A stretch of DNA of 64,000 bases from Streptomyces mesophilus. Its GTDB lineage: Bacteria > Actinomycetota > Actinomycetes > Streptomycetales > Streptomycetaceae. Made by a program: the position numbers and the translations under genes. The stretch lies in assembly GCF_011044995.1 (NCBI RefSeq), contig NZ_JAAKZW010000012.1:1-64000 (forward strand). The letters are read 5' to 3'. Shown in pieces: positions 1 to 64,000 of the stretch. The notes beneath the pieces are model-generated. The model was not told the origin of the DNA and searched no databases. It saw only the letters and a program-made list of their open reading frames with translations. Positions within the stretch are counted from its first letter, which is position 1. Each line of letters opens with the position of its first letter.

Positions 1-14
1 TGTATAAGAGACAG
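1..14. other. Tn5/Nextera mosaic-end adapter remnant
   Basis: The first bases, TGTATAAGAGACAG, are the 3' part of the Tn5 mosaic end used in Nextera libraries. This is untrimmed adapter at a contig end, not genomic sequence. Genome sequence begins at about position 15. Confidence 0.9.
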
Positions 15-147
15 CCCAGTTCCGGGAAGGGGCGGGTAGGGGAAACGGCCCGCCGCAGGCGCCCCACCCGCAGCAGAAAACCCGCCCAGACCCGAGCACC
101 CCCACGCACCCCGCATCATGGGATGCGAACGAAAGGAGGGCCGTCGC

Positions 148-402
148 ATGGCAAACGGCACGATCCGCTACTGGGCCGCCGCCAAATCCGCCGCCGGCCT
201 CGCAGAGGAGCCCTACGACGCCGAGACCCTCGCCGAGGCCCTCGACGCGGCCCGGGTCCGACACCCCGGCGAACTCGTCCGCGTCCTGCAGCGATGCTCG
301 TTCCTCATCGACGGCGACCCCGTGGGTACCCGAGGACATGAGACCGTACGCCTTGCCGAGGGCGGCACGGTCGAGGTGCTCCCGCCGTTCGCAGGAGGGT
401 GA
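148..402 (+). CDS. MoaD/ThiS family sulfur-carrier protein
   Basis: An 84-residue protein of the beta-grasp MoaD/ThiS family. Such proteins carry a thiocarboxylate on their C-terminal Gly-Gly as sulfur donor for molybdopterin, thiamine or other cofactors. The sequence ends in PPFAGG, the expected di-glycine tail, and the length is typical. The ATG at 148 is preferred over an in-frame ATG at 118 because GAAAGGAGG lies 5-7 bases before it. No moeB-like activating enzyme or moaE is adjacent, so the pathway cannot be assigned. It is followed 11 bases later by a membrane-protein gene, possibly co-transcribed. Confidence 0.85.
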   Translation: MANGTIRYWAAAKSAAGLAEEPYDAETLAEALDAARVRHPGELVRVLQRCSFLIDGDPVGTRGHETVRLAEGGTVEVLPPFAGG

Positions 403-412
403 CCCGTACACG

Positions 413-1696
413 ATGAACGACCAGAACCAGCAGGGTTCGTACGACCCGTACGGGCAGCAGCAGCAACCGCAGCAGCCCGACCCGCAGTGGCCCTCGGACA
501 CGGGCACGCCCGGTTACGACGAGGCGCCGCACACCCAGCGCTGGCAGGGCCAGACCTGGGAGACCCAGGCGCACCCGCACACCCAGGCCCCCGCGGCGGA
601 CACCGCGTATCTGCCGCCGCAGAACTACGGCGCGGGCCCGCTGCCGCCGGAGGCCCCGTACCCCCAGCAGCAGTACCCGCAGCAGGGCACCGACCCGTAC
701 GCGGCCCAGTACGGCGAGCCGCAGCCCGCGTACTCCGCGGACCAGGCGTCCGCACACCCCGCCGACCAGGGGACCGCGTACCCCTACGACGAGCGCGCCG
801 CCGACGCGTACGCCTACAGTGCGGCGCCTGCGGAGCCGGCCGCGCAGCAGCACCAGCAGACGTACACCCCGGCCCCCGCCGAGCCGGCTCCCGTAGGCGG
901 GCCCGCCTACGGGCCCGCCACGGTCGTGGGCAATCAGCGGATCACCGACGCCCAGCGGGCCCGCGCCGAAGGGCGTTCGCCGATCATCGCGCCGGGCATC
1001 CAGCCCGCCGGGATCACCGCGGGGATCGGTCTGCTGCTCGCGGGCGGCGCGGCCATCGGCCCGTACGCCCTGCTCGTCCCGCTGCTCGTCCTCCAGGCGC
1101 TGACCGCGGCCGGCTGGTTCCGGCTCAACGGGATGTGGCCCGCGCGCCAGGGCATCGCCCTCGCCTTCGCGGGCGCGCTCGCCGCGGACCTCGTGCTGCT
1201 CACGACCGGCCGTGAGCACGCGCCCGCCGCGATCATCGGCACGCTCGGCGTCTGGGTGCTGCTCACGCTGGTGCTCCAGCTGCGTTCCCGCGCGGACGCC
1301 GACGACCGCATGCAGGGCCTGATGGCCACAGTCGCCTCGGCCGCGCTCGCGATCATCGCGGCCGGTTTCCTCGGTGCCTCCTCCGACGCCGCGACGGTCG
1401 GCGCGCTCGCGGCCGCGGCCGCCACGCTCGCCCGCGCGCTGCCGCTGCCGTCGGTCGCCTCCGTGGTGGTCGCGCTGCTCGCGGCGGCCGGTGCGGGCAT
1501 CGCGGCCGGCGGCATGACCGGTCTCGGCTCCGGCGGGGCGCTGCTCGGGTTCGGTGCCGGTGTCTGTGCGCTGATCGGTCTGCGCGTGGCCAGCTACGAC
1601 TACCCGTCGCGCTTCGTGCACATGACGGCCGGCGTCGCGCTGCCGCTCGCCGCGGCCGCGCCCGCGGTGTATCTCCTGGGGCGCGCGATCGGCTGA
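413..1696 (+). CDS. Multi-pass membrane protein with Q/P/Y-rich cytoplasmic N-terminus
   Basis: A 427-residue protein of unknown function. The first ~165 residues are low complexity, rich in Gln, Pro, Tyr and Ala. A conserved-looking stretch with the motif NQRITDAQRARAEG follows, and then about nine hydrophobic segments (from GITAGIGLLLAGGAA to the end) separated by short loops. The ATG at 413 follows GGAGGG by 14 bases; earlier in-frame starts would overlap the MoaD gene. A strong terminator follows immediately. Streptomyces carries many such Q/P/Y-tailed membrane proteins and I cannot name a function. Confidence 0.8.
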   Translation: MNDQNQQGSYDPYGQQQQPQQPDPQWPSDTGTPGYDEAPHTQRWQGQTWETQAHPHTQAPAADTAYLPPQNYGAGPLPPEAPYPQQQYPQQGTDPYAAQYGEPQPAYSADQASAHPADQGTAYPYDERAADAYAYSAAPAEPAAQQHQQTYTPAPAEPAPVGGPAYGPATVVGNQRITDAQRARAEGRSPIIAPGIQPAGITAGIGLLLAGGAAIGPYALLVPLLVLQALTAAGWFRLNGMWPARQGIALAFAGALAADLVLLTTGREHAPAAIIGTLGVWVLLTLVLQLRSRADADDRMQGLMATVASAALAIIAAGFLGASSDAATVGALAAAAATLARALPLPSVASVVVALLAAAGAGIAAGGMTGLGSGGALLGFGAGVCALIGLRVASYDYPSRFVHMTAGVALPLAAAAPAVYLLGRAIG

Positions 1697-1710
1697 CCGT
1701 CTCGGCCCGT

Positions 1711-1760
1711 ACGGCGCCGGGGTGGCCCCTCCTGTCAGGGAGGGGCCACCCCGGCGCCGT
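1711..1760. terminator. Strong stem-loop terminator
   Basis: A perfect 22-bp inverted repeat with a 6-base loop lies 14 bases after the stop codon at 1696. There is no long T-run, as is common in Streptomyces. Confidence 0.85.
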
Positions 1761-1855
1761 TGTCACAGCTGTTCGACAAGATCTCGAGTGTTCGACGTAG
1801 CCCCGGGGGACACGGTTAGGCTCCCCGCAAAGACACCTGAGGTGGGGGCTACACC

Positions 1856-2590
1856 GTGCGCGGACTGCGAATACTCCTGATCATCGCCGTGATCCTGGGC
1901 GGACTCTTCGTCGTGGCCGACCGCATCGCCGTGGGCTTCGCCGAGGACGAGGCGGCGGACAAGATACGCGTCAGCGAGGGCCTGGCCGAGAAGCCGGACG
2001 TCTCCATCAACGGCTTCCCCTTCCTGACCCAGCTCGCCGGCGGCAAGCTCGACGACGTCTCGATCGGCATCGACGACTACGAGGCCCCCGCCGAGGACGG
2101 CAAGAAGATCCGTATCGCCGAGCTGGACGCCACGATGCGCGGCGTCGAGTTCTCCGACAGCTACAGCTCGGCCACCGCCGACAGCGCCGACGGCTCCGCG
2201 CTCATCGCGTACGACGAACTCCTGAAGGCCGCGAAGGTCGAGGCCGCGCAGGTCGCTCCCGGGATGACGGCCAAGGTCGTGGGCCTCTCCGCGGCCGACA
2301 ACGGCAAGATCAAGGTGGCCATCGAGGTCACCGCGTTCGGCAAGAAGCTCCCGCCGATCGGTGTGACCAGCACGGTCACCGTCGAGGACGGCAACACGGT
2401 CTACGTCCACGCCGACGCGATGCCCAAGCTGGCCGGCGTCTCCGTCGCGGACCGCAAGATGCGCGAGATCACCGACTTCAAGCAGAAGATCGACGGGCTG
2501 CCCGCGGGCATCGACCTCAAGTCGGTCCGGTCGGCCGAGGAGGGTGTGGAGATCGCGGTCACCGGCACCAAGGTCAAGCTGGTCGGCTGA
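1856..2590 (+). CDS. DUF2993 (LmeA-like) secreted/anchored lipid-binding protein
   Basis: A 244-residue protein with an N-terminal signal anchor (RGLRILLIIAVILGGLFVVADRIA) followed by an extracytoplasmic DUF2993 domain. The motif SINGFPFLTQLAGGKLDDV and the alternating beta-strand pattern match LmeA-type proteins of actinobacteria, which bind envelope lipids. The GTG start at 1856 is preceded by GGTGGGGG, and a candidate -10 (TAGGCT) lies at about 1817. It is monocistronic, followed by a short tandem repeat and the leader peptide of the sulfurtransferase. Confidence 0.85.
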   Translation: MRGLRILLIIAVILGGLFVVADRIAVGFAEDEAADKIRVSEGLAEKPDVSINGFPFLTQLAGGKLDDVSIGIDDYEAPAEDGKKIRIAELDATMRGVEFSDSYSSATADSADGSALIAYDELLKAAKVEAAQVAPGMTAKVVGLSAADNGKIKVAIEVTAFGKKLPPIGVTSTVTVEDGNTVYVHADAMPKLAGVSVADRKMREITDFKQKIDGLPAGIDLKSVRSAEEGVEIAVTGTKVKLVG

Positions 2591-2591
2591 G

Positions 2592-2624
2592 GCATCTCGC
2601 ACGCATCGCGCACGCATCTCGCAC
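2592..2624 (+). repeat. Three 11-bp tandem repeats
   Basis: Three consecutive copies of GCATCTCGCAC (the middle copy has one change) directly follow the DUF2993 stop codon. No function is apparent. Confidence 0.7.
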
Positions 2625-2790
2625 TGCGAGACAAACCCGTCCATCCGTACGGTGTGACGGGCACGACACCCGCCTCCGCCCCCCGTCGAACCCGGCCTCA
2701 GGCCCTCCCGATCCCGACATGCGGACGATCGCGTATCAAAATACGGACGACCGGTGACACGGCGACCGATACGTCCCTACGATCGGGCCC

Positions 2791-2874
2791 ATGAAGCAAC
2801 AGGCGGCGGATTTCACGAAGCGGCGGGCAGTGGACCTGTGCCGCGTCGCCGCCATGCTCTGTCGCACCGCCTGA
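2791..2874 (+). CDS. Cysteine-containing leader peptide (regulatory uORF)
   Basis: A 27-codon ORF too short for standard gene calling. It starts MKQQAADFTKRRAVDL and ends CRVAAMLCRTA, with Cys at positions 17 and 24. Peptides of this form are known in Streptomyces as putative leader peptides ahead of sulfur-metabolism genes, analogous to the Cys-responsive uORFs of mycobacteria. A -10 hexamer TACGAT (2778-2783) ends 7 bases before the ATG, so translation is probably leaderless. The sulfurtransferase gene starts 150 bases downstream. The region between holds two small hairpins (2926-2940 and 2941-2951) that could take part in attenuation; that mechanism is inferred. Confidence 0.8.
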   Translation: MKQQAADFTKRRAVDLCRVAAMLCRTA

Positions 2875-3024
2875 GCGGGCATCCGGCCTGTCCGGCCGCC
2901 GACCCCCGCTTTCCCCGGACCTCTTGAGCCGTCACGGCTCGGGGTCACCCCGTGCCCGTGCGCGCACCCCGTTTTCGCATGCCTTGCCGCATCCCTGCCG
3001 TAACTGCCCCGGAGGAGACAGCAC

Positions 3025-3861
3025 ATGAGCCGCAATGACGTCCTGGTGGACGCCGACTGGGTCGAGGCCAACCTCGACAACCCCAAGGTCGCCATCGTCG
3101 AGGTCGACGAGGACGCCTCGGCGTACGACAAGAACCACATCAAGAACGCCGTCAAGATCGACTGGAAGCAGGACCTTCAGGACCCGGTCCGCCGCGACTT
3201 CGTCGACCAGGCCGGCTTCGAGAAGCTGCTCTCCGAGCGCGGTATCGCCAACGACGACACGGTCGTCCTCTACGGCGGCAACAACAACTGGTTCGCCTCG
3301 TACGCCTACTGGTACTTCAAGCTCTACGGTCACCAGGACGTGAAGCTCCTCGACGGCGGCCGCAAGAAGTGGGAGCTCGACTCCCGCGACCTGGTCACCG
3401 AGATCGCCGCGCGCCCGGCGACCGAGTACAAGGCCAAGGCCCAGAACACCGCGATCCGCGCCTTCCGCGACGACGTCGTAAGCGCGATCGGCACCCAGAA
3501 CCTGGTCGACGTGCGCTCGCCCGACGAGTTCAGCGGCAAGCTGCTCGCCCCGGCGCACCTTCCGCAGGAGCAGTCGCAGCGCCCCGGCCACGTGCCGAGC
3601 GCCCGCAACATCCCGTGGTCCAAGAACGCCAACGACGACGGCACCTTCAAGTCGGACGACGAGCTCAAGAAGCTCTACGCCGACGAGCAGGTCGACCTCG
3701 CCACGGACACCATCGCGTACTGCCGTATCGGCGAGCGCTCGGCCCTGACCTGGTTCGTCCTGCACGAGCTGCTCGGTGTCGAGAACGTCAAGAACTACGA
3801 CGGCTCCTGGACCGAGTACGGCTCCCTCGTCGGCGTGCCGATCGAGCTCGGCTCCAACTGA
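3025..3861 (+). CDS. Thiosulfate sulfurtransferase (two-domain rhodanese)
   Basis: A 278-residue SseA/CysA-type rhodanese that transfers a sulfane sulfur from thiosulfate through a catalytic Cys to cyanide or other thiophilic acceptors in the cytoplasm. There are two rhodanese domains: an inactive N-terminal one (about 1-140) and a C-terminal one with the active loop CRIGERS, catalytic Cys233. Length is normal for the family. RBS GGAGGAG lies 9 bases before the ATG. The upstream Cys-containing leader peptide suggests control by cysteine supply, and DUF1416 follows 35 bases later, a pairing conserved in actinobacteria. Confidence 0.93.
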   Translation: MSRNDVLVDADWVEANLDNPKVAIVEVDEDASAYDKNHIKNAVKIDWKQDLQDPVRRDFVDQAGFEKLLSERGIANDDTVVLYGGNNNWFASYAYWYFKLYGHQDVKLLDGGRKKWELDSRDLVTEIAARPATEYKAKAQNTAIRAFRDDVVSAIGTQNLVDVRSPDEFSGKLLAPAHLPQEQSQRPGHVPSARNIPWSKNANDDGTFKSDDELKKLYADEQVDLATDTIAYCRIGERSALTWFVLHELLGVENVKNYDGSWTEYGSLVGVPIELGSN

Positions 3862-3896
3862 CCTTCCGCTGACCTTCCTTCGAAAGGATTCGACCT

Positions 3897-4184
3897 ATGT
3901 GTGGAGCGCAGGCCGGCGGCCCCGACGCCTCGACGATCAAGCCCGGTGAGACCACCATCCAGGGCCAGGTGACCCGCGACGGCGAGCCCGTCACGGGGTA
4001 CGTGCGACTGCTCGACTCGACCGGTGAGTTCACCGCCGAGGTGCCCACCTCGGCGACCGGGCAGTTCCGGTTCTACGCGGCCGAGGGCACGTGGACGCTG
4101 CGGGCACTCGTGCCCGGCGGCACCGCGGACCGCACGGTGGTCGCGCAGACCGGCGGCCTCGCCGAGGTCGCGATCGCGGTCTGA
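3897..4184 (+). CDS. DUF1416 domain protein
   Basis: A 95-residue protein spanning one DUF1416 domain. It begins MCGAQAGGPDAS and has a transthyretin/SdrD-like beta pattern (GQVTRDGEPVTGYVRLLDSTGEFTAEV). An AAAGGATT ribosome site precedes the ATG. It lies directly behind the rhodanese gene and the two are almost always neighbours in Streptomyces, which suggests a shared role in sulfur transfer. The biochemical function is unknown. Confidence 0.9.
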   Translation: MCGAQAGGPDASTIKPGETTIQGQVTRDGEPVTGYVRLLDSTGEFTAEVPTSATGQFRFYAAEGTWTLRALVPGGTADRTVVAQTGGLAEVAIAV

Positions 4185-4332
4185 GCACCGCAACGACGGC
4201 GGCCCGTACACCGCCTCGCATACGGCCGGAGGGCCGCACCCCTGGGGGTTGGACGCTTACCAGGCAACGGGTGCGGTCCTCCGGCTTTTCGCCATACGGC
4301 GCTGCGCGGTGCGTTCGGCCTACGCTGGAGGT

Positions 4333-4596
4333 ATGTACGCGCGAAGGCGGCACGTCTACTTCGCCATGATGGGGCTGTGCATCGGCCTCTTCGTGCTGGC
4401 GTGGGCCGTCGTCCGGTTGTGGTCGGTCCCGGTCGCGGTCGGGATGTGCGTGGTCGCCATGGTGATCCCGCCGGTCGCCGCGATCGTCGCCAACCGGCGC
4501 GGTCCGGAGGACCGGTGGTGGGACGACCCGTCAGGGGACTCCAAGTCCGACGACTGGTGGGACGAGCTGGACGGCAAGCGCAAGCCGCCCCCGTAG
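4333..4596 (+). CDS. DUF3099 small membrane protein
   Basis: An 87-residue protein with two adjacent hydrophobic segments (residues ~8-28 and 32-52) and an acidic Trp-rich tail (DRWWDDP, DDWWDEL). This matches DUF3099. The ATG at 4333 is preceded by CTGGAGG. Function unknown; it appears monocistronic and converges on the next gene. Confidence 0.85.
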   Translation: MYARRRHVYFAMMGLCIGLFVLAWAVVRLWSVPVAVGMCVVAMVIPPVAAIVANRRGPEDRWWDDPSGDSKSDDWWDELDGKRKPPP

Positions 4597-4605
4597 ACGG
4601 GTGCC

Positions 4606-5031
4606 TCACGCCTCGCAGTGAGCCGCCAGCCCCGCCAGAATCATCTCGCTGCCCTCGCGCGCCTGGTCGTGGCCCTCCTTCGTGGCGACGGTCTGGTTGA
4701 TCGTGGCCTTCGTACCGGTGCCGGACTCCGCGAAGACGACCTCCATGACCTCGGCCGGCTGGCCCGGCACATCCATCGTCACCACGAGCCGCTCGCCCTC
4801 CACGACCTCGCGGAACTCACCGGTCAGCGGGAACTGCCCGCCGTCCGGCATCCCGAGCGTCGCCTTCCACGGCCCGCCCGGCCGTACGTCGATCTCCACC
4901 GTGCCCTCCACGGCCCCGAACCAGGCCGGCCATTCGGCCGCGGTCGTGTAGGCCTGCCAGACGCGGGACACCGGGGCGGCGATCTCGCGGGAGACGGAGT
5001 AGGAGTAACCGGCGGTGTTCTGCTCGCTCAT
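4606..5031 (-). CDS. SRPBCC/AHSA1-type START-fold protein
   Basis: A 141-residue polyketide-cyclase/AHSA1-type START-fold protein, which forms a hydrophobic cavity for small ligands. Supporting sequence: SVSREIAAPVSRVWQAYTTAAEWPAWFG near the N-terminus and an amphipathic C-terminal helix (AREGSEMILAGLAAHCEA). The ATG at 5031 (MSEQNTAGYSY) is chosen because a GAGAGG lies 9 bases upstream. An in-frame ATG at 5151 would add 40 uncharacteristic residues. The ligand is unknown. Confidence 0.85.
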   Translation of the reverse strand: MSEQNTAGYSYSVSREIAAPVSRVWQAYTTAAEWPAWFGAVEGTVEIDVRPGGPWKATLGMPDGGQFPLTGEFREVVEGERLVVTMDVPGQPAEVMEVVFAESGTGTKATINQTVATKEGHDQAREGSEMILAGLAAHCEA

Positions 5032-5352
5032 GGTCGTATGCCTCTCATCGGTGGTGCTCCGGTCGGCGCGGTCCAAGTGGCCGCTGCTTACGGGGTGTTG
5101 ACGGACGGGGGCGCGAGAACTCATCGCAGATCCTGATGTGACCTGGGTCACTGGATGTATGCCCGTCGGGTCCGGTTGGCGGGCGTGTGCCCCGGTGGCG
5201 GAGGGTGCGATGCGTTCTGCGGTGATGTGGTTCCTTGCAGGTCAGGTGGTGTCCTAACCGTTATCGGGAGACGTACAACTCCCGGTGATTCCCGTGGGTC
5301 TTCTGGGCGCGCCGATACGGAATCGGCGAGTCCTAGGAGTCCTGGGGGGACC

Positions 5353-6174
5353 GTGGAACCAGCAGCACCGCCGATGCCGGAGTTCCGGCCGGCGACCGAC
5401 GAGTCGCCACCGACACCGCCTCAGGCGCAGCCGCCCGAGGTGCCCGATGCGCCCGCGCGCCCGAAGCGCCGGCGCGGCCGGACGACCGCGCTGATCTTCG
5501 CCGCCGCGTTGCTCGGCGTCGCGGGCGGCACGGCCGTCGGCTACACCGTCCAGGCGGAGCGCAAGCCGACGCCGCTGCCGGCGCTGAGCCAGCAGGACCT
5601 GGCGTACCCGGAGAAGTCCTCGGCGACGGCCAAGGATGCGGGGGGCAGGCACAAGGCGGACGGGGATCTGCGGAAGCTGCTGTTGCCGCGGCCGTCAGGG
5701 TACCGGGACGCGTCGTTTGCGACCTTCGAGGGCGGGACGCTCTCGGATGACGGCTGGATGACGGTGCGGAGCTACATCCGGGAGTTCGAAGAGCCGCCGC
5801 GGATGCTCGAGCACCTCAACAGCATCGGTGTGCGCAGGATCGCCGCCGCCGACTGGGAGCGGGGCTCGCGGTTCGTCGCCATCCGGCTGGTCCAGTTCGG
5901 CAAGGACGGGGTCGCCGGGGCCGTCGAGAACGCCGCGGACCGGATGTACTACCTGGAAACCGACGGCACCGACCGCGGTGAGTTCCGCGGGAGCGTGGAC
6001 GGCAGGTGGGCTCAGATGCCCGTGGAACGGGAAGCTGGCTACCTGCCCGTGTATCACGCGCAGGCCGCCGCCTTCCGCGGTGACGTCATGGTCGAAGTGC
6101 ACATCTTCGACACGAAGCCCGTCAGCAAGAAGGACATCCGCTCGTTCGCGGAGCGGCAGGTGGGACGACTGTGA
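5353..6174 (+). CDS. Membrane-anchored protein, paralogue 1 of 3
   Basis: About 273 residues with a Pro/Glu-rich cytoplasmic N-terminus, an RPKRRRGR stop-transfer cluster, one transmembrane helix (ALIFAAALLGVAGGTAVGY) and an exported domain containing LRKLLLPRPSGY. The GTG at 5353 is supported by an AGGAG about 13 bases upstream; the frame is open back to 5155 but that stretch lacks coding character. Its stop overlaps the next GTG by 4 bases. It is homologous to the next two genes in the LLLPxPxGY motif and, with paralogue 2, in the C-terminal PV/M-x-K-x-DI motif. Function unknown. Confidence 0.75.
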   Translation: MEPAAPPMPEFRPATDESPPTPPQAQPPEVPDAPARPKRRRGRTTALIFAAALLGVAGGTAVGYTVQAERKPTPLPALSQQDLAYPEKSSATAKDAGGRHKADGDLRKLLLPRPSGYRDASFATFEGGTLSDDGWMTVRSYIREFEEPPRMLEHLNSIGVRRIAAADWERGSRFVAIRLVQFGKDGVAGAVENAADRMYYLETDGTDRGEFRGSVDGRWAQMPVEREAGYLPVYHAQAAAFRGDVMVEVHIFDTKPVSKKDIRSFAERQVGRL

Positions 6175-7034
6175 ACGACGTACCGCACAATGAGGCCGCG
6201 CAGGGTGCTCCTCAGGCCCCGGCGCCTGCGGAGCCCCTGGGATTCGGCGCGCCTGACGCCCTGGCCTCGGGCCCTGAGCACCCCGAGCGTTCGGCGCGCT
6301 CGCCGCGAGCGCGCCGGATCGCCGCCGTGGTGCTGCCCGTGGTCCTCGTGCTCGGAAGCGCCGGCGGTGCCGGGTTCTACGTCAAGTCGACGGTGGACAA
6401 GGCCGATACGACCGTCACCACCACACACTGGGGCAAGCACGAAGAAGGCAGCGACCCGGCCGGCGACGCCCACCGGGGGCGCCACGACACCGAACTGTCC
6501 AAGTTGCTGCTGCCCGTGCCCGAGGGGTACCACCTCGGTCCGGACGTCGACGAGAACGGCAACGACACTTCGCTGTCGGGCAAGCAGGCCACCGCGCAGC
6601 TCAAGGCGACCGGTCGGGGTCTCACCGGCAAGCAGCGCCGGGAGTTCAACGAGCGGATGGAGAAGTTCGGCGTGCAGGGTGTGGCCGGCCGCTCGTATGT
6701 CGACGAGCAGTCCGGCCTCGTCGTGGAGACCACGGTCATCAAGGCGAAGGACCGCAAGGCGTTGAGGGATCTCCAATCCTTCATGACCTCACTGACCATG
6801 GAGGTCCCCGGCGCCAAGAAGGGCCCGAAGATCGAGGGGCACCCCAAGGCCAAGTGCACCTTGTTGCCCGCGGAGAAGGGCGTGGAGGTGGACGACATGT
6901 TCTGCAGCGCGCAGGTCGGTGACGCCTTCGTCAGCGTGTACGTGTACGGCCCGAAGCCGATGAACAAGTCCGACATCGCGGGCTTTCTGAAGAAGCAGCT
7001 CGACCACGTCAAGTCGCCGGGGGAGTACGTATGA
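6171..7034 (+). CDS. Membrane-anchored protein, paralogue 2 of 3
   Basis: 287 residues: Ala/Pro-rich N-terminus, basic SPRARR, one transmembrane helix (IAAVVLPVVLVLGSAGGAGF) and an exported domain with LSKLLLPVPEGYHLGP. Its ending, VYVYGPKPMNKSDIAGFLKKQL, resembles the first paralogue. Two Cys in the exported part (in AKCTLLP and MFCSAQ) may form a disulfide. The GTG start overlaps the preceding stop (GTGA) and its own stop overlaps the next start (ATGA), so the three proteins are translationally coupled and likely made together. Confidence 0.8.
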   Translation: MNDVPHNEAAQGAPQAPAPAEPLGFGAPDALASGPEHPERSARSPRARRIAAVVLPVVLVLGSAGGAGFYVKSTVDKADTTVTTTHWGKHEEGSDPAGDAHRGRHDTELSKLLLPVPEGYHLGPDVDENGNDTSLSGKQATAQLKATGRGLTGKQRREFNERMEKFGVQGVAGRSYVDEQSGLVVETTVIKAKDRKALRDLQSFMTSLTMEVPGAKKGPKIEGHPKAKCTLLPAEKGVEVDDMFCSAQVGDAFVSVYVYGPKPMNKSDIAGFLKKQLDHVKSPGEYV

Positions 7035-7912
7035 CCGACCAGCAGCTGACCCCGGGCGCCCCCGGGCAGCCGGGCATCCCGGCACAGCAGTCCTGGGGCG
7101 GTGTCACCCAGGTCGAGCCCGAGGGCCCGGCCACCTGGGTGCAGCCCCCGCCTCCGAAGCCCTCGCTCAAGGACCGGCGCGTCCTGCGCGCCGTGGCCCG
7201 CTGGACGCTGGCCGTCCTTGTCTGCGGCGGGCTCGGTGCCGGCTCCGCGTACGCCATCACCACGATGGAGCGCACCGACGTGCCGGGTCTCGCGACCCAG
7301 TCGGACGGCCGCTGGGAGTACCCGGAACTGAAACTCCCCGCGCTGCCGGCCGGGAAGCCGCAGCCCTTCGGCGAGGCCAACCCGGGCGAGATCCACCACG
7401 CCGCGCTCACCGAGCTGTTGCTGCCCGCGCCGGCCGGTGCGAAGGGCGACACGGGAGCGAAGGCGGTCAAGAGCAGCGAGTTCGCCGAGCAGTACGTGAA
7501 GGAGGAGCGCACCGACATCGTGAACGGTCTGCGCGACTTCGGTGCGCGCGAGATCGTGGCCCGCTCCTGGACCGCCCCCAACGGCACCGAGAGTCGGATC
7601 TACCTGGTGCGCTTCCCCTCGGTCGGCTACAAGGACGCCTTCATGGACACGATCCTGGCGCCGGGCGGCGATGTGGGCGCCAACCTGGAAGGGGTCGGCT
7701 CGACCGCGATCGACGAGCGGTGGGAGAACCCGCGCGAAGGCTGGAACACCGAGCACTACGTGTACGAGACCAATGAGGAGGGCGACGGCCGCGTCGCCTA
7801 CCTCGCCTCGGGCGACACCCTCGGTCTGGTCGTCCAGTCCCACAAGGGCCGCGGCGCCGACCGCACCCCCTTCCACCAGAGCGTCGTCCTGCAGACCCAG
7901 CTCCTGAGCTGA
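7031..7912 (+). CDS. Membrane-anchored protein, paralogue 3 of 3
   Basis: 293 residues: Pro/Gln-rich N-terminus, transmembrane helix WTLAVLVCGGLGAGSAYAI and an exported domain with LTELLLPAPAGAKGD. It is the most divergent of the three; the C-terminal DI motif is not obvious and it ends in a QTQLLS tail. It is coupled to paralogue 2 by an ATGA overlap and followed by a terminator. No known domain is recognised. An envelope or surface role is inferred only from topology. Confidence 0.8.
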   Translation: MTDQQLTPGAPGQPGIPAQQSWGGVTQVEPEGPATWVQPPPPKPSLKDRRVLRAVARWTLAVLVCGGLGAGSAYAITTMERTDVPGLATQSDGRWEYPELKLPALPAGKPQPFGEANPGEIHHAALTELLLPAPAGAKGDTGAKAVKSSEFAEQYVKEERTDIVNGLRDFGAREIVARSWTAPNGTESRIYLVRFPSVGYKDAFMDTILAPGGDVGANLEGVGSTAIDERWENPREGWNTEHYVYETNEEGDGRVAYLASGDTLGLVVQSHKGRGADRTPFHQSVVLQTQLLS

Positions 7913-7946
7913 GCCGGGCCCCGAAGGGCCCACCTCACAGCGACCC

Positions 7947-7977
7947 CCGGGCCCCAGCCGACTAAGCTGGGGCCCGG
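7947..7977. terminator. Stem-loop terminator
   Basis: A perfect 12-bp stem with a 7-base loop after the three-gene operon. The loop and 3' arm also contain TAAGCT (7963-7968), a plausible -10 for the small gene that follows. Confidence 0.75.
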
Positions 7978-8013
7978 CCCGTACCTGCCCACAGCTCACA
8001 AGGAGCACCCGCC

Positions 8014-8115
8014 GTGCTTGAGGCATTCTTCTCAGCCCTGCTCGTTCTGGTCTGCGTCGGCGTTCTCGCCTTCGCCGGACTGACCGTGAAGAAGCTGTAC
8101 CAGGGTCAGCGCTGA
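8014..8115 (+). CDS. 33-residue single-pass membrane peptide
   Basis: A GTG-started ORF of 33 codons encoding MLEAFFSALLVLVCVGVLAF, then AGLTVKKLYQGQR. It is one hydrophobic helix with a short basic tail. AAGGAG lies 8 bases before the start, so translation is well supported despite the size. Too short for normal ORF calling. No function is known; similar tiny membrane peptides are found beside nitrobindin-like genes in Streptomyces, as I recall. Confidence 0.75.
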   Translation: MLEAFFSALLVLVCVGVLAFAGLTVKKLYQGQR

Positions 8116-8171
8116 CGCCCGTACGCGCCGGCCGCCCGTACATCCCGTACGCCCCGTACTGAGAGCAACTG

Positions 8172-8744
8172 ATGATCGAGATCCCGTCCGACCTGAACCC
8201 CTCCCTCGTGCCCCTCGCCTTCCTGCTCGGCAACTGGGCGGGCGCGGGTGTCTCCGACTTCCCCGGCGCCGAGCAGTGCAACTTCGGGCAGGAGGTCAGC
8301 TTCAGTCACGACGGCCGTGACTTCCTCGAGTACCAGTCGCGTACGTGGGTCCTGGACGCCGAGGGCAACAAGGTCAAGCCGCTCGAGACCGAGTCCGGGT
8401 TCTGGCGGATCGACGCCGAGCGCAAGGTCGAGGTCGTGATGGTCCGCGACGACGGTGTCGTCGAGGTCTGGTACGGCGAGCTGGCCGACAAGAAGCCGCA
8501 GATCGACCTGGCCACGGACGCCATCGCGCGCACCGCCGCCTCCGGTCCGTACAGCGGCGGCAAGCGTCTGTACGGCTACGTCAAGGGCGACCTGATGTGG
8601 GTCGGCGAGAAGCAGACCCCCGAGGTCCCGCTCCGCCCGTACATGTCGGCGCAGCTGAAGAAGGTCGTCACGCCCGAGGAGGTCGCCGAGATGGCGCGCA
8701 ACCTCGGTGATCTGCCGGACGACGGGATCGCGTTCTTCAAGTAG
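8172..8744 (+). CDS. Nitrobindin-like FABP-family protein (probably heme-free)
   Basis: A 190-residue beta-barrel protein of the nitrobindin/DUF1794 family. The N-terminal signature LLGNWAGAGV and the C-terminal strand PYMSAQLKKV fit the family. True nitrobindins bind ferric heme through a His in the last strand (…HLxAxL…). Here the matching position reads PYMSAQL, with Tyr instead of His, so classical heme ligation is not expected. Streptomyces members are known as ferric nitrobindin-like proteins with this loss. ATG 8172 is preceded by GAGAGCAAC. A terminator follows and nur is next. Confidence 0.85.
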   Translation: MIEIPSDLNPSLVPLAFLLGNWAGAGVSDFPGAEQCNFGQEVSFSHDGRDFLEYQSRTWVLDAEGNKVKPLETESGFWRIDAERKVEVVMVRDDGVVEVWYGELADKKPQIDLATDAIARTAASGPYSGGKRLYGYVKGDLMWVGEKQTPEVPLRPYMSAQLKKVVTPEEVAEMARNLGDLPDDGIAFFK

Positions 8745-8791
8745 GCCCTCGAGCTTCGGGCGAAGGCACTTCAGGCAAGGCGCTTCAGGGC

Positions 8792-8824
8792 AAAGGCGGC
8801 ATCCGGGAACGGGTGCCGCCTTTT
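8792..8824. terminator. Rho-independent terminator
   Basis: Stem AAAGGCGGCA/TGCCGCCTTT with a T-run, between the nitrobindin-like gene and nur. Confidence 0.85.
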
Positions 8825-8875
8825 GCCCGTTCGCGGCCGCCTGAACCCCCGGGGTACCCGCCTACACTGGGCCCT

Positions 8876-9343
8876 GTGGTGAGCACCGACTGGAAGAGCG
8901 ATCTGCGGCAGCGCGGCTACCGGCTGACGCCGCAGCGTCAGCTTGTCCTCGAAGCCGTGGACACCCTCGAGCACGCGACGCCCGACGACATCCTCGCCGA
9001 GGTCCGCAGGACCGCGTCCGGGGTGAACATCTCCACGGTCTACCGCACGCTCGAACTGCTCGAGGAGCTGGGTCTGGTCAGCCACGCCCACCTCGGGCAC
9101 GGCGCCCCGACGTACCACCTCGCGGACCGCCACCACCATCTGCATCTGGTCTGCCGCGACTGCACGAACGTGATCGAGGCGGACGTCTCGGTCGCCGCCG
9201 ACTTCAAGGCGAAGCTGCACAGCGAATTCGGCTTCGACACCGATATGAAGCACTTCGCGATCTTCGGCCGCTGCAAGGACTGCACGGCGAAGGACGCCGG
9301 TCCCGGGAAATGGACCGGTCCCGCGGAACCGACCCGGAAATAA
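8876..9343 (+). CDS. nur: Nickel-responsive Fur-family regulator Nur
   Basis: A 155-residue winged-helix repressor of the Fur family. In S. coelicolor Nur represses nickel uptake and sodF when loaded with Ni. From Met-Val-Ser-Thr-Asp at GTG 8876, the metal ligands fall at the published Nur positions: His33, His86, His88, His90 (M-site) and His70, His72, His126 (Ni-site). CxxC pairs at 93/96 and near the C-terminus are also present. TACACT (8863-8868) ends 7 bases before the GTG and there is no RBS, so the mRNA is probably leaderless. Identification rests on near-identity to the remembered Nur sequence. Confidence 0.92.
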   Translation: MVSTDWKSDLRQRGYRLTPQRQLVLEAVDTLEHATPDDILAEVRRTASGVNISTVYRTLELLEELGLVSHAHLGHGAPTYHLADRHHHLHLVCRDCTNVIEADVSVAADFKAKLHSEFGFDTDMKHFAIFGRCKDCTAKDAGPGKWTGPAEPTRK

Positions 9344-9371
9344 AACCGCCCCCCACCCCGTCGTTACGTGA

Positions 9372-10346
9372 GTGACCACCATGAAGAGCCCCTTGCTGTC
9401 CCTGCCCGGCGCCGTCCCCGCCGAGGGCGCCGATGAAGGCGTCGCCGCGCACTACGGCGAGCTGTACGGGGAGCAGCGCGCTCTCGCGGACGGGCGCGGC
9501 GTCGTCGACCTCTCGCACCGCGGGGTCCTGACGGTCACCGGCGACGACCGGCTCACCTGGCTGCACCTGCTGCTCACCCAGCACGTCAGCGAGCTCCCGC
9601 CGGGCCAGGCCACCGAGGCCCTGATCCTCTCCGCCAACGGGCACATCGAGCACCACCTCTCCCTCGTCGACGACGGCACGACCACCTGGGCGCACTTCGA
9701 GGCGGGCACGGGCGAGGCGCTGCTCGCGTATCTGGAGTCGATGAAGTTCTTCTACCGGGCCGAAGTGACCGACCGCACCGAGGAGTTCGCGGTCGTGCAC
9801 CTGCCCGCCGGCTCGATCGCCGCGGTCCCCGAGGGCGTGGTCGCCCGCGAGACCGCGTACGGCCGCGATCTCTTCCTGCCGCGCGCCGAGCTGGAGTCGT
9901 ACGTGGCGCAGAACGGCCCCGCGGCCGGCATCCTCGCGTACGAGGCGCTGCGCGTGGAGGCGCACCGGCCGCGGCTCGGCTTCGAGACCGACCACCGCAC
10001 CATCCCGCACGAGCTGGGCTGGATCGGCAGCGCGGTGCACCTGCAGAAGGGCTGCTACCGCGGCCAGGAGACGGTCGCCCGCGTCCAGAACCTGGGCAAG
10101 CCCCCGCGCCGCCTGGTCTTCCTGCACCTGGACGGCAGCGAGGTCCATCTGCACGGCCACGGCACGGAGGTCCGCCTGGCGTCCGACGGCCCCGAGGGCC
10201 GCAAGATCGGCTTCGTCACCAGCTCGGCCCGCCACCACGAACTGGGCCCGATCGCCCTGGCCCTGATCAAGCGCAACATCCCCGCGGACGCCCCGCTGCT
10301 CGTGGGTACGACGGCGGCGGCTCAGGAAGTCGTCGTGGAGCCGTAG
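9372..10346 (+). CDS. ygfZ: Folate-binding protein YgfZ (GcvT-like)
   Basis: A 324-residue YgfZ/CAF17-family protein, a tetrahydrofolate-dependent factor for iron-sulfur cluster assembly or repair. The family signature K-G-C-Y-x-G-Q-E is present (LQKGCYRGQETVARVQN), as are a GcvT-like N-terminal domain and a C-terminal barrel. The start is uncertain: GTG 9372 and ATG 9381 are both possible and neither has a good RBS. Its stop abuts the convergent dtd stop with no gap. Confidence 0.9.
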   Translation: MTTMKSPLLSLPGAVPAEGADEGVAAHYGELYGEQRALADGRGVVDLSHRGVLTVTGDDRLTWLHLLLTQHVSELPPGQATEALILSANGHIEHHLSLVDDGTTTWAHFEAGTGEALLAYLESMKFFYRAEVTDRTEEFAVVHLPAGSIAAVPEGVVARETAYGRDLFLPRAELESYVAQNGPAAGILAYEALRVEAHRPRLGFETDHRTIPHELGWIGSAVHLQKGCYRGQETVARVQNLGKPPRRLVFLHLDGSEVHLHGHGTEVRLASDGPEGRKIGFVTSSARHHELGPIALALIKRNIPADAPLLVGTTAAAQEVVVEP

Positions 10347-10784
10347 TCAGATCTCCAGGAGCACCGTGAACGGCCCGTCGTTCGTCAGCGACACCCGCAT
10401 CGACGCACCGAACCGCCCCGCCCCCACCGTCGCCCCCAACGCCCGCAGCTGAGCGACCACTTCGTCGACCAGCGGCTCGGCGACATCGCCGGGCGCGGCC
10501 GCGTTCCAGGTGGGGCGGCGGCCCTTGCGGGCGTCGCCGTACAGCGTGAACTGGGAGATCACCAGGAGCGGTGCGTCGAGGTCCGAGCAGGACTTCTCGT
10601 CGGCCAGGATCCGCAGGGTCCAGAGCTTGCGGGCCAGCTGGGCGGCCTTCTCCTTGGTGTCGTCATGGGTGACGCCGACCAGGACGCACAGGCCCTCGCC
10701 GCTGAACTCGCCCGTCGTCCGCGGGCCGTTCTCACCTTGGACGACGACACTCGCCCCGTTCGCTCTCTGCACCACCGCACGCAT
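10347..10784 (-). CDS. dtd: D-aminoacyl-tRNA deacylase
   Basis: A 145-residue DTD enzyme that hydrolyses D-amino acids (and glycine) from mischarged tRNAs. The catalytic motif [17 protein letters not shown] and the C-terminal NDGPFT (Gly-cisPro region) are both present. The start [15 protein letters not shown] at 10784 matches the family N-terminus; the longer frame upstream is not family-like. It is convergent with ygfZ. Confidence 0.93.
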
Positions 10785-11006
10785 ACGGCACATCATGCCG
10801 TGCCCCCGAACGGCAGCACCGAACAGCACCCCGTGAGAGGGCGAAAGCTGCCAACTGCCGGGTGAACAACGGCAGAAGTTCCCCCACGCGCCCCATCCGC
10901 CGCGTAATGCCATGCACCTATCCGGGGCCGATCGAGTGCACTCCGCCACATATCCCCCACACTCAGTGGCACGATGCACACACGCGGTGCACCGCACCGA
11001 GCGAGG

Positions 11007-11050
11007 GTGGGGGTCCCCCCTGCTCGAGCCAAGCGAAAGCTTGGGGGAGG
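11007..11050. repeat. Streptomyces intergenic palindromic repeat
   Basis: A 44-bp element with GTGGGGGTCCCCCC, TGCTCGAGCC, AAGCGAAAGCTT and GGGGGAG parts. Elements of this design occur many times in Streptomyces genomes between genes. It sits directly before the rsiG start and supplies its GGGGGAGG ribosome site, so it forms part of the 5' leader. Confidence 0.7.
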
Positions 11051-11059
11051 AACAGTCGC

Positions 11060-11686
11060 ATGAGCACTCCGAGTACCGGACAGCCTTCCGGGCCCGTGCC
11101 GACAGCCCGTACGGGCCAGGCGGAAGCTGCCGCCGTACCGCGCCCGCCGGTCCAGCGCACGAACAGCCCTCTGCCCGAGCTTCCCGAGCACGACATGGGG
11201 GCGCTCAGGCTGCCGGAGCTGCGCAGGCTGCGCCGTACCTCCCAGCAGGACGAGGCGGACCTCAGCTATCTGCGCCGGCTGCTCCAGGGCCGGATCGACA
11301 TCCTGCGCGCCGAGCTCGCCCGTCGGCTGCACGACCGTGCGCCCGAAGCCGCGGCGCCGGACCCGGCGATCGTGGAGCGGCTCTCCGAGATTCTCGCCGA
11401 CGCCCCCTCCACACACCGCTCCTCCGCCCGCCATGTCACGCTCGGTACACCCCATGGCGAGGAGTACCGGCTGCTCGCCGCCGAGATGCTCGCCGAGGTG
11501 GAGCTGAGCGACCTCGACGCCCGTACGGACGAAGAGCTGCACACCGCGATGGGCCGCCTTGTCCGCCATGAACAGCAGGTCTCCCGGCGCCGTCAGGCGC
11601 TCCAGCGGACGGCCGACGATTGCAGCGCGGAGATCGCGCGCAGGTACCGTGAGGGCGAAGCACAAGTAGACGACCTGCTCTCCTGA
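11060..11686 (+). CDS. rsiG: RsiG (AmfC), c-di-GMP-dependent anti-sigma factor of WhiG
   Basis: A 208-residue protein. RsiG holds the sporulation sigma factor WhiG inactive when armed by cyclic di-GMP. Both ligand motifs of form E-x3-S-x2-R-x3-Q-x3-D are intact: [16 protein letters not shown] in the first helix and [16 protein letters not shown] in the second, making an antiparallel coiled coil. ATG 11060 ([11 protein letters not shown]) is chosen because GGGGGAGG lies 9 bases upstream; the frame is open to 10862 but that part is not family-like. It is the same protein as AmfC of older literature. Confidence 0.92.
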
Positions 11687-11735
11687 GCCCCTGGGGTGAC
11701 ACGGCGGGCGGGCCCGCACCACCGGAAGGCCGACG

Positions 11736-12698
11736 ATGACCTCCACCGCCCCCGCCCCGATACCTCCGGTCCTTGCCGAGGTCGTACGTTCCGGCTTCGT
11801 CGAGGGCCATCACCGGGGCTCCCTGGTCGTGCTCGCCGCGGACGGCACCGTGGAGCACGCGGTCGGCGACATCACGACACCCGTCTTCCCCCGCTCGTCC
11901 AACAAGCCCATGCAGGCCGCCGCGATCCTGCGCGCGGGCCTCGACCTGAGCGGCGAACGGCTCGCGCTGACCGCGGCCAGCCACTCCGGCGAACCCTTCC
12001 ACCTGGACCTCGTCCGCAAGATGCTCGCCGAGCAGGGCCTTTCCGAGACCCAGTTGCAGTGCCCGCCGGACCTGCCACTCGACCCGGTCGAGGCCGAGAC
12101 CTATCTGGCCGCCGGGCACGCCCGCGAGCGGGTCACGATGAACTGCTCCGGCAAGCACACCTCGATGCTGGCGGCCTGTGTGAAGGCGGGCTGGCCGACC
12201 GAGACCTACCTGGACCCGGCCCACCCGCTGCAGCAGCTCACCCGTGAGGTCGTCGAGGCGGCGGCCGGCGAACGGGTCGCGTCCATCGGTACGGACGGAT
12301 GCGGCGCGCCCCTGATGGCGCTGACCCTGCCCGGTCTGGCCCGCGCCTTCCGCCACTTCGTCCTCGCCCCTTCCGGTACGCCGGAACGCCGCGTCGCCGA
12401 CGCCATGCGCGCCCACCCCGAGTACGTCGCGGGCACCCGGCGCCCGGACACCTGGCTGATGCGCGAGGTGCCCGGCACGCTCTCGAAGATGGGCGCCGAA
12501 GCGGTCCAGGCGGTCGCGCTGCCGGACGGCCGTGCGCTCGCGTTCAAGATCGACGACGGTGCGACCCGGGCGCTGGGCCCGGTCCTTTCCCGCGCCCTTG
12601 AACTGATGGGCGTCGACGCGTCGGTGGTGGCACGGATCGGCGAGGCGCCGCTGCTCGGCGGCGGGATCCCGGTGGGGGAGATCCGCGCGGCCTTCTGA
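11736..12698 (+). CDS. Asparaginase (thermolabile/Rhizobium-type family)
   Basis: A 320-residue protein of the Asparaginase_II family, converting L-asparagine to aspartate and ammonia. Motifs include RSGFVEGHHRGSLVVL at the N-terminus, PRSSNKPMQA, SHSGEPFH, MNCSGKHTSML and GTDGCGAP, the Ser/Lys/Cys-containing signatures of this family, which is unrelated to E. coli AnsB. No signal peptide, so cytoplasmic. ATG 11736 has a GGAAGG upstream. It is followed by a strong terminator. Confidence 0.9.
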   Translation: MTSTAPAPIPPVLAEVVRSGFVEGHHRGSLVVLAADGTVEHAVGDITTPVFPRSSNKPMQAAAILRAGLDLSGERLALTAASHSGEPFHLDLVRKMLAEQGLSETQLQCPPDLPLDPVEAETYLAAGHARERVTMNCSGKHTSMLAACVKAGWPTETYLDPAHPLQQLTREVVEAAAGERVASIGTDGCGAPLMALTLPGLARAFRHFVLAPSGTPERRVADAMRAHPEYVAGTRRPDTWLMREVPGTLSKMGAEAVQAVALPDGRALAFKIDDGATRALGPVLSRALELMGVDASVVARIGEAPLLGGGIPVGEIRAAF

Positions 12699-12717
12699 GT
12701 CCTGGCACACACCCCTT

Positions 12718-12758
12718 GCGTCCGCCGGCAGGTTCCGACCTGCCGGCGGACGCTTTCT
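12718..12758. terminator. Rho-independent terminator
   Basis: A perfect 16-bp stem with a TCCG loop followed by TTTCTT, 20 bases after the asparaginase stop. Confidence 0.9.
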
Positions 12759-12787
12759 TGTTCCCGGCGCCCCTGAATCTATACGCA

Positions 12788-12826
12788 CGTATTGAACACT
12801 CGTATAGAACAGTCGTATAGTTTCGG
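12788..12826 (+). repeat. Three direct repeats of 13 bp
   Basis: CGTATTGAACACT, CGTATAGAACAGT and CGTATAGTTTCGG follow each other with exact 13-bp period in an AT-rich patch. They could be operator half-sites or an old duplication. No regulator can be assigned. Confidence 0.6.
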
Positions 12827-12836
12827 CATGGCGGCA

Positions 12837-12997
12837 GTGGCGCCACCTTGGTGTCGCAGTTGATGTCGAGTGGCGTCTTGGCCGCACGTCTGTGACCTGC
12901 GCCTTCTGTTGGTGGATCCGGTGTGGCGCCATTTCTGGCGCACGCGACGCCAATAGTGGCTCGCCATGGCGCCATAACTGTGCCATTATGGCGCCAC
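12837..12997. promoter_or_regulatory. Cluster of four TGGCGCCA palindromes upstream of gtrA-like gene
   Basis: The gene-free stretch 12699-13093 holds four perfect TGGCGCCA octamers at 12838, 12924, 12967 and 12989, plus a looser TGGCG/CGCCA pair at 12936-12951. Neighbouring DNA is clearly AT-richer than the window average. The clustering suggests cooperative protein binding or the remnant of a regulatory/mobile element. No ORF with coding character is seen here. Confidence 0.45.
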
Positions 12998-13093
12998 CGG
13001 TTAGTTCGGGGCTCGGCCACGGTCTTAGTGGCAGGAGACCGGGCGCCGGTGTCACAGAAAAGCCGTCGGTGCCGTCAAAGGGGTGTGGGGATC

Positions 13094-13606
13094 GTGGAGA
13101 CAGGACACAGCAGCAGCCGGCAGGCGCCCGGCGCCTTCGTGGCCTTCGCGCGCTTCGTGCTCTGCGGCGGCGGGGTCGGGGTCGCCTCCAGCTTCGCCGT
13201 GGCGGGCCTGGCCTCCCTGATGCCCTGGATCCTGGCCAACGCGCTCATCACCGTGGCGTCCACGCTGCTCGCCACCGAGCTGCACGCGCGGTTCACCTTC
13301 GGCGCCGGCGGGCGCGCGACCTGGCGCCAGCACTGGCAGTCGGCCGGGTCCGCGGTGGCCGCGTACGCGGTGACCTCCGTGGCGATGCTGGTCCTGACGC
13401 AGCTGGTGGCCTCGCCGGGCGCGGTGCTCGAGCAGATCGTCTACCTGTCGGCCTCCGGGTTCGCGGGCATCGGCCGGTTCGTGGTCCTGCGGGTCGTGGT
13501 CTTCGCCCGCAGCCGGGCGCAGGCCGCACCCGGGTCCGCGCCGGTGGCCGCCGTGGTCCGGGCGCAGGCGCCGGTCGGCGCCCAGGCGCTCTGCCCGGCC
13601 GCCTGA
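13094..13606 (+). CDS. GtrA-family membrane protein
   Basis: A ~170-residue protein with four predicted transmembrane helices ([67 protein letters not shown]). The last, ending in [10 protein letters not shown], is the GtrA signature. GtrA proteins are thought to flip or translocate lipid-linked sugars. The start is uncertain (GTG 13094 or 13085; the frame is open to 12923). It is transcribed after the palindrome-rich region. Confidence 0.75.
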
Positions 13607-13650
13607 AACCCGGATGCATCGGGCGCCGCACCCCGCCTACCGTGGCCCGT

Positions 13651-14892
13651 ATGGTCGACATCCGTTCTCTCGCAGACGCCGACGTAGCCGACTGGGCCCG
13701 GGCCCTGAACACCGGGTTCCTGCGCAGTCCGGCCCTCACAGAAGAGCAAGTGGCCGAACGCCGCTCCTCCATCGACCTCTCCCGCACCCTCGGCGCCTTC
13801 GACCAGGGCCGCTGTGTGGCCACCTTCCGTTCCTTCGCGCAGAAGCTCACCGCCGTCGGCGGCGCGGAGGTCGCGGCCGACGCGGTCACCAACGTCACGG
13901 TCTCGCCGACGCACCGCCGCCGCGGTCTGTTGAGCCGGATGATGGCGAAGGACCTCGACGCGGCGAAGGAGCGCGGTGACGTCGTCGCCACGCTGATCGC
14001 CGCGGAGTACCCGATCTACGGACGGTTCGGATTCGGGCCCGCCACCTGGACCACCCAGTGGGAGATCGACGTCCCGCGCGCGGGCCTCGACCCGCGCTGG
14101 TCAGGTCCCGACGACGGTGGCCGGATCGATCTGGTCGACGGCGCGGACGTCCGCAAGCTCGGACCCGACCTGCATGAACGGCTGCGTGTCGGCCAGCCCG
14201 GCGCGGTCGACCGCAATGAACGCTGGTGGAAGCAGAACACCGGACTGCTCCAGGACCAGTTCCACTCCTGGAGCGAACCGCACTACGCCGTCTATCGCGC
14301 GCCGTCCGGCGAAGTGGAGGGTCTGGTCGCCTACGAGCCGGTGCCGCACTGGAGCGACAACAAGCTGCCGCAGAACACGGCGAAAGTGCGCGGCCTGGAC
14401 GCGGTCACGCCGGCCGCCGAGCGCGCGCTGTGGCAGTACCTGGTCTCCATCGACTGGATCCTCAAGGTCCGCACCGGCCACCGGGCCCCCGACTCGTTGA
14501 TCCCGCTGTACCTCCCGGACCCCCGCGCCGCCCGGGTGGTCACCCAGGCCGACTTCCTCTGGGTGCGGATCCTCGATGCCGTACGGGCGCTGGAGACGCG
14601 GACGTACAACGGCGCCGGATCCCTCGTCCTGGAGATCAGGGACCCGGCGGGCTACACCGGCGGGCGGTACCGGCTCGACGCCGGCCCGGACGGTGCGGCC
14701 TGCGTACCGACCACGGAGAGTGCGGAACTCTCCATGGACGTAAGGGAGTTGGCGACGCTCTGGCTCGGTGACGAGTCGGCCGTGCGGCTCGCCGCGCTCG
14801 GCACCGTGACCGAGGAGCGTCCGGGCGCCGCCGCCGCGGCCGACGCCCTGCTGCGTACGTCCAGGCGACCGTGGTGCCCGGACATGTTCTGA
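13651..14892 (+). CDS. Eis-like GNAT N-acetyltransferase
   Basis: A 413-residue acetyltransferase of the Eis family: tandem GNAT domains plus a C-terminal SCP2-like domain. Acetyl-CoA loop [17 protein letters not shown] is near residue 85 and the [14 protein letters not shown] motif carries the Tyr that acts in Eis. The protein ends in Phe, whose carboxylate serves as base in mycobacterial Eis. Eis enzymes acetylate aminoglycoside amines and protein lysines; the substrate here is unknown. TACCGT ends 7 bases before ATG 13651 and there is no RBS, so a leaderless start is likely. The stop lies in a 10-bp tandem repeat (GACATGTTCT twice, from 14881). Confidence 0.85.
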
Positions 14893-14940
14893 CATGTTCT
14901 GAGGTGCTCCGGCGTGTTCTGGAACGCCCGTCGGTCGGTC

Positions 14941-14979
14941 GACCGGACTCCCCGCTCCCCTCCGGCGGGGAGCCCGGTC
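14941..14979. terminator. Bidirectional stem-loop terminator
   Basis: 15-bp arms with one mismatch between the convergent Eis-like gene and the first small membrane gene. It overlaps the stop codon of the latter by two bases. Confidence 0.75.
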
Positions 14980-15163
14980 AGCCGGACTGGGCGAGCAGCA
15001 TGACGAGGATGACCGCGCCGATGCTGCTGAACATGGTGTTCTTGGCCTTGATGCCGATGGTCAGCGCGACGAAGGCGATGATGCCCATCGGGCCGTACTT
15101 CCACTGGATCGCCTGCTCGAAGGCAAGGGCCAGGCCGGCGATGATGATGGCAATGAGCGGCAT
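14978..15163 (-). CDS. Small two-helix membrane protein S1, divergent from devE
   Basis: A 61-residue, almost wholly hydrophobic protein predicted as a two-helix hairpin. Key motifs are FEQAIQWKYGPMGII in the middle, IGIKAKN after the turn and SSIGAV in helix 2. RBS AAGGAGG lies 8 bases before the ATG. It is clearly homologous to S2 (16358-16546), sharing FEQ-x2-QW-x-YGPMGII, TIGIKAK and SSIGAV, and more distantly to S3 (18342-18530). Each copy faces a DevA-like regulator, so it is probably the regulated partner. Function unknown; a phage-holin-like or signalling role is only speculation. Confidence 0.8.
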   Translation of the reverse strand: MPLIAIIIAGLALAFEQAIQWKYGPMGIIAFVALTIGIKAKNTMFSSIGAVILVMLLAQSG

Positions 15164-15275
15164 GACGTTCCCTCCTTGGGATAGGGGAGGAAGCTGCCTG
15201 GCGGCGGGTCACGCTTCGTCGGGTGCCAACCGTCCAGGGTCTGACCATGTTGCTCTGGGTGCATCCAGCTTGTCG

Positions 15276-15292
15276 GAGTTGGTAGCCAACTC
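15276..15292. promoter_or_regulatory. Perfect 7-bp inverted repeat in devE/S1 intergenic region
   Basis: GAGTTGG-TAG-CCAACTC lies between the divergent S1 and devE starts. It shares the AGTTG/CAACT core with the operator over the devE promoter and could be a second binding site, placed to act on the S1 promoter. Confidence 0.5.
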
Positions 15293-15337
15293 TCAAAGGG
15301 TTTTTGCCCTTGGGGCCGATCGATAACCAGGTTTCCA

Positions 15338-15371
15338 ACAACTCCCCGAAGATGGCGGGAAGTTGTACTAT
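15338..15371 (+). promoter_or_regulatory. devE promoter with ACAACT-N17-AGTTGT operator
   Basis: A 29-bp inverted repeat (15338-15366; ACAACTCCCCG...CGGGAAGTTGT) directly abuts the -10 hexamer TACTAT (15366-15371). The GTG start of devE is only 6 bases further on. The same spacing recurs at devA, suggesting autoregulation or cross-regulation by DevA-like proteins. Confidence 0.6.
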
Positions 15372-15377
15372 TTGGTT

Positions 15378-16325
15378 GTGAGCCCGAATCGTGCTCCTCA
15401 GGACGAAGTCCACAGCGGTCCCCGCAGCGCGGAAAGCGCCCGCAGGTCGCACCGTGAGGTGGCGGATGAACTGCGCGCCCGGATCCGCAGCGGACAGCTG
15501 CAGCCGGGCCAACGGATGCCGACGCAGGCCAAGTTGGCAGACGAGTTCGGTGTCGAACGCGGTGCCGTACGGCAGGCGCTCGACATCCTCAAGGCCGAGC
15601 GGCTGCTCACCAACGTGACCAAGGGGAGCCCCGCGACGGTCGCCGTGGACGCGGCGGAGGTGATGCACTCCTTCGCGGGCGCGGAAGCCGCCCCGATGCC
15701 GACCACGGTCGCCCTCGGACCCCGGATCACCTCGGCGTTCTCGGCGCCCCAGGTGGAGATCGACGCGATCTGCCTGACGTCCATATCGCTGACCCTCGCG
15801 ATTGGTGAACCGCTGCGGTACATCCACGCAGGGGGGCCGAAACCGGCCAGGGTCAATGTCCGGGTACTGCTGCCCAGCCGCCATATCGACCTCGCCTTCC
15901 CGGTGCCGGTCGAAGGCGTATCCGCAGGCCAGGAGGCGATCAACCCGGTGCGCAGGCAGTGGCTGGCCCAGCGCAACGCGCAGGGGCAGGTGCTCAGGCA
16001 CAATCTCCTCGCGCTGCGCTCCACGCACGGCATCGACGTCTCCGTCTCCTTCCGGGCGCTGCCGTTCACGCCGCCCGTGAAGCTCTATCTCCTCAACGGC
16101 TCGGAAGCGCTCTTCGCGTACTACACGCTCACCAGGCGCGGCGCCGAGATCGATCACGAGTACCTCGAGATGTACGACGCCCAGGGGACGCAGTCGATGC
16201 TCTTCGCGTTCCAGCAGGGCGCCGGCCTGAGGGATACGACCTTCGTCGAGCAGTCGCATCTGTGGTTCAACGCGCTGTGGGAGACGATCAGTTCGCCGCT
16301 GGAGCTGGCGCCCCCCGGGTTCTGA
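15378..16325 (+). CDS. devE: GntR-family developmental regulator DevE
   Basis: A 315-residue regulator with an N-terminal GntR winged helix (HREVADELRARIRSGQLQPGQ; MPTQAKLADEFGVERGAVRQAL, residues ~18-85) and a ~220-residue C-terminal domain not found in classical FadR/HutC types. That domain contains LLPSRHIDLAFPVPVEG and KLYLLNGSEALFAYY and ends in W-F-N-A-L-W. In S. coelicolor the paralogues DevA (SCO4190) and DevE (SCO4188) act in aerial development; order and homology here match. GTG 15378 lies 6 bases after a TACTAT -10, so the transcript is probably leaderless. It is divergent from S1. Confidence 0.85.
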   Translation: MSPNRAPQDEVHSGPRSAESARRSHREVADELRARIRSGQLQPGQRMPTQAKLADEFGVERGAVRQALDILKAERLLTNVTKGSPATVAVDAAEVMHSFAGAEAAPMPTTVALGPRITSAFSAPQVEIDAICLTSISLTLAIGEPLRYIHAGGPKPARVNVRVLLPSRHIDLAFPVPVEGVSAGQEAINPVRRQWLAQRNAQGQVLRHNLLALRSTHGIDVSVSFRALPFTPPVKLYLLNGSEALFAYYTLTRRGAEIDHEYLEMYDAQGTQSMLFAFQQGAGLRDTTFVEQSHLWFNALWETISSPLELAPPGF

Positions 16326-16357
16326 CGGATGGGGTGGCCCCGCCGGGCCGATGGGGC

Positions 16358-16546
16358 TCAGAGGGCGGGGCCGGCGACCAGGACCGCGAGCATGACAGCT
16401 CCGATGGAGCTGCAGGTGGGACTCTTGGCCTTGATGCCGATGGTCACGAGCAGCAGGCCGATGATGCCCATGGGTCCGTACTGCCACTGCACCAGCTGCT
16501 CGAATCCGATGACGAAGACTGCACCAAGGAGCGCGATGACCGGCAT
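16358..16546 (-). CDS. Small two-helix membrane protein S2, divergent from devA
   Basis: A 62-residue paralogue of S1, carrying FEQLVQWQYGPMGII, TIGIKAKS and SSIGAVML. Two hydrophobic helices are split by a charged IKAK turn. RBS AAGGAGG lies 6 bases before ATG 16546. It ends 33 bases from the convergent devE stop. Conservation of the YGPMGII and IGIKAK elements, well above that of the rest, points to selection on this peptide rather than a chance ORF. Confidence 0.8.
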   Translation of the reverse strand: MPVIALLGAVFVIGFEQLVQWQYGPMGIIGLLLVTIGIKAKSPTCSSIGAVMLAVLVAGPAL

Positions 16547-16667
16547 GGTGGTTCCTCCTTCGGGGTGGGGAGGAGCTACGCGAACCAGCGACTGCCAACT
16601 TCGGGGAAACTTGGCTGTGGTTGGTTCCTAGTCTCACCAAGTTTCTTCCCTTGGTTCGTAGGTCGAA

Positions 16668-16701
16668 ACAACTGCCGCCAGCTCAACGGGAGTTGTAACC
16701 T
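16668..16701 (+). promoter_or_regulatory. devA promoter with ACAACT-N17-AGTTGT operator
   Basis: ACAACT (16668-16673) and AGTTGT (16691-16696) are separated by exactly 17 bases, as at devE, and merge into the -10 hexamer TAACCT (16696-16701). The devA GTG follows after 7 bases. Confidence 0.6.
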
Positions 16702-16708
16702 TCTGGTC

Positions 16709-17608
16709 GTGACCCAGGCCCAGGAGAGCGTGACGGTGAACGGCAGAAAGCCCTCGCACCAAGAGATCGCGGAGATACTCCGCAGCCGGATCAGGAACGG
16801 CGAACTGCAGCCGGGCAGTCGCCTCCCGACCCAGGGCCGGCTGGCGGAGGAGTTCGGCGTGGAGCGGGGCACGGTCCGCCTCGCCCTCAAGATGCTCCAG
16901 GACGACGGCCTGCTCAAGAACGTCACCAAGGGCGCCCCGCCGCAGATCGCCCCCCGGGCCGCCCTGCCCACGCCCACAGGACCGCAGCCCACGATGGTCG
17001 GCCTCGGCCCCCAACTGGTGCGCGCCTTCGGCCGTCCGCACGTCCGGATCGACGCGCTCAGCCTCACGTCCGAGACCTTGATGATCGCCCTGGGCGAGCC
17101 CCTGCGCCGGGTCCACGAGGGCACCTTGCGCCCGGAGTCCATCGAGGTGCGGCTGCTGCTGCCGAGCCGCGACATCGACCTGGCCTTCCCGGTCCCGGTC
17201 GAGGGTGACGTGGAGGCGGTCCACAAGCGCTGGCTCGACCAGCGCAACGCCCAGGGGCAGGTCCTGAAGCACAACCTCCTCGCCCTGCGCTCGACCCACG
17301 AGGTCGACGTACGGGTCACGTTCAAGGCTCTGCCGTTCACTCCGCCCGTGAAGCTCTATCTCATCAACGGCTCGGAAGCCCTCTTCGCGTACTACATGGT
17401 GACGCGGCGCGAGGAGCCCGTGGGCGGCGACAGCGAGATGGTGGAGCTCTTCGACGCCCTGGGTACCAAGTCCCTCCTCTTCTCCTTCGAAAAGCCGGCC
17501 ACAGGAGAACCGGGCGAGGGGGGCAAGGACGCGTCATTTGTGGAGGAGTCGCAGCGGTGGTTCGACGCACTCTGGAACACGATCGCCGGGGACCTGACAC
17601 TCTCTTAG
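16709..17608 (+). CDS. devA: GntR-family developmental regulator DevA
   Basis: A 299-residue paralogue of DevE. The winged helix is EIAEILRSRIRNGELQPGSR and LPTQGRLAEEFGVERGTVRLAL; the C-terminal domain shares LLPSRDIDLAFPVPVEGD, KLYLINGSEALFAYY and the final W-F-D-A-L-W. DevA represses its own operon and is needed for normal aerial growth in S. coelicolor. The frame is open far upstream (to 15959) but GTG 16709 is set by the promoter position and by matching the DevE start. The TAGTG overlap with devB shows coupling. Confidence 0.87.
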   Translation: MTQAQESVTVNGRKPSHQEIAEILRSRIRNGELQPGSRLPTQGRLAEEFGVERGTVRLALKMLQDDGLLKNVTKGAPPQIAPRAALPTPTGPQPTMVGLGPQLVRAFGRPHVRIDALSLTSETLMIALGEPLRRVHEGTLRPESIEVRLLLPSRDIDLAFPVPVEGDVEAVHKRWLDQRNAQGQVLKHNLLALRSTHEVDVRVTFKALPFTPPVKLYLINGSEALFAYYMVTRREEPVGGDSEMVELFDALGTKSLLFSFEKPATGEPGEGGKDASFVEESQRWFDALWNTIAGDLTLS

Positions 17609-18351
17609 TGACTTCTGAAACGACACAGACCACTCAGGCGGCCCAAGTGATCGAGAGAGTCGGCGATTTGATCACCGGCAAACAGGCGGTGCTCTTCGAC
17701 TTCGACGGGCCGATCTGCCGGCTCTTCGCCGGACATCCGGCCGCCGATGTGACCCGGCGCCTGCTCGCCTGGCTCGACGAGAACGGCGGACCGGGCATCG
17801 TCGACCCCGCCTGGGACGGCGACGACCCGCACGCGCTGCTGCGCGAGGTCGACCGCACCTACCCGGACCGCGAGCTGGTCGAGGGCCTGGAGGACGAGCT
17901 CACCCGCGAGGAGCTCCTTGCGACGGTCAAGGCGTATCCCACCCCGTACGTGGACCGTCTGATCCAGACGTGGAGCGCCACGGGTGTCGGCCTGGCGGTG
18001 ACGACCAACAACTCGCCGCGTGCGGTGGAGCGTTACCTGACCGAGCGCAACCTGCTGCGCTGCTTCGGCGGCGGCATCCACGGCCGCACCCACAAGGTCG
18101 ACCACCTCAAGCCCGACCCCGACTGCCTGCACCGGGCTCTGGACTTCCTGGGTGCCGAGGCCTCCCAGGCCCTGATGATCGGCGACACCGCGGCCGACCT
18201 GCACGCGGCCCGCGCCGCGGGCGTCGACTTCCTCGGCTACGGCCGCGATTCGCGCCGCCAGGAACACCTGCGCTCCGCGGGAGCCGACCTCGTCGTCGAC
18301 TCCCTGGGCCCGGTCCTCGACCTCGTCTGGGAGGCGGCGGCTCAGGCCTGA
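17608..18351 (+). CDS. devB: HAD-family hydrolase DevB
   Basis: A 247-residue haloacid-dehalogenase-type phosphatase. Motif I is LFDFDGPICRLF (nucleophile Asp then +2 Asp), motif II TTNNSPRAV, motif III the Lys in DHLKPDPDC, motif IV IGDTAADLHAARAAG. The GTG start shares a base with the devA stop (TAGTG), so it is translated by coupling from devA. DevB is the known second gene of the devAB operon; its substrate is not known. The 3' end overlaps the convergent S3 gene by 10 bases. Confidence 0.88.
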   Translation: MTSETTQTTQAAQVIERVGDLITGKQAVLFDFDGPICRLFAGHPAADVTRRLLAWLDENGGPGIVDPAWDGDDPHALLREVDRTYPDRELVEGLEDELTREELLATVKAYPTPYVDRLIQTWSATGVGLAVTTNNSPRAVERYLTERNLLRCFGGGIHGRTHKVDHLKPDPDCLHRALDFLGAEASQALMIGDTAADLHAARAAGVDFLGYGRDSRRQEHLRSAGADLVVDSLGPVLDLVWEAAAQA

Positions 18352-18530
18352 GCCAGGACTACCAGTGCGGCCATGGCGGCTGCGTAGGCGACTGCTGAAT
18401 TGCGCGTGCGGACTGCCGTGGCCACAAGAGCGATGGTCACGATCACCGGACCACCTTCGATCAGGTGCATCTGGTCGAGCAACTGCCAGAAGACCAGGGC
18501 CAGTTCGACCATTTCAGGGAACCTCACCAT
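18342..18530 (-). CDS. Small two-helix membrane protein S3, divergent from third DevA-like gene
   Basis: A 62-residue hydrophobic protein, a diverged member of the S1/S2 family. EGGPVIVTIALVATAVRTRNS aligns with YGPMGII...TIGIKAKN, and two helices flank a basic VRTRN turn. The FEQ...QW motif is reduced to FWQLLDQ. ATG 18530 has GGGAGGG 9 bases upstream; an internal ATG at 18512 is an alternative. It overlaps devB by 10 bases in the convergent direction. Confidence 0.72.
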   Translation of the reverse strand: MVRFPEMVELALVFWQLLDQMHLIEGGPVIVTIALVATAVRTRNSAVAYAAAMAALVVLAQA

Positions 18531-18550
18531 AGCGCCAACCCTCCCCTCTT

Positions 18551-18674
18551 CAGTCCAACTGGACTGGTTGTCTGAAAGGTATGTCCCCTGGACTGGTGAT
18601 CGACAATCTCGGGCGCCACCTGCGCAGCCAACTTGTCTGAAAGCGGTTTGTGGCCGGTAATCCGACGGTACGTT
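18551..18674. promoter_or_regulatory. Promoter/operator region of the third DevA-like gene
   Basis: CAGTCCA-AC-TGGACTG (18551-18566) is a palindrome; CTGGACTGG recurs near 18588; TTGTCTGAAAG is a direct repeat at 18568 and 18633. A -10 TACGTT (18669-18674) ends 7 bases before GTG 18682. The sites differ from the devE/devA operator, so this paralogue may have its own specificity. Confidence 0.5.
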
Positions 18675-18681
18675 GAAGGAC

Positions 18682-19569
18682 GTGAGCGAGAGTGGTGGCA
18701 GGACGTTCCAGGAAGTGGCGGAGGAACTGCGGTCCCGGCTGAAGGAAGGGACCTACCGGGTCGGCCAACAACTCCCGTCCCAACGGGAGTTGGCGGACGA
18801 ACTCGGCGTCTCCCGCGACACCGTGGTGAAAGTCCTGCACGAGCTGGCCGCGGAGGGCCTTGTCGAGTCCCGCCGGGGGAGTGGCACGCGTGTGCGGGCG
18901 CATCCGGAGACGTTGAAGGCGCAGCAGCAGATTCCCTCGGTGACGGGGGACGGGCGCAGCCGGCGGGTGACGCTGGGGCCGCTGATCGGCGCGGCTTTCG
19001 AGGCCGACGAGGTGACGCTGGACGTCTTCACGCTCACGTCGGAATCTCTGGACGCCCACATCAGGGTGCAGGCGGAGAGGGTACGGGCGGGAGAGGTCCA
19101 GCCGCGCTCGGTGACGGTGCGCATGCTGCTCCCGGACGAGTCCACCTACCTTCCGTATCCGCGGATCAAAGGCAACCCGCCGGATCCCCGCCCGCAGGAG
19201 CGGCTGCGGGCCATCAGCGACGTCCATTCACGCTCACTGAAGAGGGTGCTGAGCGAACTGGCGACGGAGGGGCTGGTCGACACGGTCTCCGTCGAAATCC
19301 GCACTGTGCCGTTGGCACCGACCTTCAAGGTCTACGTCCTCAACGGGCGTGAGGCGCTGCTCGGTCCCTATGAGGTCCTCGAGCGCAGGATCAATCTGCT
19401 TGATGACACTCCGGCGGATGTGGTGGACGTTCTGGGGCTCGGGTCGACGCTGGCTCATCACGCCGCACAGGGGGGCGATCCCAAGTCGGCCGGTTCCGTG
19501 TTCGTGGCCAGCCTGCAGAGCTGGTTCGACTCGTTGTGGAAGCTGCTGTCGAGGCCGGCCGGGGTCTGA
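18682..19569 (+). CDS. Third DevA-like GntR regulator
   Basis: A 295-residue regulator with a GntR winged helix (QEVAEELRSRLKEGTYRVGQQ, LPSQRELADELGVSRDTVVKVL) and a DevA-like effector domain (LLPDESTYLPYPRIKG; TFKVYVLNGREALLGPYEV; ending W-F-D-S-L-W). It is shorter in the effector domain and more divergent than DevE is from DevA. The leaderless GTG at 18682 matches the starts of the other two. Codons 30-37 contain a perfect 10-bp palindrome (18769-18792). The phosphotransferase-like gene ends 3 bases away on the other strand. Confidence 0.82.
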   Translation: MSESGGRTFQEVAEELRSRLKEGTYRVGQQLPSQRELADELGVSRDTVVKVLHELAAEGLVESRRGSGTRVRAHPETLKAQQQIPSVTGDGRSRRVTLGPLIGAAFEADEVTLDVFTLTSESLDAHIRVQAERVRAGEVQPRSVTVRMLLPDESTYLPYPRIKGNPPDPRPQERLRAISDVHSRSLKRVLSELATEGLVDTVSVEIRTVPLAPTFKVYVLNGREALLGPYEVLERRINLLDDTPADVVDVLGLGSTLAHHAAQGGDPKSAGSVFVASLQSWFDSLWKLLSRPAGV

Positions 19570-19572
19570 ACC

Positions 19573-21828
19573 CTACGAGCCCTTGGGCTCCAGACCGTCT
19601 GCCCGGATGAGTGTCCCTTCGACGATGGGCAGCGATCGTTCGAGATAGGGATTCGCGGTCGGCCGGGAACGAAGGCCCAGCGCCGCTGTCGCATCGGCCA
19701 GTGTCATCGCATAGCGGTCGACCGCGCGCCGGACGTTGGGGGCGTCCAGGCCGTCACCGGTCACCAGGCGGTCGAGATCGATATAGGCGGAGCGGATCAG
19801 CTCGATCCATCGGTACACGCGCCAGTCGGCCTCCCAGCCCTGCGTGTAGGCGAGGACGCGCTCCCTGCCCATCTTCTTGTGCCAGCGCGTGAACATACGG
19901 GTCCTGATCGCGGGCCGTACCGGCGTCAGATGCAGGTGTCGTACGAGGTCGTACAGCGGATCGCCCACCATCGCCATCTCCCAGTCGATGATGGTGAGTT
20001 CACCGTCATGCCTGACGAGATTCCAGGGGTTGAGGTCGCCGTGCAGCAGCGCGAACGCGCGCGGGGTGACCTTGTGGCGGCGCAGGAGGTCCTGGAGCCG
20101 GTACTCATCGGGCAGTCCCAGCGCGCGGGCCAGCTTCTTCGACTCGGCGGGCAGCGAAGCGACCAGATGGACCAGTTGCCCGGTCAGCCAGGCATAGAAG
20201 TCCAGATCCTTCGCCGCCGGGTCGAGTTCCCACAGGGCGTCCTGGTCGATGGCCGCCAGGGCGCAGAGCTGGTCGACCAGGTTGTCGGCCTCGTGGGGCA
20301 GGAGCCCGTGCTCGGGATGGTTCGGTGCCCGTCCGTCCTCAGGGCCCTCGTACGAGTGGATGGCGAAGGCGTCCTTGAGGCTGCTGGTGCCCAGCGCGAG
20401 GACGCGTGGTGCGCGGACGGTCTTCTGGGTGGCAGGTGAGCGCTCGATGAGCCGCAGGACCGCGTGCTCGCTGAGGAAGCTCTGCTCGCGTCGGCCCTCG
20501 CCGCCGACCTTGCGGCGTACGACGATGGGGCGGAACCGGCCCGGCACCTGCACCACCGTGTTGAGATGCGCCGTGCCTTTGAATACCCGGTTCGCCGGCG
20601 CCGCGCCTTCCGCCTCCAGTGCGGCCAGCACGGTGTCGCTGTCGCATTCCGGGTGCTCGAAACGTTCGTCGGGCTCGAACGTGATGCCCCGTACCATCGG
20701 CGAAGGGCCACGGCGTGCGATGCGTGCGGCCTGCCAGCGGTAGAGGACGCGCCTGATCTCCGACTCGGGAACATCCGCCAACTGCAAAGGCGCGGTGGCC
20801 CTTCGCAGCGCCTGCGCCACCTGCTGCGTGGCCCTCTCAAGACGCTGGGGCACCAGCTCCGCACCCAGGGAGTTGGCCGCGCGCATCACGTCGGGAAACA
20901 CCGACTGGGCGTGTTCGAAGTCGAGGTAGTGCTGCAGGTCGCGTGGCAGGCCTTCGGTGGCTTCGGGCCTGACCCGTTCCATGTCGGCGGCCCAGGTTTC
21001 GACGACCTCGGACTGCTGCTGTTCCGGGTACTGCATCCGCACCAGGTGGTTGGCCAGATCGTGCAGCGGGTCGCCCCAGGAGGCCAGTTCCCAGTCGACA
21101 TAGATGAGCGGCGGCCGGCCGTCGTAGGTGACGATGATGTTGTCGCGATGCAGATCCGTGTGCAGCAGGCTGAAGGGCCGCGGCGACATGGCGGGGATGC
21201 GCTCGGCGAACTGCGCGAGGGCATCGTCCGAGATGCCGAGTGCCGCGAACAGGCCGCCGAATTCGGCCCAGTTGGGCTTGCGGATCTGCTCATCCGCCAT
21301 CAGAGCGAGGTTGCGTAAGAAGCCACGGCTGTCCCGGTGGCTGCGCGGCCAGCTGTCCGGCAGCTTCGGCAGCGACTCCTTGCGCACCTGCGTCATTTCC
21401 GCCAGGACGCCGGTCAGGGCCCGCACCAGAAGCCTGTCCACGGGCTTGCCGTTCTCGCAGACGCTGGAGAGCGGGACGCCCTCCACATAACTGTGGATCG
21501 CCGTGTCCTCATGAGAGGCCAGACAGCGCGGAACCTGCGGCAGCACGTCCTTGACCGCATCGAGGATTCTCGCCTCGTCCTGCCAGGTCCTGATGACCAC
21601 GCGCAGGGCGTCGGGCAGCCGGGTCCGCACCATCACGTTGGTGCCGGGAGCCTGTTTCAGGAGCTCGGCCATGTCCTCGGGGAGAGGAATCATGAAGTTC
21701 CGATTGTGGTGGCCGCGGGTCATCGCCCCGTGGCATCGCGCCTGCTCCACAAAGGCCGCCCGCAGCTCGTACGGAGAGGGCGCCTTGCCTTGTGGAGGAG
21801 CGGGATAAGGGGCGGATTCTCCGGCCAC
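19573..21828 (-). CDS. Tandem aminoglycoside-phosphotransferase-like kinase
   Basis: A ~751-residue protein made of two complete APH/choline-kinase-type domains. Both carry full catalytic sets: HTDLHRDN then YVDWELASWGDP in the first half, and HGDLNPWN then IIDWEMAMVGDP in the second. Single-domain members phosphorylate small hydroxyl compounds such as aminoglycosides, choline or homoserine. A double-domain enzyme with two intact sites is unusual. GTG 21828 has AGGAG 7 bases upstream; ATG 21906 is an alternative that adds 26 residues. Its 3' end meets the third DevA-like gene tail to tail. Substrate unknown. Confidence 0.8.
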   Translation of the reverse strand: MAGESAPYPAPPQGKAPSPYELRAAFVEQARCHGAMTRGHHNRNFMIPLPEDMAELLKQAPGTNVMVRTRLPDALRVVIRTWQDEARILDAVKDVLPQVPRCLASHEDTAIHSYVEGVPLSSVCENGKPVDRLLVRALTGVLAEMTQVRKESLPKLPDSWPRSHRDSRGFLRNLALMADEQIRKPNWAEFGGLFAALGISDDALAQFAERIPAMSPRPFSLLHTDLHRDNIIVTYDGRPPLIYVDWELASWGDPLHDLANHLVRMQYPEQQQSEVVETWAADMERVRPEATEGLPRDLQHYLDFEHAQSVFPDVMRAANSLGAELVPQRLERATQQVAQALRRATAPLQLADVPESEIRRVLYRWQAARIARRGPSPMVRGITFEPDERFEHPECDSDTVLAALEAEGAAPANRVFKGTAHLNTVVQVPGRFRPIVVRRKVGGEGRREQSFLSEHAVLRLIERSPATQKTVRAPRVLALGTSSLKDAFAIHSYEGPEDGRAPNHPEHGLLPHEADNLVDQLCALAAIDQDALWELDPAAKDLDFYAWLTGQLVHLVASLPAESKKLARALGLPDEYRLQDLLRRHKVTPRAFALLHGDLNPWNLVRHDGELTIIDWEMAMVGDPLYDLVRHLHLTPVRPAIRTRMFTRWHKKMGRERVLAYTQGWEADWRVYRWIELIRSAYIDLDRLVTGDGLDAPNVRRAVDRYAMTLADATAALGLRSRPTANPYLERSLPIVEGTLIRADGLEPKGS

Positions 21829-22045
21829 TTGAGGCTCCTGATTGCTCCTGGGTGCCACCTGGGGCAGCTGAGGTGTTGCACACCCTAGTGGTGGACTTTG
21901 AAACATTCGACTGAGACAGAGGATTCATTGCTCCATTGAGTGAGGCAACCGGAAGCCTTCGTCGTAGGACATACGCCGCCGAGGGGGTATCCGGTTGCCT
22001 TTCCGCCGTCTCGCTTCTGTCACCGGCGTACGGGGGCGCTCCTGA

Positions 22046-22789
22046 TCAAGCCGTACGCCGGCGGAACAGCCAAGCCGAAGCCGCCACCGAAGTCAGCAGG
22101 ATGCCCGCGCACCAGGCGAGTGCGATCCACGGTGTCCAGCCCACCGGCTGGCCGAGCAGCAGGCCGCGCAAGGACTCGATGACCTGGCTGATCGGCTGGT
22201 TCTCCGCGAAGCCCTGGAGCCAGGAGGGCATGTCCTCGGTTTTCACGAAGGCGCTGCTGGGATACGGCAGGAAGCTGACGAAGAAGGTGAACCCACCCGC
22301 TGCCTCAGGGGACTTGGCGAGGAGGCCGACCGCGGCCGAGAGCCAGGACAGGGCAAGGATGAAGGCGAGGAGTACGCCGAGCGCGGCGAACCAGCCGGCG
22401 AGTGTGGCGTCCGGACGGAAGCCGATGGCGAAGGCGAGCGCGAAGACCAGGGCTGTGGCGATCAGGTTGCGGGCCGCCGAGGCGACCACGTGGCCCGCCA
22501 GGATGGGGGCGCCGCCGATGTCGAGGGAGCGGAAGCGGTCGATGATGCCGGTCTTGAGATCCTCCACGACCGCGATGGCCGTATTGGACGAGCCGAAGCC
22601 GGCGCAGAGCAGCAGGACGCCGGGGACCACGTAGGTGACGTATCGCGTGCCGGTGTCGATCGCCCCGCCGAAGAAGTAGACGAAGATCAGCAGCAGCATC
22701 ACCGGCAGGGCGAGTGAGGTGATCAGGGCGTCGACGTTGCGGCGGCTCATGCGCAGGGCGCGGCCGCTCATGATGAGGGCGTCAGACAT
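22046..22789 (-). CDS. ABC transporter permease (DrrB-like)
   Basis: A 247-residue ABC-2-type permease with six predicted helices. MSRRNVDALITSLALPVMLLLIF near the start and SLDIGGAPILAGHV (coupling region) are typical of DrrB-type exporters. It overlaps the upstream ATPase gene by 8 bases and forms a drug-efflux pair with it. The divergent TetR gene probably controls both. Confidence 0.88.
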   Translation of the reverse strand: MSDALIMSGRALRMSRRNVDALITSLALPVMLLLIFVYFFGGAIDTGTRYVTYVVPGVLLLCAGFGSSNTAIAVVEDLKTGIIDRFRSLDIGGAPILAGHVVASAARNLIATALVFALAFAIGFRPDATLAGWFAALGVLLAFILALSWLSAAVGLLAKSPEAAGGFTFFVSFLPYPSSAFVKTEDMPSWLQGFAENQPISQVIESLRGLLLGQPVGWTPWIALAWCAGILLTSVAASAWLFRRRTA

Positions 22790-23879
22790 GGCTGGAGTCC
22801 TTGAGGGGCGCAGTAGGGGAAGCGGTGGGCTGGGCGGCGATGGCGGCGGTGTCCTGCGGTGCGGTGGCCGGCGGCTGTCCCGTCAGGGTCAGGAAGACGT
22901 CGTCGAGCGTGGCGCTGTGCAGCGTGAAGCTGGTGATCGCGGTCCGGTCCGGGTCCAACGCGTCGAGCAGCCCGCGGACTTCGGCCGCGCTGCCGTCGGT
23001 GGGGATGCCGAGGACGCGGGTCTCAGGGTCGCTGTAGGTGGCGTGGTGGGCCAGGCGCAGATACGTCTCCGAGTCGGCGACGGTCACGTCCAGGCGATGG
23101 CCCGCCACTCGCTGCTTGAGTTCGGTCGCCGTGCCTTCGGCGACGAGCGTGCCCGCGTCCAGGACCGCGATACGGTCCGCCAATTGGTCTGCCTCTTCCA
23201 GGTACTGGGTGGTGAGGAAGACCGTGGTGCCCCCGGCGCGCAACTCCCGTACCAGCGACCAGAGTTCCTTGCGGCTGCGCGGGTCGAGACCGGTGGTGGG
23301 CTCGTCGAGGAAGATGATCTCGGGGGCGCCGACCAGTGACGCCGCCAGGTCGAGGCGGCGACGCATGCCGCCCGAGTACGTCTTGACGAGGCGGTCGGCC
23401 GCGTCGGTGAGGCCGAAACGGGTGAGGAGCTCGGCGGCCTTGGCGCGGGCCTCGGTACGGGAAAGGCGGGCGCCGGCGGCCGAAGGAGCCAGGCGGGCCA
23501 TCATCAGCAGGTTCTCCGCGCCCGTCTGCATCTCGTCGACCGCCGCGAACTGGCCGGTCAGGCTGATGGCCCGGCGCACCCGCGCCCGCTCGGTCCGCAC
23601 GTCGTGGCCCGCCACCCGGGCCGTGCCCCCGTCGGCCGTGGCGAGCGTGGCGAGGATACGGACGGCGGTGGTCTTGCCGGCGCCGTTCGGGCCGAGCAGG
23701 GCGTACACGGTGCCGCGGGGCACCGTGAGGTCGATGCCGCGCAGGACTTCGTGGGTGCCGTAGCTCTTGCGGAGCCCGGCGGCCTCGATGGCCGGCGCGG
23801 GCTCGGCGGCTGAGCTCGCCGCGTGAGCCGCGTGAGCCGCGTCAGCCGCGCTCGCCGCGTTCCGTCGCGTGATGGTCAT
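22782..23879 (-). CDS. ABC transporter ATP-binding protein (DrrA-like)
   Basis: A 365-residue DrrA-type ATPase: Walker A GPNGAGKTT, signature YSGGMRRRLDLA, Walker B IIFLDEPTTGLD and the C-terminal extension usual in daunorubicin-resistance ATPases. The N-terminus has a short Ala/His repeat (AADAAHAAHAAS) encoded by a 9-bp tandem repeat at about 23819-23851. ATG 23879 (MTITRRN) is chosen; the frame is open to 23981, which would cross the operator. Works with the DrrB-like permease. Confidence 0.88.
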   Translation of the reverse strand: MTITRRNAASAADAAHAAHAASSAAEPAPAIEAAGLRKSYGTHEVLRGIDLTVPRGTVYALLGPNGAGKTTAVRILATLATADGGTARVAGHDVRTERARVRRAISLTGQFAAVDEMQTGAENLLMMARLAPSAAGARLSRTEARAKAAELLTRFGLTDAADRLVKTYSGGMRRRLDLAASLVGAPEIIFLDEPTTGLDPRSRKELWSLVRELRAGGTTVFLTTQYLEEADQLADRIAVLDAGTLVAEGTATELKQRVAGHRLDVTVADSETYLRLAHHATYSDPETRVLGIPTDGSAAEVRGLLDALDPDRTAITSFTLHSATLDDVFLTLTGQPPATAPQDTAAIAAQPTASPTAPLKDSSHV

Positions 23880-23933
23880 GGGTGATCCCCGTCTCCGGTG
23901 CGCCGAGGGGCTCGGCACCTCTTCTGCGTATGC

Positions 23934-23953
23934 CTTACGCTTTACTGTGTAAG
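23934..23953. promoter_or_regulatory. Probable TetR operator between divergent genes
   Basis: CTTAC-N10-GTAAG, followed by a further GTTACGC, lies between the drrAB-like operon and the TetR gene. It overlaps promoter-like sequence for both directions. Confidence 0.55.
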
Positions 23954-24028
23954 GGTTACGCAGAAATAGGATGTGCGTCAAGCTCGAAGCGGGAAGCTCG
24001 GGGAAACCTCAGGGTGGAGGCGAAGCGC

Positions 24029-24787
24029 ATGGCGCAGGTGGACGACGACACGGGTCTGCCCGCGAGCCTCGCGACGGCCTGGGGGCTGCGCGAGCGCCCG
24101 TCGAAGGGCCCCAAGCCCGGACTCTCGCTGGACCGGATCGTCGATCAGGCGGTGGAGCTGGCCGCGGCCGAGGGCATCGACGCCGTCTCGATGGGGCGGG
24201 TGGCCAAAGGGCTCGGCGTAGCGACCATGTCGCTCTACCGGTACGTGGGGGCCAAGGACGAGCTGTACGTCCTGATGCAGGAGGCGGTGTACCCCGTGCC
24301 GTCCGGCCCCTGGGACCCCGCGACGGGCTGGCGGGCCGGACTCGCGCGGTGGGCCGCCGAGCAGCGCCGGATCTTCCAGCAGAACCTGTGGCTGCTGCGG
24401 ATCCCGATCTCGGGGCCCCCGGTTTCCCCCAAGTCCGTGGTCTGGATGGAGCGCGGGCTCGCCGTGCTCGCCGACACCGGGCTCTCGGAGGGGGAGAAGA
24501 TCTCCGTGATCATGCTCGTGTCCGGTTTCGTACGGCAGGAGGCCCTGCTCATGTCGGACGTGGCGGCCGCCATGGCCGACACCGGACTCCCGCCGGACGC
24601 CGTGATGCGCCGGTACGCGCGCGGCCTGCGCGTCCTGACCGACCCCGAGCGCCACCCCGCGATGACCCGGTTCCTCGACTCCGGCGCGATGGATCAGGCG
24701 GACGAGCCCGATGCGGAGTTCGACTTCGGCCTCGCGTGTGTCCTCGACGGGGTCGCCGCGCTGATCGAGCGCCAGTCCCGGCCCTGA
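24029..24787 (+). CDS. TetR-family regulator of the DrrAB-like exporter
   Basis: A 252-residue repressor. HTH is in LSLDRIVDQAVELAAAEGIDAVSMGRVAKGLGVATMSLYRYV; the C-terminal part resembles TetR_C_1 (WRAGLARWAAEQRRIF). ATG 24029 has GGAGG 9 bases upstream; the frame is open to 23882 but that covers the operator. It is divergent from the ABC exporter, the usual arrangement for drug-sensing control. Confidence 0.87.
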   Translation: MAQVDDDTGLPASLATAWGLRERPSKGPKPGLSLDRIVDQAVELAAAEGIDAVSMGRVAKGLGVATMSLYRYVGAKDELYVLMQEAVYPVPSGPWDPATGWRAGLARWAAEQRRIFQQNLWLLRIPISGPPVSPKSVVWMERGLAVLADTGLSEGEKISVIMLVSGFVRQEALLMSDVAAAMADTGLPPDAVMRRYARGLRVLTDPERHPAMTRFLDSGAMDQADEPDAEFDFGLACVLDGVAALIERQSRP

Positions 24788-24796
24788 GCCCGGGCC

Positions 24797-25303
24797 TCAA
24801 CTCCCTTCGCTCAGCTCCCCCTTGAGCAGATCGAGCAGCAGACCGTCCGCCCAGTGCCCCCGCTCGTGGTCGTACCACTGCTTGCGCAGCACCCCCACGC
24901 GGCGGAAGCCGAGGCGTTCGTAGCAGGTGATCGCCGCCGCGTTCTCGGCCGCCGGGTCGATGGTCAGACGGTGGTGACCGCGTACGCCGATCAGCCAGCG
25001 GGCCAGGGTGCGGATGGCGTCCGTGCCCAGGCCCAGACGGTGGTGGTCGGGGTGGACGAAAATATCGATGGTGGCGTGGCGGAAGTCCGGGTCGGGCTCC
25101 TCGTCCCACTGGATCATGCCGACGGTCTCGCCCTTGACCGTGATCGCCAGCTGCCGGTGGTCCGGCTCGGACAGGTCGCCCTCGGGGTCCGGCCAGTTCC
25201 ACCAGCGGCGGACCTCGGCGGTGTCGAGCGCGGCGCGGAACGCCGGCAGGTCGGCCGCGGTCGCGGGGCGCAGGGTCACGGAGGTTCCGTGCAGGGAGTC
25301 CAT
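24797..25303 (-). CDS. GNAT acetyltransferase, AAC(6')-like
   Basis: A 168-residue GNAT protein of the RimJ/RimL-AAC(6') type. VTLRPATAADLPAF at the N-terminus, the acetyl-CoA loop HPDHHRLGLGTDAI and ENAAAITCYERLGFRRVGVLR are clear. VGMIQWDEEPDPDFRHATIDIF resembles aminoglycoside 6'-N-acetyltransferases. Resistance activity is possible but unproven. It ends 10 bases from the convergent TetR gene. Confidence 0.82.
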   Translation of the reverse strand: MDSLHGTSVTLRPATAADLPAFRAALDTAEVRRWWNWPDPEGDLSEPDHRQLAITVKGETVGMIQWDEEPDPDFRHATIDIFVHPDHHRLGLGTDAIRTLARWLIGVRGHHRLTIDPAAENAAAITCYERLGFRRVGVLRKQWYDHERGHWADGLLLDLLKGELSEGS

Positions 25304-25378
25304 CCCTCCAGTGTCCCTCGCGCAGTGTCCCTTGCGGCCGGAATTATGAACCCCTGTACGAGCTTCGGTGCGGCCTCG

Positions 25379-26020
25379 CTAGCGGCCCGACTCATCGGAC
25401 TCGAGCGGGAGTTGAGCGAGCCCCGAGGCCAGCTGGGCGAAGGCGAGCTCCGCCGCCTCCACCGCGTCCGGCAGTACCTCCGCCGCCCGCTCGCCCGCCG
25501 CGATCCGGTGCCGGTTCTCGTCCGCGAGGATCCGGCGTACGGCGATGATCTGGCCTGCCGCCAGCCGCGCCCCGATGCCCCCGCCGAGCGCCTCGGCGAG
25601 CGCCTCCTCGGAACGGGTGAGGAAGCCGAGCATGCGGGCCACCACCGACGGTGTGCCGTACGCGAGGCGCTGGAAGGCGAGCACCTGGGGGTGGTCGCAC
25701 AGGCCCGTGACCGGGTCCTGGCGTGCGAGGCCTGCCAGGAAGTCGCGGCGCAGCGCGTCCAGCGGGGACTCGTCCGCGGTGCGGCCGGCCACGACCCGGG
25801 CGGCCTCGTCCTCGTGGTCCGCGAAGCGGTGCAGGACCAGGTCCTCCTTGGCCGGGAAGTAGCGGAACAGGGTCGGCTTGGAGACCCCGGCCGCCGCGGC
25901 CACCTCCGCGACCGGGACCCGGTCGAAACCGCGCTCCAGGAACAGCGCGATGGCGGTCTCCGAGATGGTGTCGAAGGTCTGCTGCTTCTTGCGTGCGCGC
26001 AGGCCGGGGGTTTCAGGCAT
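25379..26020 (-). CDS. TetR-family regulator divergent from the HelD-like gene
   Basis: A 213-residue TetR protein: RARKKQQTFDTISETAIALF, then VAEVAAAAGVSKPTLFRYF, with the C-terminal ligand domain ending ELAFAQLASGLAQLP. It is divergent from the helicase-like gene with a GTAAC-type palindrome between them, so it likely represses itself and that gene. Confidence 0.87.
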   Translation of the reverse strand: MPETPGLRARKKQQTFDTISETAIALFLERGFDRVPVAEVAAAAGVSKPTLFRYFPAKEDLVLHRFADHEDEAARVVAGRTADESPLDALRRDFLAGLARQDPVTGLCDHPQVLAFQRLAYGTPSVVARMLGFLTRSEEALAEALGGGIGARLAAGQIIAVRRILADENRHRIAAGERAAEVLPDAVEAAELAFAQLASGLAQLPLESDESGR

Positions 26021-26043
26021 GGGAGCCAGCGTACCCCCTGGAT

Positions 26044-26073
26044 GTAACCCGGTAAAAAATGTAACTCGGTTAC
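26044..26073. promoter_or_regulatory. Paired GTAAC operators between TetR and HelD-like genes
   Basis: GTAACCCGGTAA (26044-26055, imperfect) and GTAAC-TCG-GTTAC (26061-26073, perfect) lie in tandem in the 67-bp divergent region. A typical TetR operator geometry. Confidence 0.65.
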
Positions 26074-26087
26074 GTTATTCTCGATGG

Positions 26088-28124
26088 ATGAGCACCGTGA
26101 GCAGCATGAGCACGATCGGCCAGGAGCTGACCCGCGAACGCGCCCACCACGACCACTGCCGCACCGCCCTCACCGCGATGATCGAGGGGGCGCACGAACA
26201 GGTCGTGGTCGGCGAGAACGCCTCCGCGTCCGGCGCCGACGCCGAGGTGCTCGGCTATCAACTGCGCAGCCGGGCCAAGGAGATGACCGAACTGCCCGAG
26301 GGGCCGCTGTTCTTCGGGCGGCTCGACTTCGCGGGCGTACGCGACGGTGGCGTGGCCGGCGATCACCGCGGGCAGAGCTACCACATCGGCCGTCTGCGGA
26401 TCAGCGAGCATCCGGCCGCACCACCCCTGGTCGTCGACTGGCGCGCCCCCGTCTCGCGCGCCTTCTACCGCGCGGGCGCCCATGACCCGCAGGGCGTCGC
26501 GGTGCGCCGCCGCTTCGGCTGGGCACCCGGCAGCCGCGGCGCGTCCGCCGACCTGACCGGCTTCGAGGACGAACTCCTCGGCCAGGGGGAGGAGTTGAGC
26601 GGACCGAGCGCCTTCCTCGCCGAGGAGATCGAGCGCCCGCGCGTCGGTCCGATGCGCGATATCGCCGCCACGATCCAGCCCGAGCAGGACGAGCTGGTAC
26701 GCGGGGACCTCGCCGTCTCCGTCTGTGTGCAGGGCGCGCCCGGCACCGGCAAGACCGCGGTCGGTCTGCACCGGGCCGCGTATCTGCTCTACACGTACCC
26801 CCGGCGCATCCAGCGCGGCGGACTGCTGATCCTCGGCCCCAACCGGACCTTCCTCGCGTACATCTCGGAGGTCCTGCCCTCGCTCGGCGAGGCGGGTGTG
26901 CGGCAGTCGACGGTCGACGAGGAGATCGCGCGTCATCCCGTGCGCGCCGTCGACTCCCCGGCGGCGGCCGCGGTGAAGCACGACGCGCGGATGGCCGAGG
27001 TGCTGCACCGCGCGCTGTACGCGCGGGTGCGGCTGCCCGCCGACTCCCTTGCGGTGGTGGACGGTTCGTACCGCTGGCGGGTCTCGCTCGGTGAGCTCGA
27101 ACGGATCGTCGCGGAGGTACGCGAGGAGGCCCCGCCGTACGCCACGGGCCGTGAGCGGGTGCAGACACGCGTTCTCGCCCTCGTACGGGATCAGGCCGAG
27201 CGGCGCTCCGGCACCCGCACCCATGCGTGGCTGCAGCAGATGGCCCGGCAGGTGCGTGGGTTCCTCGACGAGGTGTGGCCGCGGGTCAAGCCGGAGGAGG
27301 TGCTCGCCGAGCTGCTCACGGATCCCGCGGCGGCGGGCGGCCTGCTCTCCGAGGCTGAGCTGAAAGCGCTGACCTGGGAGAAGCCGCCGCGTTCCGTGAA
27401 GTCGGCCAAGTGGTCCGCCGGCGATCTCGTACTCCTCGACGAGATCGCCGGGCTGATCGAACACCCCGACGGATACGGGCACATAGTGATCGACGAGGCG
27501 CAGGACCTCTCGCCGATGCAGGCGCGGGTGATCGCGCGGCGGGCGCGTTTCGGGTCGCTGACCGTGCTCGGGGATCTGGCCCAGGGGACCACGCCGTGGG
27601 CGGCGCGCTCCTGGCCCGCGCTGCTCGCGCACCTCGGCAAGCCGGACGCGCAGGTCATCCCGCTGACCACCGGCTTCCGCGTGCCGGAGGCCGTGGTGGG
27701 GCTCGCGAACCGGCTGCTCGGGGCCCTGGAGGCGGATGTGCCGGCGGCCCGGTCGCTGCGTACGGACGGGGAGTTGAGGCTGCTGCCCGTACGGGATGTG
27801 GCCGCCGCGACCGTCGAGGCGGTCGTGCGGGCGCTGGACCGGGAGGGTTCGGTCGGGGTGATCGCGGCGGATGCGCAGCTGCCGTCGCTGCGTGCGGCGC
27901 TGAGGGCGGCCGGGCTCCGCGTGGCCGGTCCCGAAGAGTTGGGCGCGCAACTCACTCTGCTGCCCGCCTCGCTGGCCAAGGGTCTCGAGTACGACCACGT
28001 GGTGGCGGTGGAACCGGCCGCGATCGCGGAGGCCGAGGAGCGCGGTCCGGAGCGGCTCTATGTGGTCCTGACCCGGGCCGTGTCGCGGCTCGACGTGGTG
28101 CACAGCCGGGCCCTGCCGTTCTGA
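26088..28124 (+). CDS. HelD/HelR-type RNA-polymerase-associated superfamily 1 ATPase
   Basis: A 678-residue UvrD/Rep-like ATPase of the HelD class. Walker A GAPGTGKT is at 216-223, Walker B IDEAQDLSPMQ near 475, and GFRVPEAVV and KGLEYDHVV follow as later SF1 motifs. The N-terminal coiled coil (LTRERAHHDHCRTALTAMIEGA) is the arm that enters RNA polymerase channels. HelD proteins recycle stalled polymerase; the actinobacterial HelR branch also gives rifamycin tolerance. The N-terminal sequence looks like HelR, but I see no rifamycin-associated element upstream. A divergent TetR probably controls it. Confidence 0.83.
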   Translation: MSTVSSMSTIGQELTRERAHHDHCRTALTAMIEGAHEQVVVGENASASGADAEVLGYQLRSRAKEMTELPEGPLFFGRLDFAGVRDGGVAGDHRGQSYHIGRLRISEHPAAPPLVVDWRAPVSRAFYRAGAHDPQGVAVRRRFGWAPGSRGASADLTGFEDELLGQGEELSGPSAFLAEEIERPRVGPMRDIAATIQPEQDELVRGDLAVSVCVQGAPGTGKTAVGLHRAAYLLYTYPRRIQRGGLLILGPNRTFLAYISEVLPSLGEAGVRQSTVDEEIARHPVRAVDSPAAAAVKHDARMAEVLHRALYARVRLPADSLAVVDGSYRWRVSLGELERIVAEVREEAPPYATGRERVQTRVLALVRDQAERRSGTRTHAWLQQMARQVRGFLDEVWPRVKPEEVLAELLTDPAAAGGLLSEAELKALTWEKPPRSVKSAKWSAGDLVLLDEIAGLIEHPDGYGHIVIDEAQDLSPMQARVIARRARFGSLTVLGDLAQGTTPWAARSWPALLAHLGKPDAQVIPLTTGFRVPEAVVGLANRLLGALEADVPAARSLRTDGELRLLPVRDVAAATVEAVVRALDREGSVGVIAADAQLPSLRAALRAAGLRVAGPEELGAQLTLLPASLAKGLEYDHVVAVEPAAIAEAEERGPERLYVVLTRAVSRLDVVHSRALPF

Positions 28125-28175
28125 GACGGGGGCGTAATCTCTGGGAGGAAGCTGTCGGACGGGGAGGAGCTGGCG

Positions 28176-29123
28176 ATGGCCGGCGCGGGCACGGACACAC
28201 AACTCAGGGGCAGAGCCGAGGAGTTCGAGCGGCTGCGACCGCTCCTGTTCTCCATCTCGTACCGCATTCTCGGCAGTGTCGGTGAGGCCGAGGACGCCGT
28301 CCAGGAGACCTGGCTGCGCTACGAGACGACCACGACCCGCCCCGACTCGCTCAAGTCCTTTCTCTCCACCGTCGTCACCCGTATCTCCATCGACGTGCTG
28401 CGTTCCGCGCGCGTACGACGGGAGGAATACGTCGGCGAATGGCTGCCCGAACCGCTCCTGAGCGACCCCTACGAGGACCCGGCGCGCGCCGCCGAACTGG
28501 CCGACTCGGTGTCCATGGCGGCGCTGCTGCTCCTGGAGCGCCTGAGCCCGCTGGAGCGCGCGGTGTTCGTCCTGCGCGAGGTCTTCGGCTTCGGGTACGC
28601 CGAGGTGGCCGAGGCCGTCGGCCGTACGGAGGCGGCCTGCCGGCAGCTGTCGGCGCGGGCGCGCAAGCACATGGACGAGGGGCGCACGCGCTTCGACGCC
28701 GACCGCAAGGAGCGCGAGGAGCTGGCGGCGCGGTTCTTCGCGGCCCTGCGCGAGGGCAGCGTGGAGAGCCTTCAGGAACTGCTCGCCGCCGACGTCCAGT
28801 TGGTCGGTGACGGCGGAGGCAAGGCGCCGCAGCTGGCGCGGTTCATCCATGGTTCCGAGAAGGTCGCGCGGCTCATCGCCGGCGCGTTCCCGCCGATCTT
28901 CTCGATCGGCACGACCGTGGACGTCCAGGAGATCAACGGCCAGCCGGGCGCGCTGTTCCGCGACCGCGACGGCAAGGTGGCCGTGGCGCTGACGGTCGAC
29001 GTCGTGGACGGCCGGATCGCCGCGATCCGCTCGGTCATCAACCCCGACAAGCTGGGCCACTTGGGGCCGGTGGCGGATGCGTGGGCGATGAAGGACGAGT
29101 GGAACCGGACGCGCAGGGGCTGA
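28176..29123 (+). CDS. ECF41-type sigma factor with SnoaL-like C-terminal domain
   Basis: A 315-residue sigma-70 family factor (SigJ/ECF41). Region 2 is LLFSISYRILGSVGEAEDAVQETWLR, region 4 LSPLERAVFVLREVFGFGYAEVA. The family hallmarks are all present: linker WLPEPLL near residue 89, DGGGK near 212 and NPDKL near 289 in the SnoaL_2-like domain that modulates activity. GGGGAGGAG precedes ATG 28176. Most ECF41 genes sit next to an oxidoreductase/decarboxylase (COE) gene; here the neighbours are the HelD-like ATPase and an epoxide hydrolase. Confidence 0.9.
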   Translation: MAGAGTDTQLRGRAEEFERLRPLLFSISYRILGSVGEAEDAVQETWLRYETTTTRPDSLKSFLSTVVTRISIDVLRSARVRREEYVGEWLPEPLLSDPYEDPARAAELADSVSMAALLLLERLSPLERAVFVLREVFGFGYAEVAEAVGRTEAACRQLSARARKHMDEGRTRFDADRKEREELAARFFAALREGSVESLQELLAADVQLVGDGGGKAPQLARFIHGSEKVARLIAGAFPPIFSIGTTVDVQEINGQPGALFRDRDGKVAVALTVDVVDGRIAAIRSVINPDKLGHLGPVADAWAMKDEWNRTRRG

Positions 29124-29144
29124 GGCTCTGCGGGAGTTCGGCTC

Positions 29145-30116
29145 TCAGATCGTGGCGAGCCACTCGGTGAGGTGGCGGTTCACCTCGTCCGGGCGCTCCT
29201 GCTGGAGCCAGTGTCCCGCGCCGTCGAGGAGGTGGCAGGAGGTCAGGCCCGGGAGCGTGTGCGGGTACGCGTCGATCGCCGCCGCGAGCCAGGTGGTCGA
29301 CGCGTCCTCGGTGCCGCCGAGGAACAGGGAGGGCTGGGTGAGCGGGGCGCCTTCGTGTGCGGAGAGGTCCTGCCAGTCGCGGTCCATGTTCCGGTAGCGG
29401 TTGAGGGCGCCGGTCAGGCCCGTACGCTCGAATTCCGCTGCGTACGCGGCGAGTTCACGGTCGCCCAGCCAGGACGGACGCTCCGTGGGGAAGCGGTCCC
29501 GCAGAGCGCCGCCCTTGCCGAGGAAGTGCGGATCGGGTGCGTCGGCGGCCGGCATGGTGTCGGCGGACAGGGCCGCGTAGAAGCCGGCGAGCCAGCCGCG
29601 TACGTCCGGCTCGATCTCGGCCTCGGCGCGGCCCGGCTCCTGGAAGTACGAGACGTAGAACTCCTCGTCGGGACCGCCCAGTTGGCCGAAGACATCGCTG
29701 GGGCGCGGGCCGCCGGGCGGGGTGTAGGGGACGCTCAGGAGCCCCACGGCCCGGAAGACCTCCGGGCGCAGCAGCGCCGAGTGCGCGGCGATCGTCGCAC
29801 CCCAGTCGTGGCCGACGACGGTCGCGGACTCCTCGCCGAGTCCGCGGACCACCGCGACGTTGTCCGCCACCAGGTCCAGCATGCGATACGCGTCGGGGGC
29901 GGCCGGCTTGGCGGAGCGCCCGTAGCCGCGGACGTCGATCGCGGCGGCGCGGTAGCCGGCGGCGGCGAGGGCCGGGAGCTGGCGGCGCCAGGAGTACCAG
30001 AACTCCGGGAAGCCGTGCACCAGGAGCACCAGCGGCCCCGCGCCCTGTTCGACGAGATGGATCCGGCCGCCGTCCTCGGTCGGGACCATACGGTGCTCCG
30101 CGAACTGTTCGGCCAT
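29145..30116 (-). CDS. Epoxide hydrolase (alpha/beta hydrolase)
   Basis: A 323-residue soluble epoxide hydrolase. Oxyanion motif HGFPEFWYSWR, nucleophile Asp in VGHDWGA, AIDVRGYGRS, and a C-terminal catalytic His in LLDGAGHWLQQE with an acid in LGGTEDAST. Opens epoxides to diols; substrate unknown. GGAGGAACCG precedes the ATG at 30116. A GC-rich tandem repeat lies upstream. Confidence 0.88.
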   Translation of the reverse strand: MAEQFAEHRMVPTEDGGRIHLVEQGAGPLVLLVHGFPEFWYSWRRQLPALAAAGYRAAAIDVRGYGRSAKPAAPDAYRMLDLVADNVAVVRGLGEESATVVGHDWGATIAAHSALLRPEVFRAVGLLSVPYTPPGGPRPSDVFGQLGGPDEEFYVSYFQEPGRAEAEIEPDVRGWLAGFYAALSADTMPAADAPDPHFLGKGGALRDRFPTERPSWLGDRELAAYAAEFERTGLTGALNRYRNMDRDWQDLSAHEGAPLTQPSLFLGGTEDASTTWLAAAIDAYPHTLPGLTSCHLLDGAGHWLQQERPDEVNRHLTEWLATI

Positions 30117-30278
30117 CGGTTCCTCCAGCCGGCTCGGACCCGGCCGGCTGTCCGGCCCGGTGCGTCCATCATCGGGAGGGCGGGGGCGGGCGGGCTACTT
30201 CACTTGCTGGTTCGGCAACAGGGGGTTCGGCGACAGGGGTGGGTGCCTCCGCCCGGGACCTGTGCTTCAGCCCGCCCC

Positions 30279-30383
30279 GGCGCCTCAGCGCCGCTCCAGC
30301 GCTCAGCGCCGCCCCGGCGCCTCAGCGCCTCAGCGCTCAGCGCCGCTCCGGAGCCTCAGCGCCTCAGCGCTCAGCGCCGCCCC
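30279..30383. repeat. Degenerate CTCAGCGC tandem repeat array
   Basis: About eight copies of (C/G)CTCAGCG in ~100 bp, arranged as longer units of roughly 23-37 bp. The array runs into the last codons and stop of the imine-reductase-like gene (stop at 30371). Confidence 0.7.
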
Positions 30384-31342
30384 AGCACCTCGGCGACCCG
30401 TAGGAACCCGTCCGTCCCGTGCCCGAGGCCGATCACCCGGCGGGCCAGCCCCTCCGCCGCGCGCATCACGCCCGCGTCGATGCCGTGGGACTCCGAGGCG
30501 TGGACGATGTGGGCCATGGAGGAGGCGGCCGAAGTGATCGGGTTGTCCGCGCCGGAGTAGGTGCCCCCGTCCACCTCCGCGGCACCCTCCGCGAAGATCG
30601 GCGGCAGGATCTCGCCGATGCCCTTGGCGAACGGGGCGAGCTCCGCCGCACTGATCCCTTCGGCCTTCGCCACGGCCAGCGCATGGGCGTAACCCGCCAT
30701 CGCCGTCCAGAAGATGTCGAGCAGCGCGATGTCGTACGCCGCCGCCCGGCCCACGTCCTCGCCGAGGTGGGTGTGGGTGCCGCCCAGGGCGTCGAGCACG
30801 GGCTTGTGCTCCGCGTACAGGCCGGCCGGCCCCGCGTGCAGGAACACCGCGTGCGGCGTCCCGATCGTCGTCGTGGGCGTCATGATCGCGCCGTCGAGGT
30901 AGCGGATCCCGTGCGCGGCGGCCCACTCGGCGCTCTCGCGGGCACGGTCCGGGGTGTCGGCGGTGAGGTTCACGACGGTGCGGCCCTTGAGGGCGGCGGT
31001 GACGTCGTCCGTACGCAGCACGGCGTCGGAGGCGTCGTAGTTCACGACGCACACCACGGCCAACTCGCTTGCGGCCACTGCCTCCTGAGCGGTCGCCGCA
31101 CTGATCGCACCCCGCTCGACCAGCTCGCGGTCCCGGCCCGGCGTCCGGTTCCACACGGTGGTCCGCACCCCCGCGTCGAGGAAGGCGCCGGCCAGCGCGC
31201 GGCCCATGGGGCCGAGGCCGAGAACGGTCACGGTGGCGGTGGCGGTGGCGGTGTCAGCGGGGGTCGTGGTGGCTGTGGCGGAAGAACTGCTGGGGGTGGG
31301 CTGTTCGGACTGGGTGGGGGACTGGTGGGACTGCTCGGACAC
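30371..31342 (-). CDS. Imine-reductase-like NAD(P)-dependent oxidoreductase
   Basis: A 323-residue beta-hydroxyacid-dehydrogenase/IRED-type enzyme. Rossmann motif VTVLGLGPMGRALAGAF with an R-T-P specificity loop (WNRTPGR) suggests NADPH. The interdomain helix and the dimer domain with YDIALLDIFWTAM carry Asp at the position used by D-type imine reductases. The first ~35 residues are a Ser/Thr/Pro/Ala-rich tail. GTG 31342 has GGGAG 10 bases upstream and is favoured over TTG 31351. The divergent HxlR gene is the likely regulator. Confidence 0.8.
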   Translation of the reverse strand: MSEQSHQSPTQSEQPTPSSSSATATTTPADTATATATVTVLGLGPMGRALAGAFLDAGVRTTVWNRTPGRDRELVERGAISAATAQEAVAASELAVVCVVNYDASDAVLRTDDVTAALKGRTVVNLTADTPDRARESAEWAAAHGIRYLDGAIMTPTTTIGTPHAVFLHAGPAGLYAEHKPVLDALGGTHTHLGEDVGRAAAYDIALLDIFWTAMAGYAHALAVAKAEGISAAELAPFAKGIGEILPPIFAEGAAEVDGGTYSGADNPITSAASSMAHIVHASESHGIDAGVMRAAEGLARRVIGLGHGTDGFLRVAEVLGRR

Positions 31343-31405
31343 GCTTCTCAACTCCCGTACTGATCAAAATGCTTAAGCGGGTAAATGCCAACGAAAGGGA
31401 CTCTC

Positions 31406-31762
31406 ATGACGCGCAGCCGCGCCCAGGACCCGAACGTCTGCGGGGTGACCGCCGCGATCGCGGTGATCGACGGCAAGTGGAAGACGCCGCTGCTCTGGCT
31501 CCTCGAATCGGGGCCGCAGCGTCCCGGCGCTCTGCGCCGTCAGCTGCCGGGCCTGAGCGAGAAGGTCCTGACCCAGGCCCTGCGCGAGATGGAGGCCGAC
31601 GGCCTGGTCCACAGAGAGGTGCACGACGTGCTGCCCCTGCGGACCGAGTACTCCCTCACTCCCTTCGGCCAGGACCTCTCCGACGCCCTGGCCCCCCTCT
31701 CGGACTGGGGCCACCGCCGCTTGGACCGCCTCAACCCCACCCTCGGGGCGACGGCCGGCTGA
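31406..31762 (+). CDS. HxlR-family transcriptional regulator
   Basis: A 118-residue winged-helix regulator of the HxlR (MarR-like) family: CGVTAAIAVIDGKWKTPLLWLL, RPGALRRQLPGLSEKVLTQALREMEADGLVHR, and EYSLTPFGQDL. The conserved N-terminal Cys, often a redox or electrophile sensor in this family, is present. ATG 31406 has GAAAGGGA close upstream; ATG 31385 is an alternative. It is divergent from the reductase gene, so it probably senses the reductase substrate. Confidence 0.87.
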   Translation: MTRSRAQDPNVCGVTAAIAVIDGKWKTPLLWLLESGPQRPGALRRQLPGLSEKVLTQALREMEADGLVHREVHDVLPLRTEYSLTPFGQDLSDALAPLSDWGHRRLDRLNPTLGATAG

Positions 31763-31849
31763 CCGCCTGAGATCAGCTTGGTTCAGGGGGCGGCCGGCGC
31801 CAAGTACGCACAAAAAGGTGGGTACTCGCGTTCGTGGCCTGCACCACTT

Positions 31850-31869
31850 TTGCAAGCATCTGCTTGCAA
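31850..31869. promoter_or_regulatory. Perfect 20-bp palindrome upstream of XRE regulator
   Basis: TTGCAAGCATCTGCTTGCAA has 9-bp perfect arms and abuts a TAGTTA -10 (31870-31875). It is positioned to be an autoregulatory operator of the XRE protein that follows. Confidence 0.7.
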
Positions 31870-31899
31870 TAGTTAGCAGGGATGCGGCAGCATCAAGGC

Positions 31900-32313
31900 A
31901 TGGCATCGCTCAACGTCGGCAATCTCGGGGAGTACCTGCGCGAGCAGCGGCGCAATGCGCAGTTGTCGCTCAGGCAGCTCGCCGATGCCGCCGGGGTGTC
32001 CAATCCGTATCTGAGTCAGATCGAGCGCGGCCTGCGCAAGCCGAGCGCGGAGATTCTGCAGCAGCTGGCCAAGGCGCTGCGGATCTCCGCCGAGACGCTG
32101 TACGTGCAGGCCGGGATCCTCGACGAGCGCAATCGTGACGAGGTCGAGACGCGGGCCGCGATCCTCGCGGACCCCTCGATCGACGAGCGGCAGAAGCAGG
32201 TGCTGCTGCAGATCTACGAGTCGTTCAGAAAAGAGAACGGCACCGCTCCCACGGGCGCGCAGAGCGGCACGGACACTGCCGATGACCAGGCCCGCATGGC
32301 CGACGGCGAATGA
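31900..32313 (+). CDS. XRE-family helix-turn-helix regulator
   Basis: A ~137-residue protein with an N-terminal HTH_3 domain (LGEYLREQRRNAQLSLRQLADAAGVSNPYLSQIERG) and a C-terminal helix pair (DERQKQVLLQIYESFRKEN). It lies directly before an HbhA-like gene and a DUF2516 gene, the same order as Rv0474-Rv0475-Rv0476 in M. tuberculosis. ATG 31900 gives the usual MASLNVGNLG start. ATG 31882, 6 bases after a -10, would fit a leaderless mRNA and adds six residues. Confidence 0.87.
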   Translation: MASLNVGNLGEYLREQRRNAQLSLRQLADAAGVSNPYLSQIERGLRKPSAEILQQLAKALRISAETLYVQAGILDERNRDEVETRAAILADPSIDERQKQVLLQIYESFRKENGTAPTGAQSGTDTADDQARMADGE

Positions 32314-32351
32314 ACGCCATCACCCTCATACCTATCGGAGGTACGTACGTC

Positions 32352-32951
32352 ATGGCCCTCACCGACGACATCCGCAAGGCCGTCACCGACCCCAAGCCCC
32401 TCTACTTCGCCGCAGGCACCGCCGACCTCGTGGTCCAGCAGGCCCGCCGCGTCCCCGAGCTGATCGAGAAGGTGCAGGCCGAGGCCCCGGAGCGCTTCGA
32501 GGCCGTACGCAGCACCGACCCGAAGGCCGTACAGGAGAAGGCCACCGCCCGCGCCAAGGAGGTGCAGGAGGTCGTCCAGGCCAAGGTCACCGAGGTGTTC
32601 GGGAACTTCGACACCGATCTGAAGAAGTTCGGCGAGACCGCCCAGGACCTGGCACTGCGCAGCGTCGGCGTCGCCGCCGAGTACGCGGTCAAGGCCCGTG
32701 AGAAGTACGACGAGGTCGCCGAGCGCGGCGAGCAGGCCGTGAAGACCTGGCGCGGCGAGGCGGCCGAGGAGATCGAGGAGCTGGCCATCGCGGTCGAGGG
32801 CAAGGAGACTCCCGAGCCCGCGCCCACCCCGGTCGCCACCGAGCCCAAGCCCGAGCCCGCTCAGGCCAAGGCCCCCGCCAAGAAGCCGGCTGCCAAGAAG
32901 GCCCCGGCCCGTAAGACCACGGCGAAGAAGACCCCGCCGGCCGCCGAGTAG
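32352..32951 (+). CDS. HbhA-like helical protein with Lys/Ala/Pro-rich tail
   Basis: A 199-residue protein: a long amphipathic apolipoprotein-like coiled coil (residues ~1-145) followed by a tail of AKAPAKKPAAKKAPARKTTA type. The architecture matches the mycobacterial heparin-binding hemagglutinin HbhA. In a soil Streptomyces adhesion to animal cells is unlikely; roles in lipid bodies, membranes or DNA are possible but not shown. GGAGGT lies 9 bases before ATG 32352. Confidence 0.85.
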   Translation: MALTDDIRKAVTDPKPLYFAAGTADLVVQQARRVPELIEKVQAEAPERFEAVRSTDPKAVQEKATARAKEVQEVVQAKVTEVFGNFDTDLKKFGETAQDLALRSVGVAAEYAVKAREKYDEVAERGEQAVKTWRGEAAEEIEELAIAVEGKETPEPAPTPVATEPKPEPAQAKAPAKKPAAKKAPARKTTAKKTPPAAE

Positions 32952-33075
32952 GCAACCGGCCGACCAGCACGTCAGGACCGGCCCGGGCACGAACGGCGTG
33001 CCCGGGCCGTTCTCCGGGTACGGTGGCCGCAGAAGCTCAATCGACGAGTGGCCCGATACACAGGTGGTGGACGAA

Positions 33076-33417
33076 GTGCTGATGCAGGCGTTCGGCGGCT
33101 TCATGTGGCTGCTCTTCACGGCGATGCTGGTGCTCGCCGTCGTCGCCCTGGTGCTGGCCGTGACCTTCCGTGAGGACGCCTACCGCGCCGCGGACAAGCA
33201 GACCAAGAACTTCTGGCTGATCATCCTCGGCATCGTGGTCCTGGTGAACCTCGTCGTGCCGATGCTGTTCCTGCAGATCGCCGGACTGGTCGCCACGATC
33301 GTCTTCATGGTCGACGTCCGCCCCGCGCTCAAGCAGGTCACCGGAGGCCGCGGCGGCGGCCGCCGCGGCGGTTCCAGCAGCGACGGCCCGTACGGTCCGT
33401 ACAACGGCGGGCGCTGA
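33076..33417 (+). CDS. DUF2516 membrane protein
   Basis: A ~113-residue protein with two to three hydrophobic segments (FMWLLFTAMLVLAVVALVLAV; FWLIILGIVVLVNLVVPMLF; LQIAGLVATIVFMVDV), conserved RAADKQTKNFW between them and a Gly/Arg/Ser-rich tail. DUF2516 family, third member of the XRE-HbhA-DUF2516 block. The start is uncertain: GTG 33076 has AGGTGG at good spacing; GTG 33064/33067 and ATG 33082 are alternatives. Confidence 0.85.
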   Translation: MLMQAFGGFMWLLFTAMLVLAVVALVLAVTFREDAYRAADKQTKNFWLIILGIVVLVNLVVPMLFLQIAGLVATIVFMVDVRPALKQVTGGRGGGRRGGSSSDGPYGPYNGGR

Positions 33418-33448
33418 GCTCCCCCACCACAGCATCGAGCAGTCAGTC

Positions 33449-33483
33449 GGCGGGTCCGTCCAGGGACGGATCCGCCGCCTTTT
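33449..33483. terminator. Rho-independent terminator
   Basis: A 13-bp stem with one mismatch, an AG loop and CCTTTTAT after it, between DUF2516 and the convergent phosphatase gene. Confidence 0.8.
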
Positions 33484-34807
33484 ATGCCCGCGGCCCCCGC
33501 TCCAAAAGCACCACCGCGACATCATCCGTCAGCTCCCCGCCGTTGAGGTCGCGGACCTCGTTGACCGCGGCCTCGAGCAGACCGTCGCCGCTGAGGCCCT
33601 CGGAGATCTGGCGGCGCACCATCGCGACCATGCCGTCCTGCCCGAGCCGGCGCCGGCTGCCGGCTTCCACGCGGCCCTCGATCAGGCCGTCCGTGTAGAG
33701 CATCAGGCTCCACGCGCCCCCGAGCTCCACCTGCTGGCGCGGCCAGCGGGCACGCGGCAGCAGACCGAGAGCGGGACCGCTGTTCTCGTACGGGAGCAGC
33801 TCGGCGAGCCCGCCCGCCCGCGCGATCAGCGGGGACGGATGCCCGGCCAGGCACAGGCCCGCGCGGCGGCCGTCGGGGGAGATGTCGACCGTGCAGAGCG
33901 TCGCGAAGATCTCGTCGTCCGGGCGCTCGTGCTCGAGCACCTGCTGAAGCGTCGAGAGCAGCTCGTCGCCGCACAGGCCCGCGAAGGTCAACGCACGCCA
34001 GGCGATCCGCAGTTCGACGCCGAGCGCCGCCTCGTCCGGACCGTGCCCGCAGACATCGCCGATCATCGCGTGCACCGTGCCGTCCGGCGTCCGTACGGCG
34101 TCGTAGAAATCGCCGCCGAGCAGCGCGCGCGAGCGGCCCGGACGGTAGCGCGCGGCGAACCGCAGCGGGGCGCCGTCGAGCAGCGGCGTGGGCAGCAGAC
34201 CGCGCTCCAGGCGGGCGTTCTCCTGGGCGCGCAGCCGGGACTCGGTGAGCTGGTGCTGGGCCATGTCGGCCCGCTTGCGCTCCACGGCGTAGCGGATCGC
34301 CCGCGTGAGCACACGGCTGTCCAGCTCGTCGCGGAACAGATAGTCCTGGGCGCCCACCCGTACCGCCTCGGTGGCCCGCTCGGTGTCGTCGCTCGCGGTG
34401 AGCGCGAGCACGGCGTGCCGGGGCGCGAGGCGCAGGACGTGCTTGAGCGTCCCCAGCTCGTCCTCGGCGCCGTCCGATGAGCTCGTGCGGCCGGAGGCGG
34501 GCAGGGCGAGGTCGAGCAGGATGCAGTGCACGTCGTCGGTGAGGAGACGTTCCGCCTCGGTGAGATTGCGCGCCGTCCGCACCTTGATGGGCTTGCCCGC
34601 CGCGTCGAGCAGCGCGGGCACGCTGAGGGTCTGGGCCGGATCGTCCTCGATCACGAGCAGCGTCAGACCGCCGCCGTGCTCGGCGAACTCCTCGGCGGCG
34701 GGGTGCGCCGACAGGGGCTCCGCACCGGGCGCGGGCGCCGGTGCGGTCTGAGCCTGACCACCTTCCACGGCCGGGACTGCTCTCTGCCGCGGTATGGGTA
34801 CGGGCAT
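33482..34807 (-). CDS. Receiver-domain/SpoIIE-type PP2C phosphatase
   Basis: A 441-residue protein with a response-regulator receiver (LLVIEDDPAQTLSVPALLD...HCILLDLALP, residues ~48-185), a coiled-coil linker and a PPM/SpoIIE phosphatase domain (GDFYDAVRTPDG; MIGDVCGHGPDEAA; LCLAGHPSPLI; LYTDGLIEGR; GELTDDVAVVLLERG) with metal-binding Asp residues intact. The receiver keeps the acidic pair and the phospho-acceptor Asp but reads YLFRDEL where the conserved Lys is expected. It carries a Ser/Asp/Glu insertion after the acceptor. Likely dephosphorylates an anti-sigma antagonist. ATG 34807 is chosen over 34900. Confidence 0.87.
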   Translation of the reverse strand: MPVPIPRQRAVPAVEGGQAQTAPAPAPGAEPLSAHPAAEEFAEHGGGLTLLVIEDDPAQTLSVPALLDAAGKPIKVRTARNLTEAERLLTDDVHCILLDLALPASGRTSSSDGAEDELGTLKHVLRLAPRHAVLALTASDDTERATEAVRVGAQDYLFRDELDSRVLTRAIRYAVERKRADMAQHQLTESRLRAQENARLERGLLPTPLLDGAPLRFAARYRPGRSRALLGGDFYDAVRTPDGTVHAMIGDVCGHGPDEAALGVELRIAWRALTFAGLCGDELLSTLQQVLEHERPDDEIFATLCTVDISPDGRRAGLCLAGHPSPLIARAGGLAELLPYENSGPALGLLPRARWPRQQVELGGAWSLMLYTDGLIEGRVEAGSRRRLGQDGMVAMVRRQISEGLSGDGLLEAAVNEVRDLNGGELTDDVAVVLLERGPRA

Positions 34808-35111
34808 CCTTCTGGTTCCTTCCCTCCCCCCGAGGGCGCGGCGGTACGACACCAGTCGAAACGACGTTCCGCCGACGGGGACCTTAGCGGTAGCCGACAC
34901 CGGTTTGGAATGGCGATCTGCAAAGAGCCGGTGTCATATGCCGCGTCCCGTCCCGTAATTGGGCACGCGGCGGCACGCGAAGCGTTCAACGGGGATGACG
35001 AACATCACGCCGCGCGGGTTGCCCGGGTGGCACAGGTCACGTGAGCCGGGTCACCTCGGCGGGGGTCGGATGCCCGCCGCGGCAGGCTGTTTTCCGGGCG
35101 TACGACCCGAC
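34808..35111. other. Intergenic region, no gene seen
   Basis: 304 bases between the phosphatase gene start and the NlpC/P60 stop. It holds an inverted repeat GACACCGG (34896) / CCGGTGTC (34928), possibly a regulator site for the phosphatase gene. No convincing ORF. Confidence 0.5.
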
Positions 35112-36215
35112 CTACTTGTCCGGCCGTACGACCCCGAGGATCGGCATCGAACCGGCCCCCGCCACCGTGACATTGCGCCCGGGTCGCGGGGCGTGCACGA
35201 TCGCGCCGTTGCCCACGTACATCCCGACATGGCTGGCGTCGGCGTGGTAGATGATCAAGTCGCCGGGCCGCATGTCGCGCACCTTGATGCGCGGCAACTG
35301 CCGCCACTGCTCCTGCGAGGTGCGCGGTATGCCCCGCCCGGCCGCCGCCCAGGCCTGTGAGGTCAGACCCGAGCAGTCGTACGAGGACGGGCCCTCGGCG
35401 CCCCACACGTAGGGCTTGCCGATCTGCTTGCTCGCGAACGCCACGGCCTTCTTGCCCTGTGCCGAGGCATTGCCCTTGATGTCGTTGAGGATTCCGGTGT
35501 CCAGCCAGGCGGTCTGGGACTGGATCTCGGCGTCCTGCTCCATCTGGAGGAGGCGGGCGCGCTCCTCCTTCTCGAGCTTCTTCTCCAGCTTCTCGGCGGC
35601 CTCGATCTTCGCTTCGATCTTCTTCTTGCGCTTGGCCTGGTCCTTGGTGTGCTGCTCGAGCTCGAGCCAGTACAGGCCCGCGTCCTTGGCGTACAGCTGC
35701 AAGTCCGCTTCGGTGGTGCTCAGTTCGCCGATCAGGTTGGTGGTCGCGTGCTGGCCCTGGCGCACCCGCTGGGCGCCGTCGAGGAATTCCTGCGGGTTGT
35801 CGCTGAGCACCAGCTGCGCCTGGGGCGGCACACCGCCGCTGCGGTACTGCGCGCGGGCCGCCGCGCCCGCCCGGTCCTTGAGGGTGTCGCGCTTGCCCTG
35901 GAGCTTCTGGATCTTGTTGGCCAGCCTGACGATCTGGTCGGACTGCTTCTTGGCCTCTTCCTCCGCCGCGTTGTACGCATCCGTCGCGACCGCCGCCTCG
36001 TGGTAGAGGCCGTCGAGCTCCTCGCGCACTTCCGACAGATCCCGCTTCTCGGGCTTCGGAGCGCCGGCCTTCGGATCGTCGGGCCGCGCGGGCGGCACGG
36101 AGAGCGGGCCGGCCACGGGGGCGGCCATCGCGCTGCCGGGTGCGCCGAGCAGTCCGAGGGCGCAGACCAGCGCCACGGCCGCAATGGTCGAGGTTCGCCT
36201 GCAGGTCACGCCCAC
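35112..36215 (-). CDS. Secreted NlpC/P60 (C40) peptidoglycan endopeptidase
   Basis: A 367-residue cell-wall hydrolase. Signal peptide (STIAAVALVCALGLLGAPGSAMAAP), long coiled coil (~55-215) and a C-terminal NlpC/P60 domain with catalytic Cys in SSYDCSGLTSQAW, His in SHVGMYVG and a third residue in AIVHAPRPG. Cleaves peptide stems during growth or division, of the RipA/CwlO type. GTG 36215 is used; GTG 36209 is possible. A 7-bp stem-loop (36291-36317) lies upstream. I looked for and did not find a c-di-AMP riboswitch, which controls some Streptomyces wall hydrolases. Confidence 0.9.
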   Translation of the reverse strand: MGVTCRRTSTIAAVALVCALGLLGAPGSAMAAPVAGPLSVPPARPDDPKAGAPKPEKRDLSEVREELDGLYHEAAVATDAYNAAEEEAKKQSDQIVRLANKIQKLQGKRDTLKDRAGAAARAQYRSGGVPPQAQLVLSDNPQEFLDGAQRVRQGQHATTNLIGELSTTEADLQLYAKDAGLYWLELEQHTKDQAKRKKKIEAKIEAAEKLEKKLEKEERARLLQMEQDAEIQSQTAWLDTGILNDIKGNASAQGKKAVAFASKQIGKPYVWGAEGPSSYDCSGLTSQAWAAAGRGIPRTSQEQWRQLPRIKVRDMRPGDLIIYHADASHVGMYVGNGAIVHAPRPGRNVTVAGAGSMPILGVVRPDK

Positions 36216-36482
36216 GCCCCCTGATCTGATGGTCCGTCAGTCAATCCGTACGACTTCGGGATGGTGCCACGCCTTCGCCGAATACGACAGCCTGAAGTGA
36301 CGAATAGGAGCTTCAGGAAACCCCGTGATGCGCACACTCCCAAGCCGCCCCACCAAGGGACCAACTCCGCTTCCCCACCCGTCACTTCTGACGTATGACT
36401 ACCGCGCTGCGTTCCCGTGGAAGCGAAGCGTCACTCATGTGGTGGTTGGCAAAATATGTGCGAATAGGGCCACTTCGGGGGC

Positions 36483-37283
36483 TTATGCGGATCCGCTACG
36501 AGGAGCGAGCGCCCCCCACGCCACCGTCACCTCGCCCTGCCGCCACCGCGAACTCCCGTCCACCACGGGCCAGTCCGCGCTCAGCGCCCGCACCGTACGG
36601 ATCCAGCGCTGCCGCGCCCCGTACGAGGCATAGGGCGCCGCCGCCGCCCAGGCGCGGTCGAAGTCCCGCAGGAACGCGTGCACCGGCTCACCCGGCACAT
36701 TGCGGTGGATCAGCGCCTTCGGCAGCCGCTCGGCCAGGTCGGAGGGCTGGTCGAGCGAGCCGAGCCGGGTGGCGAACGTCACCGTCCGCGGCCCCTCGGG
36801 CCCCAGCGCCACCCACACATGCCGCCGTCCGATCTCGTCGCAGGTCCCCTCGACGAGCAGCCCTTCGGGCGCGAGCCGCGCGCACAGCCGCTGCCAGACC
36901 TCGGCGACCTGATCCTCGTCGTACTGCCGCAGCACATTGGCCGCGCGGATGAGCAGGGGCGGCCGATCGGTGGGCACCTCGAAGCCGCCGAGCCGGAAGG
37001 TCAGCCCCTCCTCCTCGTACGGCTTCGCGCCCGCGACCCGCGCCGGATCGATCTCGATCCCGACGACCCGTACGCCCGGCGCGGCCGTCCGCAGCCGGTG
37101 CAGCAGCTCCACGGCGGTCCAGGGCGCAGCCCCGTACCCGAGATCCACAGCGACCGGCGCCACGGCGGCGCGCAACACACGCCCATGCCACCCGACAATC
37201 CACCGATCCATCCGCCGCAACCGATTGGGATTCGTGGTCCCACGCGTCACGCTCCCAACGGGACGTGAGGGTGTGCGGGCCAT
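36483..37283 (-). CDS. Class I SAM-dependent methyltransferase-like protein
   Basis: A 266-residue protein with a Rossmann methyltransferase core: VAVDLGYGAAPWTAVELLHRL (motif I), VVGIEIDPARVAGA (motif II), LIRAANVLRQYDEDQV (motif IV region) and LLVEGTCDEIG. Substrate unknown. ATG 37283 follows a GATACT -10 by six bases, suggesting a leaderless start; GTG 37301 would add six residues. It is divergent from mshA. Confidence 0.82.
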   Translation of the reverse strand: MARTPSRPVGSVTRGTTNPNRLRRMDRWIVGWHGRVLRAAVAPVAVDLGYGAAPWTAVELLHRLRTAAPGVRVVGIEIDPARVAGAKPYEEEGLTFRLGGFEVPTDRPPLLIRAANVLRQYDEDQVAEVWQRLCARLAPEGLLVEGTCDEIGRRHVWVALGPEGPRTVTFATRLGSLDQPSDLAERLPKALIHRNVPGEPVHAFLRDFDRAWAAAAPYASYGARQRWIRTVRALSADWPVVDGSSRWRQGEVTVAWGALAPRSGSA

Positions 37284-37519
37284 CCCCCCAGTATCGGTCA
37301 CTTCGGGGGACCGTTTGTCGGGGGCGAATCCGGCAAAGCGGACGCGGGGTCGTACATATGGTCCCCCGCTCGCACCTGCCGGCCGCCGGGCGGGACCGGG
37401 GCGGGCCGCGCAGACTGGGGGTGTCGGTGGAATAGGAAGGGGTACCTCCGGTGTTCGGGAGGTTCGGAGGGTGGTCCTCGCCCTCTCCAGAGTCCTGTTG
37501 TGAGAAGGAGGCCGCGCGC

Positions 37520-38884
37520 GTGAGCCAGTACGTGAGCAGGCTCGGCGGACGGCTCGCCCAGACGCCGGCCCGACTGTCCGGCACTCCGCGGCTCAGGTTC
37601 CCCGGCGGCAGCCGCCGCCCGCGCAGGGTCGCGATGCTCAGCGTGCACACCTCCCCCCTGCACCAACCCGGCACGGGCGACGCGGGCGGCATGAACGTCT
37701 ACATCGTCGAGCTCGCCAAGCGCCTCGCCGCGATCAACATCGAGGTCGAGATCTTCACGCGGGCCACGACAGGCCAGCTCCCGCCCAAGGTCGAGCTGGC
37801 CCCCGGCGTCCTCGTACGGCATGTGGACGCGGGCCCGTACGAAGGCCTCGCGAAGGAAGAACTCCCCGCCCAGCTCTGCGCCTTCACGCACGGTGTGATG
37901 CGCGCCTGGGCCGGCCACCGCCCCGGCTACTACGACCTGGTGCACTCGCATTACTGGCTGAGCGGCCACGTCGGCTGGCTCGCCGCCGAACGCTGGGGCG
38001 TGCCCCTCGTGCATGCCATGCACACCATGGCCAAGGTCAAGAACGCCGCGCTCGCCGAGGGCGACACCCCCGAGCCCGCCGCCCGTGTCATCGGCGAGAC
38101 CCAGATCGTCGAGGCCGCCGACCGCCTCATCGCCAATACGGACGAGGAGGCGGATGAGCTCGTACGGCATTACGCGGCCGATCCCGGCAAGGTCGCCGTC
38201 GTCCACCCCGGCGTGAACCTCGACCGCTTCCGCCCCGCCGACGGCCGCGCCGCCGCACGCCAGCGCCTGGGCCTCCCGCAGGACGCCCTGATCCCGCTGT
38301 TCGCCGGCCGCATCCAGCCCCTGAAGGCCCCCGACGTTCTGCTCCGCGCCGTCCACGTCCTGCTCGACCGCCGCCCCGAGCTGCGCTCACGCCTTGTCGT
38401 GCCGGTGGTCGGCGGTCCTTCGGGCAGCGGTCTGGCCAAGCCCGAGGGCCTGCAGAAGCTGGCCGCCAAGCTGGGTATCGCCGATGTCGTACGGTTCCGT
38501 CCGCCGGTCGGCCAGGAACAGCTCGCGGACTGGTTCCGGGCCGCGTCCGTCCTGGTCATGCCCTCGTACAGCGAGTCCTTCGGGCTCGTCGCCATCGAGG
38601 CCGAGGCCGCCGGCACCCCGGTGATCGCCGCGTCCGTGGGAGGGCTCCCCGTGGCGGTACGGGACGGGGTCAGCGGCTTCCTTGTCGAGGGGCACGACCC
38701 GGCCGCGTACGCGCTGAAGCTGGAGCACTTCGTGGACGATCCGCACCTGGTCGACAAGATGGGCGCGGCGGCCGCACGGCACGCCCGCTCCTTCGGCTGG
38801 GACACCGCCGCCTCGGCCACCGCGGACGTCTACACCGCCGCCCTGTTCGAGCAGCGCCGTCGCGTACGCTCGCACCATGGCTGA
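37520..38884 (+). CDS. mshA: D-inositol-3-phosphate glycosyltransferase MshA
   Basis: A 454-residue GT4 enzyme that starts mycothiol synthesis by joining UDP-GlcNAc to 1L-inositol-1-phosphate. Diagnostic stretches: [21 protein letters not shown] (substrate loop), [35 protein letters not shown] and the [17 protein letters not shown] nucleotide-sugar motif. Length is slightly above family average due to an Arg-rich N-terminus. AAGGAGG lies 8 bases before GTG 37520. It overlaps the YbjN gene by 8 bases. Confidence 0.94.
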
Positions 38885-39362
38885 CCCGCGTCAGGTACTC
38901 GAACAGACCCTCAAGGACGCCGAGCTCGCCTGGGAATCCCCCGAGCCCGGGGTCTATGTCGTGCAGCTGCCCGGCACGCGCAAGCTGTCGACCACGCTCT
39001 CGCTGCGTCTGGGCCGGCACGCGCTCTCGCTCAACGCCTTCGTGATCCGCCACCCCGACGAGAACGCGGACGGGGTCCACCGCTGGCTGCTCGAGCGCAA
39101 CCTCCGTCTGTACGGGGTGGGTTACGCGATCGACAAGCTGGGCGACGTCTACCTCGCCGGCAAGCTTCCGCTCTCGGCCGTCACTCCGGACGAGCTCGAC
39201 CGCTTGCTCGGCGTCGTCCTCGAGGAGGCCGACGGCTCCTTCAACACACTCCTGGAGCTGGGCTTCGCGTCGGCGATCCGCCGCGAGTACGCGTGGCGGG
39301 TGTCGCGCGGGGAGTCGACGCGGAACTTGGACGCGTTCACGCATCTGACGAAGCCGCGCTGA
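38877..39362 (+). CDS. YbjN-domain protein
   Basis: A 161-residue YbjN-family protein (type III secretion chaperone-like fold) with [20 protein letters not shown] and DEELDRLL-type acidic helices. It overlaps the end of mshA and is conserved next to it in actinobacteria. Exact role unknown. A very strong terminator ends the two-gene operon. Confidence 0.88.
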
Positions 39363-39372
39363 GCCCACGGGT

Positions 39373-39416
39373 TGTGGGCAGTCGTGCCGCTGCTCACAGC
39401 GGCACGACTGCCCACA
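39373..39416. terminator. Very strong stem-loop terminator
   Basis: A perfect 20-bp stem with a CTCA loop, 10 bases after the YbjN stop. It also serves the convergent MFS gene. Confidence 0.9.
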
Positions 39417-39440
39417 GCGGCGCGGCCGCGCCGCGCGGTC

Positions 39441-40742
39441 TCAGGCCGTGGCCTTCACGTCGGCGACCTCAACCGGCTCGGTGACCTCAACCGGCCTGGC
39501 GGCCTCAACCTGCTCCGTGGTCACCGGAGTCCGGTCCTCCTGGGGCAGGTTCCGCATCAGCGCCCAGTACCCGACCGCCGCCACCGTGCCGAGCACCGCG
39601 GTCGCGCCCCACAGCCAGTCGGCGCCGTACCGGTCGATCACGAAACCGGCCATCAGCGGGGCCGCGAGCCCGGCCACCGACCAGGACATCGAGTACATGC
39701 CCTGGTAGCGGCCACGGGCGTGCACCGGCGAGAGGCGGACCACCAGGCTCATCTGGGTGGGCGAGTTGATGATCTCGGCCAGGGTCCAGACGATGACCGT
39801 GAGGGCGTACGCGCCGATGGAGCCGGCGAACGCGGTGAGGCCGAAGCCGTATCCCGCGAGCAGCGCCGAGACGACGAGCAGCTTCTGCGGATCGCGGTGC
39901 TCGATGAACCGGGTCACGGGGATCTGAAGGGCCACGATCAGGACGCCGTTGACCGCGATCACCATGCCGAAGTCCGAGGGCGTGAAGTCGGCCGCGCCCA
40001 TGGCGACCGGCAGACCCACGTAACTCTGCGTGAAAATCAGGGAGATGAGGAAGGACAGGCCGACGACGCCCATGAAGCGGCCATCCTTGAGGACGGTCCC
40101 CATGGAGACCTCGGGGTCGGCGGGCTTTCCGGCCACGACCGTCTTCTCGGGCCGCGACTCGGGCAGCTTCAGGAAGACCAGGACCGCGCACGCCATGGTC
40201 AGCGCCGCCTCGCCGAGGAAGCCGGCGAGGTAGCTGTACTGGGCGACGATGCCCGCGGCCATAGAGGAGAAGGCGAAGCCGAGGTTGATCGCCCAGTAGT
40301 TGAGGGCGAAGGCCCGCACGCGGTCCTCCGGGCGCACGATGTCGGCCATCATCGCCTGCACGGCGGGCCGCGAGGCGTTGGAGGCCACGCCGACCAGACC
40401 GGCCACCACCGCGATGGCGATCGGATGCTCCATGAAGCCGAGGACCGCGACGCTGACGGCCGTGGCGCCCTGCGCGAGGAACATGGTGGGCCTGCGCCCG
40501 AGCCGGTCCGTCAGGACGCCCGCGCCCAGGGTGCCGAGCACGCCGCCGAGGCCGTGCAGGGCGGCCACAAGACCCGCGTACGAGGCCGAATAGCCCCGGT
40601 CGAGGGTCAGGTACAAAGCCATGAATGTGGCGACGAAGGCCCCGAGCCGGTTGATCAGGGTGCTCGTCCAGAGCCACCAGAACTCCCGGGGAAGGCCCGC
40701 GACGCTTTCGCGCGCGGCTCGCTTGATGCTCGCGATGGACAT
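39441..40742 (-). CDS. MFS transporter (MdtH-like)
   Basis: A 433-residue major-facilitator protein with 12 predicted helices. GVLTDRLGRRPTMFLAQG is the loop 2-3 signature, and loop 8-9 has a similar EHRDPQKLL. The C-terminal tail is Thr/Val/Glu-rich with a 9-15-bp repeat (PVEVTEPVEV). Probably a drug/proton antiporter. ATG 40742 (MSIASIKRAAR) has GGGGGGAA upstream. Confidence 0.87.
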   Translation of the reverse strand: MSIASIKRAARESVAGLPREFWWLWTSTLINRLGAFVATFMALYLTLDRGYSASYAGLVAALHGLGGVLGTLGAGVLTDRLGRRPTMFLAQGATAVSVAVLGFMEHPIAIAVVAGLVGVASNASRPAVQAMMADIVRPEDRVRAFALNYWAINLGFAFSSMAAGIVAQYSYLAGFLGEAALTMACAVLVFLKLPESRPEKTVVAGKPADPEVSMGTVLKDGRFMGVVGLSFLISLIFTQSYVGLPVAMGAADFTPSDFGMVIAVNGVLIVALQIPVTRFIEHRDPQKLLVVSALLAGYGFGLTAFAGSIGAYALTVIVWTLAEIINSPTQMSLVVRLSPVHARGRYQGMYSMSWSVAGLAAPLMAGFVIDRYGADWLWGATAVLGTVAAVGYWALMRNLPQEDRTPVTTEQVEAARPVEVTEPVEVADVKATA

Positions 40743-40915
40743 GACTGTTCCCCCCGGAAACGGCTGGTGGCGTGGTGTCTGTAAGTGGCGCTTGACGTGC
40801 TCACACGTTACGAGCGGGGGGTGCGGCGGAGCCACTCGATTAACAGGAACCGTCAATCGTCCGCAGGCCGGTCTGCGCGCGCGAGGGGCCCGTGGGTTCG
40901 ATTAGGCTCGGAGCC

Positions 40916-41677
40916 ATGGCCGACGCACCGTACAAGCTGATCCTCCTCCGCCACGGCGAGAGCGAGTGGAACGCCAAGAACCTGTTCACCGGCTGGGTGG
41001 ACGTCAATCTGAACGAGAAGGGCGAGAAGGAGGCGGTCCGGGGCGGCGAGCTGCTCAAGGACGCCGGTCTGCTCCCCGATGTCGTGCACACCTCGCTCCA
41101 GAAGCGCGCGATCCGCACCGCGCAGCTGGCGCTCGAGTCCGCCGACCGCCACTGGATCCCGGTCCACCGCTCCTGGCGCCTGAACGAGCGTCACTACGGT
41201 GCGCTCCAGGGCAAGGACAAGGCCCAGACGCTCGCCGAGTTCGGCGAGGAGCAGTTCATGCTGTGGCGCCGCTCGTACGACACCCCGCCGCCGCCGCTCG
41301 ACCGCGACGCCGAGTACTCCCAGTTCGAGGACCCGCGCTATGCGACCCTCCCGCCGGAGCTGCGTCCGCAGACGGAGTGCCTCAAGGACGTCGTCGTCCG
41401 CATGCTCCCGTACTGGTTCGACGGCATCGTCCCGGACCTGCTGACCGGCAGGACGGTCCTGGTCGCCGCGCACGGCAACTCGCTGCGCGCTCTGGTCAAG
41501 CACCTGGACGGCATCTCGGACGAGGACATCGCGGGCCTCAACATCCCGACGGGCATCCCGCTCTCCTACGAACTCGACGCCGAGTTCAAGCCGGTCAAGC
41601 CGGGCGGCACCTACCTGGACCCGGACGCGGCCGCGGCTGCGATCGAGGCGGTCAAGAACCAGGGCAAGAAGAAGTAG
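40916..41677 (+). CDS. gpmA: 2,3-bisphosphoglycerate-dependent phosphoglycerate mutase
   Basis: A 253-residue glycolytic mutase interconverting 3- and 2-phosphoglycerate. Phospho-His motif [10 protein letters not shown] near residue 10, [11 protein letters not shown], and second catalytic His in [21 protein letters not shown] (40903-40908) ends 7 bases before ATG 40916, so leaderless translation is likely. A T-tailed terminator follows. Confidence 0.95.
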
Positions 41678-41688
41678 CTTTCCCGATC

Positions 41689-41730
41689 ACGCCCCCGACC
41701 TGCGCTTAGGGCGCGGATCGGGGGCGTTTT
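41689..41730 (+). terminator. Rho-independent terminator of gpmA
   Basis: ACGCCCCCGA pairs with TCGGGGGCGT, followed by TTTT; an inner CC-GCGC stem extends it. Confidence 0.9.
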
Positions 41731-41862
41731 CATGATCTGGCGCCGTAGCGGTCGGCGACTCCTGCGACGACTGGGACGTCTCCGGCCCTCTGTGGGCTGT
41801 CAGCCCATGCCTTGAGGCGTAAATCAGTGGGGCGAGGAAGGGAGATCTGCCACGCTCGTCCG

Positions 41863-42213
41863 ATGGGTGCATTGGATGCGGCGGCAGACAGGGTTGCCGG
41901 TGGGGCCACCGTGGTGTTCCGGCCCAGTGGTTCTTCGATGGTCCCTCTGATACGGGGCCGGCAGCAGGTGGTCGTCGCCCCGGTGGATCCGTCGAAACTG
42001 GAGGTCGGCGACATCGTCCTTGCCCGTGTCGCCGGGACGGTCTACCTCCACTTGGTGTCGGCTGTGGACGCCGCCAGGAAACGGGTGCAGATCAGCAACA
42101 ACCGTGGCCGCACCAACGGATGGACCAGCCACGATCGCGTCTTCGGCATCTGCGTGACCGTGGACGGCGCCGCCCGGCCGGGAGCCGCGGGCAAGAAGCT
42201 CACCACGGCCTGA
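41863..42213 (+). CDS. Small S24/S26 peptidase-like protein
   Basis: A 116-residue protein with a LexA/signal-peptidase-like core: FRPSGSSMVPLIRGRQQVVVAPVDPSKLEVGDIVLARV. This matches the Ser-containing box 1 (SGSSMVP) and the GDIV strand. The usual catalytic Lys region reads AVDAARKRVQISNNRG, which may supply it. No DNA-binding domain and no membrane helix, so it is neither LexA nor a true signal peptidase. ATG 41863 lacks an obvious RBS. Function unknown. Confidence 0.7.
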   Translation: MGALDAAADRVAGGATVVFRPSGSSMVPLIRGRQQVVVAPVDPSKLEVGDIVLARVAGTVYLHLVSAVDAARKRVQISNNRGRTNGWTSHDRVFGICVTVDGAARPGAAGKKLTTA

Positions 42214-42236
42214 ACTGAGGCTGTATTCGGCTCACT

Positions 42237-42806
42237 TCAGCCCTGCGTGAGGCGTGGCGCCTCGCCGCCCAGGTCCAGGAGGACGCCGTTGTAGTGGTCG
42301 GCGAAGTCGAGGCGGGTGATGTCGTTGTAGCGGAGCTTTGTCGTCGTGCGGCGCCACTCGGCCGTGCTGTCGATCTCCTGGAGACGCAGGGACTTCTTGC
42401 CCAGCGAGGTCACCTTGCCGATGAGTGCGATGTCCGGGTCCAACTCCTCCTGGAACACGGTCACCAGGGGATACGCGGCCGCGACCTGCGCCACGAGCTC
42501 CCGCGTACCGCCCAGGGCGAAGGATCCGCCGGCGGGCGGCGGTGGTGGCCAGGTGCCGTGCTTCTTCGTCCAGCGCCGGTCCACGTCGCGCTTGCCGCGG
42601 GTGCGGACGTCGGTCACGTCCCGGGTGCGGACCAGCGCGTACCCGTCGAGCATGGAATCGGTGACCAGCAGGAGCAGCGTCCAGTCCCGGCCGGAGGCCA
42701 GCGCGAAGCCCACCAGCGGCTCGCCCGGCACCAGGCCCTCCCGCTCCACCCGTACGACCCAGCGCTCGTTCACGGCCCGGCGCAGCAGCCGTTGTCTGTT
42801 GCCCAT
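42237..42806 (-). CDS. Hypothetical protein
   Basis: A 189-residue soluble protein without a recognised domain. It has mixed alpha/beta character, a Pro run (WPPPPPAGG) in the middle and a C-terminal SLGKKSLRLQEIDSTAEW stretch followed by YNDITRLDFADHYNGVLLDLGG, reminiscent of small SH3/Sm-like barrels. Codon use is normal for the window. I do not assign a function. Confidence 0.6.
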   Translation of the reverse strand: MGNRQRLLRRAVNERWVVRVEREGLVPGEPLVGFALASGRDWTLLLLVTDSMLDGYALVRTRDVTDVRTRGKRDVDRRWTKKHGTWPPPPPAGGSFALGGTRELVAQVAAAYPLVTVFQEELDPDIALIGKVTSLGKKSLRLQEIDSTAEWRRTTTKLRYNDITRLDFADHYNGVLLDLGGEAPRLTQG

Positions 42807-42872
42807 AGGGTCAGCCTCGGCCGGACGGAGGCATTCCGCAAACGAATTCGGTACGCGTTCCTATGCCGTCCG

Positions 42873-43328
42873 TCAGCCGCAGGACAGGTAGTCGTAGCCG
42901 GCCTGTCGCCAGTCGCCCTGGCGGTCCTTGAAGACGTATTTGCCTTCCGTGTTGCGGACGACGTCGAAGCTGTGGAGCTTGCCCACGTACGTGAGCTCCA
43001 GTCGCTCGCCGCGGTCTGTGCTACCGCTGCCATAGACGAGGTGGTTTTCGGCCCGGCCGAAGGTCCCGCCGCCCACCAGGCCGTCCGCGCCCAGGCTCCA
43101 GCGGCGTTGCAGATCCTGCGTCGCATACCGGACGTTGATGTCCCAAGTGCCGTCGATCATGCTGGACTTGAAGGGAACCCAGCCGTCCGCGCTGTGCCAC
43201 TTCGCTCCCTCGGCCCACAGGATCTTCTGCCACAGGCAGACGGCGTTGCTCTTCGAGTTGTACGGGGGCAGCGTGCCCAGAGTGCCTTCGTCGTCCCAGT
43301 CGTCCGACGACCGGTCATACCCGCGCAC
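42873..43328 (-). CDS. Peptidoglycan-binding-like secreted protein, 5' end apparently lost
   Basis: 151 residues from GTG 43328. The pattern AVCLWQKILWAEG...ATQDLQRRWSLGADGLVGGGTFGRA resembles a PG_binding_1 domain split by a ~30-residue insertion. The frame continues upstream of the GTG with GLSASAASAASAKESDGW, which looks like the end of a signal peptide (AxA). No start codon or hydrophobic core exists before a terminator at 43438-43473 closes off the region. It is therefore either truncated or frameshifted at its 5' end, and may be a pseudogene. Confidence 0.5.
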   Translation of the reverse strand: MRGYDRSSDDWDDEGTLGTLPPYNSKSNAVCLWQKILWAEGAKWHSADGWVPFKSSMIDGTWDINVRYATQDLQRRWSLGADGLVGGGTFGRAENHLVYGSGSTDRGERLELTYVGKLHSFDVVRNTEGKYVFKDRQGDWRQAGYDYLSCG

Positions 43329-43437
43329 CCAGCCGTCTGATTCCTTGGCCGAGGCGGCCGAAGCGGCCGAGGCGCTGAGCCCCAGTTGTCGTCCGGTGGT
43401 GCAGTTCCGACCTTGAAGAAACCTTGCAGGTTCGCAA

Positions 43438-43473
43438 GTGAAGGGCCCGCTCCGAACGGAGCGGGCCCTTCAC
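43438..43473. terminator. Strong stem-loop terminator
   Basis: A perfect 17-bp stem with an AA loop and a C/T-rich tail, downstream of the Cys-rich small gene on the minus strand. Confidence 0.85.
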
Positions 43474-43490
43474 CTCGTACAAGAACGGCG

Positions 43491-43643
43491 TCAGCCGCCG
43501 CACTGGCAGGGTGCCCCCTGCTGGCAGCCGCAGCCGCACCCCGAACCGCAGCCGCAGGCACCGAGGAGCGGCAGCCGGACGACTTCGACCGACTCCGTTG
43601 TATCGGCGGGCTGTTGGGTCTCTGGCGTGGGGGACTCAGCCAT
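43491..43643 (-). CDS. 50-residue cysteine-rich protein
   Basis: ATG 43643 with GAGGAGG 6 bases upstream encodes 50 residues: an acidic Pro/Thr-rich first half (MAESPTPETQQPADTTESVE), VVRLPLLGA, then seven Cys in the last 22 residues in the pattern CxC-x3-CxCxC-x5-CxC among Gly and Gln. This resembles metallothionein-type metal-binding or a peptide precursor with a Cys/Gly core. It sits just downstream of phoU on the same strand and is followed by a strong terminator, so it may be read from the phoU promoter. No modifying enzyme is adjacent. Confidence 0.72.
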   Translation of the reverse strand: MAESPTPETQQPADTTESVEVVRLPLLGACGCGSGCGCGCQQGAPCQCGG

Positions 43644-43729
43644 ACGAACCTCCTCAAGGCACAGTTGCCTACGCCCAGTTGATGCCCACCGGACACGGCG
43701 CATCAACGGCGCACGGAGGTGCAAATAAC

Positions 43730-44422
43730 CTACGCTCCCTCGACCGCCTGCGCCTGCGCCGACGCGTTCTGCTGCAGCTCATCCGCGTGCTCACCCGTCA
43801 CCAGGTACACCACACGCTTGGCGACCGACACCGCGTGGTCCGCGAAGCGCTCGTAGTAGCGGCCGAGCAGCGTCACGTCGACGGCCGTCTCGATGCCGTG
43901 CTTCCAGCGCTCGTCGATCAGATGCTGGAAGAGCGTGCGGTGCAGCAGGTCCATCTCGTCGTCGTCCTGCTCCAGCTGCAGCGCCAGATCGACGTCCTTG
44001 GTGATGATGACCTCGGCCGACTTCGCCATCAGGCGCTGCGCGAGCTGCCCCATCTCCAGGATCGTGGCGTGCAGGTCGTGCGGCACGGCCCGCTCCGGGA
44101 AGCGCAGCCGGGCGAGCTTGGCCACATGCTGGGCCAGGTCGCCGGAGCGCTCCAGGTCGGCGCTCATCCGCAGCGAGGTGACGACGATACGGAGATCCGT
44201 CGCGACCGGCTGCTGGCGGGCGAGCAGGGCTATCGCGCGCGCCTCCAGCTCGTGCTGCAGATCGTCGACCTTCTGGTCGGCGGCGATCACGCTCTCGGCG
44301 AGCTTCAGATCGGCATCCAGCATGGCCGTCGTCGCGCGCCCGATCGCCGATCCGACGAGCCGGGCCATTTCGACGAGGCCTTCGCCGATCGAATCGAGTT
44401 CCTCGTGGTACGCGTCCCGCAT
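43730..44422 (-). CDS. phoU: Phosphate signalling protein PhoU
   Basis: A 230-residue two-repeat PhoU protein. The signature helices E/D-x3-D-x2-R (DLQHELEARAIALLARQQPVATDLR; DVTLLGRYYERFADHAVSVAKR) bind metal clusters. PhoU links the Pst transporter to PhoR and dampens the Pho response. Divergent from phoR-phoP with two PHO boxes between. Confidence 0.95.
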   Translation of the reverse strand: MRDAYHEELDSIGEGLVEMARLVGSAIGRATTAMLDADLKLAESVIAADQKVDDLQHELEARAIALLARQQPVATDLRIVVTSLRMSADLERSGDLAQHVAKLARLRFPERAVPHDLHATILEMGQLAQRLMAKSAEVIITKDVDLALQLEQDDDEMDLLHRTLFQHLIDERWKHGIETAVDVTLLGRYYERFADHAVSVAKRVVYLVTGEHADELQQNASAQAQAVEGA

Positions 44423-44555
44423 TGATCAGTCCCTCTCTGACAAACCTGCATACGTGCCGGGGGCTGGGCTCTCACCCCGGTCCGGGGCCCGGACCCGACA
44501 AGGCTCCTGACCCCACGCTCCCACGGTCCCGGCCGAACGCGACCGGGACCGGCAT

Positions 44556-44588
44556 GCCGTATGAACCGTCTCTGTCCTCAAGGTGAAC
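44556..44588 (-). promoter_or_regulatory. PHO box (PhoP-binding direct repeats), phoU-proximal
   Basis: On the minus strand three 11-bp units: GTTCACCTTGA, a degenerate unit, and GTTCATACGGC. The conserved GTTCA cores are 22 bp apart. A 9-bp inverted repeat (44525-44551) lies just beside it. Confidence 0.75.
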
Positions 44589-44662
44589 TCTGAGCGCTGT
44601 CTCCACCACCGTCCGCACCCCGCACACCACCCCGTACCGGACGCATCACCGCAGCTCGGCCA

Positions 44663-44695
44663 CCCAAATGAACCAATGGCCTACCGGCGGTGAAC
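44663..44695 (-). promoter_or_regulatory. PHO box (PhoP-binding direct repeats), phoR-proximal
   Basis: On the minus strand GTTCACCGCCG, a degenerate unit, and GTTCATTTGGG, again with GTTCA cores 22 bp apart. This matches the autoregulatory PhoP operator of Streptomyces phoRP. Confidence 0.82.
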
Positions 44696-44768
44696 TCTCG
44701 GCGACGAGTGTTCGAGCAGACACCCCGACGACTGTGGCGGGCCCTGATCCCATGCCTAACCTGGTGGC

Positions 44769-46109
44769 ATGGACGTGAACGCGGCGGTCGCCGCAGCGGC
44801 TGCGATCGCCGGAGTGTGCACCGGTGTCATCGCCATGCTGGCGTTCCGCTGGAGCGAGCGCGACCAGAAACGCCCCACCCGGACCTCCCTGCACACCGAC
44901 CCGGTACTGCCGCCCGGCGTGGACACGGTGCTTTCCGTGCTCCGCTCCTCGGCGGTCGTCCTCGACGAGGGCGACGCCGTGGTCAAGGCGAGCTCCGCAG
45001 CGTACGCGCTCGGGCTCGTCCGCGGCGGGAAACTGGCCGTCGAACCCATGCTGCAGATGGCCCGCGACACCCGGCGCGACGGCGAGATACGCCAGGTCGA
45101 ACTGGACCTGCCGCGCCGCGGCACCGGTCGCGGCGACGCCCTCGCGGTCTCCGCCCGTGTCGCCCCACTGGGCTCGCGCCTGGTGCTGCTGCTCGTCGAG
45201 GACCTCACCGAAGCCCGCCGTATCGAAGCGGTACGGCGCGACTTCGTCGCCAATGTGAGCCATGAGCTCAAGACCCCGGTCGGCGCCCTGAGCCTGCTCT
45301 CCGAAGCGGTCATGGACGCCTCCGACGACCCCGAGGCCGTGGAGCGCTTCGCCGGCCGGATGCAGATCGAGGCGACCCGCCTGACCAACCTGGTCCAGGA
45401 GCTCATCGACCTCTCCCGCGTGCAGAACGACGACCCGCTCGAGGACGCGGAGCCCGTACGCGTGGACGAACTGGTCGCCGAGGCCATCGACCGCTGCCGC
45501 CACCAGGCGGGCACCAAGCAGATCACCATGGCCGCCGGCGGCACCGCCGACCTGTACGTCTGGGGCAACCGCGGCCAGCTGGCCGCCGCCCTGGGCAACC
45601 TCGTCGAGAACGCGGTGAACTACAGTCCCGCCCGTACGCGGGTGGGGATAGCCGGCCGCAAGGTGAATGCTCCGGGCGGCGATCTCGTCGAGGTCGCGGT
45701 CACCGACCAGGGCCTCGGCATCTCCGACAAGGACAAGGACCGCATCTTCGAGCGCTTCTACCGCGTCGACCCGGCCCGCTCACGGGCCACCGGAGGCACC
45801 GGCCTCGGCCTTGCCATCGTCAAACACGTTGCTGCCTCGCACGGCGGGGAAGTGACCGTATGGAGCTCCGAGGGACAGGGCTCCACCTTCACGCTCCGGC
45901 TCCCGGAGGCGGGCTCCGTCCGCGAACGGAAGCCGTACCGCGCGGGCGCCGCCGACCACCTGGACCGCCTCGAAGCGTCCACCGGCTCGCACGAGCTGCC
46001 CGCGCACCACGACTCCCCGCACCACCCCACGCACCACGACCGCTCCGCGAACCACCCCGACGCTCGCGCGACCCGCGAGCCCCTGCCTGCCCCGGAGGTC
46101 CTTCCGTGA
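44769..46109 (+). CDS. phoR: Phosphate-sensing histidine kinase PhoR
   Basis: A 446-residue sensor kinase of the SenX3/PhoR type. One N-terminal transmembrane helix (~5-25), PAS-like domain, HisKA H-box FVANVSHELKTP with phospho-acceptor His165, and HATPase motifs (LVENAVNYSPA; DQGLGISDKDKDRIFERFYR; GTGLGLAIVKH). The C-terminal ~60 residues form a His/Asp-rich low-complexity tail. The stop overlaps the phoP GTG (GTGA). Regulated by the PHO boxes upstream. Confidence 0.95.
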   Translation: MDVNAAVAAAAAIAGVCTGVIAMLAFRWSERDQKRPTRTSLHTDPVLPPGVDTVLSVLRSSAVVLDEGDAVVKASSAAYALGLVRGGKLAVEPMLQMARDTRRDGEIRQVELDLPRRGTGRGDALAVSARVAPLGSRLVLLLVEDLTEARRIEAVRRDFVANVSHELKTPVGALSLLSEAVMDASDDPEAVERFAGRMQIEATRLTNLVQELIDLSRVQNDDPLEDAEPVRVDELVAEAIDRCRHQAGTKQITMAAGGTADLYVWGNRGQLAAALGNLVENAVNYSPARTRVGIAGRKVNAPGGDLVEVAVTDQGLGISDKDKDRIFERFYRVDPARSRATGGTGLGLAIVKHVAASHGGEVTVWSSEGQGSTFTLRLPEAGSVRERKPYRAGAADHLDRLEASTGSHELPAHHDSPHHPTHHDRSANHPDARATREPLPAPEVLP

Positions 46110-46786
46110 CCCGAGTGCTCGTCGTCGAGGATGAGGAATCCTTCAGCGACGCCCTGTCCTACATGCTCCGCAAGGAGGGCTTCGAGGTCGCCATCGCGGC
46201 CACGGGCCCCGACGGGCTCGACGAGTTCGAGCGCAACGGCGCCGACCTCGTCCTCCTCGACCTGATGCTCCCCGGCCTGCCCGGCACGGAGGTCTGCCGC
46301 CAGCTGCGCGGCCGCTCCAACGTCCCCGTGATCATGGTGACCGCCAAGGACAGCGAGATCGACAAGGTCGTCGGTCTGGAAATAGGAGCCGACGACTACG
46401 TCACCAAGCCCTTCTCCTCGCGCGAGCTGGTGGCCCGTATCCGTGCCGTCCTGCGCCGCCGCGGCGAGCCGGAGGAGGTCACCCCGGCCGCCCTGGAGGC
46501 GGGTCCGGTCCGCATGGACGTGGACCGCCATGTGGTGACCGTCAGCGGCGACAAGGTCGACCTGCCGCTCAAGGAGTTCGACCTCCTGGAGATGCTCCTG
46601 CGCAACGCGGGCCGCGTCCTGACCCGCATGCAGCTCATCGACCGGGTCTGGGGAGCGGACTACGTCGGCGACACCAAAACTCTCGACGTCCACGTCAAGC
46701 GCCTGCGCGCCAAGATCGAGCCGGACCCGGGGGCGCCCCGGTATCTGGTGACGGTGCGCGGCCTGGGCTACAAGTTCGAGCCGTAA
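46106..46786 (+). CDS. phoP: Response regulator PhoP
   Basis: A 226-residue OmpR-family regulator. Receiver with phospho-acceptor Asp52 in LVLLDLMLPG, Lys in DDYVTKPF, and a C-terminal winged helix (LLRNAGRVLTRMQLIDRVWG; KTLDVHVKRLRAKIE; VRGLGYKFE). Activates pst, phoA/phoD-type genes and affects antibiotic synthesis in Streptomyces. GTG 46106 overlaps the phoR stop; the frame is open to 45860 but inside phoR. Confidence 0.95.
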   Translation: MTRVLVVEDEESFSDALSYMLRKEGFEVAIAATGPDGLDEFERNGADLVLLDLMLPGLPGTEVCRQLRGRSNVPVIMVTAKDSEIDKVVGLEIGADDYVTKPFSSRELVARIRAVLRRRGEPEEVTPAALEAGPVRMDVDRHVVTVSGDKVDLPLKEFDLLEMLLRNAGRVLTRMQLIDRVWGADYVGDTKTLDVHVKRLRAKIEPDPGAPRYLVTVRGLGYKFEP

Positions 46787-46847
46787 ACCGCAGCGATACG
46801 GGGAGCCGCGCACCGAGGCCGTAGGGCCGTGGGACGCGGCGGTACGT

Positions 46848-46886
46848 GAAAGGGGGCGCCCGCCTTGTCGGCGGGCGCCCCCTTTC
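46848..46886. terminator. Bidirectional terminator
   Basis: A perfect 17-bp stem with a TTGTC loop and AAA/TTT flanks between the convergent phoP and lipoprotein genes. Confidence 0.9.
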
Positions 46887-46901
46887 GCTGCTGTACGCCG
46901 G

Positions 46902-47627
46902 TCAGTGGGTCGCGGCGCTCTCGGACGCACCGTCCGCCGGCTCACCCGTCGTGCCGTGACCGTCCGTGCCGGTGCCCTCGGCCGCACCGTGGCCGCCCGC
47001 GCTCTCGGACGCGCCGTCGGTGGGCTCGCCGGTGGCGCCCTCGGTCGCGGACGCACCGCCGGTGGGCGTGGCGGACTCGGAGGCACCGCCGCCCGCCGGA
47101 GCCTCGGGGACCTCTTCCGGACCCCACTCGCTGAAGTAGCCGGTGGCCGGGACGACGAAGGTCTTCATCGTGATGTCGCCGGTCTCGCTCAGGGTGAAGG
47201 TCACCTTCTGCGCGTTGCCGTCCTTCACGGCCTCACGGCTGCTCGGGAGCATCGCGGTGGCGTTGTCCTTGCCGCCGATGACCAGCGAACCGCCGGCCGG
47301 GACCGTCAGCGAGCCGCCCTTGGCCGGCTTGAGCTCGGCCTCCTTGGCGGTGCCGTCGATCTTGATGGACTCGAGCGTCTGGTCCGTCGTGCCGTTGTTG
47401 AAGATCGTCGCCGAGATCGCGGCGGGGCCGGTCGACTCCAGGTCGGGCTGGGTGATGACCACGGCGTTCTGGATCTTGACCTTGCCGTCGTCGACGGAGG
47501 TCGCGGCGTTGTCCGGGCGGACGCCGAGGGTCTGGGCGTCGTTGCCGGCACCGCACGCGGCCAGCGTGGCGATCGAGAACGCGAGGGCGGTGGCGGCGAG
47601 GGCGCCGCGTCGAAGGCTGCGGCTCAC
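46902..47627 (-). CDS. Putative lipoprotein with Ser/Glu/Gly-rich C-terminal tail
   Basis: A 241-residue protein with a lipobox (signal RRGALAATALAFSIATLAACGAG, lipidated Cys25). A ~120-residue Ig-like/PCu(A)C-like domain (KIQNAVVITQPDLESTGPAAISATIFNNG; LTVPAGGSLVIGG) follows. The tail has repeated TGEPTDGASESA / TGEPADGASESA units. GTG 47627 has AAGGAG upstream. Conserved next to phoRP and carD in Streptomyces. Function unknown; envelope copper or redox roles are possible by fold only. Confidence 0.8.
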   Translation of the reverse strand: MSRSLRRGALAATALAFSIATLAACGAGNDAQTLGVRPDNAATSVDDGKVKIQNAVVITQPDLESTGPAAISATIFNNGTTDQTLESIKIDGTAKEAELKPAKGGSLTVPAGGSLVIGGKDNATAMLPSSREAVKDGNAQKVTFTLSETGDITMKTFVVPATGYFSEWGPEEVPEAPAGGGASESATPTGGASATEGATGEPTDGASESAGGHGAAEGTGTDGHGTTGEPADGASESAATH

Positions 47628-48299
47628 GGCGGGCGCAACTCCTTGTAGCGAGGGGCGGGACGGACGATGGTGCCGGTACGGACGGCCGTAAAGCTGTCCT
47701 GAAAGTCTGTCAGCGCGCTTAGGTTACCGACCGGCTGTCGGACCGCCGCACCCGACCCGCCCCCTTGCCCGCGCAGGTCATCGGCTCCCGGGCGTGCGGG
47801 AGTTCGGCGACGAGATGTGGTCCGGATTTCACATATTCCCCACGTGTGCGGCGCGGCGAATTCTCCGGTAACTAATAGGCGCCCGGCGAGAAGCCCCCGG
47901 AGGGCCACCGGTAATTGATCACGGCGGCGGTATCGACGGCGGTAAAGATCAATTCGGATTGCCGTCGCAACGACCGTCACATCGACCGTCGCATCACCCG
48001 TCACTTCACTCTCGTACGTCTCTCGACTCACCGAACGGAGTAGCGGAACCCGGCTGTCCGGACGTGCGCAAACCGGGACGTTCGACCTCTTGGGTGGCGC
48101 TCCGGGGCTCTGTAACGTATGCGTTTCGGCTTCCCTGAACAGCCGCTCCGACCTGCGAATACCTGCCTCCACAAAGGCTCCGCAGCACGTTCCTGTTGCT
48201 GTTGTCAAGCCCCGAGATATGCTCTGACCTGCGAAAACGCCATTCAGAACCCGCCGTTTCCGTGTTACCCTGGATAGCCACGGAAGGGGTACCTGTCAC
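47628..48299 (+). promoter_or_regulatory. Long gene-free region upstream of carD with two promoters
   Basis: 672 bases, more AT-rich than neighbours, without a convincing gene. On the plus strand TTGCTG (48196)-N16-TATGCT (48218) and TTCAGA (48243)-N17-TACCCT (48266) are promoter-like, giving carD transcripts with leaders of roughly 70 and 25 bases. GACCTGCGAA occurs twice (near 48149 and 48226). Confidence 0.55.
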
Positions 48300-48782
48300 A
48301 TGACGTTCAAGGTTGGCGACACCGTGGTCTATCCCCATCACGGGGCCGCGCTGATCGAGGCTATCGAAACTCGCCAGATCAAAGGCGTGGACAAGACCTA
48401 CTTGGTGCTGAAGGTCGCCCAGGGCGACTTGACTGTTCGTGTGCCAGCGGACAATGCGGAGTTCGTCGGCGTGCGCGACGTTGTCGGTCAGGACGGACTC
48501 GACCGGGTCTTCGAGGTGCTGCGCGCACCGTATGCCGAAGAGCCCACCAACTGGTCCCGGCGTTACAAGGCGAATCTCGAGAAGCTTGCCTCGGGTGATG
48601 TCATCAAGGTCGCCGAGGTCGTACGTGACCTGTGGCGGCGTGAGCGTGAGCGTGGCCTCTCGGCCGGCGAGAAGCGCATGCTCGCGAAGGCGCGCCAGAT
48701 CCTGGTGAGCGAGCTCGCGCTCGCGGAGAACACCAACGAGGACAAGGCCGAGGCCCTGCTCGACGAGGTCCTCGCGTCCTGA
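48300..48782 (+). CDS. carD: CarD-family RNA polymerase-binding regulator
   Basis: A 160-residue CarD protein. Tudor-like RNAP-beta interaction domain ([22 protein letters not shown]) and helical DNA-binding domain with the conserved Trp ([21 protein letters not shown]). CarD stabilises the open complex at housekeeping promoters and is essential in mycobacteria. GGAAGGGG lies 11 bases before the ATG. Confidence 0.95.
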
Positions 48783-49100
48783 CGCGAAGAGTCGGGGGGA
48801 TCACCGATCGCCCCCATAGGTCGTAGGCGTGCTGCGACCTGCACAATGATGCCGCGGTGCCCGCTGGCCGGTCCCAGACCGAGCCGCCGGGCACTGCGGC
48901 ATGCTTGTCGGCGTTTCGGAAGGCAGTGCGCTACCGGGTGCCGACGAAATGCTCCCCGCTGTTGATGTGTGCCGGGCCCGGGCACTGGCGCCCAGGTGCT
49001 CGACCGCGTGTCACGGAAGGGGTCGCGGTCAAGGCGTCGCGCCCGGCACGGTGTGGCCATACCCATGTCTCCCGAGGACACAAACCTGAACGCGGACCTG
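48783..49100. other. carD-ispD intergenic region with stem-loop
   Basis: 318 bases. A 14-bp inverted repeat with one mismatch (48849-48862 with 48889-48902) may terminate carD. The remainder is probably the ispD leader; the ispD frame is open back to 48969 but without a convincing start. Confidence 0.5.
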
Positions 49101-49859
49101 ATGTCAGACGAAACGACTCAAGCTCCCCCGAGTGCGCCCGGCGCCGCCCGTACCGCCGCGGTCATCCCCGCGGCCGGCCGCGGAGTGCGCCTGGGACCCG
49201 GCGCCCCGAAGGCGCTGCGGACGCTCGGCGGTACGCCGATGCTCATCCACGCCGTACGCGCCATGGCCGCGTCCCGTGCCGTCTCCCTGGTCGTCGTGGT
49301 CGCCCCGCGGGACGGCGCCGCCGAGGTCAAGACGCTGCTCGACGCGCACACGCTGCCCGAGCGCACCGACTTCCTGGTCGTGCCCGGCGGCGAGAACCGC
49401 CAGGACTCCGTGAAGGCCGGTATCGACGCGCTGCCGCCCGGCTACGACACGGTGCTCGTGCACGACGCCGCCCGGCCGCTCGTTCCGGTCGACACGGTCG
49501 ACGCGGTGATCGAGGCGGTACGGGACGGGGCGGTCGCCGTCGTGCCCGCGCTGCCGCTCGCCGACACCGTCAAGGAGGTCGAGCCCCGCGCCGACGGTCC
49601 CGAGCCGGTGCTGTCCACACCGGCCCGCGCCCGGCTGCGTGCGGTGCAGACCCCGCAGGGCTTCGAGCGCGCCACGCTCGTACGGGCGCACGAGACCGTC
49701 ACCGAGAACGTCACCGACGACGCGAGCATGGTCGAGCAGCTCGGTCTGCCGGTCGTGGTGGTGCCCGGGCACGAGGAGGCGTTCAAGGTGACGCGTCCGC
49801 TGGATCTGGTCCTCGCCGAGGCCGTGCTCGCGCGCAGGAGGAAGAACGATGGCTTCTGA
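49101..49859 (+). CDS. ispD: 2-C-methyl-D-erythritol 4-phosphate cytidylyltransferase
   Basis: A ~252-residue IspD enzyme that adds CMP to methylerythritol phosphate in the MEP isoprenoid pathway. CTP-binding [21 protein letters not shown], then [37 protein letters not shown] and a [10 protein letters not shown] motif. The start is unsure: ATG 49101 (MSDETT) or ATG 49065, neither with a good RBS. It overlaps ispF by 11 bases. Confidence 0.92.
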
Positions 49860-50391
49860 GACCCCCCGTATCGCCGAGACTCCCCGTAGCGCCGAGGCCC
49901 CCCGTATCGCCGGACTGCCGCTGGTCGGCATCGGTACGGACATTCACGCGTTCTCTGCGGAAGAGGGCCGTGAGCTGTGGGTCGGCGGGCTGCTGTGGGA
50001 GGACTCCGGGCCGGGGCTCGAGGGGCACTCCGACGCGGATGTCGTGGCGCACGCGGCGTGCAACGCGCTGTTCTCGGCGGCCGGGCTCGGTGACCTCGGT
50101 CAGCACTTCGGCACCGGGCGGCCCGAGTGGTCCGGCGCCTCGGGCGTCACGCTCCTGACGGAGGCGGCGCGGATCGTGCGGGCGGCGGGCTTCGAGATCG
50201 GGAACGTCGCCGTGCAGGTCGTCGGCCTCCGCCCGAAGATCGGCAAGCGCCGGGACGAGGCGCAGAAGGTGCTGTCGGCCGCGGCGGGCGCCCCGGTGTC
50301 GCTGTCCGCCGCCACATCGGACGGTCTCGGCTTCACCGGGCGCGGCGAGGGTTTGGCCGCGATCGCGACCGCGCTGGTCGTCCGGGTCTGA
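49849..50391 (+). CDS. ispF: 2-C-methyl-D-erythritol 2,4-cyclodiphosphate synthase
   Basis: A 180-residue IspF. Metal-binding GIGTDIHAF (Asp and His) and [23 protein letters not shown], with the C-terminal [23 protein letters not shown]. The first 22 residues are an unusual tail made by three 18-bp tandem repeats ([18 protein letters not shown]). ATG 49849 lies inside ispD, so the two are coupled. Confidence 0.94.
49858..49911 (+). repeat. Three 18-bp in-frame tandem repeats in ispF 5' end
   Basis: Units at 49858, 49876 and 49894 differ at two to three bases and keep the reading frame, each encoding E-(T/A)-P-R-(I/S)-A. Confidence 0.8.
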
Positions 50392-50430
50392 GGGGCCGGC
50401 CGGCGGCGCGGTACCTGGATGCGGGCGTCA

Positions 50431-50470
50431 GGTTCGGGTAGTCGTTGCGGAGTCAACGAGTACCCGAACC
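50431..50470 (+). terminator. Long stem-loop between ispF and PPOX-class gene
   Basis: GGTTCGGGTA, G, TCGTTG pairs with CAACGA, G, TACCCGAACC: 16 paired bases and one internal mismatch. It ends 5 bases before the RBS of the next gene. A terminator is likely; a 5' UTR element is possible. Confidence 0.7.
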
Positions 50471-50486
50471 GCACCGGAGGCCCTCC

Positions 50487-50891
50487 ATGTCCGCCGAACT
50501 CTCCGCCGAACTCAAGGCGCTGCTCGACACCCCCGTGTTCATCACCGTCGCCACCATCCAGCCCGACGGCAGCCCCCAGGTGTCGCCGGTGTGGGTGAAG
50601 CGAGACGGGGACGATCTGCTCTTCTCCACGACGCTCGGGCGGCAGAAGGAGAAGAACCTGCGCCGTGACCCGCGGCTCAGCATCGTGGTGCAGCCCTTCG
50701 ACGCCCCGTACAGCTACGCCGAGATCCGCGGCACCGCCGAGATGACGGAAGAGGGCGGGCAGGAGCTGATCGACGAGCTGGCGCTGAAGTACGTCGGCAA
50801 GAAGTACGCCGAGTTCAACGCGACGGCCGCCCAGGATGCCCCGCGCGTGGTCGTCCGCGTGACGCCGCGCAAGGTCGTCGGCCGGATCTGA
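50487..50891 (+). CDS. PPOX-class (F420/FMN-dependent) oxidoreductase
   Basis: A 134-residue split-barrel flavin/F420 reductase-family protein. LLDTPVFITVATIQPDGSPQVSPVWVKRDGDDLLFSTTLGRQKEKNLRRDPRLSI covers the cofactor-binding core typical of actinobacterial PPOX-class F420-dependent enzymes. CGGAGG lies 6 bases before ATG 50487. Substrate unknown. Confidence 0.88.
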   Translation: MSAELSAELKALLDTPVFITVATIQPDGSPQVSPVWVKRDGDDLLFSTTLGRQKEKNLRRDPRLSIVVQPFDAPYSYAEIRGTAEMTEEGGQELIDELALKYVGKKYAEFNATAAQDAPRVVVRVTPRKVVGRI

Positions 50892-50970
50892 GCCGCTCCG
50901 TATCACAATGTTGTCCCGCGGCCCCGTAACGGTCGCGGGGCACTGCCCGGCGCCCACTACCCTTGATGTC

Positions 50971-52371
50971 GTGACTATTCGCCTGTACGACACCAGCGCC
51001 CGGCAGATCCGTGACTTCACCCCGCTCATGCCGGGCTGCGTCTCGATCTACCTGTGTGGCGCGACCGTGCAGGCCGCCCCGCATATCGGGCACATCAGGT
51101 CGGGGCTCAACTTCGACATCCTGCGCCGCTGGTTCACGTACCGCGGCTATGACGTGACCTTCATCCGCAATGTCACGGACATCGACGACAAGATCATCGC
51201 GAAGGCCGGCGAGCAGGGCCGCCCGTGGTGGTCGATCGGGTACGAGAACGAGCGCGCGTTCAACGACGGCTACACCGCGCTCGGTTGCCTGCCGCCCACG
51301 TACGAACCGCGGGCCACGGGCCACATCACCGAGATGGTCGAGATGATGCGCGGCCTGATCGAGCGCGGGCACGCGTACGAGGCGGACGGCAGCGTCTACT
51401 TCGACGTGCGGTCCTTCCCCGGCTACCTGGAGCTGTCCAACCAGGAGCTGGACAATCTGCTGCAGCCGGCCGAGGAAGGCATCACCGGCAAGCGCGACCC
51501 GCGTGACTTCGCCATGTGGAAGGCGGCCAAGCCGGGCGAGCCCGACTGGGAGTCCCCGTGGGGCCGCGGCCGTCCTGGCTGGCACCTGGAGTGCTCGGCG
51601 ATGGCCCACAAGTACCTGGGCTCCGCGTTCGACATCCACGGCGGCGGGCTCGATCTGATCTTCCCGCACCACGAGAACGAGATCGCCCAGGCCAAGGCGT
51701 ACGGCGATGAGTTCGCGAACTTCTGGCTGCACAACGCCTGGGTGACCATGGCCGGCGAGAAGATGGCCAAGTCGCTGGGCAACTCGGTGCTCGTGTCCGA
51801 GATGGTCCAGCGCTGGCGGCCGATCGTGCTGCGCTACTACCTGGGCACCCCGCACTACCGCTCGATGATCGAGTACAGCGAGGAGGCCCTGCGCGAGGCC
51901 GAGTCCGCGTTCGCGCGGATCGAGGGCTTCGTGCAGCGCGTCGTGGAGAAGGCCGGGGGCCCTGTCGAGCCCGCGGCCGAGGTGCCGCTCGCGTTCGCCG
52001 AGGCCATGGACGACGACCTCGGTGTGCCGCAGGCGCTCGCCGTCGTGCACACCACGGTCCGCCAGGGCAACAGCGCCCTTGCCGCCGACGACAAGGAAGC
52101 CGCCGTCGCGCGCCTCGCCGAGGTGCGGGCCATGCTCGGCGTCCTCGGCCTCGACCCGCTGGACGCGCACTGGGCGGGGGAGTCGGACCGCGGCGAGGAC
52201 CTCCACGGCGTCGTCGACACCCTCGTACGCCTGGTGCTCCAGCAGCGCGAGTCGGCACGGGCCCGTAAGGACTGGCCCGCGGCGGACGCCATCCGCGATC
52301 AGCTCAACCAGTCGGGTCTCGTCATCGAGGACGGCCCCGACGGACCGCGGTGGACGCTCGGTCCGCGCTGA
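50971..52371 (+). CDS. cysS: Cysteinyl-tRNA synthetase
   Basis: A 466-residue class I synthetase. HIGH motif PHIGHIRSG, zinc-binding residues (Cys in [25 protein letters not shown]) and KMSKS as KMAKSLGNS. Length is normal. TACCCT (50958-50963) ends 7 bases before GTG 50971 with no RBS, indicating a leaderless mRNA. Divergent spacing from the PPOX gene is 79 bases. Confidence 0.96.
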
Positions 52372-52383
52372 TCAAGCGCTAGA

Positions 52384-52411
52384 TGTGCCGCCCGGTCCGC
52401 CGGGCGGCACA
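52384..52411. terminator. Stem-loop between cysS and rlmB
   Basis: A perfect 12-bp stem with a TCCG loop, 12 bases after the cysS stop. Confidence 0.8.
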
Positions 52412-52458
52412 CTTCATATACGTACTTCATGCTTTACGGACGCAGAAACAGGTAGGTC

Positions 52459-53409
52459 ATGGCCGGGAACAGCCAGCGCAGGAACCGTCGCACCAGCAAC
52501 AAGAAGGGTGCGACGGTCGGCAGCGGTGGCAACCGGCGTCGCGGCCTCGAGGGCAGGGGCCCCACGCCGCCCGCGGAGATGCGCAAGAAGCACAAGAAGA
52601 ACCGCATCGCCAACGCCAAGGCCAAGCAGGCCGCCCGCAAGCCCGTCGCCCGGCGCGGCGGCAAGGGGCAGTCGGAGATGGTCGTGGGGCGCAACCCGGT
52701 GTACGAGGCGCTGCGCGACGGAGTGCCGGCGACGATGCTGTACGTGCAGCAGTTCATCGACAACGACGAGCGGGTGCGTGACGCGCTCCACCTCGCGCAG
52801 CAGCGCGGCGGCATCCACCTGATGGAGGCGCCGAAGCCCGAGCTCGACCGGATGACCAACGGGCTCAACCACCAGGGCCTGGTGCTCCAGGTCCCGCCGT
52901 ACGAGTACGCGCACCCCGAGGACCTGGCCGCCGCGGCCTTCGACGTGGGCGAGGAGCCGCTGATCGTCGCGCTCGACGGCATCACCGACCCGCGCAACCT
53001 CGGTGCGGTCGTCCGTTCCGTCGCCGCGTTCGGCGGGCACGGCGTGGTTGTACCCGAGCGCCGTGCGGCCGGTATGACGGCCGGCGCGTGGAAGACCTCG
53101 GCCGGTGCCGCGGCCCGTACGCCCGTGGCCCGTGCCTCGAACCTGACGCGCGCCCTTGAGGCGTACCAGAAGGCGGGCCTGACGATCGTGGGTCTCGCGG
53201 CCGACGGTGAGCACAAGGTCGGTGACCTGGAGGCCCTCGACGGCCCGGTCGTGATCGTGGTCGGCAGCGAGGGCAAGGGCCTGTCCCGCCTGGTCGGCGA
53301 GACCTGCGACTACCTCGTGCGCATCCCGATGCCCGGCGGCGCGGAGTCCCTGAACGCCGGTGTGGCGGCGGGCGTCGTGCTGTACGAGGCGGCTCGGCGC
53401 AGGAGCTGA
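52459..53409 (+). CDS. rlmB: 23S rRNA (guanosine-2'-O-)-methyltransferase RlmB
   Basis: A 316-residue SpoU/TrmH-family methyltransferase with a long Arg/Lys-rich N-terminal extension (~70 residues), a substrate-binding domain and a trefoil-knot SAM domain ([61 protein letters not shown]). Modifies G2251-equivalent in 23S rRNA. AGGTAGG precedes the ATG. Confidence 0.92.
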
Positions 53410-53422
53410 GCCCTTCGCGCGG

Positions 53423-53686
53423 TTACGGGGCCGCCATCGCGGGCGACTCCGTGACCGCAAGGACGTCCACCATGCGGTCGAGCCGTTTGCGGGCCCGCGG
53501 GGCGTCGGCCGGCGCGAGCACGATCTCGGCGGTGGCGCGGGCGTCCTCGGACACCCGGTAGGTCAGCTCGCTCACCGGCACGGAGCGCAGGGTCGTGACG
53601 ACCCGGCCGAGGCCCTCGCGGGTGTGGCGGAGGGTCACGGTGAGGCGGGAGGCCGGGTCCTGGGGTGACAGTTCCTGTGGCGTCAT
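53423..53686 (-). CDS. Small ACT-domain-like protein
   Basis: An 87-residue protein whose pattern (LTVTLRHTREGLGRVVTTLRSVPVSELTYRVSE...TAEIVLAPADAPRARKRLDRMVDVLAVTE) resembles ACT domains of the acetolactate-synthase small-subunit/IlvM type. No catalytic partner is adjacent. GAGGAAGC precedes ATG 53686. It lies downstream of a short leader ORF and a T-tailed terminator hairpin, suggesting attenuation. The ACT assignment is from pattern only. Confidence 0.65.
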   Translation of the reverse strand: MTPQELSPQDPASRLTVTLRHTREGLGRVVTTLRSVPVSELTYRVSEDARATAEIVLAPADAPRARKRLDRMVDVLAVTESPAMAAP

Positions 53687-53723
53687 GGCGGGTGCTTCCT
53701 CGTATCAAGGTGGGTGGGAAAGC

Positions 53724-53753
53724 AAAAAGACCCCTCGCGGGATGCGAGAGGTC
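53724..53753 (-). terminator. Attenuator-like terminator in leader of ACT-like gene
   Basis: On the minus strand AGACCTCTCGC and GCGAGGGGTCT pair (one mismatch), followed by TTTTT, 38 bases before the start of the ACT-like gene and downstream of a 15-codon leader ORF. Confidence 0.7.
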
Positions 53754-53793
53754 TGCGTGCGGCGGCGGGTCGATCGGAGGGGTCGCCTCCGGA

Positions 53794-53841
53794 TCACCTC
53801 GGTGCCGGCACGCCGCAGCTGATAATGAGCTGACGAAGCAT
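53794..53841 (-). CDS. Candidate 15-residue leader peptide
   Basis: MLRQLIISCGVPAPR, ATG 53841 to TGA 53794. It contains L-I-I early in the peptide and precedes a terminator and the ACT-like gene. A GATACA -10-like element sits ~20 bases upstream. This has the layout of branched-chain amino-acid attenuators, but the regulatory codons are few, so it remains a candidate. Confidence 0.4.
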   Translation of the reverse strand: MLRQLIISCGVPAPR

Positions 53842-54094
53842 GGCGCGGATGCTGGCATGTATCCCACGTCGCGGCAATGCCATCTCACGCTGTGGACAGC
53901 GGACTTGAGGGCGCGGGGCTGTTGCACCAGCTCCGCGCCCTCGTTCGTCGCCGGCGACGAAAAGGGCCGTCTCTCCTTGGCGCGGACGACGAAGATCCCG
54001 CCGCGTCTCCTGCTTTACCTTCCGGGCAGCACGGTTCGCAGCCTCGGAGGTGGGGATCCGCATGACCACGTGGTCCGGCAGGGGAGAACCCCTC

Positions 54095-57000
54095 ATGACA
54101 CGACGCCTGGGCATCGACGACCTGTACGCCATCGCGCTCCCGGAGCAGCCCGCACTCTCCCCGGACGGCACCCGTGTGGTGTACGTCCTGCGCACCGCGG
54201 AGCGTGAACACGACCGGGATCACCGGGAGTTGTGGACGGTGCCGGCCGGCACCGGTCCGGCGCGGCGGCTGACCCGCGGTCCGGCGGACACCGCGCCCGC
54301 CTGGTCCCCGGACGGGCGGTGGCTCGCGTTCCTGCGCGGCGGGGACGGGCCGGGGCAGGTGTGGCTGCTTCCGGCCGGCGGCGGGGAGCCCGAGCCGGTG
54401 ACGGGGCTGCCGCTGGGCGCGGGGGCGCCGGTGTGGAGCCCGGACGGGAGCGCGCTCGCGTTCACGGCGCCGGTGGGGCCCTCGTACGAAGCGGCCCCTG
54501 TCGTCACGGACCGGCTCGGCTACAAGGCGGACGGCCAGGGCCTGTTGGGGGCGGTACGCAACCAGCTGCACGTCCTCGACCTGGGCACCCGCACCGTCCG
54601 GCAGCTCACCCACGGCGACTGGGACGTGCGCGCTCCCGCCTGGTCGCCGGACTCGCGCACGCTCGCCTTCACTTCGGCGTACGGCGACGATGCGGATCTG
54701 ACCCTGCGCAGTGCGGCGTACGTGGTGGACGCGCAGCACCCGGCAGCCGCACCGCGTCTCGTGGGCAGCGGCGAGGGGCAGGCGCACACCGTCACCTGGA
54801 CCGCCGACGGGAGTGCCCTCCTGGTCGTCGGCCGCGGGGACACCCGGATCGGGCACGCGGGCCTGCTGCGGGTCCCGCTCGACGGCGGCCCGGCGGACGA
54901 CCTCACCGTCGCGCTCGACCGCAACGTGATGCCCGGCGGCCCCGGTTATCCGGGTGCGGTGCCCCAAGTCACGGGCGACAGCGTGCTGTTCTGCGTACGC
55001 GACCGGGGGTGCACCCACCTGTACGACCTCGACGCACGCGGGGAGGCGCGGCCGCTCATGGCGGGTGCGGGGCAGGTGGTGTCCGGGCTCTCGGCCGCCG
55101 GATCCACCGCCGCGCTCGTCCTCGCGACACCCGTCTCGTACGGCGAGATCGTCACGGTCGACCTGGCGACCGGACGCACCCGGGTCCTCACCACGCACGG
55201 CGAGAGCCTCGCGGATGTGGAGCTTTTCGCGCCCGAGGAACGGGAGTTCACGGTCTCGGACGGCACCATCGTGCACGGCTGGCTGCTGCGCGATCCGGCC
55301 CGTATCGGCCCCGGACCGCTGCTGCTCGACATCCACGGCGGTCCGCACAACGCGTGGAACGCCGCCGCCGACTCCATCCACCTCTACCACCAGGAACTCG
55401 TCGCCCGCGGCTGGTCGGTGCTGCTGCTCAACCCGCGGGGCAGCGACGGCTACGGCGAGGCGTTCTTCACCGCCGCCGTCGGCGCCTGGGGGAGGGCCGA
55501 CGCCCAGGACCTCCTCGAACCGCTCGACGTGCTGGTCGCCGAGGGCGTCGCCGACCCGCGGCGGCTCGCGGTCGCCGGGTACAGCTACGGCGGCTATATG
55601 GCCTGCTATCTGACCGGCCGCGACGACCGGTTCGCCGCCGCCGTCGCCGGCGGGGTGGTCAGCGATCTGACCAGCATGTGCGGCACCAGCGACGAGGCCC
55701 GTGCGCTGGGGGTCGCCGAACTGGGCGGACCGCCGTGGCAGCACCGTACGCACTACGCCGAACTCTCCCCGTACGCAAGGGTGGAGCACGTCCGCACCCC
55801 CACCCTCGTCGTGCACGGAGCCGACGACGAGCTCTGCCCGGCCGGGCAGGCCGAGCAGTGGTTCACCGCGCTGCGTGAACGCGGCGTGCCCACAAGGCTC
55901 GTGCTCTACCCGGGCGGCTCGCACCTGTTCCTGCTCGACGGGCCGCCCTCGCACCGCACCGACCTGGGCCGCCGCATCGTGGACTGGGTGGAGGAGCACG
56001 CCGCCGGGCGGCGCCCGCCCCTGGACACCGCGCACTGGCAGCGCAGGCTCGGCGAACTGGCTGCTCGGCACCGGGTGCCGGGTGCGGTCCTTGGCATCTC
56101 GCGCGGCGGACAACTCGCCCTCGCCGCCCACGGCGTGCTCAACAAGGACACCGGCGTCGAGGCCACCGAGGACTCGCTCTTCCAGATCGGCTCGATCACC
56201 AAGGTGTGGACCGCCACCCTGGTGATGCAGCTCGCGGACGAGGGGCTCATCGACCTCGACGCGCCCCTCGTCGACGTACTCCCGGAGCTTCGGCTCTCCG
56301 ACCCGCAGGTCACGCAGAAGGTGACGATGCGGCACCTGCTCACCCACACCAGCGGGATCGACGGCGATGTGTTCACCGACACCGGGCGCGGCGACGACTG
56401 CCTGGAGCGGTACGCGGACCGGCTCGACGAGGCGGCGCAGAACCACCCGCTCGGCGCGACCTTCTCGTACTGCAACTCCGGCTATGTGCTCGCGGGCCGC
56501 GTCATCGAGAAGCTCACCGGCATGAGCTGGGACCAGGCCCTGCGCGAGCGGCTGTGCGCCCCGCTGGGTCTGGACCGTACCGTCACCCTGCCCGAGGAGG
56601 CGTTGCGCTTCCGTGCCGCGATGGGGCATGACGCGGGCGGCGGCGGAGAGCCGCGTACGGTGCCGGTCTGGGGCCTCGCCCGTTCCGCGGGACCCGCGGG
56701 GCTGATCACCGCAACGGCCGCCGACGTCCTGGCCTTTGCCCGGATGCACTTGGCCGGCGGCACCGCTCCCGACGGCACGCGGGTGCTGTCCGAGGGCGCC
56801 GCGCACACGATGACCCAGGAGCAGGTGAAGCTGCCGGACGCGCACACGCTCGGCGACTCCTGGGGGCTCGGCTGGATCCGCTTCGGCTGGGACGGCCACC
56901 GGCTGATCGGCCATGACGGCAACACTCTCGGCCAGTCGGCGTTCCTGCGGGTGCTGCCGGAGCAGGATCTCGCGGTCACGCTGCTCACCAACGGCGGGGG

Positions 57001-57382
57001 TGCGCACGATCTGTATCTGGAGCTGTTCCGGGAGATCTTCGCCGAGCTGGCCGGGATCGAGATGCCCATCCCCCTCGCGCCGCCGTCCACGCCGGTCGAG
57101 GTGGACCTGAGCGCACACGTCGGCTGTTACGAGCGGGCGGGTGCGCGCATCGAGATCCTGGACGACGCACAAGGGCCCCGGCTGCGGATGACGGTGACCG
57201 GGCCGCTCGCCGCCCTCGTGCCCGAACCGGTCGAGGAGTTCGACCTGGTGCCGGTCACGGACGAGGTGTTCCTGATCCGGCGCCCGGGCTCCGCTGCCTG
57301 GACACCGGTGACCTTCTACAGCCTGCCGACCGGCGAGCGCTATGTGCACTTCGGCGTTCGCGCGACCCCGAAGGTGTCCTGA
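54095..57382 (+). CDS. Fusion of prolyl-oligopeptidase (S9) and class C beta-lactamase-type serine hydrolase
   Basis: A 1095-residue two-enzyme protein. Residues ~1-640: S9 peptidase with a WD40/TolB-type propeller (repeated SPDG motifs) and alpha/beta-hydrolase domain; nucleophile Ser497 in GYSYGGYM, Asp in VHGADDELC and His in PGGSHLF. Residues ~650-1000: beta-lactamase/DD-peptidase fold with Ser700-I-T-Lys703 and Tyr792-C-N; then a lipocalin-like C-terminal domain. No signal peptide, so cytoplasmic. S9 enzymes remove acyl-amino acids or dipeptides; the C-terminal fold is shared by D-aminopeptidases and esterases. GGGGAG precedes ATG 54095. It leads the M20/GNAT/racemase operon with a 1-base gap. 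Confidence 0.88.
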   Translation: MTRRLGIDDLYAIALPEQPALSPDGTRVVYVLRTAEREHDRDHRELWTVPAGTGPARRLTRGPADTAPAWSPDGRWLAFLRGGDGPGQVWLLPAGGGEPEPVTGLPLGAGAPVWSPDGSALAFTAPVGPSYEAAPVVTDRLGYKADGQGLLGAVRNQLHVLDLGTRTVRQLTHGDWDVRAPAWSPDSRTLAFTSAYGDDADLTLRSAAYVVDAQHPAAAPRLVGSGEGQAHTVTWTADGSALLVVGRGDTRIGHAGLLRVPLDGGPADDLTVALDRNVMPGGPGYPGAVPQVTGDSVLFCVRDRGCTHLYDLDARGEARPLMAGAGQVVSGLSAAGSTAALVLATPVSYGEIVTVDLATGRTRVLTTHGESLADVELFAPEEREFTVSDGTIVHGWLLRDPARIGPGPLLLDIHGGPHNAWNAAADSIHLYHQELVARGWSVLLLNPRGSDGYGEAFFTAAVGAWGRADAQDLLEPLDVLVAEGVADPRRLAVAGYSYGGYMACYLTGRDDRFAAAVAGGVVSDLTSMCGTSDEARALGVAELGGPPWQHRTHYAELSPYARVEHVRTPTLVVHGADDELCPAGQAEQWFTALRERGVPTRLVLYPGGSHLFLLDGPPSHRTDLGRRIVDWVEEHAAGRRPPLDTAHWQRRLGELAARHRVPGAVLGISRGGQLALAAHGVLNKDTGVEATEDSLFQIGSITKVWTATLVMQLADEGLIDLDAPLVDVLPELRLSDPQVTQKVTMRHLLTHTSGIDGDVFTDTGRGDDCLERYADRLDEAAQNHPLGATFSYCNSGYVLAGRVIEKLTGMSWDQALRERLCAPLGLDRTVTLPEEALRFRAAMGHDAGGGGEPRTVPVWGLARSAGPAGLITATAADVLAFARMHLAGGTAPDGTRVLSEGAAHTMTQEQVKLPDAHTLGDSWGLGWIRFGWDGHRLIGHDGNTLGQSAFLRVLPEQDLAVTLLTNGGGAHDLYLELFREIFAELAGIEMPIPLAPPSTPVEVDLSAHVGCYERAGARIEILDDAQGPRLRMTVTGPLAALVPEPVEEFDLVPVTDEVFLIRRPGSAAWTPVTFYSLPTGERYVHFGVRATPKVS

Positions 57383-57383
57383 C

Positions 57384-58559
57384 GTGGACCTGCTGCAAGA
57401 TGACCCCACGCTGGTCGACCGGTTCCGGGCCGCGCTGCCCGCGCTGCTCGCCGATATCGAGCACTTGGTGACCTGCGAGTCCCCATCGACCGATCTCGCG
57501 GCGGTGGCGCGCTCCGCCGAGGTGGTGGCCGCCATGGGGGCGGACCGCCTCGGCCAGGAGCCCGAGCGGATCGTCCTGGACGGCCGCACCCACCTGCGCT
57601 GGCGCCTCGGCGGCGGTCCGCGGCGGGTGCTGATCCTGGGCCATCACGACACGGTGTGGCCCCAAGGCACCCTCGCCCGGCTCCCGTTCGGGGTGCGGGA
57701 CGGGGTGCTGCGCGGGCCCGGCTGCTTCGACATGAAGACGGGCCTGGTGATGGCCTTCCACGCGCTGGCCGCACTCGGCACCCCGGACGGGGTGACCCTC
57801 CTGGTCACCGGCGACGAGGAACTCGGCTCACCGTCGTCCAGGGAACTCATCGAGTCCGAGGCGGCGGGCTGCGCCGCGGCGTTCGTCCTCGAAGCGTCCG
57901 CGGACGGCGGGGCGTTGAAGACCGAACGCAAAGGCGTCTCGCGCTACGAGGTGGTGCTGCGCGGGAAGGCGGCGCACGCCGGGCTGGAGCCCGAGCGCGG
58001 GGTGAACGCCGCCGTGGAGGCCGCGCACCAGATCCTCGCGGTCGCCGCCCTCGGCGATCCCGCCGCGGGTACCACCGTGACCCCGACCCTGCTGGCCGCC
58101 GGTACCAGCACCAACACCGTGCCCGCGGAGGGCAGGTTCGCCGTCGACGTCCGCGTACGCAACGCGGCGGAACAGGAGCGGGTCGACCTGGCGCTCAAGG
58201 CGCTCGGCCCCCGGCTACCGGGTGCGGCGATCGAGGTGACGGGCGGCCCCAACCGGCCGCCCCTGGACGCCTCCGCATCGGCCACGCTCTACCGCCGCGC
58301 GGTGCTCCTTGCCGGGCAGCTCGGCATCGGCGCACCGGGCTCCGCCGCGGTGGGCGGCGCCTCCGACGGCAACTTCACCGCCGGGGCCGGCGTTCCCACC
58401 CTCGACGGACTCGGCGCGGTGGGCGGGGGCGCGCACGCCGATGACGAGCACGTGGTCGTGGCCGAACTCCCCAGTCGTACGGCCTTGTTCACCGCACTCG
58501 TGGCCGACGTGCTCGCGGAGCGGAACCCACGGGCGGCGGACGACGGGATCGGCCGATGA
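57384..58559 (+). CDS. M20-family metallopeptidase/deacylase
   Basis: A 391-residue M20 enzyme (carboxypeptidase G2/ArgE-like). Metal ligands and catalytic residues: GHHDTVWP, GPGCFDMKTG, TGDEELGSPSS (catalytic Glu pair), VLEASADGG and AHADDEHV. A dimerisation lid begins at GKAAHAGLEPERGVNAA. In the D- to L-amino-acid pathway an M20 enzyme removes the N-acyl group from the L-product. GTG 57384 is one base after the fusion-gene stop; the 3' end overlaps the GNAT gene (ATGA). Confidence 0.9.
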   Translation: MDLLQDDPTLVDRFRAALPALLADIEHLVTCESPSTDLAAVARSAEVVAAMGADRLGQEPERIVLDGRTHLRWRLGGGPRRVLILGHHDTVWPQGTLARLPFGVRDGVLRGPGCFDMKTGLVMAFHALAALGTPDGVTLLVTGDEELGSPSSRELIESEAAGCAAAFVLEASADGGALKTERKGVSRYEVVLRGKAAHAGLEPERGVNAAVEAAHQILAVAALGDPAAGTTVTPTLLAAGTSTNTVPAEGRFAVDVRVRNAAEQERVDLALKALGPRLPGAAIEVTGGPNRPPLDASASATLYRRAVLLAGQLGIGAPGSAAVGGASDGNFTAGAGVPTLDGLGAVGGGAHADDEHVVVAELPSRTALFTALVADVLAERNPRAADDGIGR

Positions 58560-59458
58560 ACGAGATCCCCCTGACCGTGCCCGTACAGCAGACCGCCCTG
58601 TACGCCGACGCGCAGGACGCGGCCGACAGCGCCGCCCACGCGGCCGGCTGCCAGGTGCGGCCGATCAGCGCCCTGCCCGAACTGGACGCCGTCTGCGCCC
58701 TCTTCGAGGGCATCTGGAAACCCGGCGGCGAGAACGGCCTGGTGACGCCCGAGCTGCTGCGCGCGATGGACAAGGCCGGCAGTTACGTCGCGGGCGCCTT
58801 CGACGGTGAACACCTGGTGGGCGCCTGCATCGGCTTCTTCGGACCGCCGCCCGACGGCGCGCTGCACAGCCATATCGCCGGCGTCTCGGCCCGGATGCGC
58901 GGCCGCAGCGTCGGCTTCGCCCTCAAGACGCACCAGCGCGCCTGGACACTGCAGCGCGGGGCCACCCAGGTCTCCTGGACCTTCGACCCGCTGGTGCGCC
59001 GCAACGCCTACTTCAACCTGGGCAAGCTGGCCGGGCGCCCCACGCAGTACCTGCCCAACTTCTACGGGCGGATGGACGACGGCATCAACGGCGCCGACGA
59101 CACCGACCGGCTCCTGGTCACCTGGCCGCTCACCGCCCCCGAGGTCGCCGCGGCCTGCCACGGCCGACGACCCGGCGAGGCCGTGGCCCGCCCCGGTGAC
59201 CCACCGGCCGAACCGGCCGCCGTCGCCTTGGGTGTCACCCCCTCCGGCCGGCCCCGCGCCCAAGCCGTCACCGGACCACGCGCCCGGGTCGCCGTGCCCG
59301 AGGACATCGAGGCCCTGCGCCGCGCCGACCCGGCGGCAGCCGCGTCCTGGCGCACGGCCGTACGCGACGTCCTCGGCGGACTGCTCGCCGACGGCTGGCA
59401 GGTGACGGGCTTCGAACGGTCCGGCTGGTATCTCCTCGTACGAAAGGACGCACTGTGA
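58556..59458 (+). CDS. COG3375-type GNAT acyltransferase
   Basis: A 300-residue GNAT protein. VGACIGFFGPPPDGALHSHIAGVSARMRGRSVGFALKTHQRAWTLQRG holds the acyl-CoA loop, and WTFDPLVRRNAYFNLGKLAG is the hallmark of the COG3375 group that travels with N-succinylamino-acid racemases. Expected role: N-acylate (often succinylate) D-amino acids. Overlaps M20 (ATGA) and the racemase gene (GTGA), so all three are coupled. Confidence 0.87.
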   Translation: MNEIPLTVPVQQTALYADAQDAADSAAHAAGCQVRPISALPELDAVCALFEGIWKPGGENGLVTPELLRAMDKAGSYVAGAFDGEHLVGACIGFFGPPPDGALHSHIAGVSARMRGRSVGFALKTHQRAWTLQRGATQVSWTFDPLVRRNAYFNLGKLAGRPTQYLPNFYGRMDDGINGADDTDRLLVTWPLTAPEVAAACHGRRPGEAVARPGDPPAEPAAVALGVTPSGRPRAQAVTGPRARVAVPEDIEALRRADPAAAASWRTAVRDVLGGLLADGWQVTGFERSGWYLLVRKDAL

Positions 59459-60561
59459 AGCTCACCGGGGTCGAACTCCGCGAGATCCGGCTGCCGTTGG
59501 TGGCGCCCTTCCGCACCTCCTTCGGCACGCTCACCGAGCGCTCGGCCCTGCTTCTGCGGGCCGTCGGCACCGAGGCCGAAGGGTGGGGCGAGTGCGTGGC
59601 GATGGAGGGTCCGCTCTACTCCTCGGAGTACGTGGCGGGCTGTGCCGACGTGCTGCGCCGCTTCCTGATCCCGGCGCTCGCGGGCCGCGCACAGCTCGAC
59701 GCGGCGGCCGTCGCCCCCGCGCTCGCCCCCTACCTCGGCCACCGGATGGCGAAGGCCGCCCTGGAGACGGCCGTCCTGGACGCCGATCTGCGCACCCAAG
59801 GGGTGTCCCTGGCAAGGGAGTTGGGCGCCGTGCACGACCGGGTGCCCTGCGGGGTGTCCGTCGGCATCATGGACTCCGTACCGCAGCTGCTCGAAGCCGT
59901 CGCCGGCTATCTCGACGCCGGATACGTACGCATCAAGCTGAAGATCGAGCCCGGCTGGGACGTCGAGCCCGTACGCGCGGTACGCGAGCACTTCGGCGAC
60001 GAGCTGCTGCTCCAGGCCGACGCCAACACCGCCTACACGCTCGCCGACGCCCGGCACTTGGCGCGCCTCGACCCGTACGGACTGCTCCTGATCGAGCAGC
60101 CCCTCGACGAGGAGGACCTGCTCGGCCACGCCGCACTCGCGAAGGCCATCACCACCCCCGTATGCCTCGACGAATCCATCACCTCGGCCCGCGCCGCCGC
60201 CGCGGCGATCACCCTGGGCGCCTGCTCCATCGTGAACATCAAGCCCGGACGGGTCGGCGGCTACCTCGAAGCGCGCCGGATCCACGACGTGTGCAGCGCG
60301 CACGGGGTGCCCGTGTGGTGCGGCGGGATGCTGGAGACCGGGCTCGGACGTGCGGCCAACGTCGCGCTCGCCGCGCTGCCCGGCTTCACGCTGCCGGGCG
60401 ACACCTCCGCCTCCGACCGCTACTACCGCACCGACATCACCGAGCCCTTCGTCCTGGACGACGGACACCTGCCGGTCCCCACCGGGCCGGGCCTCGGAGT
60501 GGTCCCGGTCCCCGAGGCCTTGGAGGAAGTGACGGTCACGACCGAGTGGATCTCTCTGTGA
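59455..60561 (+). CDS. N-acyl(succinyl)amino-acid racemase, MenC family
   Basis: A 368-residue enolase-superfamily enzyme. With GTG 59455 as residue 1, the catalytic and metal residues fall at the positions known for Amycolatopsis N-acylamino-acid racemase: Lys161-x-Lys163, Asp189, Glu214, Asp239 and Lys263. It could by sequence also be o-succinylbenzoate synthase, but no men genes are present, Streptomyces makes menaquinone by the futalosine route, and the GNAT and M20 neighbours are those of NSAR pathways. It would racemise N-acyl D- and L-amino acids. Confidence 0.88.
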   Translation: MKLTGVELREIRLPLVAPFRTSFGTLTERSALLLRAVGTEAEGWGECVAMEGPLYSSEYVAGCADVLRRFLIPALAGRAQLDAAAVAPALAPYLGHRMAKAALETAVLDADLRTQGVSLARELGAVHDRVPCGVSVGIMDSVPQLLEAVAGYLDAGYVRIKLKIEPGWDVEPVRAVREHFGDELLLQADANTAYTLADARHLARLDPYGLLLIEQPLDEEDLLGHAALAKAITTPVCLDESITSARAAAAAITLGACSIVNIKPGRVGGYLEARRIHDVCSAHGVPVWCGGMLETGLGRAANVALAALPGFTLPGDTSASDRYYRTDITEPFVLDDGHLPVPTGPGLGVVPVPEALEEVTVTTEWISL

Positions 60562-60605
60562 CAGCCCCTTGTCTGCACGGGAGGAGGCGGCACACAATCC
60601 GGTCC

Positions 60606-60669
60606 ATGAATCCGGTCCATACGGGCGCGACACGGCCATGAATGCGGTCCATACGGCCGCGACACGGCC
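60606..60669 (+). repeat. Two 32-bp tandem repeats ahead of the PucR-type gene
   Basis: Units 60606-60637 and 60638-60669 differ at two positions; each begins with ATGAAT. The next base is the ATG of the regulator gene. A third partial copy (CCGGTCCATGAATCC) overlaps the start. Confidence 0.85.
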
Positions 60670-62328
60670 ATGACCAGGGCTTCCGACGGCGGTCCGGGGC
60701 CGCGAGCCGGCCTCGGGCGCGTCCTCGAGGACCTCGGCACCACCCTCCTCGACCTCGTCTGCGGCGACCCGGCCGGCGCCGGCGCGATCGGCGGGGTGGT
60801 CATCCACGACCCGCTGGACGAACCGGTGCTGCCCCGGCGGGCGCTGGTGCTCGGCATCGGCGTGCGCACGGCCGACGACACCGTACGGCTGCTCACCGAG
60901 CTCGGCGCGGCAGGCGCCGTCGCCCTGGTCGTCCGCGCGCCCGCCCCCGCCGACCCGGCCGTGACCGCGGCCGCCGAACGGTCGGGCGTGGCGCTGCTCG
61001 CCCTCACCCGGGGCGCGTCCTGGGCCCAACTGGCCGCCATGCTCCGCTCGCTGCTCGCCGAGGACGACGTCGGCGACGTGGGCCCGCAGACCCTGGGCGG
61101 CATCCCCTCGGGCGATCTGTTCGCCGTGGCCAACGCGGTCGCGGCGCTCCTGGACGCCCCCGTCACCATCGAGGACCGCAGCTCACGTGTCCTGGCGTTC
61201 TCCGGGCGCCAGGACGAGGCCGACCCCTCCCGCGTGGAGACGGTCCTGGGCCGCCAAGTGCCCGAGCGCTTCACCCGCTTCCTCGAGGACCAGGGTGTCT
61301 TCCGCGCGCTCTACCGCGGCGACCAGCCGGTGCACGTGGAGCCCCCGGCGACCGAGGAGTTCCACATCCCGCGCGTCGCCATCGCCGTACGGGCCGGGGA
61401 CGAACTCCTCGGGTCCATCTGGGCCGCCGTGCGCACCCCGCTCAACGCCCAGCGCACCGAGGCGCTGCACGACGCGGCCAAACTCGTGGCCCTGCACCTG
61501 CTGCGGCAGCGGGCGGGCGCCGATGTGGAGCGGCGGCTGCGCGCCGACCTGGTCGCCACCGTGCTCGAAGGCGGGCCGCGCGCCACCGAGGCCCTGGCCC
61601 GGCTCGGCCTCGCCGACCACGGCGGTGTCGTGCTCGCCCTGACCGCACCGGACCCGCCCGAGGCAGCCGGCTCCACCGCCGTGCACGCACGGCACGCGGC
61701 CGAACGGCAGCGTCTCGCCGACGCGTTCGCGATGCACCTGAGCGCGGTGCACCCGCGGGCCGCCACCGGGCTCATCGGCGATGTGGCGTACGGGATCCTG
61801 CCCGTGCCCTGTGATGCCGAGGAGCGGGCGGTACGCGTCGGCTCCGACTTCCTCAGCCGCGTCGGCGACCGGCTTCGCCCGCTGATCGGCATCGGGGCCT
61901 GCGCCGAGGACGGCGGCGGCCTGGCGCGCTCCCGCGAAGGAGCCGACCGCGCCCTGCGCGTGCTGCGCGCCGGCGGCGGGCCGCGCCGACTGGCCCGGAT
62001 CGCGGATGTGCACATCGAGGCGCTGCTGCTCGACCTCGCCGACCTCGCCGCCGAACGCGGCGACCGGGCCGACGGACCGCTCGCCCGCCTCCTCGCTTAC
62101 GACCGCGGCCATGACGCGCACCTGGTCGACACGCTGCGGGCCTGGCTCAACGCCTTCGGCGACATACCGGCGGCAGCGGCGGCCATGTACGTCCACCAGA
62201 ACACCTTCCGCTACCGGCTGCGGCGCGTCGCCGAAGTGGCCCGGGCCGACCTGACCGACCCCGAGTCACGCTTCGCGCTGATGCTCCAACTGCGCCTGCT
62301 CCAAAGGCCCGACACCGCGGCCGGCTGA
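60670..62328 (+). CDS. PucR-family transcriptional regulator
   Basis: A 552-residue regulator with an N-terminal PucR/GAF-like sensory part (~1-290), a GGDEF-like middle (~380-450) and a C-terminal PucR HTH (LVDTLRAWLNAFGDIPAAAAAMYVHQNTFRYRLRRVAEV). Such proteins activate catabolic genes for purines, amino acids or amines. It is last in the racemase cassette and probably controls it. ATG 60670 has no RBS; the upstream tandem repeat may hold the promoter. Confidence 0.87.
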   Translation: MTRASDGGPGPRAGLGRVLEDLGTTLLDLVCGDPAGAGAIGGVVIHDPLDEPVLPRRALVLGIGVRTADDTVRLLTELGAAGAVALVVRAPAPADPAVTAAAERSGVALLALTRGASWAQLAAMLRSLLAEDDVGDVGPQTLGGIPSGDLFAVANAVAALLDAPVTIEDRSSRVLAFSGRQDEADPSRVETVLGRQVPERFTRFLEDQGVFRALYRGDQPVHVEPPATEEFHIPRVAIAVRAGDELLGSIWAAVRTPLNAQRTEALHDAAKLVALHLLRQRAGADVERRLRADLVATVLEGGPRATEALARLGLADHGGVVLALTAPDPPEAAGSTAVHARHAAERQRLADAFAMHLSAVHPRAATGLIGDVAYGILPVPCDAEERAVRVGSDFLSRVGDRLRPLIGIGACAEDGGGLARSREGADRALRVLRAGGGPRRLARIADVHIEALLLDLADLAAERGDRADGPLARLLAYDRGHDAHLVDTLRAWLNAFGDIPAAAAAMYVHQNTFRYRLRRVAEVARADLTDPESRFALMLQLRLLQRPDTAAG

Positions 62329-62361
62329 GACGGCGACGCGGGTCCGTGCCCCGCACAGGTA

Positions 62362-62390
62362 AAGATCTTGACCGGTCACGGACAGATCTT
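62362..62390 (+). promoter_or_regulatory. Promoter-like palindrome upstream of DoxX gene
   Basis: AAGATCT and AGATCTT arms enclose TTGACC (-35-like) and GACCGGTC. It sits 42 bases before the DoxX ATG and may be a regulated promoter. Confidence 0.45.
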
Positions 62391-62431
62391 CGGGGTCAAG
62401 GCAGTGTCCTAAGGTGACGTCACTCGGTTAG

Positions 62432-64000
62432 ATGAGTGTGGACACCAGAACACCCGGTACGGGATTCGACGACGCTCCCGCGCTGAGCATGGTGAAGGTC
62501 CCGTGCGACCCGGCGCAGGTCATCGTCAATCACGCAAGCTTCCGTGTGCAGCTCCCTGGCGCGAAACTGCCCCGATCCCCGCGCATCGCCGCCGGCACCT
62601 CTGTCGCCGGCCTCATCCCCGCGGCCGCCGGCGCCTCCGTCGTGCGGCGCCGGGCGCCCGTCGTGTGGAGCGGCAAGAGCGAGCCCGGCGACCTCGCGGC
62701 CACCGGACTGCTGCAGGCGGCACGCAGGGCCGAAGTGGCGCAGGGGGCCGAGGAGTTCGGCGACGGAGCGGCCACCCAGGTCATCCCGCGGATCCAGGTC
62801 GAGGAACTCGACCGGCTCGACGGCCTCGACCCCGACGCCACCGTCGAGACACCGCAGGTGGTCGGACCGCGCGACCCCGAGGGCGACGAGACCCGGCTCA
62901 TCCCGGCGGTCTCCGCCTTCGACAGCGCCTACGACGGGTTCTTCCGCTCCGAGGGCGAAGGGCCCGCGCAGCCGCAATCCCCGTACGAGGACGACGAGTT
63001 CGACGAGGACGACGAGGCCGGTGCGCGCCGCCACGGAGCCGACTCGGTCCGGCACGCGTACTACCCCGGGCGCCGGCTCAACCTCGGCGTCGTCCTCCTC
63101 CCGCTCCGTATCTTCCTCGGCTTCATCTCCATCTACGCGGGCCTGGGCAAGCTCTGCGATCCCGTCTACTTCGACGGCGGCGAGCGCGGCTCGATGGTCA
63201 AGTGGCTGAACTCGCTGCACCCTTGGCCGCTCGCCGAACCGCTGCGGGACTTCGCGCTCCAGCACCCGGTCGGCGCCGGACTCGTCATCGCCTTCCTTCA
63301 GGTGATCGTCGGCGTCCTGACGGTGCTCGGCCTGTGGCAGCGGGTCGCGGCGGTGATCGGTGCGCTGCTCTCCGCGGCGCTGCTCGTCACCGTCAGCTGG
63401 AAGACCGTCCCCGCGTACGACGCGCCGGACATCATCTACCTGGCCGCCTGGTCGCCGCTGATCATCGCGGGCGCCCCGGTGTACTCGGTGGACGGACGGC
63501 TCGCGAGCGAGGCCTGGCGCACGCTCGGACCGCGCTCCGAACTCTGGGAGCTGCGCCGCCGGGTGCTGCGCCGCGGGCTGCTCATCGGCACGTTCGTCGT
63601 GGGCGCCACGCTGCTGCTCGGCGCCCTGCTCGGCGGTGCGGTGCGCAGCGCGCAGACCGTCACGGTGCCGGGTCCCGGCCAGCCGCCGCGCAACGAACTG
63701 CCCGGCTCGCCGCTGCCCAGCCAGTCCCGTGAGGGGCGCGACGCGAAGGACAGCCCGTCGGCCTCCAAGTCGCCGACGGAGGGCGCCACTTCGGCGCCGC
63801 CGTCCGACTCGGAGTCCACGCCCGAGTCGGTGCGCGAGCCCGGCTCGGCGGGCGCGGAGCAGCCCAGCGAGACGGCCGGCTCGGGCCAGGCCCCGCCCCC
63901 GCAGGCGGAGCCCGAGCCGCCGGCAACCAGCGGCGGCCCCACGTCCGGCGGCTCGGACGGCTCCGGCGGCTCGTCCGGCGAGCCCGGCGGCTCGGGCGGC
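62432..64000 (+). CDS. DoxX-family membrane protein (cut by window end)
   Basis: The frame from ATG 62432 stays open for 523 codons to the window edge, so the gene is partial at its 3' end. Residues ~1-200: low-complexity acidic and Pro-rich cytoplasmic part. Residues ~215-400: DoxX domain with four helices (NLGVVLLPLRIFLGFISIYAGLGKL; GAGLVIAFLQVIVGVLTVLGLW; VIGALLSAALLVTVSW; IIYLAAWSPLIIAGAP) plus a fifth near residue 390. A long Ser/Gly/Pro-rich extracytoplasmic tail follows. DoxX proteins are linked to redox/sulfur handling at the membrane; in mycobacteria one pairs with SodA and SseA. Confidence 0.85.
   Translation, partial: MSVDTRTPGTGFDDAPALSMVKVPCDPAQVIVNHASFRVQLPGAKLPRSPRIAAGTSVAGLIPAAAGASVVRRRAPVVWSGKSEPGDLAATGLLQAARRAEVAQGAEEFGDGAATQVIPRIQVEELDRLDGLDPDATVETPQVVGPRDPEGDETRLIPAVSAFDSAYDGFFRSEGEGPAQPQSPYEDDEFDEDDEAGARRHGADSVRHAYYPGRRLNLGVVLLPLRIFLGFISIYAGLGKLCDPVYFDGGERGSMVKWLNSLHPWPLAEPLRDFALQHPVGAGLVIAFLQVIVGVLTVLGLWQRVAAVIGALLSAALLVTVSWKTVPAYDAPDIIYLAAWSPLIIAGAPVYSVDGRLASEAWRTLGPRSELWELRRRVLRRGLLIGTFVVGATLLLGALLGGAVRSAQTVTVPGPGQPPRNELPGSPLPSQSREGRDAKDSPSASKSPTEGATSAPPSDSESTPESVREPGSAGAEQPSETAGSGQAPPPQAEPEPPATSGGPTSGGSDGSGGSSGEPGGSGG

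Follow-up and report, generated by a model that had tools for sequence, protein, structure and literature searches.

The window, by which we mean the whole stretch of 64,000 nucleotides of Streptomyces mesophilus DNA analysed here, carries a cassette of five genes on the plus strand between rlmB and a doxX-type gene:

52459..53409, plus strand: rlmB, flanking the insertion site on the left, with SpoU methylase domains
54095..57382, plus strand: S9+S12 fusion peptidase, 1095 aa, Pfam PD40, Peptidase_S9 and Beta-lactamase
57384..58559, plus strand: M20 deacylase of carboxypeptidase-G2 type, 391 aa, GTG start, Pfam Peptidase_M20 and M20_dimer
58556..59458, plus strand: GNAT N-acyltransferase with a C-terminal extension, 300 aa, assigned by predicted fold
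59455..60561, plus strand: N-succinylamino-acid racemase (NSAR) of the enolase superfamily, 368 aa, GTG start, Pfam MR_MLE_N and MR_MLE_C
60670..62328, plus strand: PucR-type transcriptional regulator, 552 aa, Pfam HTH_30 and GGDEF_2
62489..64000, continuing to 64051 past the window, plus strand: doxX-type gene, right flank, Pfam DoxX

All five reading frames were confirmed at these places, and the first four are coupled as the first-pass annotation of this DNA had described. The fusion and M20 genes are separated by 1 nt, the M20 and GNAT genes and the GNAT and NSAR genes overlap by 4 nt each, and PucR follows NSAR after a gap of 108 nt. A codon-usage gene caller recovered the same genes and no competing reading frame, although it is not independent because its training set consisted of the five cassette genes and the two flanking genes. 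The annotation had also read the block as inserted between rlmB and DoxX, and the domains of both flanks agree. An rlmB match is present in 40 of 41 genomes, and the rlmB-doxX region was read in 14 of 39 relatives. In 13 of these 14 the doxX start lies 0.24-0.62 kb past the rlmB match, and in the other (L209) 2.7 kb, whereas the distance in the window is 9.1 kb. The 14 relatives read have no match to any of the five cassette proteins in this region. Since doxX is within 0.65 kb of rlmB in 13 of the 14, the cassette is an insertion between the two genes.

Among solved chains, the nearest to the racemase is the Amycolatopsis NSAR 1sja (3e-182, residues 2-366). The earlier statement that the racemase residues stand at canonical positions holds: K163, K263, D189, E214, D239 and R266 are invariant in 17 aligned rows that include the window racemase. 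We take K163 and K263 to be the catalytic lysines, D189, E214 and D239 to be the acidic metal ligands of the NSAR/OSBS family, and Arg266 to be the second-shell residue linked to NSAR activity. The racemase is of the actinobacterial NSAR type, and racemisation of N-succinyl-amino acids is its predicted activity. The first-pass annotation had named o-succinylbenzoate synthase (OSBS) and dipeptide epimerase as the identities that would speak against its reading, and by sequence the protein appears to be neither. A dipeptide epimerase was rejected because the best-matching chains are NSARs, with the L-Ala-D/L-Glu epimerase 1jpm reaching only 1e-31. The OSBS equivalog model TIGR01928 of NCBIfam, which presumably does not separate NSAR from OSBS, does match, with a score of 310 bits where the cut-off is 201. 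We set an OSBS role aside despite this match, and regard it as unlikely, because no MenD is found above cut-off in the genome (best 60 bits against 244) and MqnC of the futalosine route is present (463 bits against a cut-off of 428).

The GNAT label of the first-pass annotation is supported by the fold. The protein matches no Pfam family and no curated sequence family at E<=0.001, and its best match in a profile search was a designed repeat protein, built from six summed matches of about 2 bits each. Assignment from sequence only therefore failed, and the predicted structure settled it: in an AlphaFold2 model with a pLDDT of 93.7, residues ~31-196 have a clear GNAT fold, which VIA-align superposes on Naa10 (6c95_B) with Z 15.5 and an rmsd of 1.7 across 148 residues. 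Weak Pfam matches among 23 members of the GNAT group are to Acetyltransf_1 (11) and Acetyltransf_6 (8). The domain carries a C-terminal extension of ~100 residues, and we propose that the protein is a D-amino-acid N-succinyltransferase. The M20 deacylase can be refined to the carboxypeptidase-G2 (CPG2) type, matching 1cg2 at 4e-37 with aligned HxD, D, EE, E and H motifs, whose residues we take to be the metal ligands; its proposed role is that of an N-succinyl-L-amino-acid amidohydrolase. The PucR-type protein completes the block, as had been noted, and is the probable regulator of the cassette.

The first gene encodes the fusion of an S9 peptidase with a beta-lactamase fold that had been recognised before. 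Residues 1-640 form a beta-propeller and an alpha/beta-hydrolase S9 peptidase, and residues ~645-1095 an S12 peptidase of the serine beta-lactamase fold together with a C-terminal part. The motifs of both active sites are invariant in 16 fusions: the Ser-Asp-His triad of the S9 half (S497 in GYSYGGY, D578, H610) and the S700xxK703, Y792xN794 and H940xG942 motifs of the S12 half. In fold as well as in sequence, the S9 half is closest to the S9 carboxypeptidases 8wt1 and 5yzo, at ~31% identity, and a lasso-peptide isopeptidase model matches it far below cut-off (144 against 400 bits). Nearest to the S12 half are IS11 (7spn), 6ksu, the Pbp-related 2qmi and Ulm16 (8fek), and more distant are the alkaline D-peptidase 4y7p and the R61 DD-peptidase 1cef. 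Several of these solved relatives are D-directed by name, and from this distant resemblance the S12 half might be D-specific, although its Pfam and NCBIfam matches extend to an esterase-type hydrolase and to beta-lactamases. The predicted structure of the fusion is only fair (pLDDT 76.7, pTM 0.58), so domain interfaces are not interpreted.

Co-occurrence of the genes, which the first-pass annotation had suggested as a check, was investigated in several sets of genomes. The order S9, S12, M20, GNAT, NSAR is found in 16 of 80 named loci, with PucR next in 13 of the 80, and the shorter order M20, GNAT, NSAR in 46. In 75 of the 80 loci GNAT and NSAR are no more than 2 kb apart, and in 48 there is a PucR gene within 10 kb. 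Scoring two candidates per genome in 296 genomes across the class, we found 25 S9+S12 fusions, and 24 of them have NSAR at most 7.5 kb away; the contig of the 25th ends inside GNAT, just before the expected place of NSAR. Fusions away from NSAR may be missed, because only two candidates were scored per genome. S9 alone is NSAR-linked in 3/3 cases and S12 alone in only 3/7, and S12 also occurs in genomes without an NSAR match. Within the genus, NSAR is present in 37 of 121 genomes, and 7 of the 121, all of them NSAR-positive, have S9 at E<=1e-100, either in a fusion or as a separate gene.

Other NSAR loci carry different D-directed peptidases, namely M19, S12, or M55 with S66. One of S12, M19, M55 or S66 lies within 8 kb of NSAR in 37/80 named and 15/40 same-genus loci. 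Such a peptidase is found in 34/53 named and 14/28 same-genus loci with M20 within 3 kb, compared with 3/27 and 1/12 where no M20 is that close. The remaining 43 of the 80 named loci lack all four families within 8 kb, as do 32 of the 58 named loci in which 8 kb of sequence is present to either side. We counted 10 M19 and 39 S12 copies over the 1.51 Mb that the named loci span, against ~0.3 and ~3 expected from the source genome's rate; this background is drawn from a single genome with a single kind of model, and related loci are not independent observations. S9+S12 belongs to a set of D-directed peptidases that are interchangeable at NSAR loci. An NSAR tree, built without L072 (broken, 234 aa) and the duplicates L109 and L137, has 21 changes for the presence or absence of a D-directed peptidase and 12 for S9+S12 in any arrangement, suggesting that peptidase partners are often swapped or lost; 35 of its 115 branches are starred, and the change numbers are not a count of origins.

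The fusion had been described as the operon leader. This is true in the window, but in relatives a Dpp-type ABC transporter stands upstream of it, and 15 of the 17 distinct fusion loci outside the window contain Dpp-type permease genes. Neither the 65 genes of the window nor the remainder of the 74-kb contig gave a match to SBP, DppB or DppC; the contig has three genes for ABC ATPases that fit the DppD model and stand without SBP, DppB or DppC neighbours. The best DppC-DppD homologue of the source genome is 49% identical to the transporter of relatives, whereas the fusion is 75-76% identical for the same two relatives, so no clear orthologue of this transporter was seen in the genome, which is not proof of absence.

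We consider it likely that the cassette is a catabolic unit for the import of peptides with D-residues, their hydrolysis in the cytosol and the irreversible conversion of D- to L-amino acids. The D-amino-acid salvage put forward by the first-pass annotation is supported by the NSAR identity, the MenD and MqnC results and the gene co-occurrence. Gene order, domain identities, active-site residues, genomic association and the insertion are observed, and every substrate, acyl group, direction, location and mode of regulation is predicted from sequence. In most relatives the peptides would enter the cytosol through the Dpp-type importer encoded just upstream of the fusion, and in the source strain presumably through an unlinked one. 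The S9 half as an exopeptidase and the S12 half as a D-directed peptidase might then release free D- and L-amino acids in the cytosol. A pathway of GNAT, NSAR and M20 that converts D- to L-amino acids irreversibly was reportedly described in Geobacillus kaustophilus by Sakai et al. in 2006, and the following steps are proposed on this basis. The GNAT protein would use succinyl-CoA to form the N-succinyl-D-amino acid, NSAR would turn this into the N-succinyl-L form, and the CPG2-type M20 would remove succinate from the L form only, drawing the equilibrium to the L-amino acid. PucR may be the switch that turns the cassette on. More tentatively, with slightly less than even confidence, we suggest that the fusion is a dedicated D-peptide degrader with two active sites, an S9 carboxypeptidase and an S12 D-peptidase, which arose within NSAR cassettes and supplies the D-to-L converter directly, as part of a widespread actinobacterial use of D-residue (e.g. 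nonribosomal) peptides as food.

The same genes might instead disarm peptide antibiotics with D-residues, or free D-amino acids that are toxic, produced by the strain itself or by neighbouring organisms; recycling would then be a side effect. ClbP, Ulm16 and alkaline D-peptidase, all relatives of the S12 half, are enzymes of D-residue peptide metabolism, and the sporadic distribution of NSAR in the genus, the insertion and the sub-threshold isopeptidase match would suit such a niche trait. An importer in nearly all other fusion loci would be odd for mere defence, however, and GNAT, NSAR and M20 would regain the amino acid rather than just block the compound, which makes detoxification rather unlikely. 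Muropeptide recycling, in which stem peptides of the cell wall would be the substrates in the manner of Bacillus dpp-ykf, is also improbable. Two same-genus loci (L073 and L074) do carry a Dpp transporter, GNAT, NSAR, an M55 D-aminopeptidase, M20 and an S66 LD-carboxypeptidase, resembling ykfA-D beside dppB-E as given in PMC2954226. DD-peptidases are also among the S12 relatives, but an S66 or M55 match is found in 0 of the 17 other distinct fusion loci. NSARs of this type, moreover, prefer hydrophobic N-acyl amino acids, not D-Glu or D-Ala.

Two further possibilities concern the racemase itself. Running in reverse, the route would acylate and racemise L-amino acids and release the D form, and PMC7431475 describes the use of a reversible NSAR together with a D-acylase for producing a D-amino acid. 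The peptidases and the importer nevertheless suggest catabolism. The M20 protein resembles carboxypeptidase G2, an L-specific N-acyl amidase, and production of D-amino acids seems very unlikely. That the protein is the OSBS of menaquinone synthesis with merely incidental neighbours would agree with its TIGR01928 match and with Amycolatopsis homologues deposited under both NSAR and OSBS names, but the menaquinone gene results and the almost constant GNAT neighbour make this extremely unlikely. Our preferred reading is still catabolism of D-residue peptides.

Bacterial recovery of D-amino acids from cell walls and nonribosomal peptides is known only piecemeal. Among the papers listed by literature searches, which left out most subscription journals, none links an NSAR cassette to S9+S12, to M19 or to a peptide transporter; this is no proof of novelty. 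The core D-to-L chemistry is already known, and what seems new is its pairing with a double peptidase and, in many relatives, an importer. If our reading is true, it would give a physiological role to the actinobacterial NSARs of biocatalysis and explain the NSAR/OSBS double label in an organism seemingly without need for OSBS. It would also predict a function for an uncharacterised double peptidase that, among the two candidates scored per genome, is found almost only beside NSAR. Such candidate cutters of D-residue peptides could be of use in questions of peptide drug stability and in finding soil bacteria that degrade D-peptides.

The closest known system is that of Geobacillus kaustophilus, where the GNAT, NSAR and M20 genes are reportedly adjacent. 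The same three kinds of protein are encoded in the window, adjacent and coupled. The cassette differs in its peptide-hydrolysing S9+S12 front end, in PucR, in the Dpp importer of relatives, and in a GNAT protein with a C-terminal extension and no curated family. A second likeness is to dpp/ykf of Bacillus subtilis, whose DppA we take to be an M55 peptidase. According to PMC2954226, this system combines a Dpp transporter, peptidases for D-residue bonds and an enolase-superfamily epimerase, the three components that it has in common with the cassettes described here. Its epimerase acts on the dipeptide L-Ala-D/L-Glu, whereas here a free amino acid would be N-acylated first, and the S9+S12 type uses other peptidase families. 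Beside the window NSAR its hallmarks are missing, with no SBP, DppB or DppC on the 74-kb contig and no S66 or M55 in the last 20 kb. In PMC7431475, whole cells with the NSAR and L-succinylase of G. kaustophilus yield L-amino acids of >99.9% e.e., and the Tyr at position 323 of the window NSAR matches the engineered G291D/F323Y type of the Amycolatopsis NSAR. This natural Tyr323 is shared with 4a6g and replaces the Phe of 1sja, while the catalytic positions of the Amycolatopsis NSAR/OSBS enzymes (1sja, 4a6g, 7s8w) are all kept. The S9 carboxypeptidases of Geobacillus stearothermophilus (8wt1) and Deinococcus radiodurans (5yzo) resemble the S9 half only, as chains of ~650-690 residues without an S12 part, whereas in the window the S9 peptidase is fused to S12.

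Our comparisons lend good support to D-amino-acid salvage as the probable role of this cassette, which the first-pass annotation had proposed. The five open reading frames in the window lie on one strand where that annotation had placed them. The first two are 1 nt apart, the next two junctions overlap by 4 nt each, and 108 nt precede the PucR regulator. The 1-nt spacing of the fusion and M20 genes is also found in two related loci, L039 and L040. In order, the products match the Pfam families PD40, S9 and Beta-lactamase (the S9+S12 fusion); M20; none; MR_MLE; and PucR HTH.

The suspected insertion between rlmB and doxX agrees with the relatives examined, since the two genes adjoin closely in 13 of 14. 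In three surveyed genomes (G002, G021 and G032) this site is empty and the cassette is found at another place, preceded by transporter genes. The source genome comprises 8.99 Mb in 505 contigs, and the window's whole 74-kb contig gave zero matches to SBP, DppB or DppC. It follows that the cassette came to the rlmB-doxX site, moved or acquired, without a transporter, or that the transporter was lost afterwards. Between rlmB and the cassette there is also an 87-aa reading frame on the opposite strand (53423-53686, -), which has no Pfam match and no tblastn match (1e-8, >50 bits) in the rlmB regions of the 14 relatives.

In the PDB comparison, the closest solved chains to the racemase are the Amycolatopsis N-succinylamino-acid racemase (NSAR) 1sja (3e-182) and its variants, followed by the N-acylamino acid racemases 1r0m and relatives (~2.5e-98), a Deinococcus group. 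Residues K163, D189, E214, D239 and K263, the catalytic positions, and R266, a specificity residue, are unchanged across 17 homologues with identity down to 40%. Dipeptide epimerase is a poor candidate, as 1jpm is distant (1e-31 versus 3e-182 for 1sja). The other candidate is o-succinylbenzoate synthase, the label that NCBIfam TIGR01928 assigns above its cut-off. Despite this label, the genome seems to lack a pathway in which such an enzyme would be needed: MenD, the Men gene searched for, has no match above cut-off (the best of nine weak matches reaches 60 bits), and the futalosine enzyme MqnC is present. The racemase (59455-60561) natively carries a Tyr at position 323, invariant in 17 aligned homologues; F323Y, an engineered change in the Amycolatopsis NSAR, gives the same residue, according to PMC7431475.

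The closest solved relative of the M20 protein is carboxypeptidase G2 (4e-37), with aligned metal motifs. Carboxypeptidase G2 is an L-specific N-acyl amidase, and the likeness would suit an enzyme that strips the N-acyl group off L-amino acids. At E<=0.001 the GNAT protein falls into neither a Pfam nor an NCBIfam family, and it has no PDB sequence match; among 23 homologues, weak matches to Acetyltransf_1 (11) and Acetyltransf_6 (8) were found. A structure model built from a 55-row alignment (pLDDT 93.7) places residues ~31-196 firmly among GNATs by Foldseek and VIA-align (Z 15.5, rmsd 1.7, 148 aligned). Residues ~197-300 of this protein (58556-59458) form a C-terminal extension of ~100 residues, partly conserved in homologues and outside assigned families.

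In all 16 fusions compared, the S9 triad and three S12 motifs are retained, which suggests two working active sites. For the S9 half, the closest matches are S9 carboxypeptidases from Geobacillus and Deinococcus (8wt1 and 5yzo), genera likewise known for NSAR. Closest to the S12 half are IS11 (7spn), 6ksu, a Pbp-related protein (2qmi) and the PBP cyclase Ulm16; alkaline D-peptidase, R61 DD-peptidase, ClbP and D-amino acid amidase rank lower, amid beta-lactamases and carboxylesterases. By eye, no stretch resembling a signal peptide was seen at the N-terminus, and we infer a cytosolic location. S9 and S12 are two separate adjacent genes in genomes G019 and G075, so the window fusion unites enzymes that are adjacent elsewhere. 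In two loci, the cassette has the fusion and also an extra stand-alone S12 gene, which lies between M20 and GNAT (L212 7751-9097, L213 8007-9344).

A reverse search of 296 genomes across the class used the fusion query P0001 (E<=1e-150, with only two candidates scored per genome) and NSAR (E<=1e-100). P0001 matched in 30 genomes, giving 25 full fusions as well as three S9 and seven S12 genes that stand separately, and NSAR matched in 80. The suggested co-occurrence held in this sample: NSAR lies within 7.5 kb of 24 of the 25 fusions, and the 25th (in G191) is followed by M20 on a contig that ends inside GNAT, just short of the expected NSAR. All three separate S9 genes are near NSAR, whereas only 3/7 separate S12 genes are within 12 kb of it. 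At these thresholds the fusion and the S9 half are thus all but private to NSAR cassettes, and S12 alone is not. Among 17 other distinct fusion loci, M20 and GNAT are always present, PucR in 15 and DppB or DppC in 15; the remaining two, L041 (at a contig end) and L141, carry only a DppD-type ABC ATPase.

From a GTDB genome scan with the NSAR alignment we obtained 80 named loci, the top 80 among 589 confirmed. Within ~10 kb of NSAR in these 80 we find GNAT in 75 (75/75 within 2 kb), M20 in 53, PucR in 48, S12 in 34, DppB or DppC in 33, S9 in 23 (weak in L129, partial in L088; 23/23 also with S12) and M19 in 10. The order S9, S12, M20, GNAT, NSAR occurs in 16 of the 80, with PucR next in 13, and host genera include Nocardioides, Microbacterium, Kibdelosporangium, Lentzea, Actinomadura, Arthrobacter and Jiangella. 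Copies of the D-directed peptidases are most frequent at 2-4 kb from NSAR (24/39 S12 copies, 6/10 M19), the distance of operon neighbours, and are not scattered evenly. The source genome itself has 19 S12 and two clear M19 genes, plus a third weak one, in its 8.99 Mb; at this rate ~0.3 M19 and ~3 S12 would be expected against 10 and 39 observed, rough figures that rest on one background genome, on Pfam models for the genome against local models for the loci, and on related loci. No S12, M19, M55 or S66 is found within 8 kb in 43/80 loci, or in 32/58 where both sides have 8 kb. A class-A beta-lactamase-like gene is in or near the NSAR cassette in 7/80 (L098, L100, L101, L105, L117, L123, L143) and also in L045 (10749-11687, PF13354).

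Within the genus, NSAR (E<=1e-60) occurs in 37/121 genomes at 42 places. Six-frame HMM annotation of 40 of these (all except the window's own and that of G097) detected GNAT in 36, M20 in 28, PucR in 23, S9 with S12 in 5, M19 in 7 and M55 with S66 in 2. In 12 loci an amino-acid permease, accompanied by M20 and a divergent PucR, takes the place of the peptidases.

Other loci carry different peptidases. M20 is immediately preceded by an M19 dipeptidase in L048-L054. Four loci combine a prolyl-oligopeptidase S9A, an erythromycin-esterase-like domain and an SBP5/Dpp transporter on the opposite strand to PucR:

L043 11141-14680: S9A and erythromycin-esterase-like domain, fused
L044 3648-7111: S9A and erythromycin-esterase-like domain, separate (also separate in L118 and L151)

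Various peptidase families for D-residue bonds, a specificity indicated by family name or known for the family, have joined one common GNAT-NSAR(-M20) core; M55 and S66 in loci L073 and L074 are among them. These swapped partners are the strongest argument that the core would act on D-amino acids freed from peptides.

Two further loci, L073 and L074, carry a Dpp transporter, GNAT, NSAR, an M55 D-aminopeptidase, M20 and an S66 LD-carboxypeptidase. These clusters are similar to dpp-ykf, but NSAR stands where dpp-ykf has a dipeptide epimerase. A peptide-fed form, with an importer and a nearly private double peptidase, would go past the salvage originally proposed. The chemistry of the GNAT-NSAR-M20 core is already known, and we therefore count the cassette as a variant of a known system.
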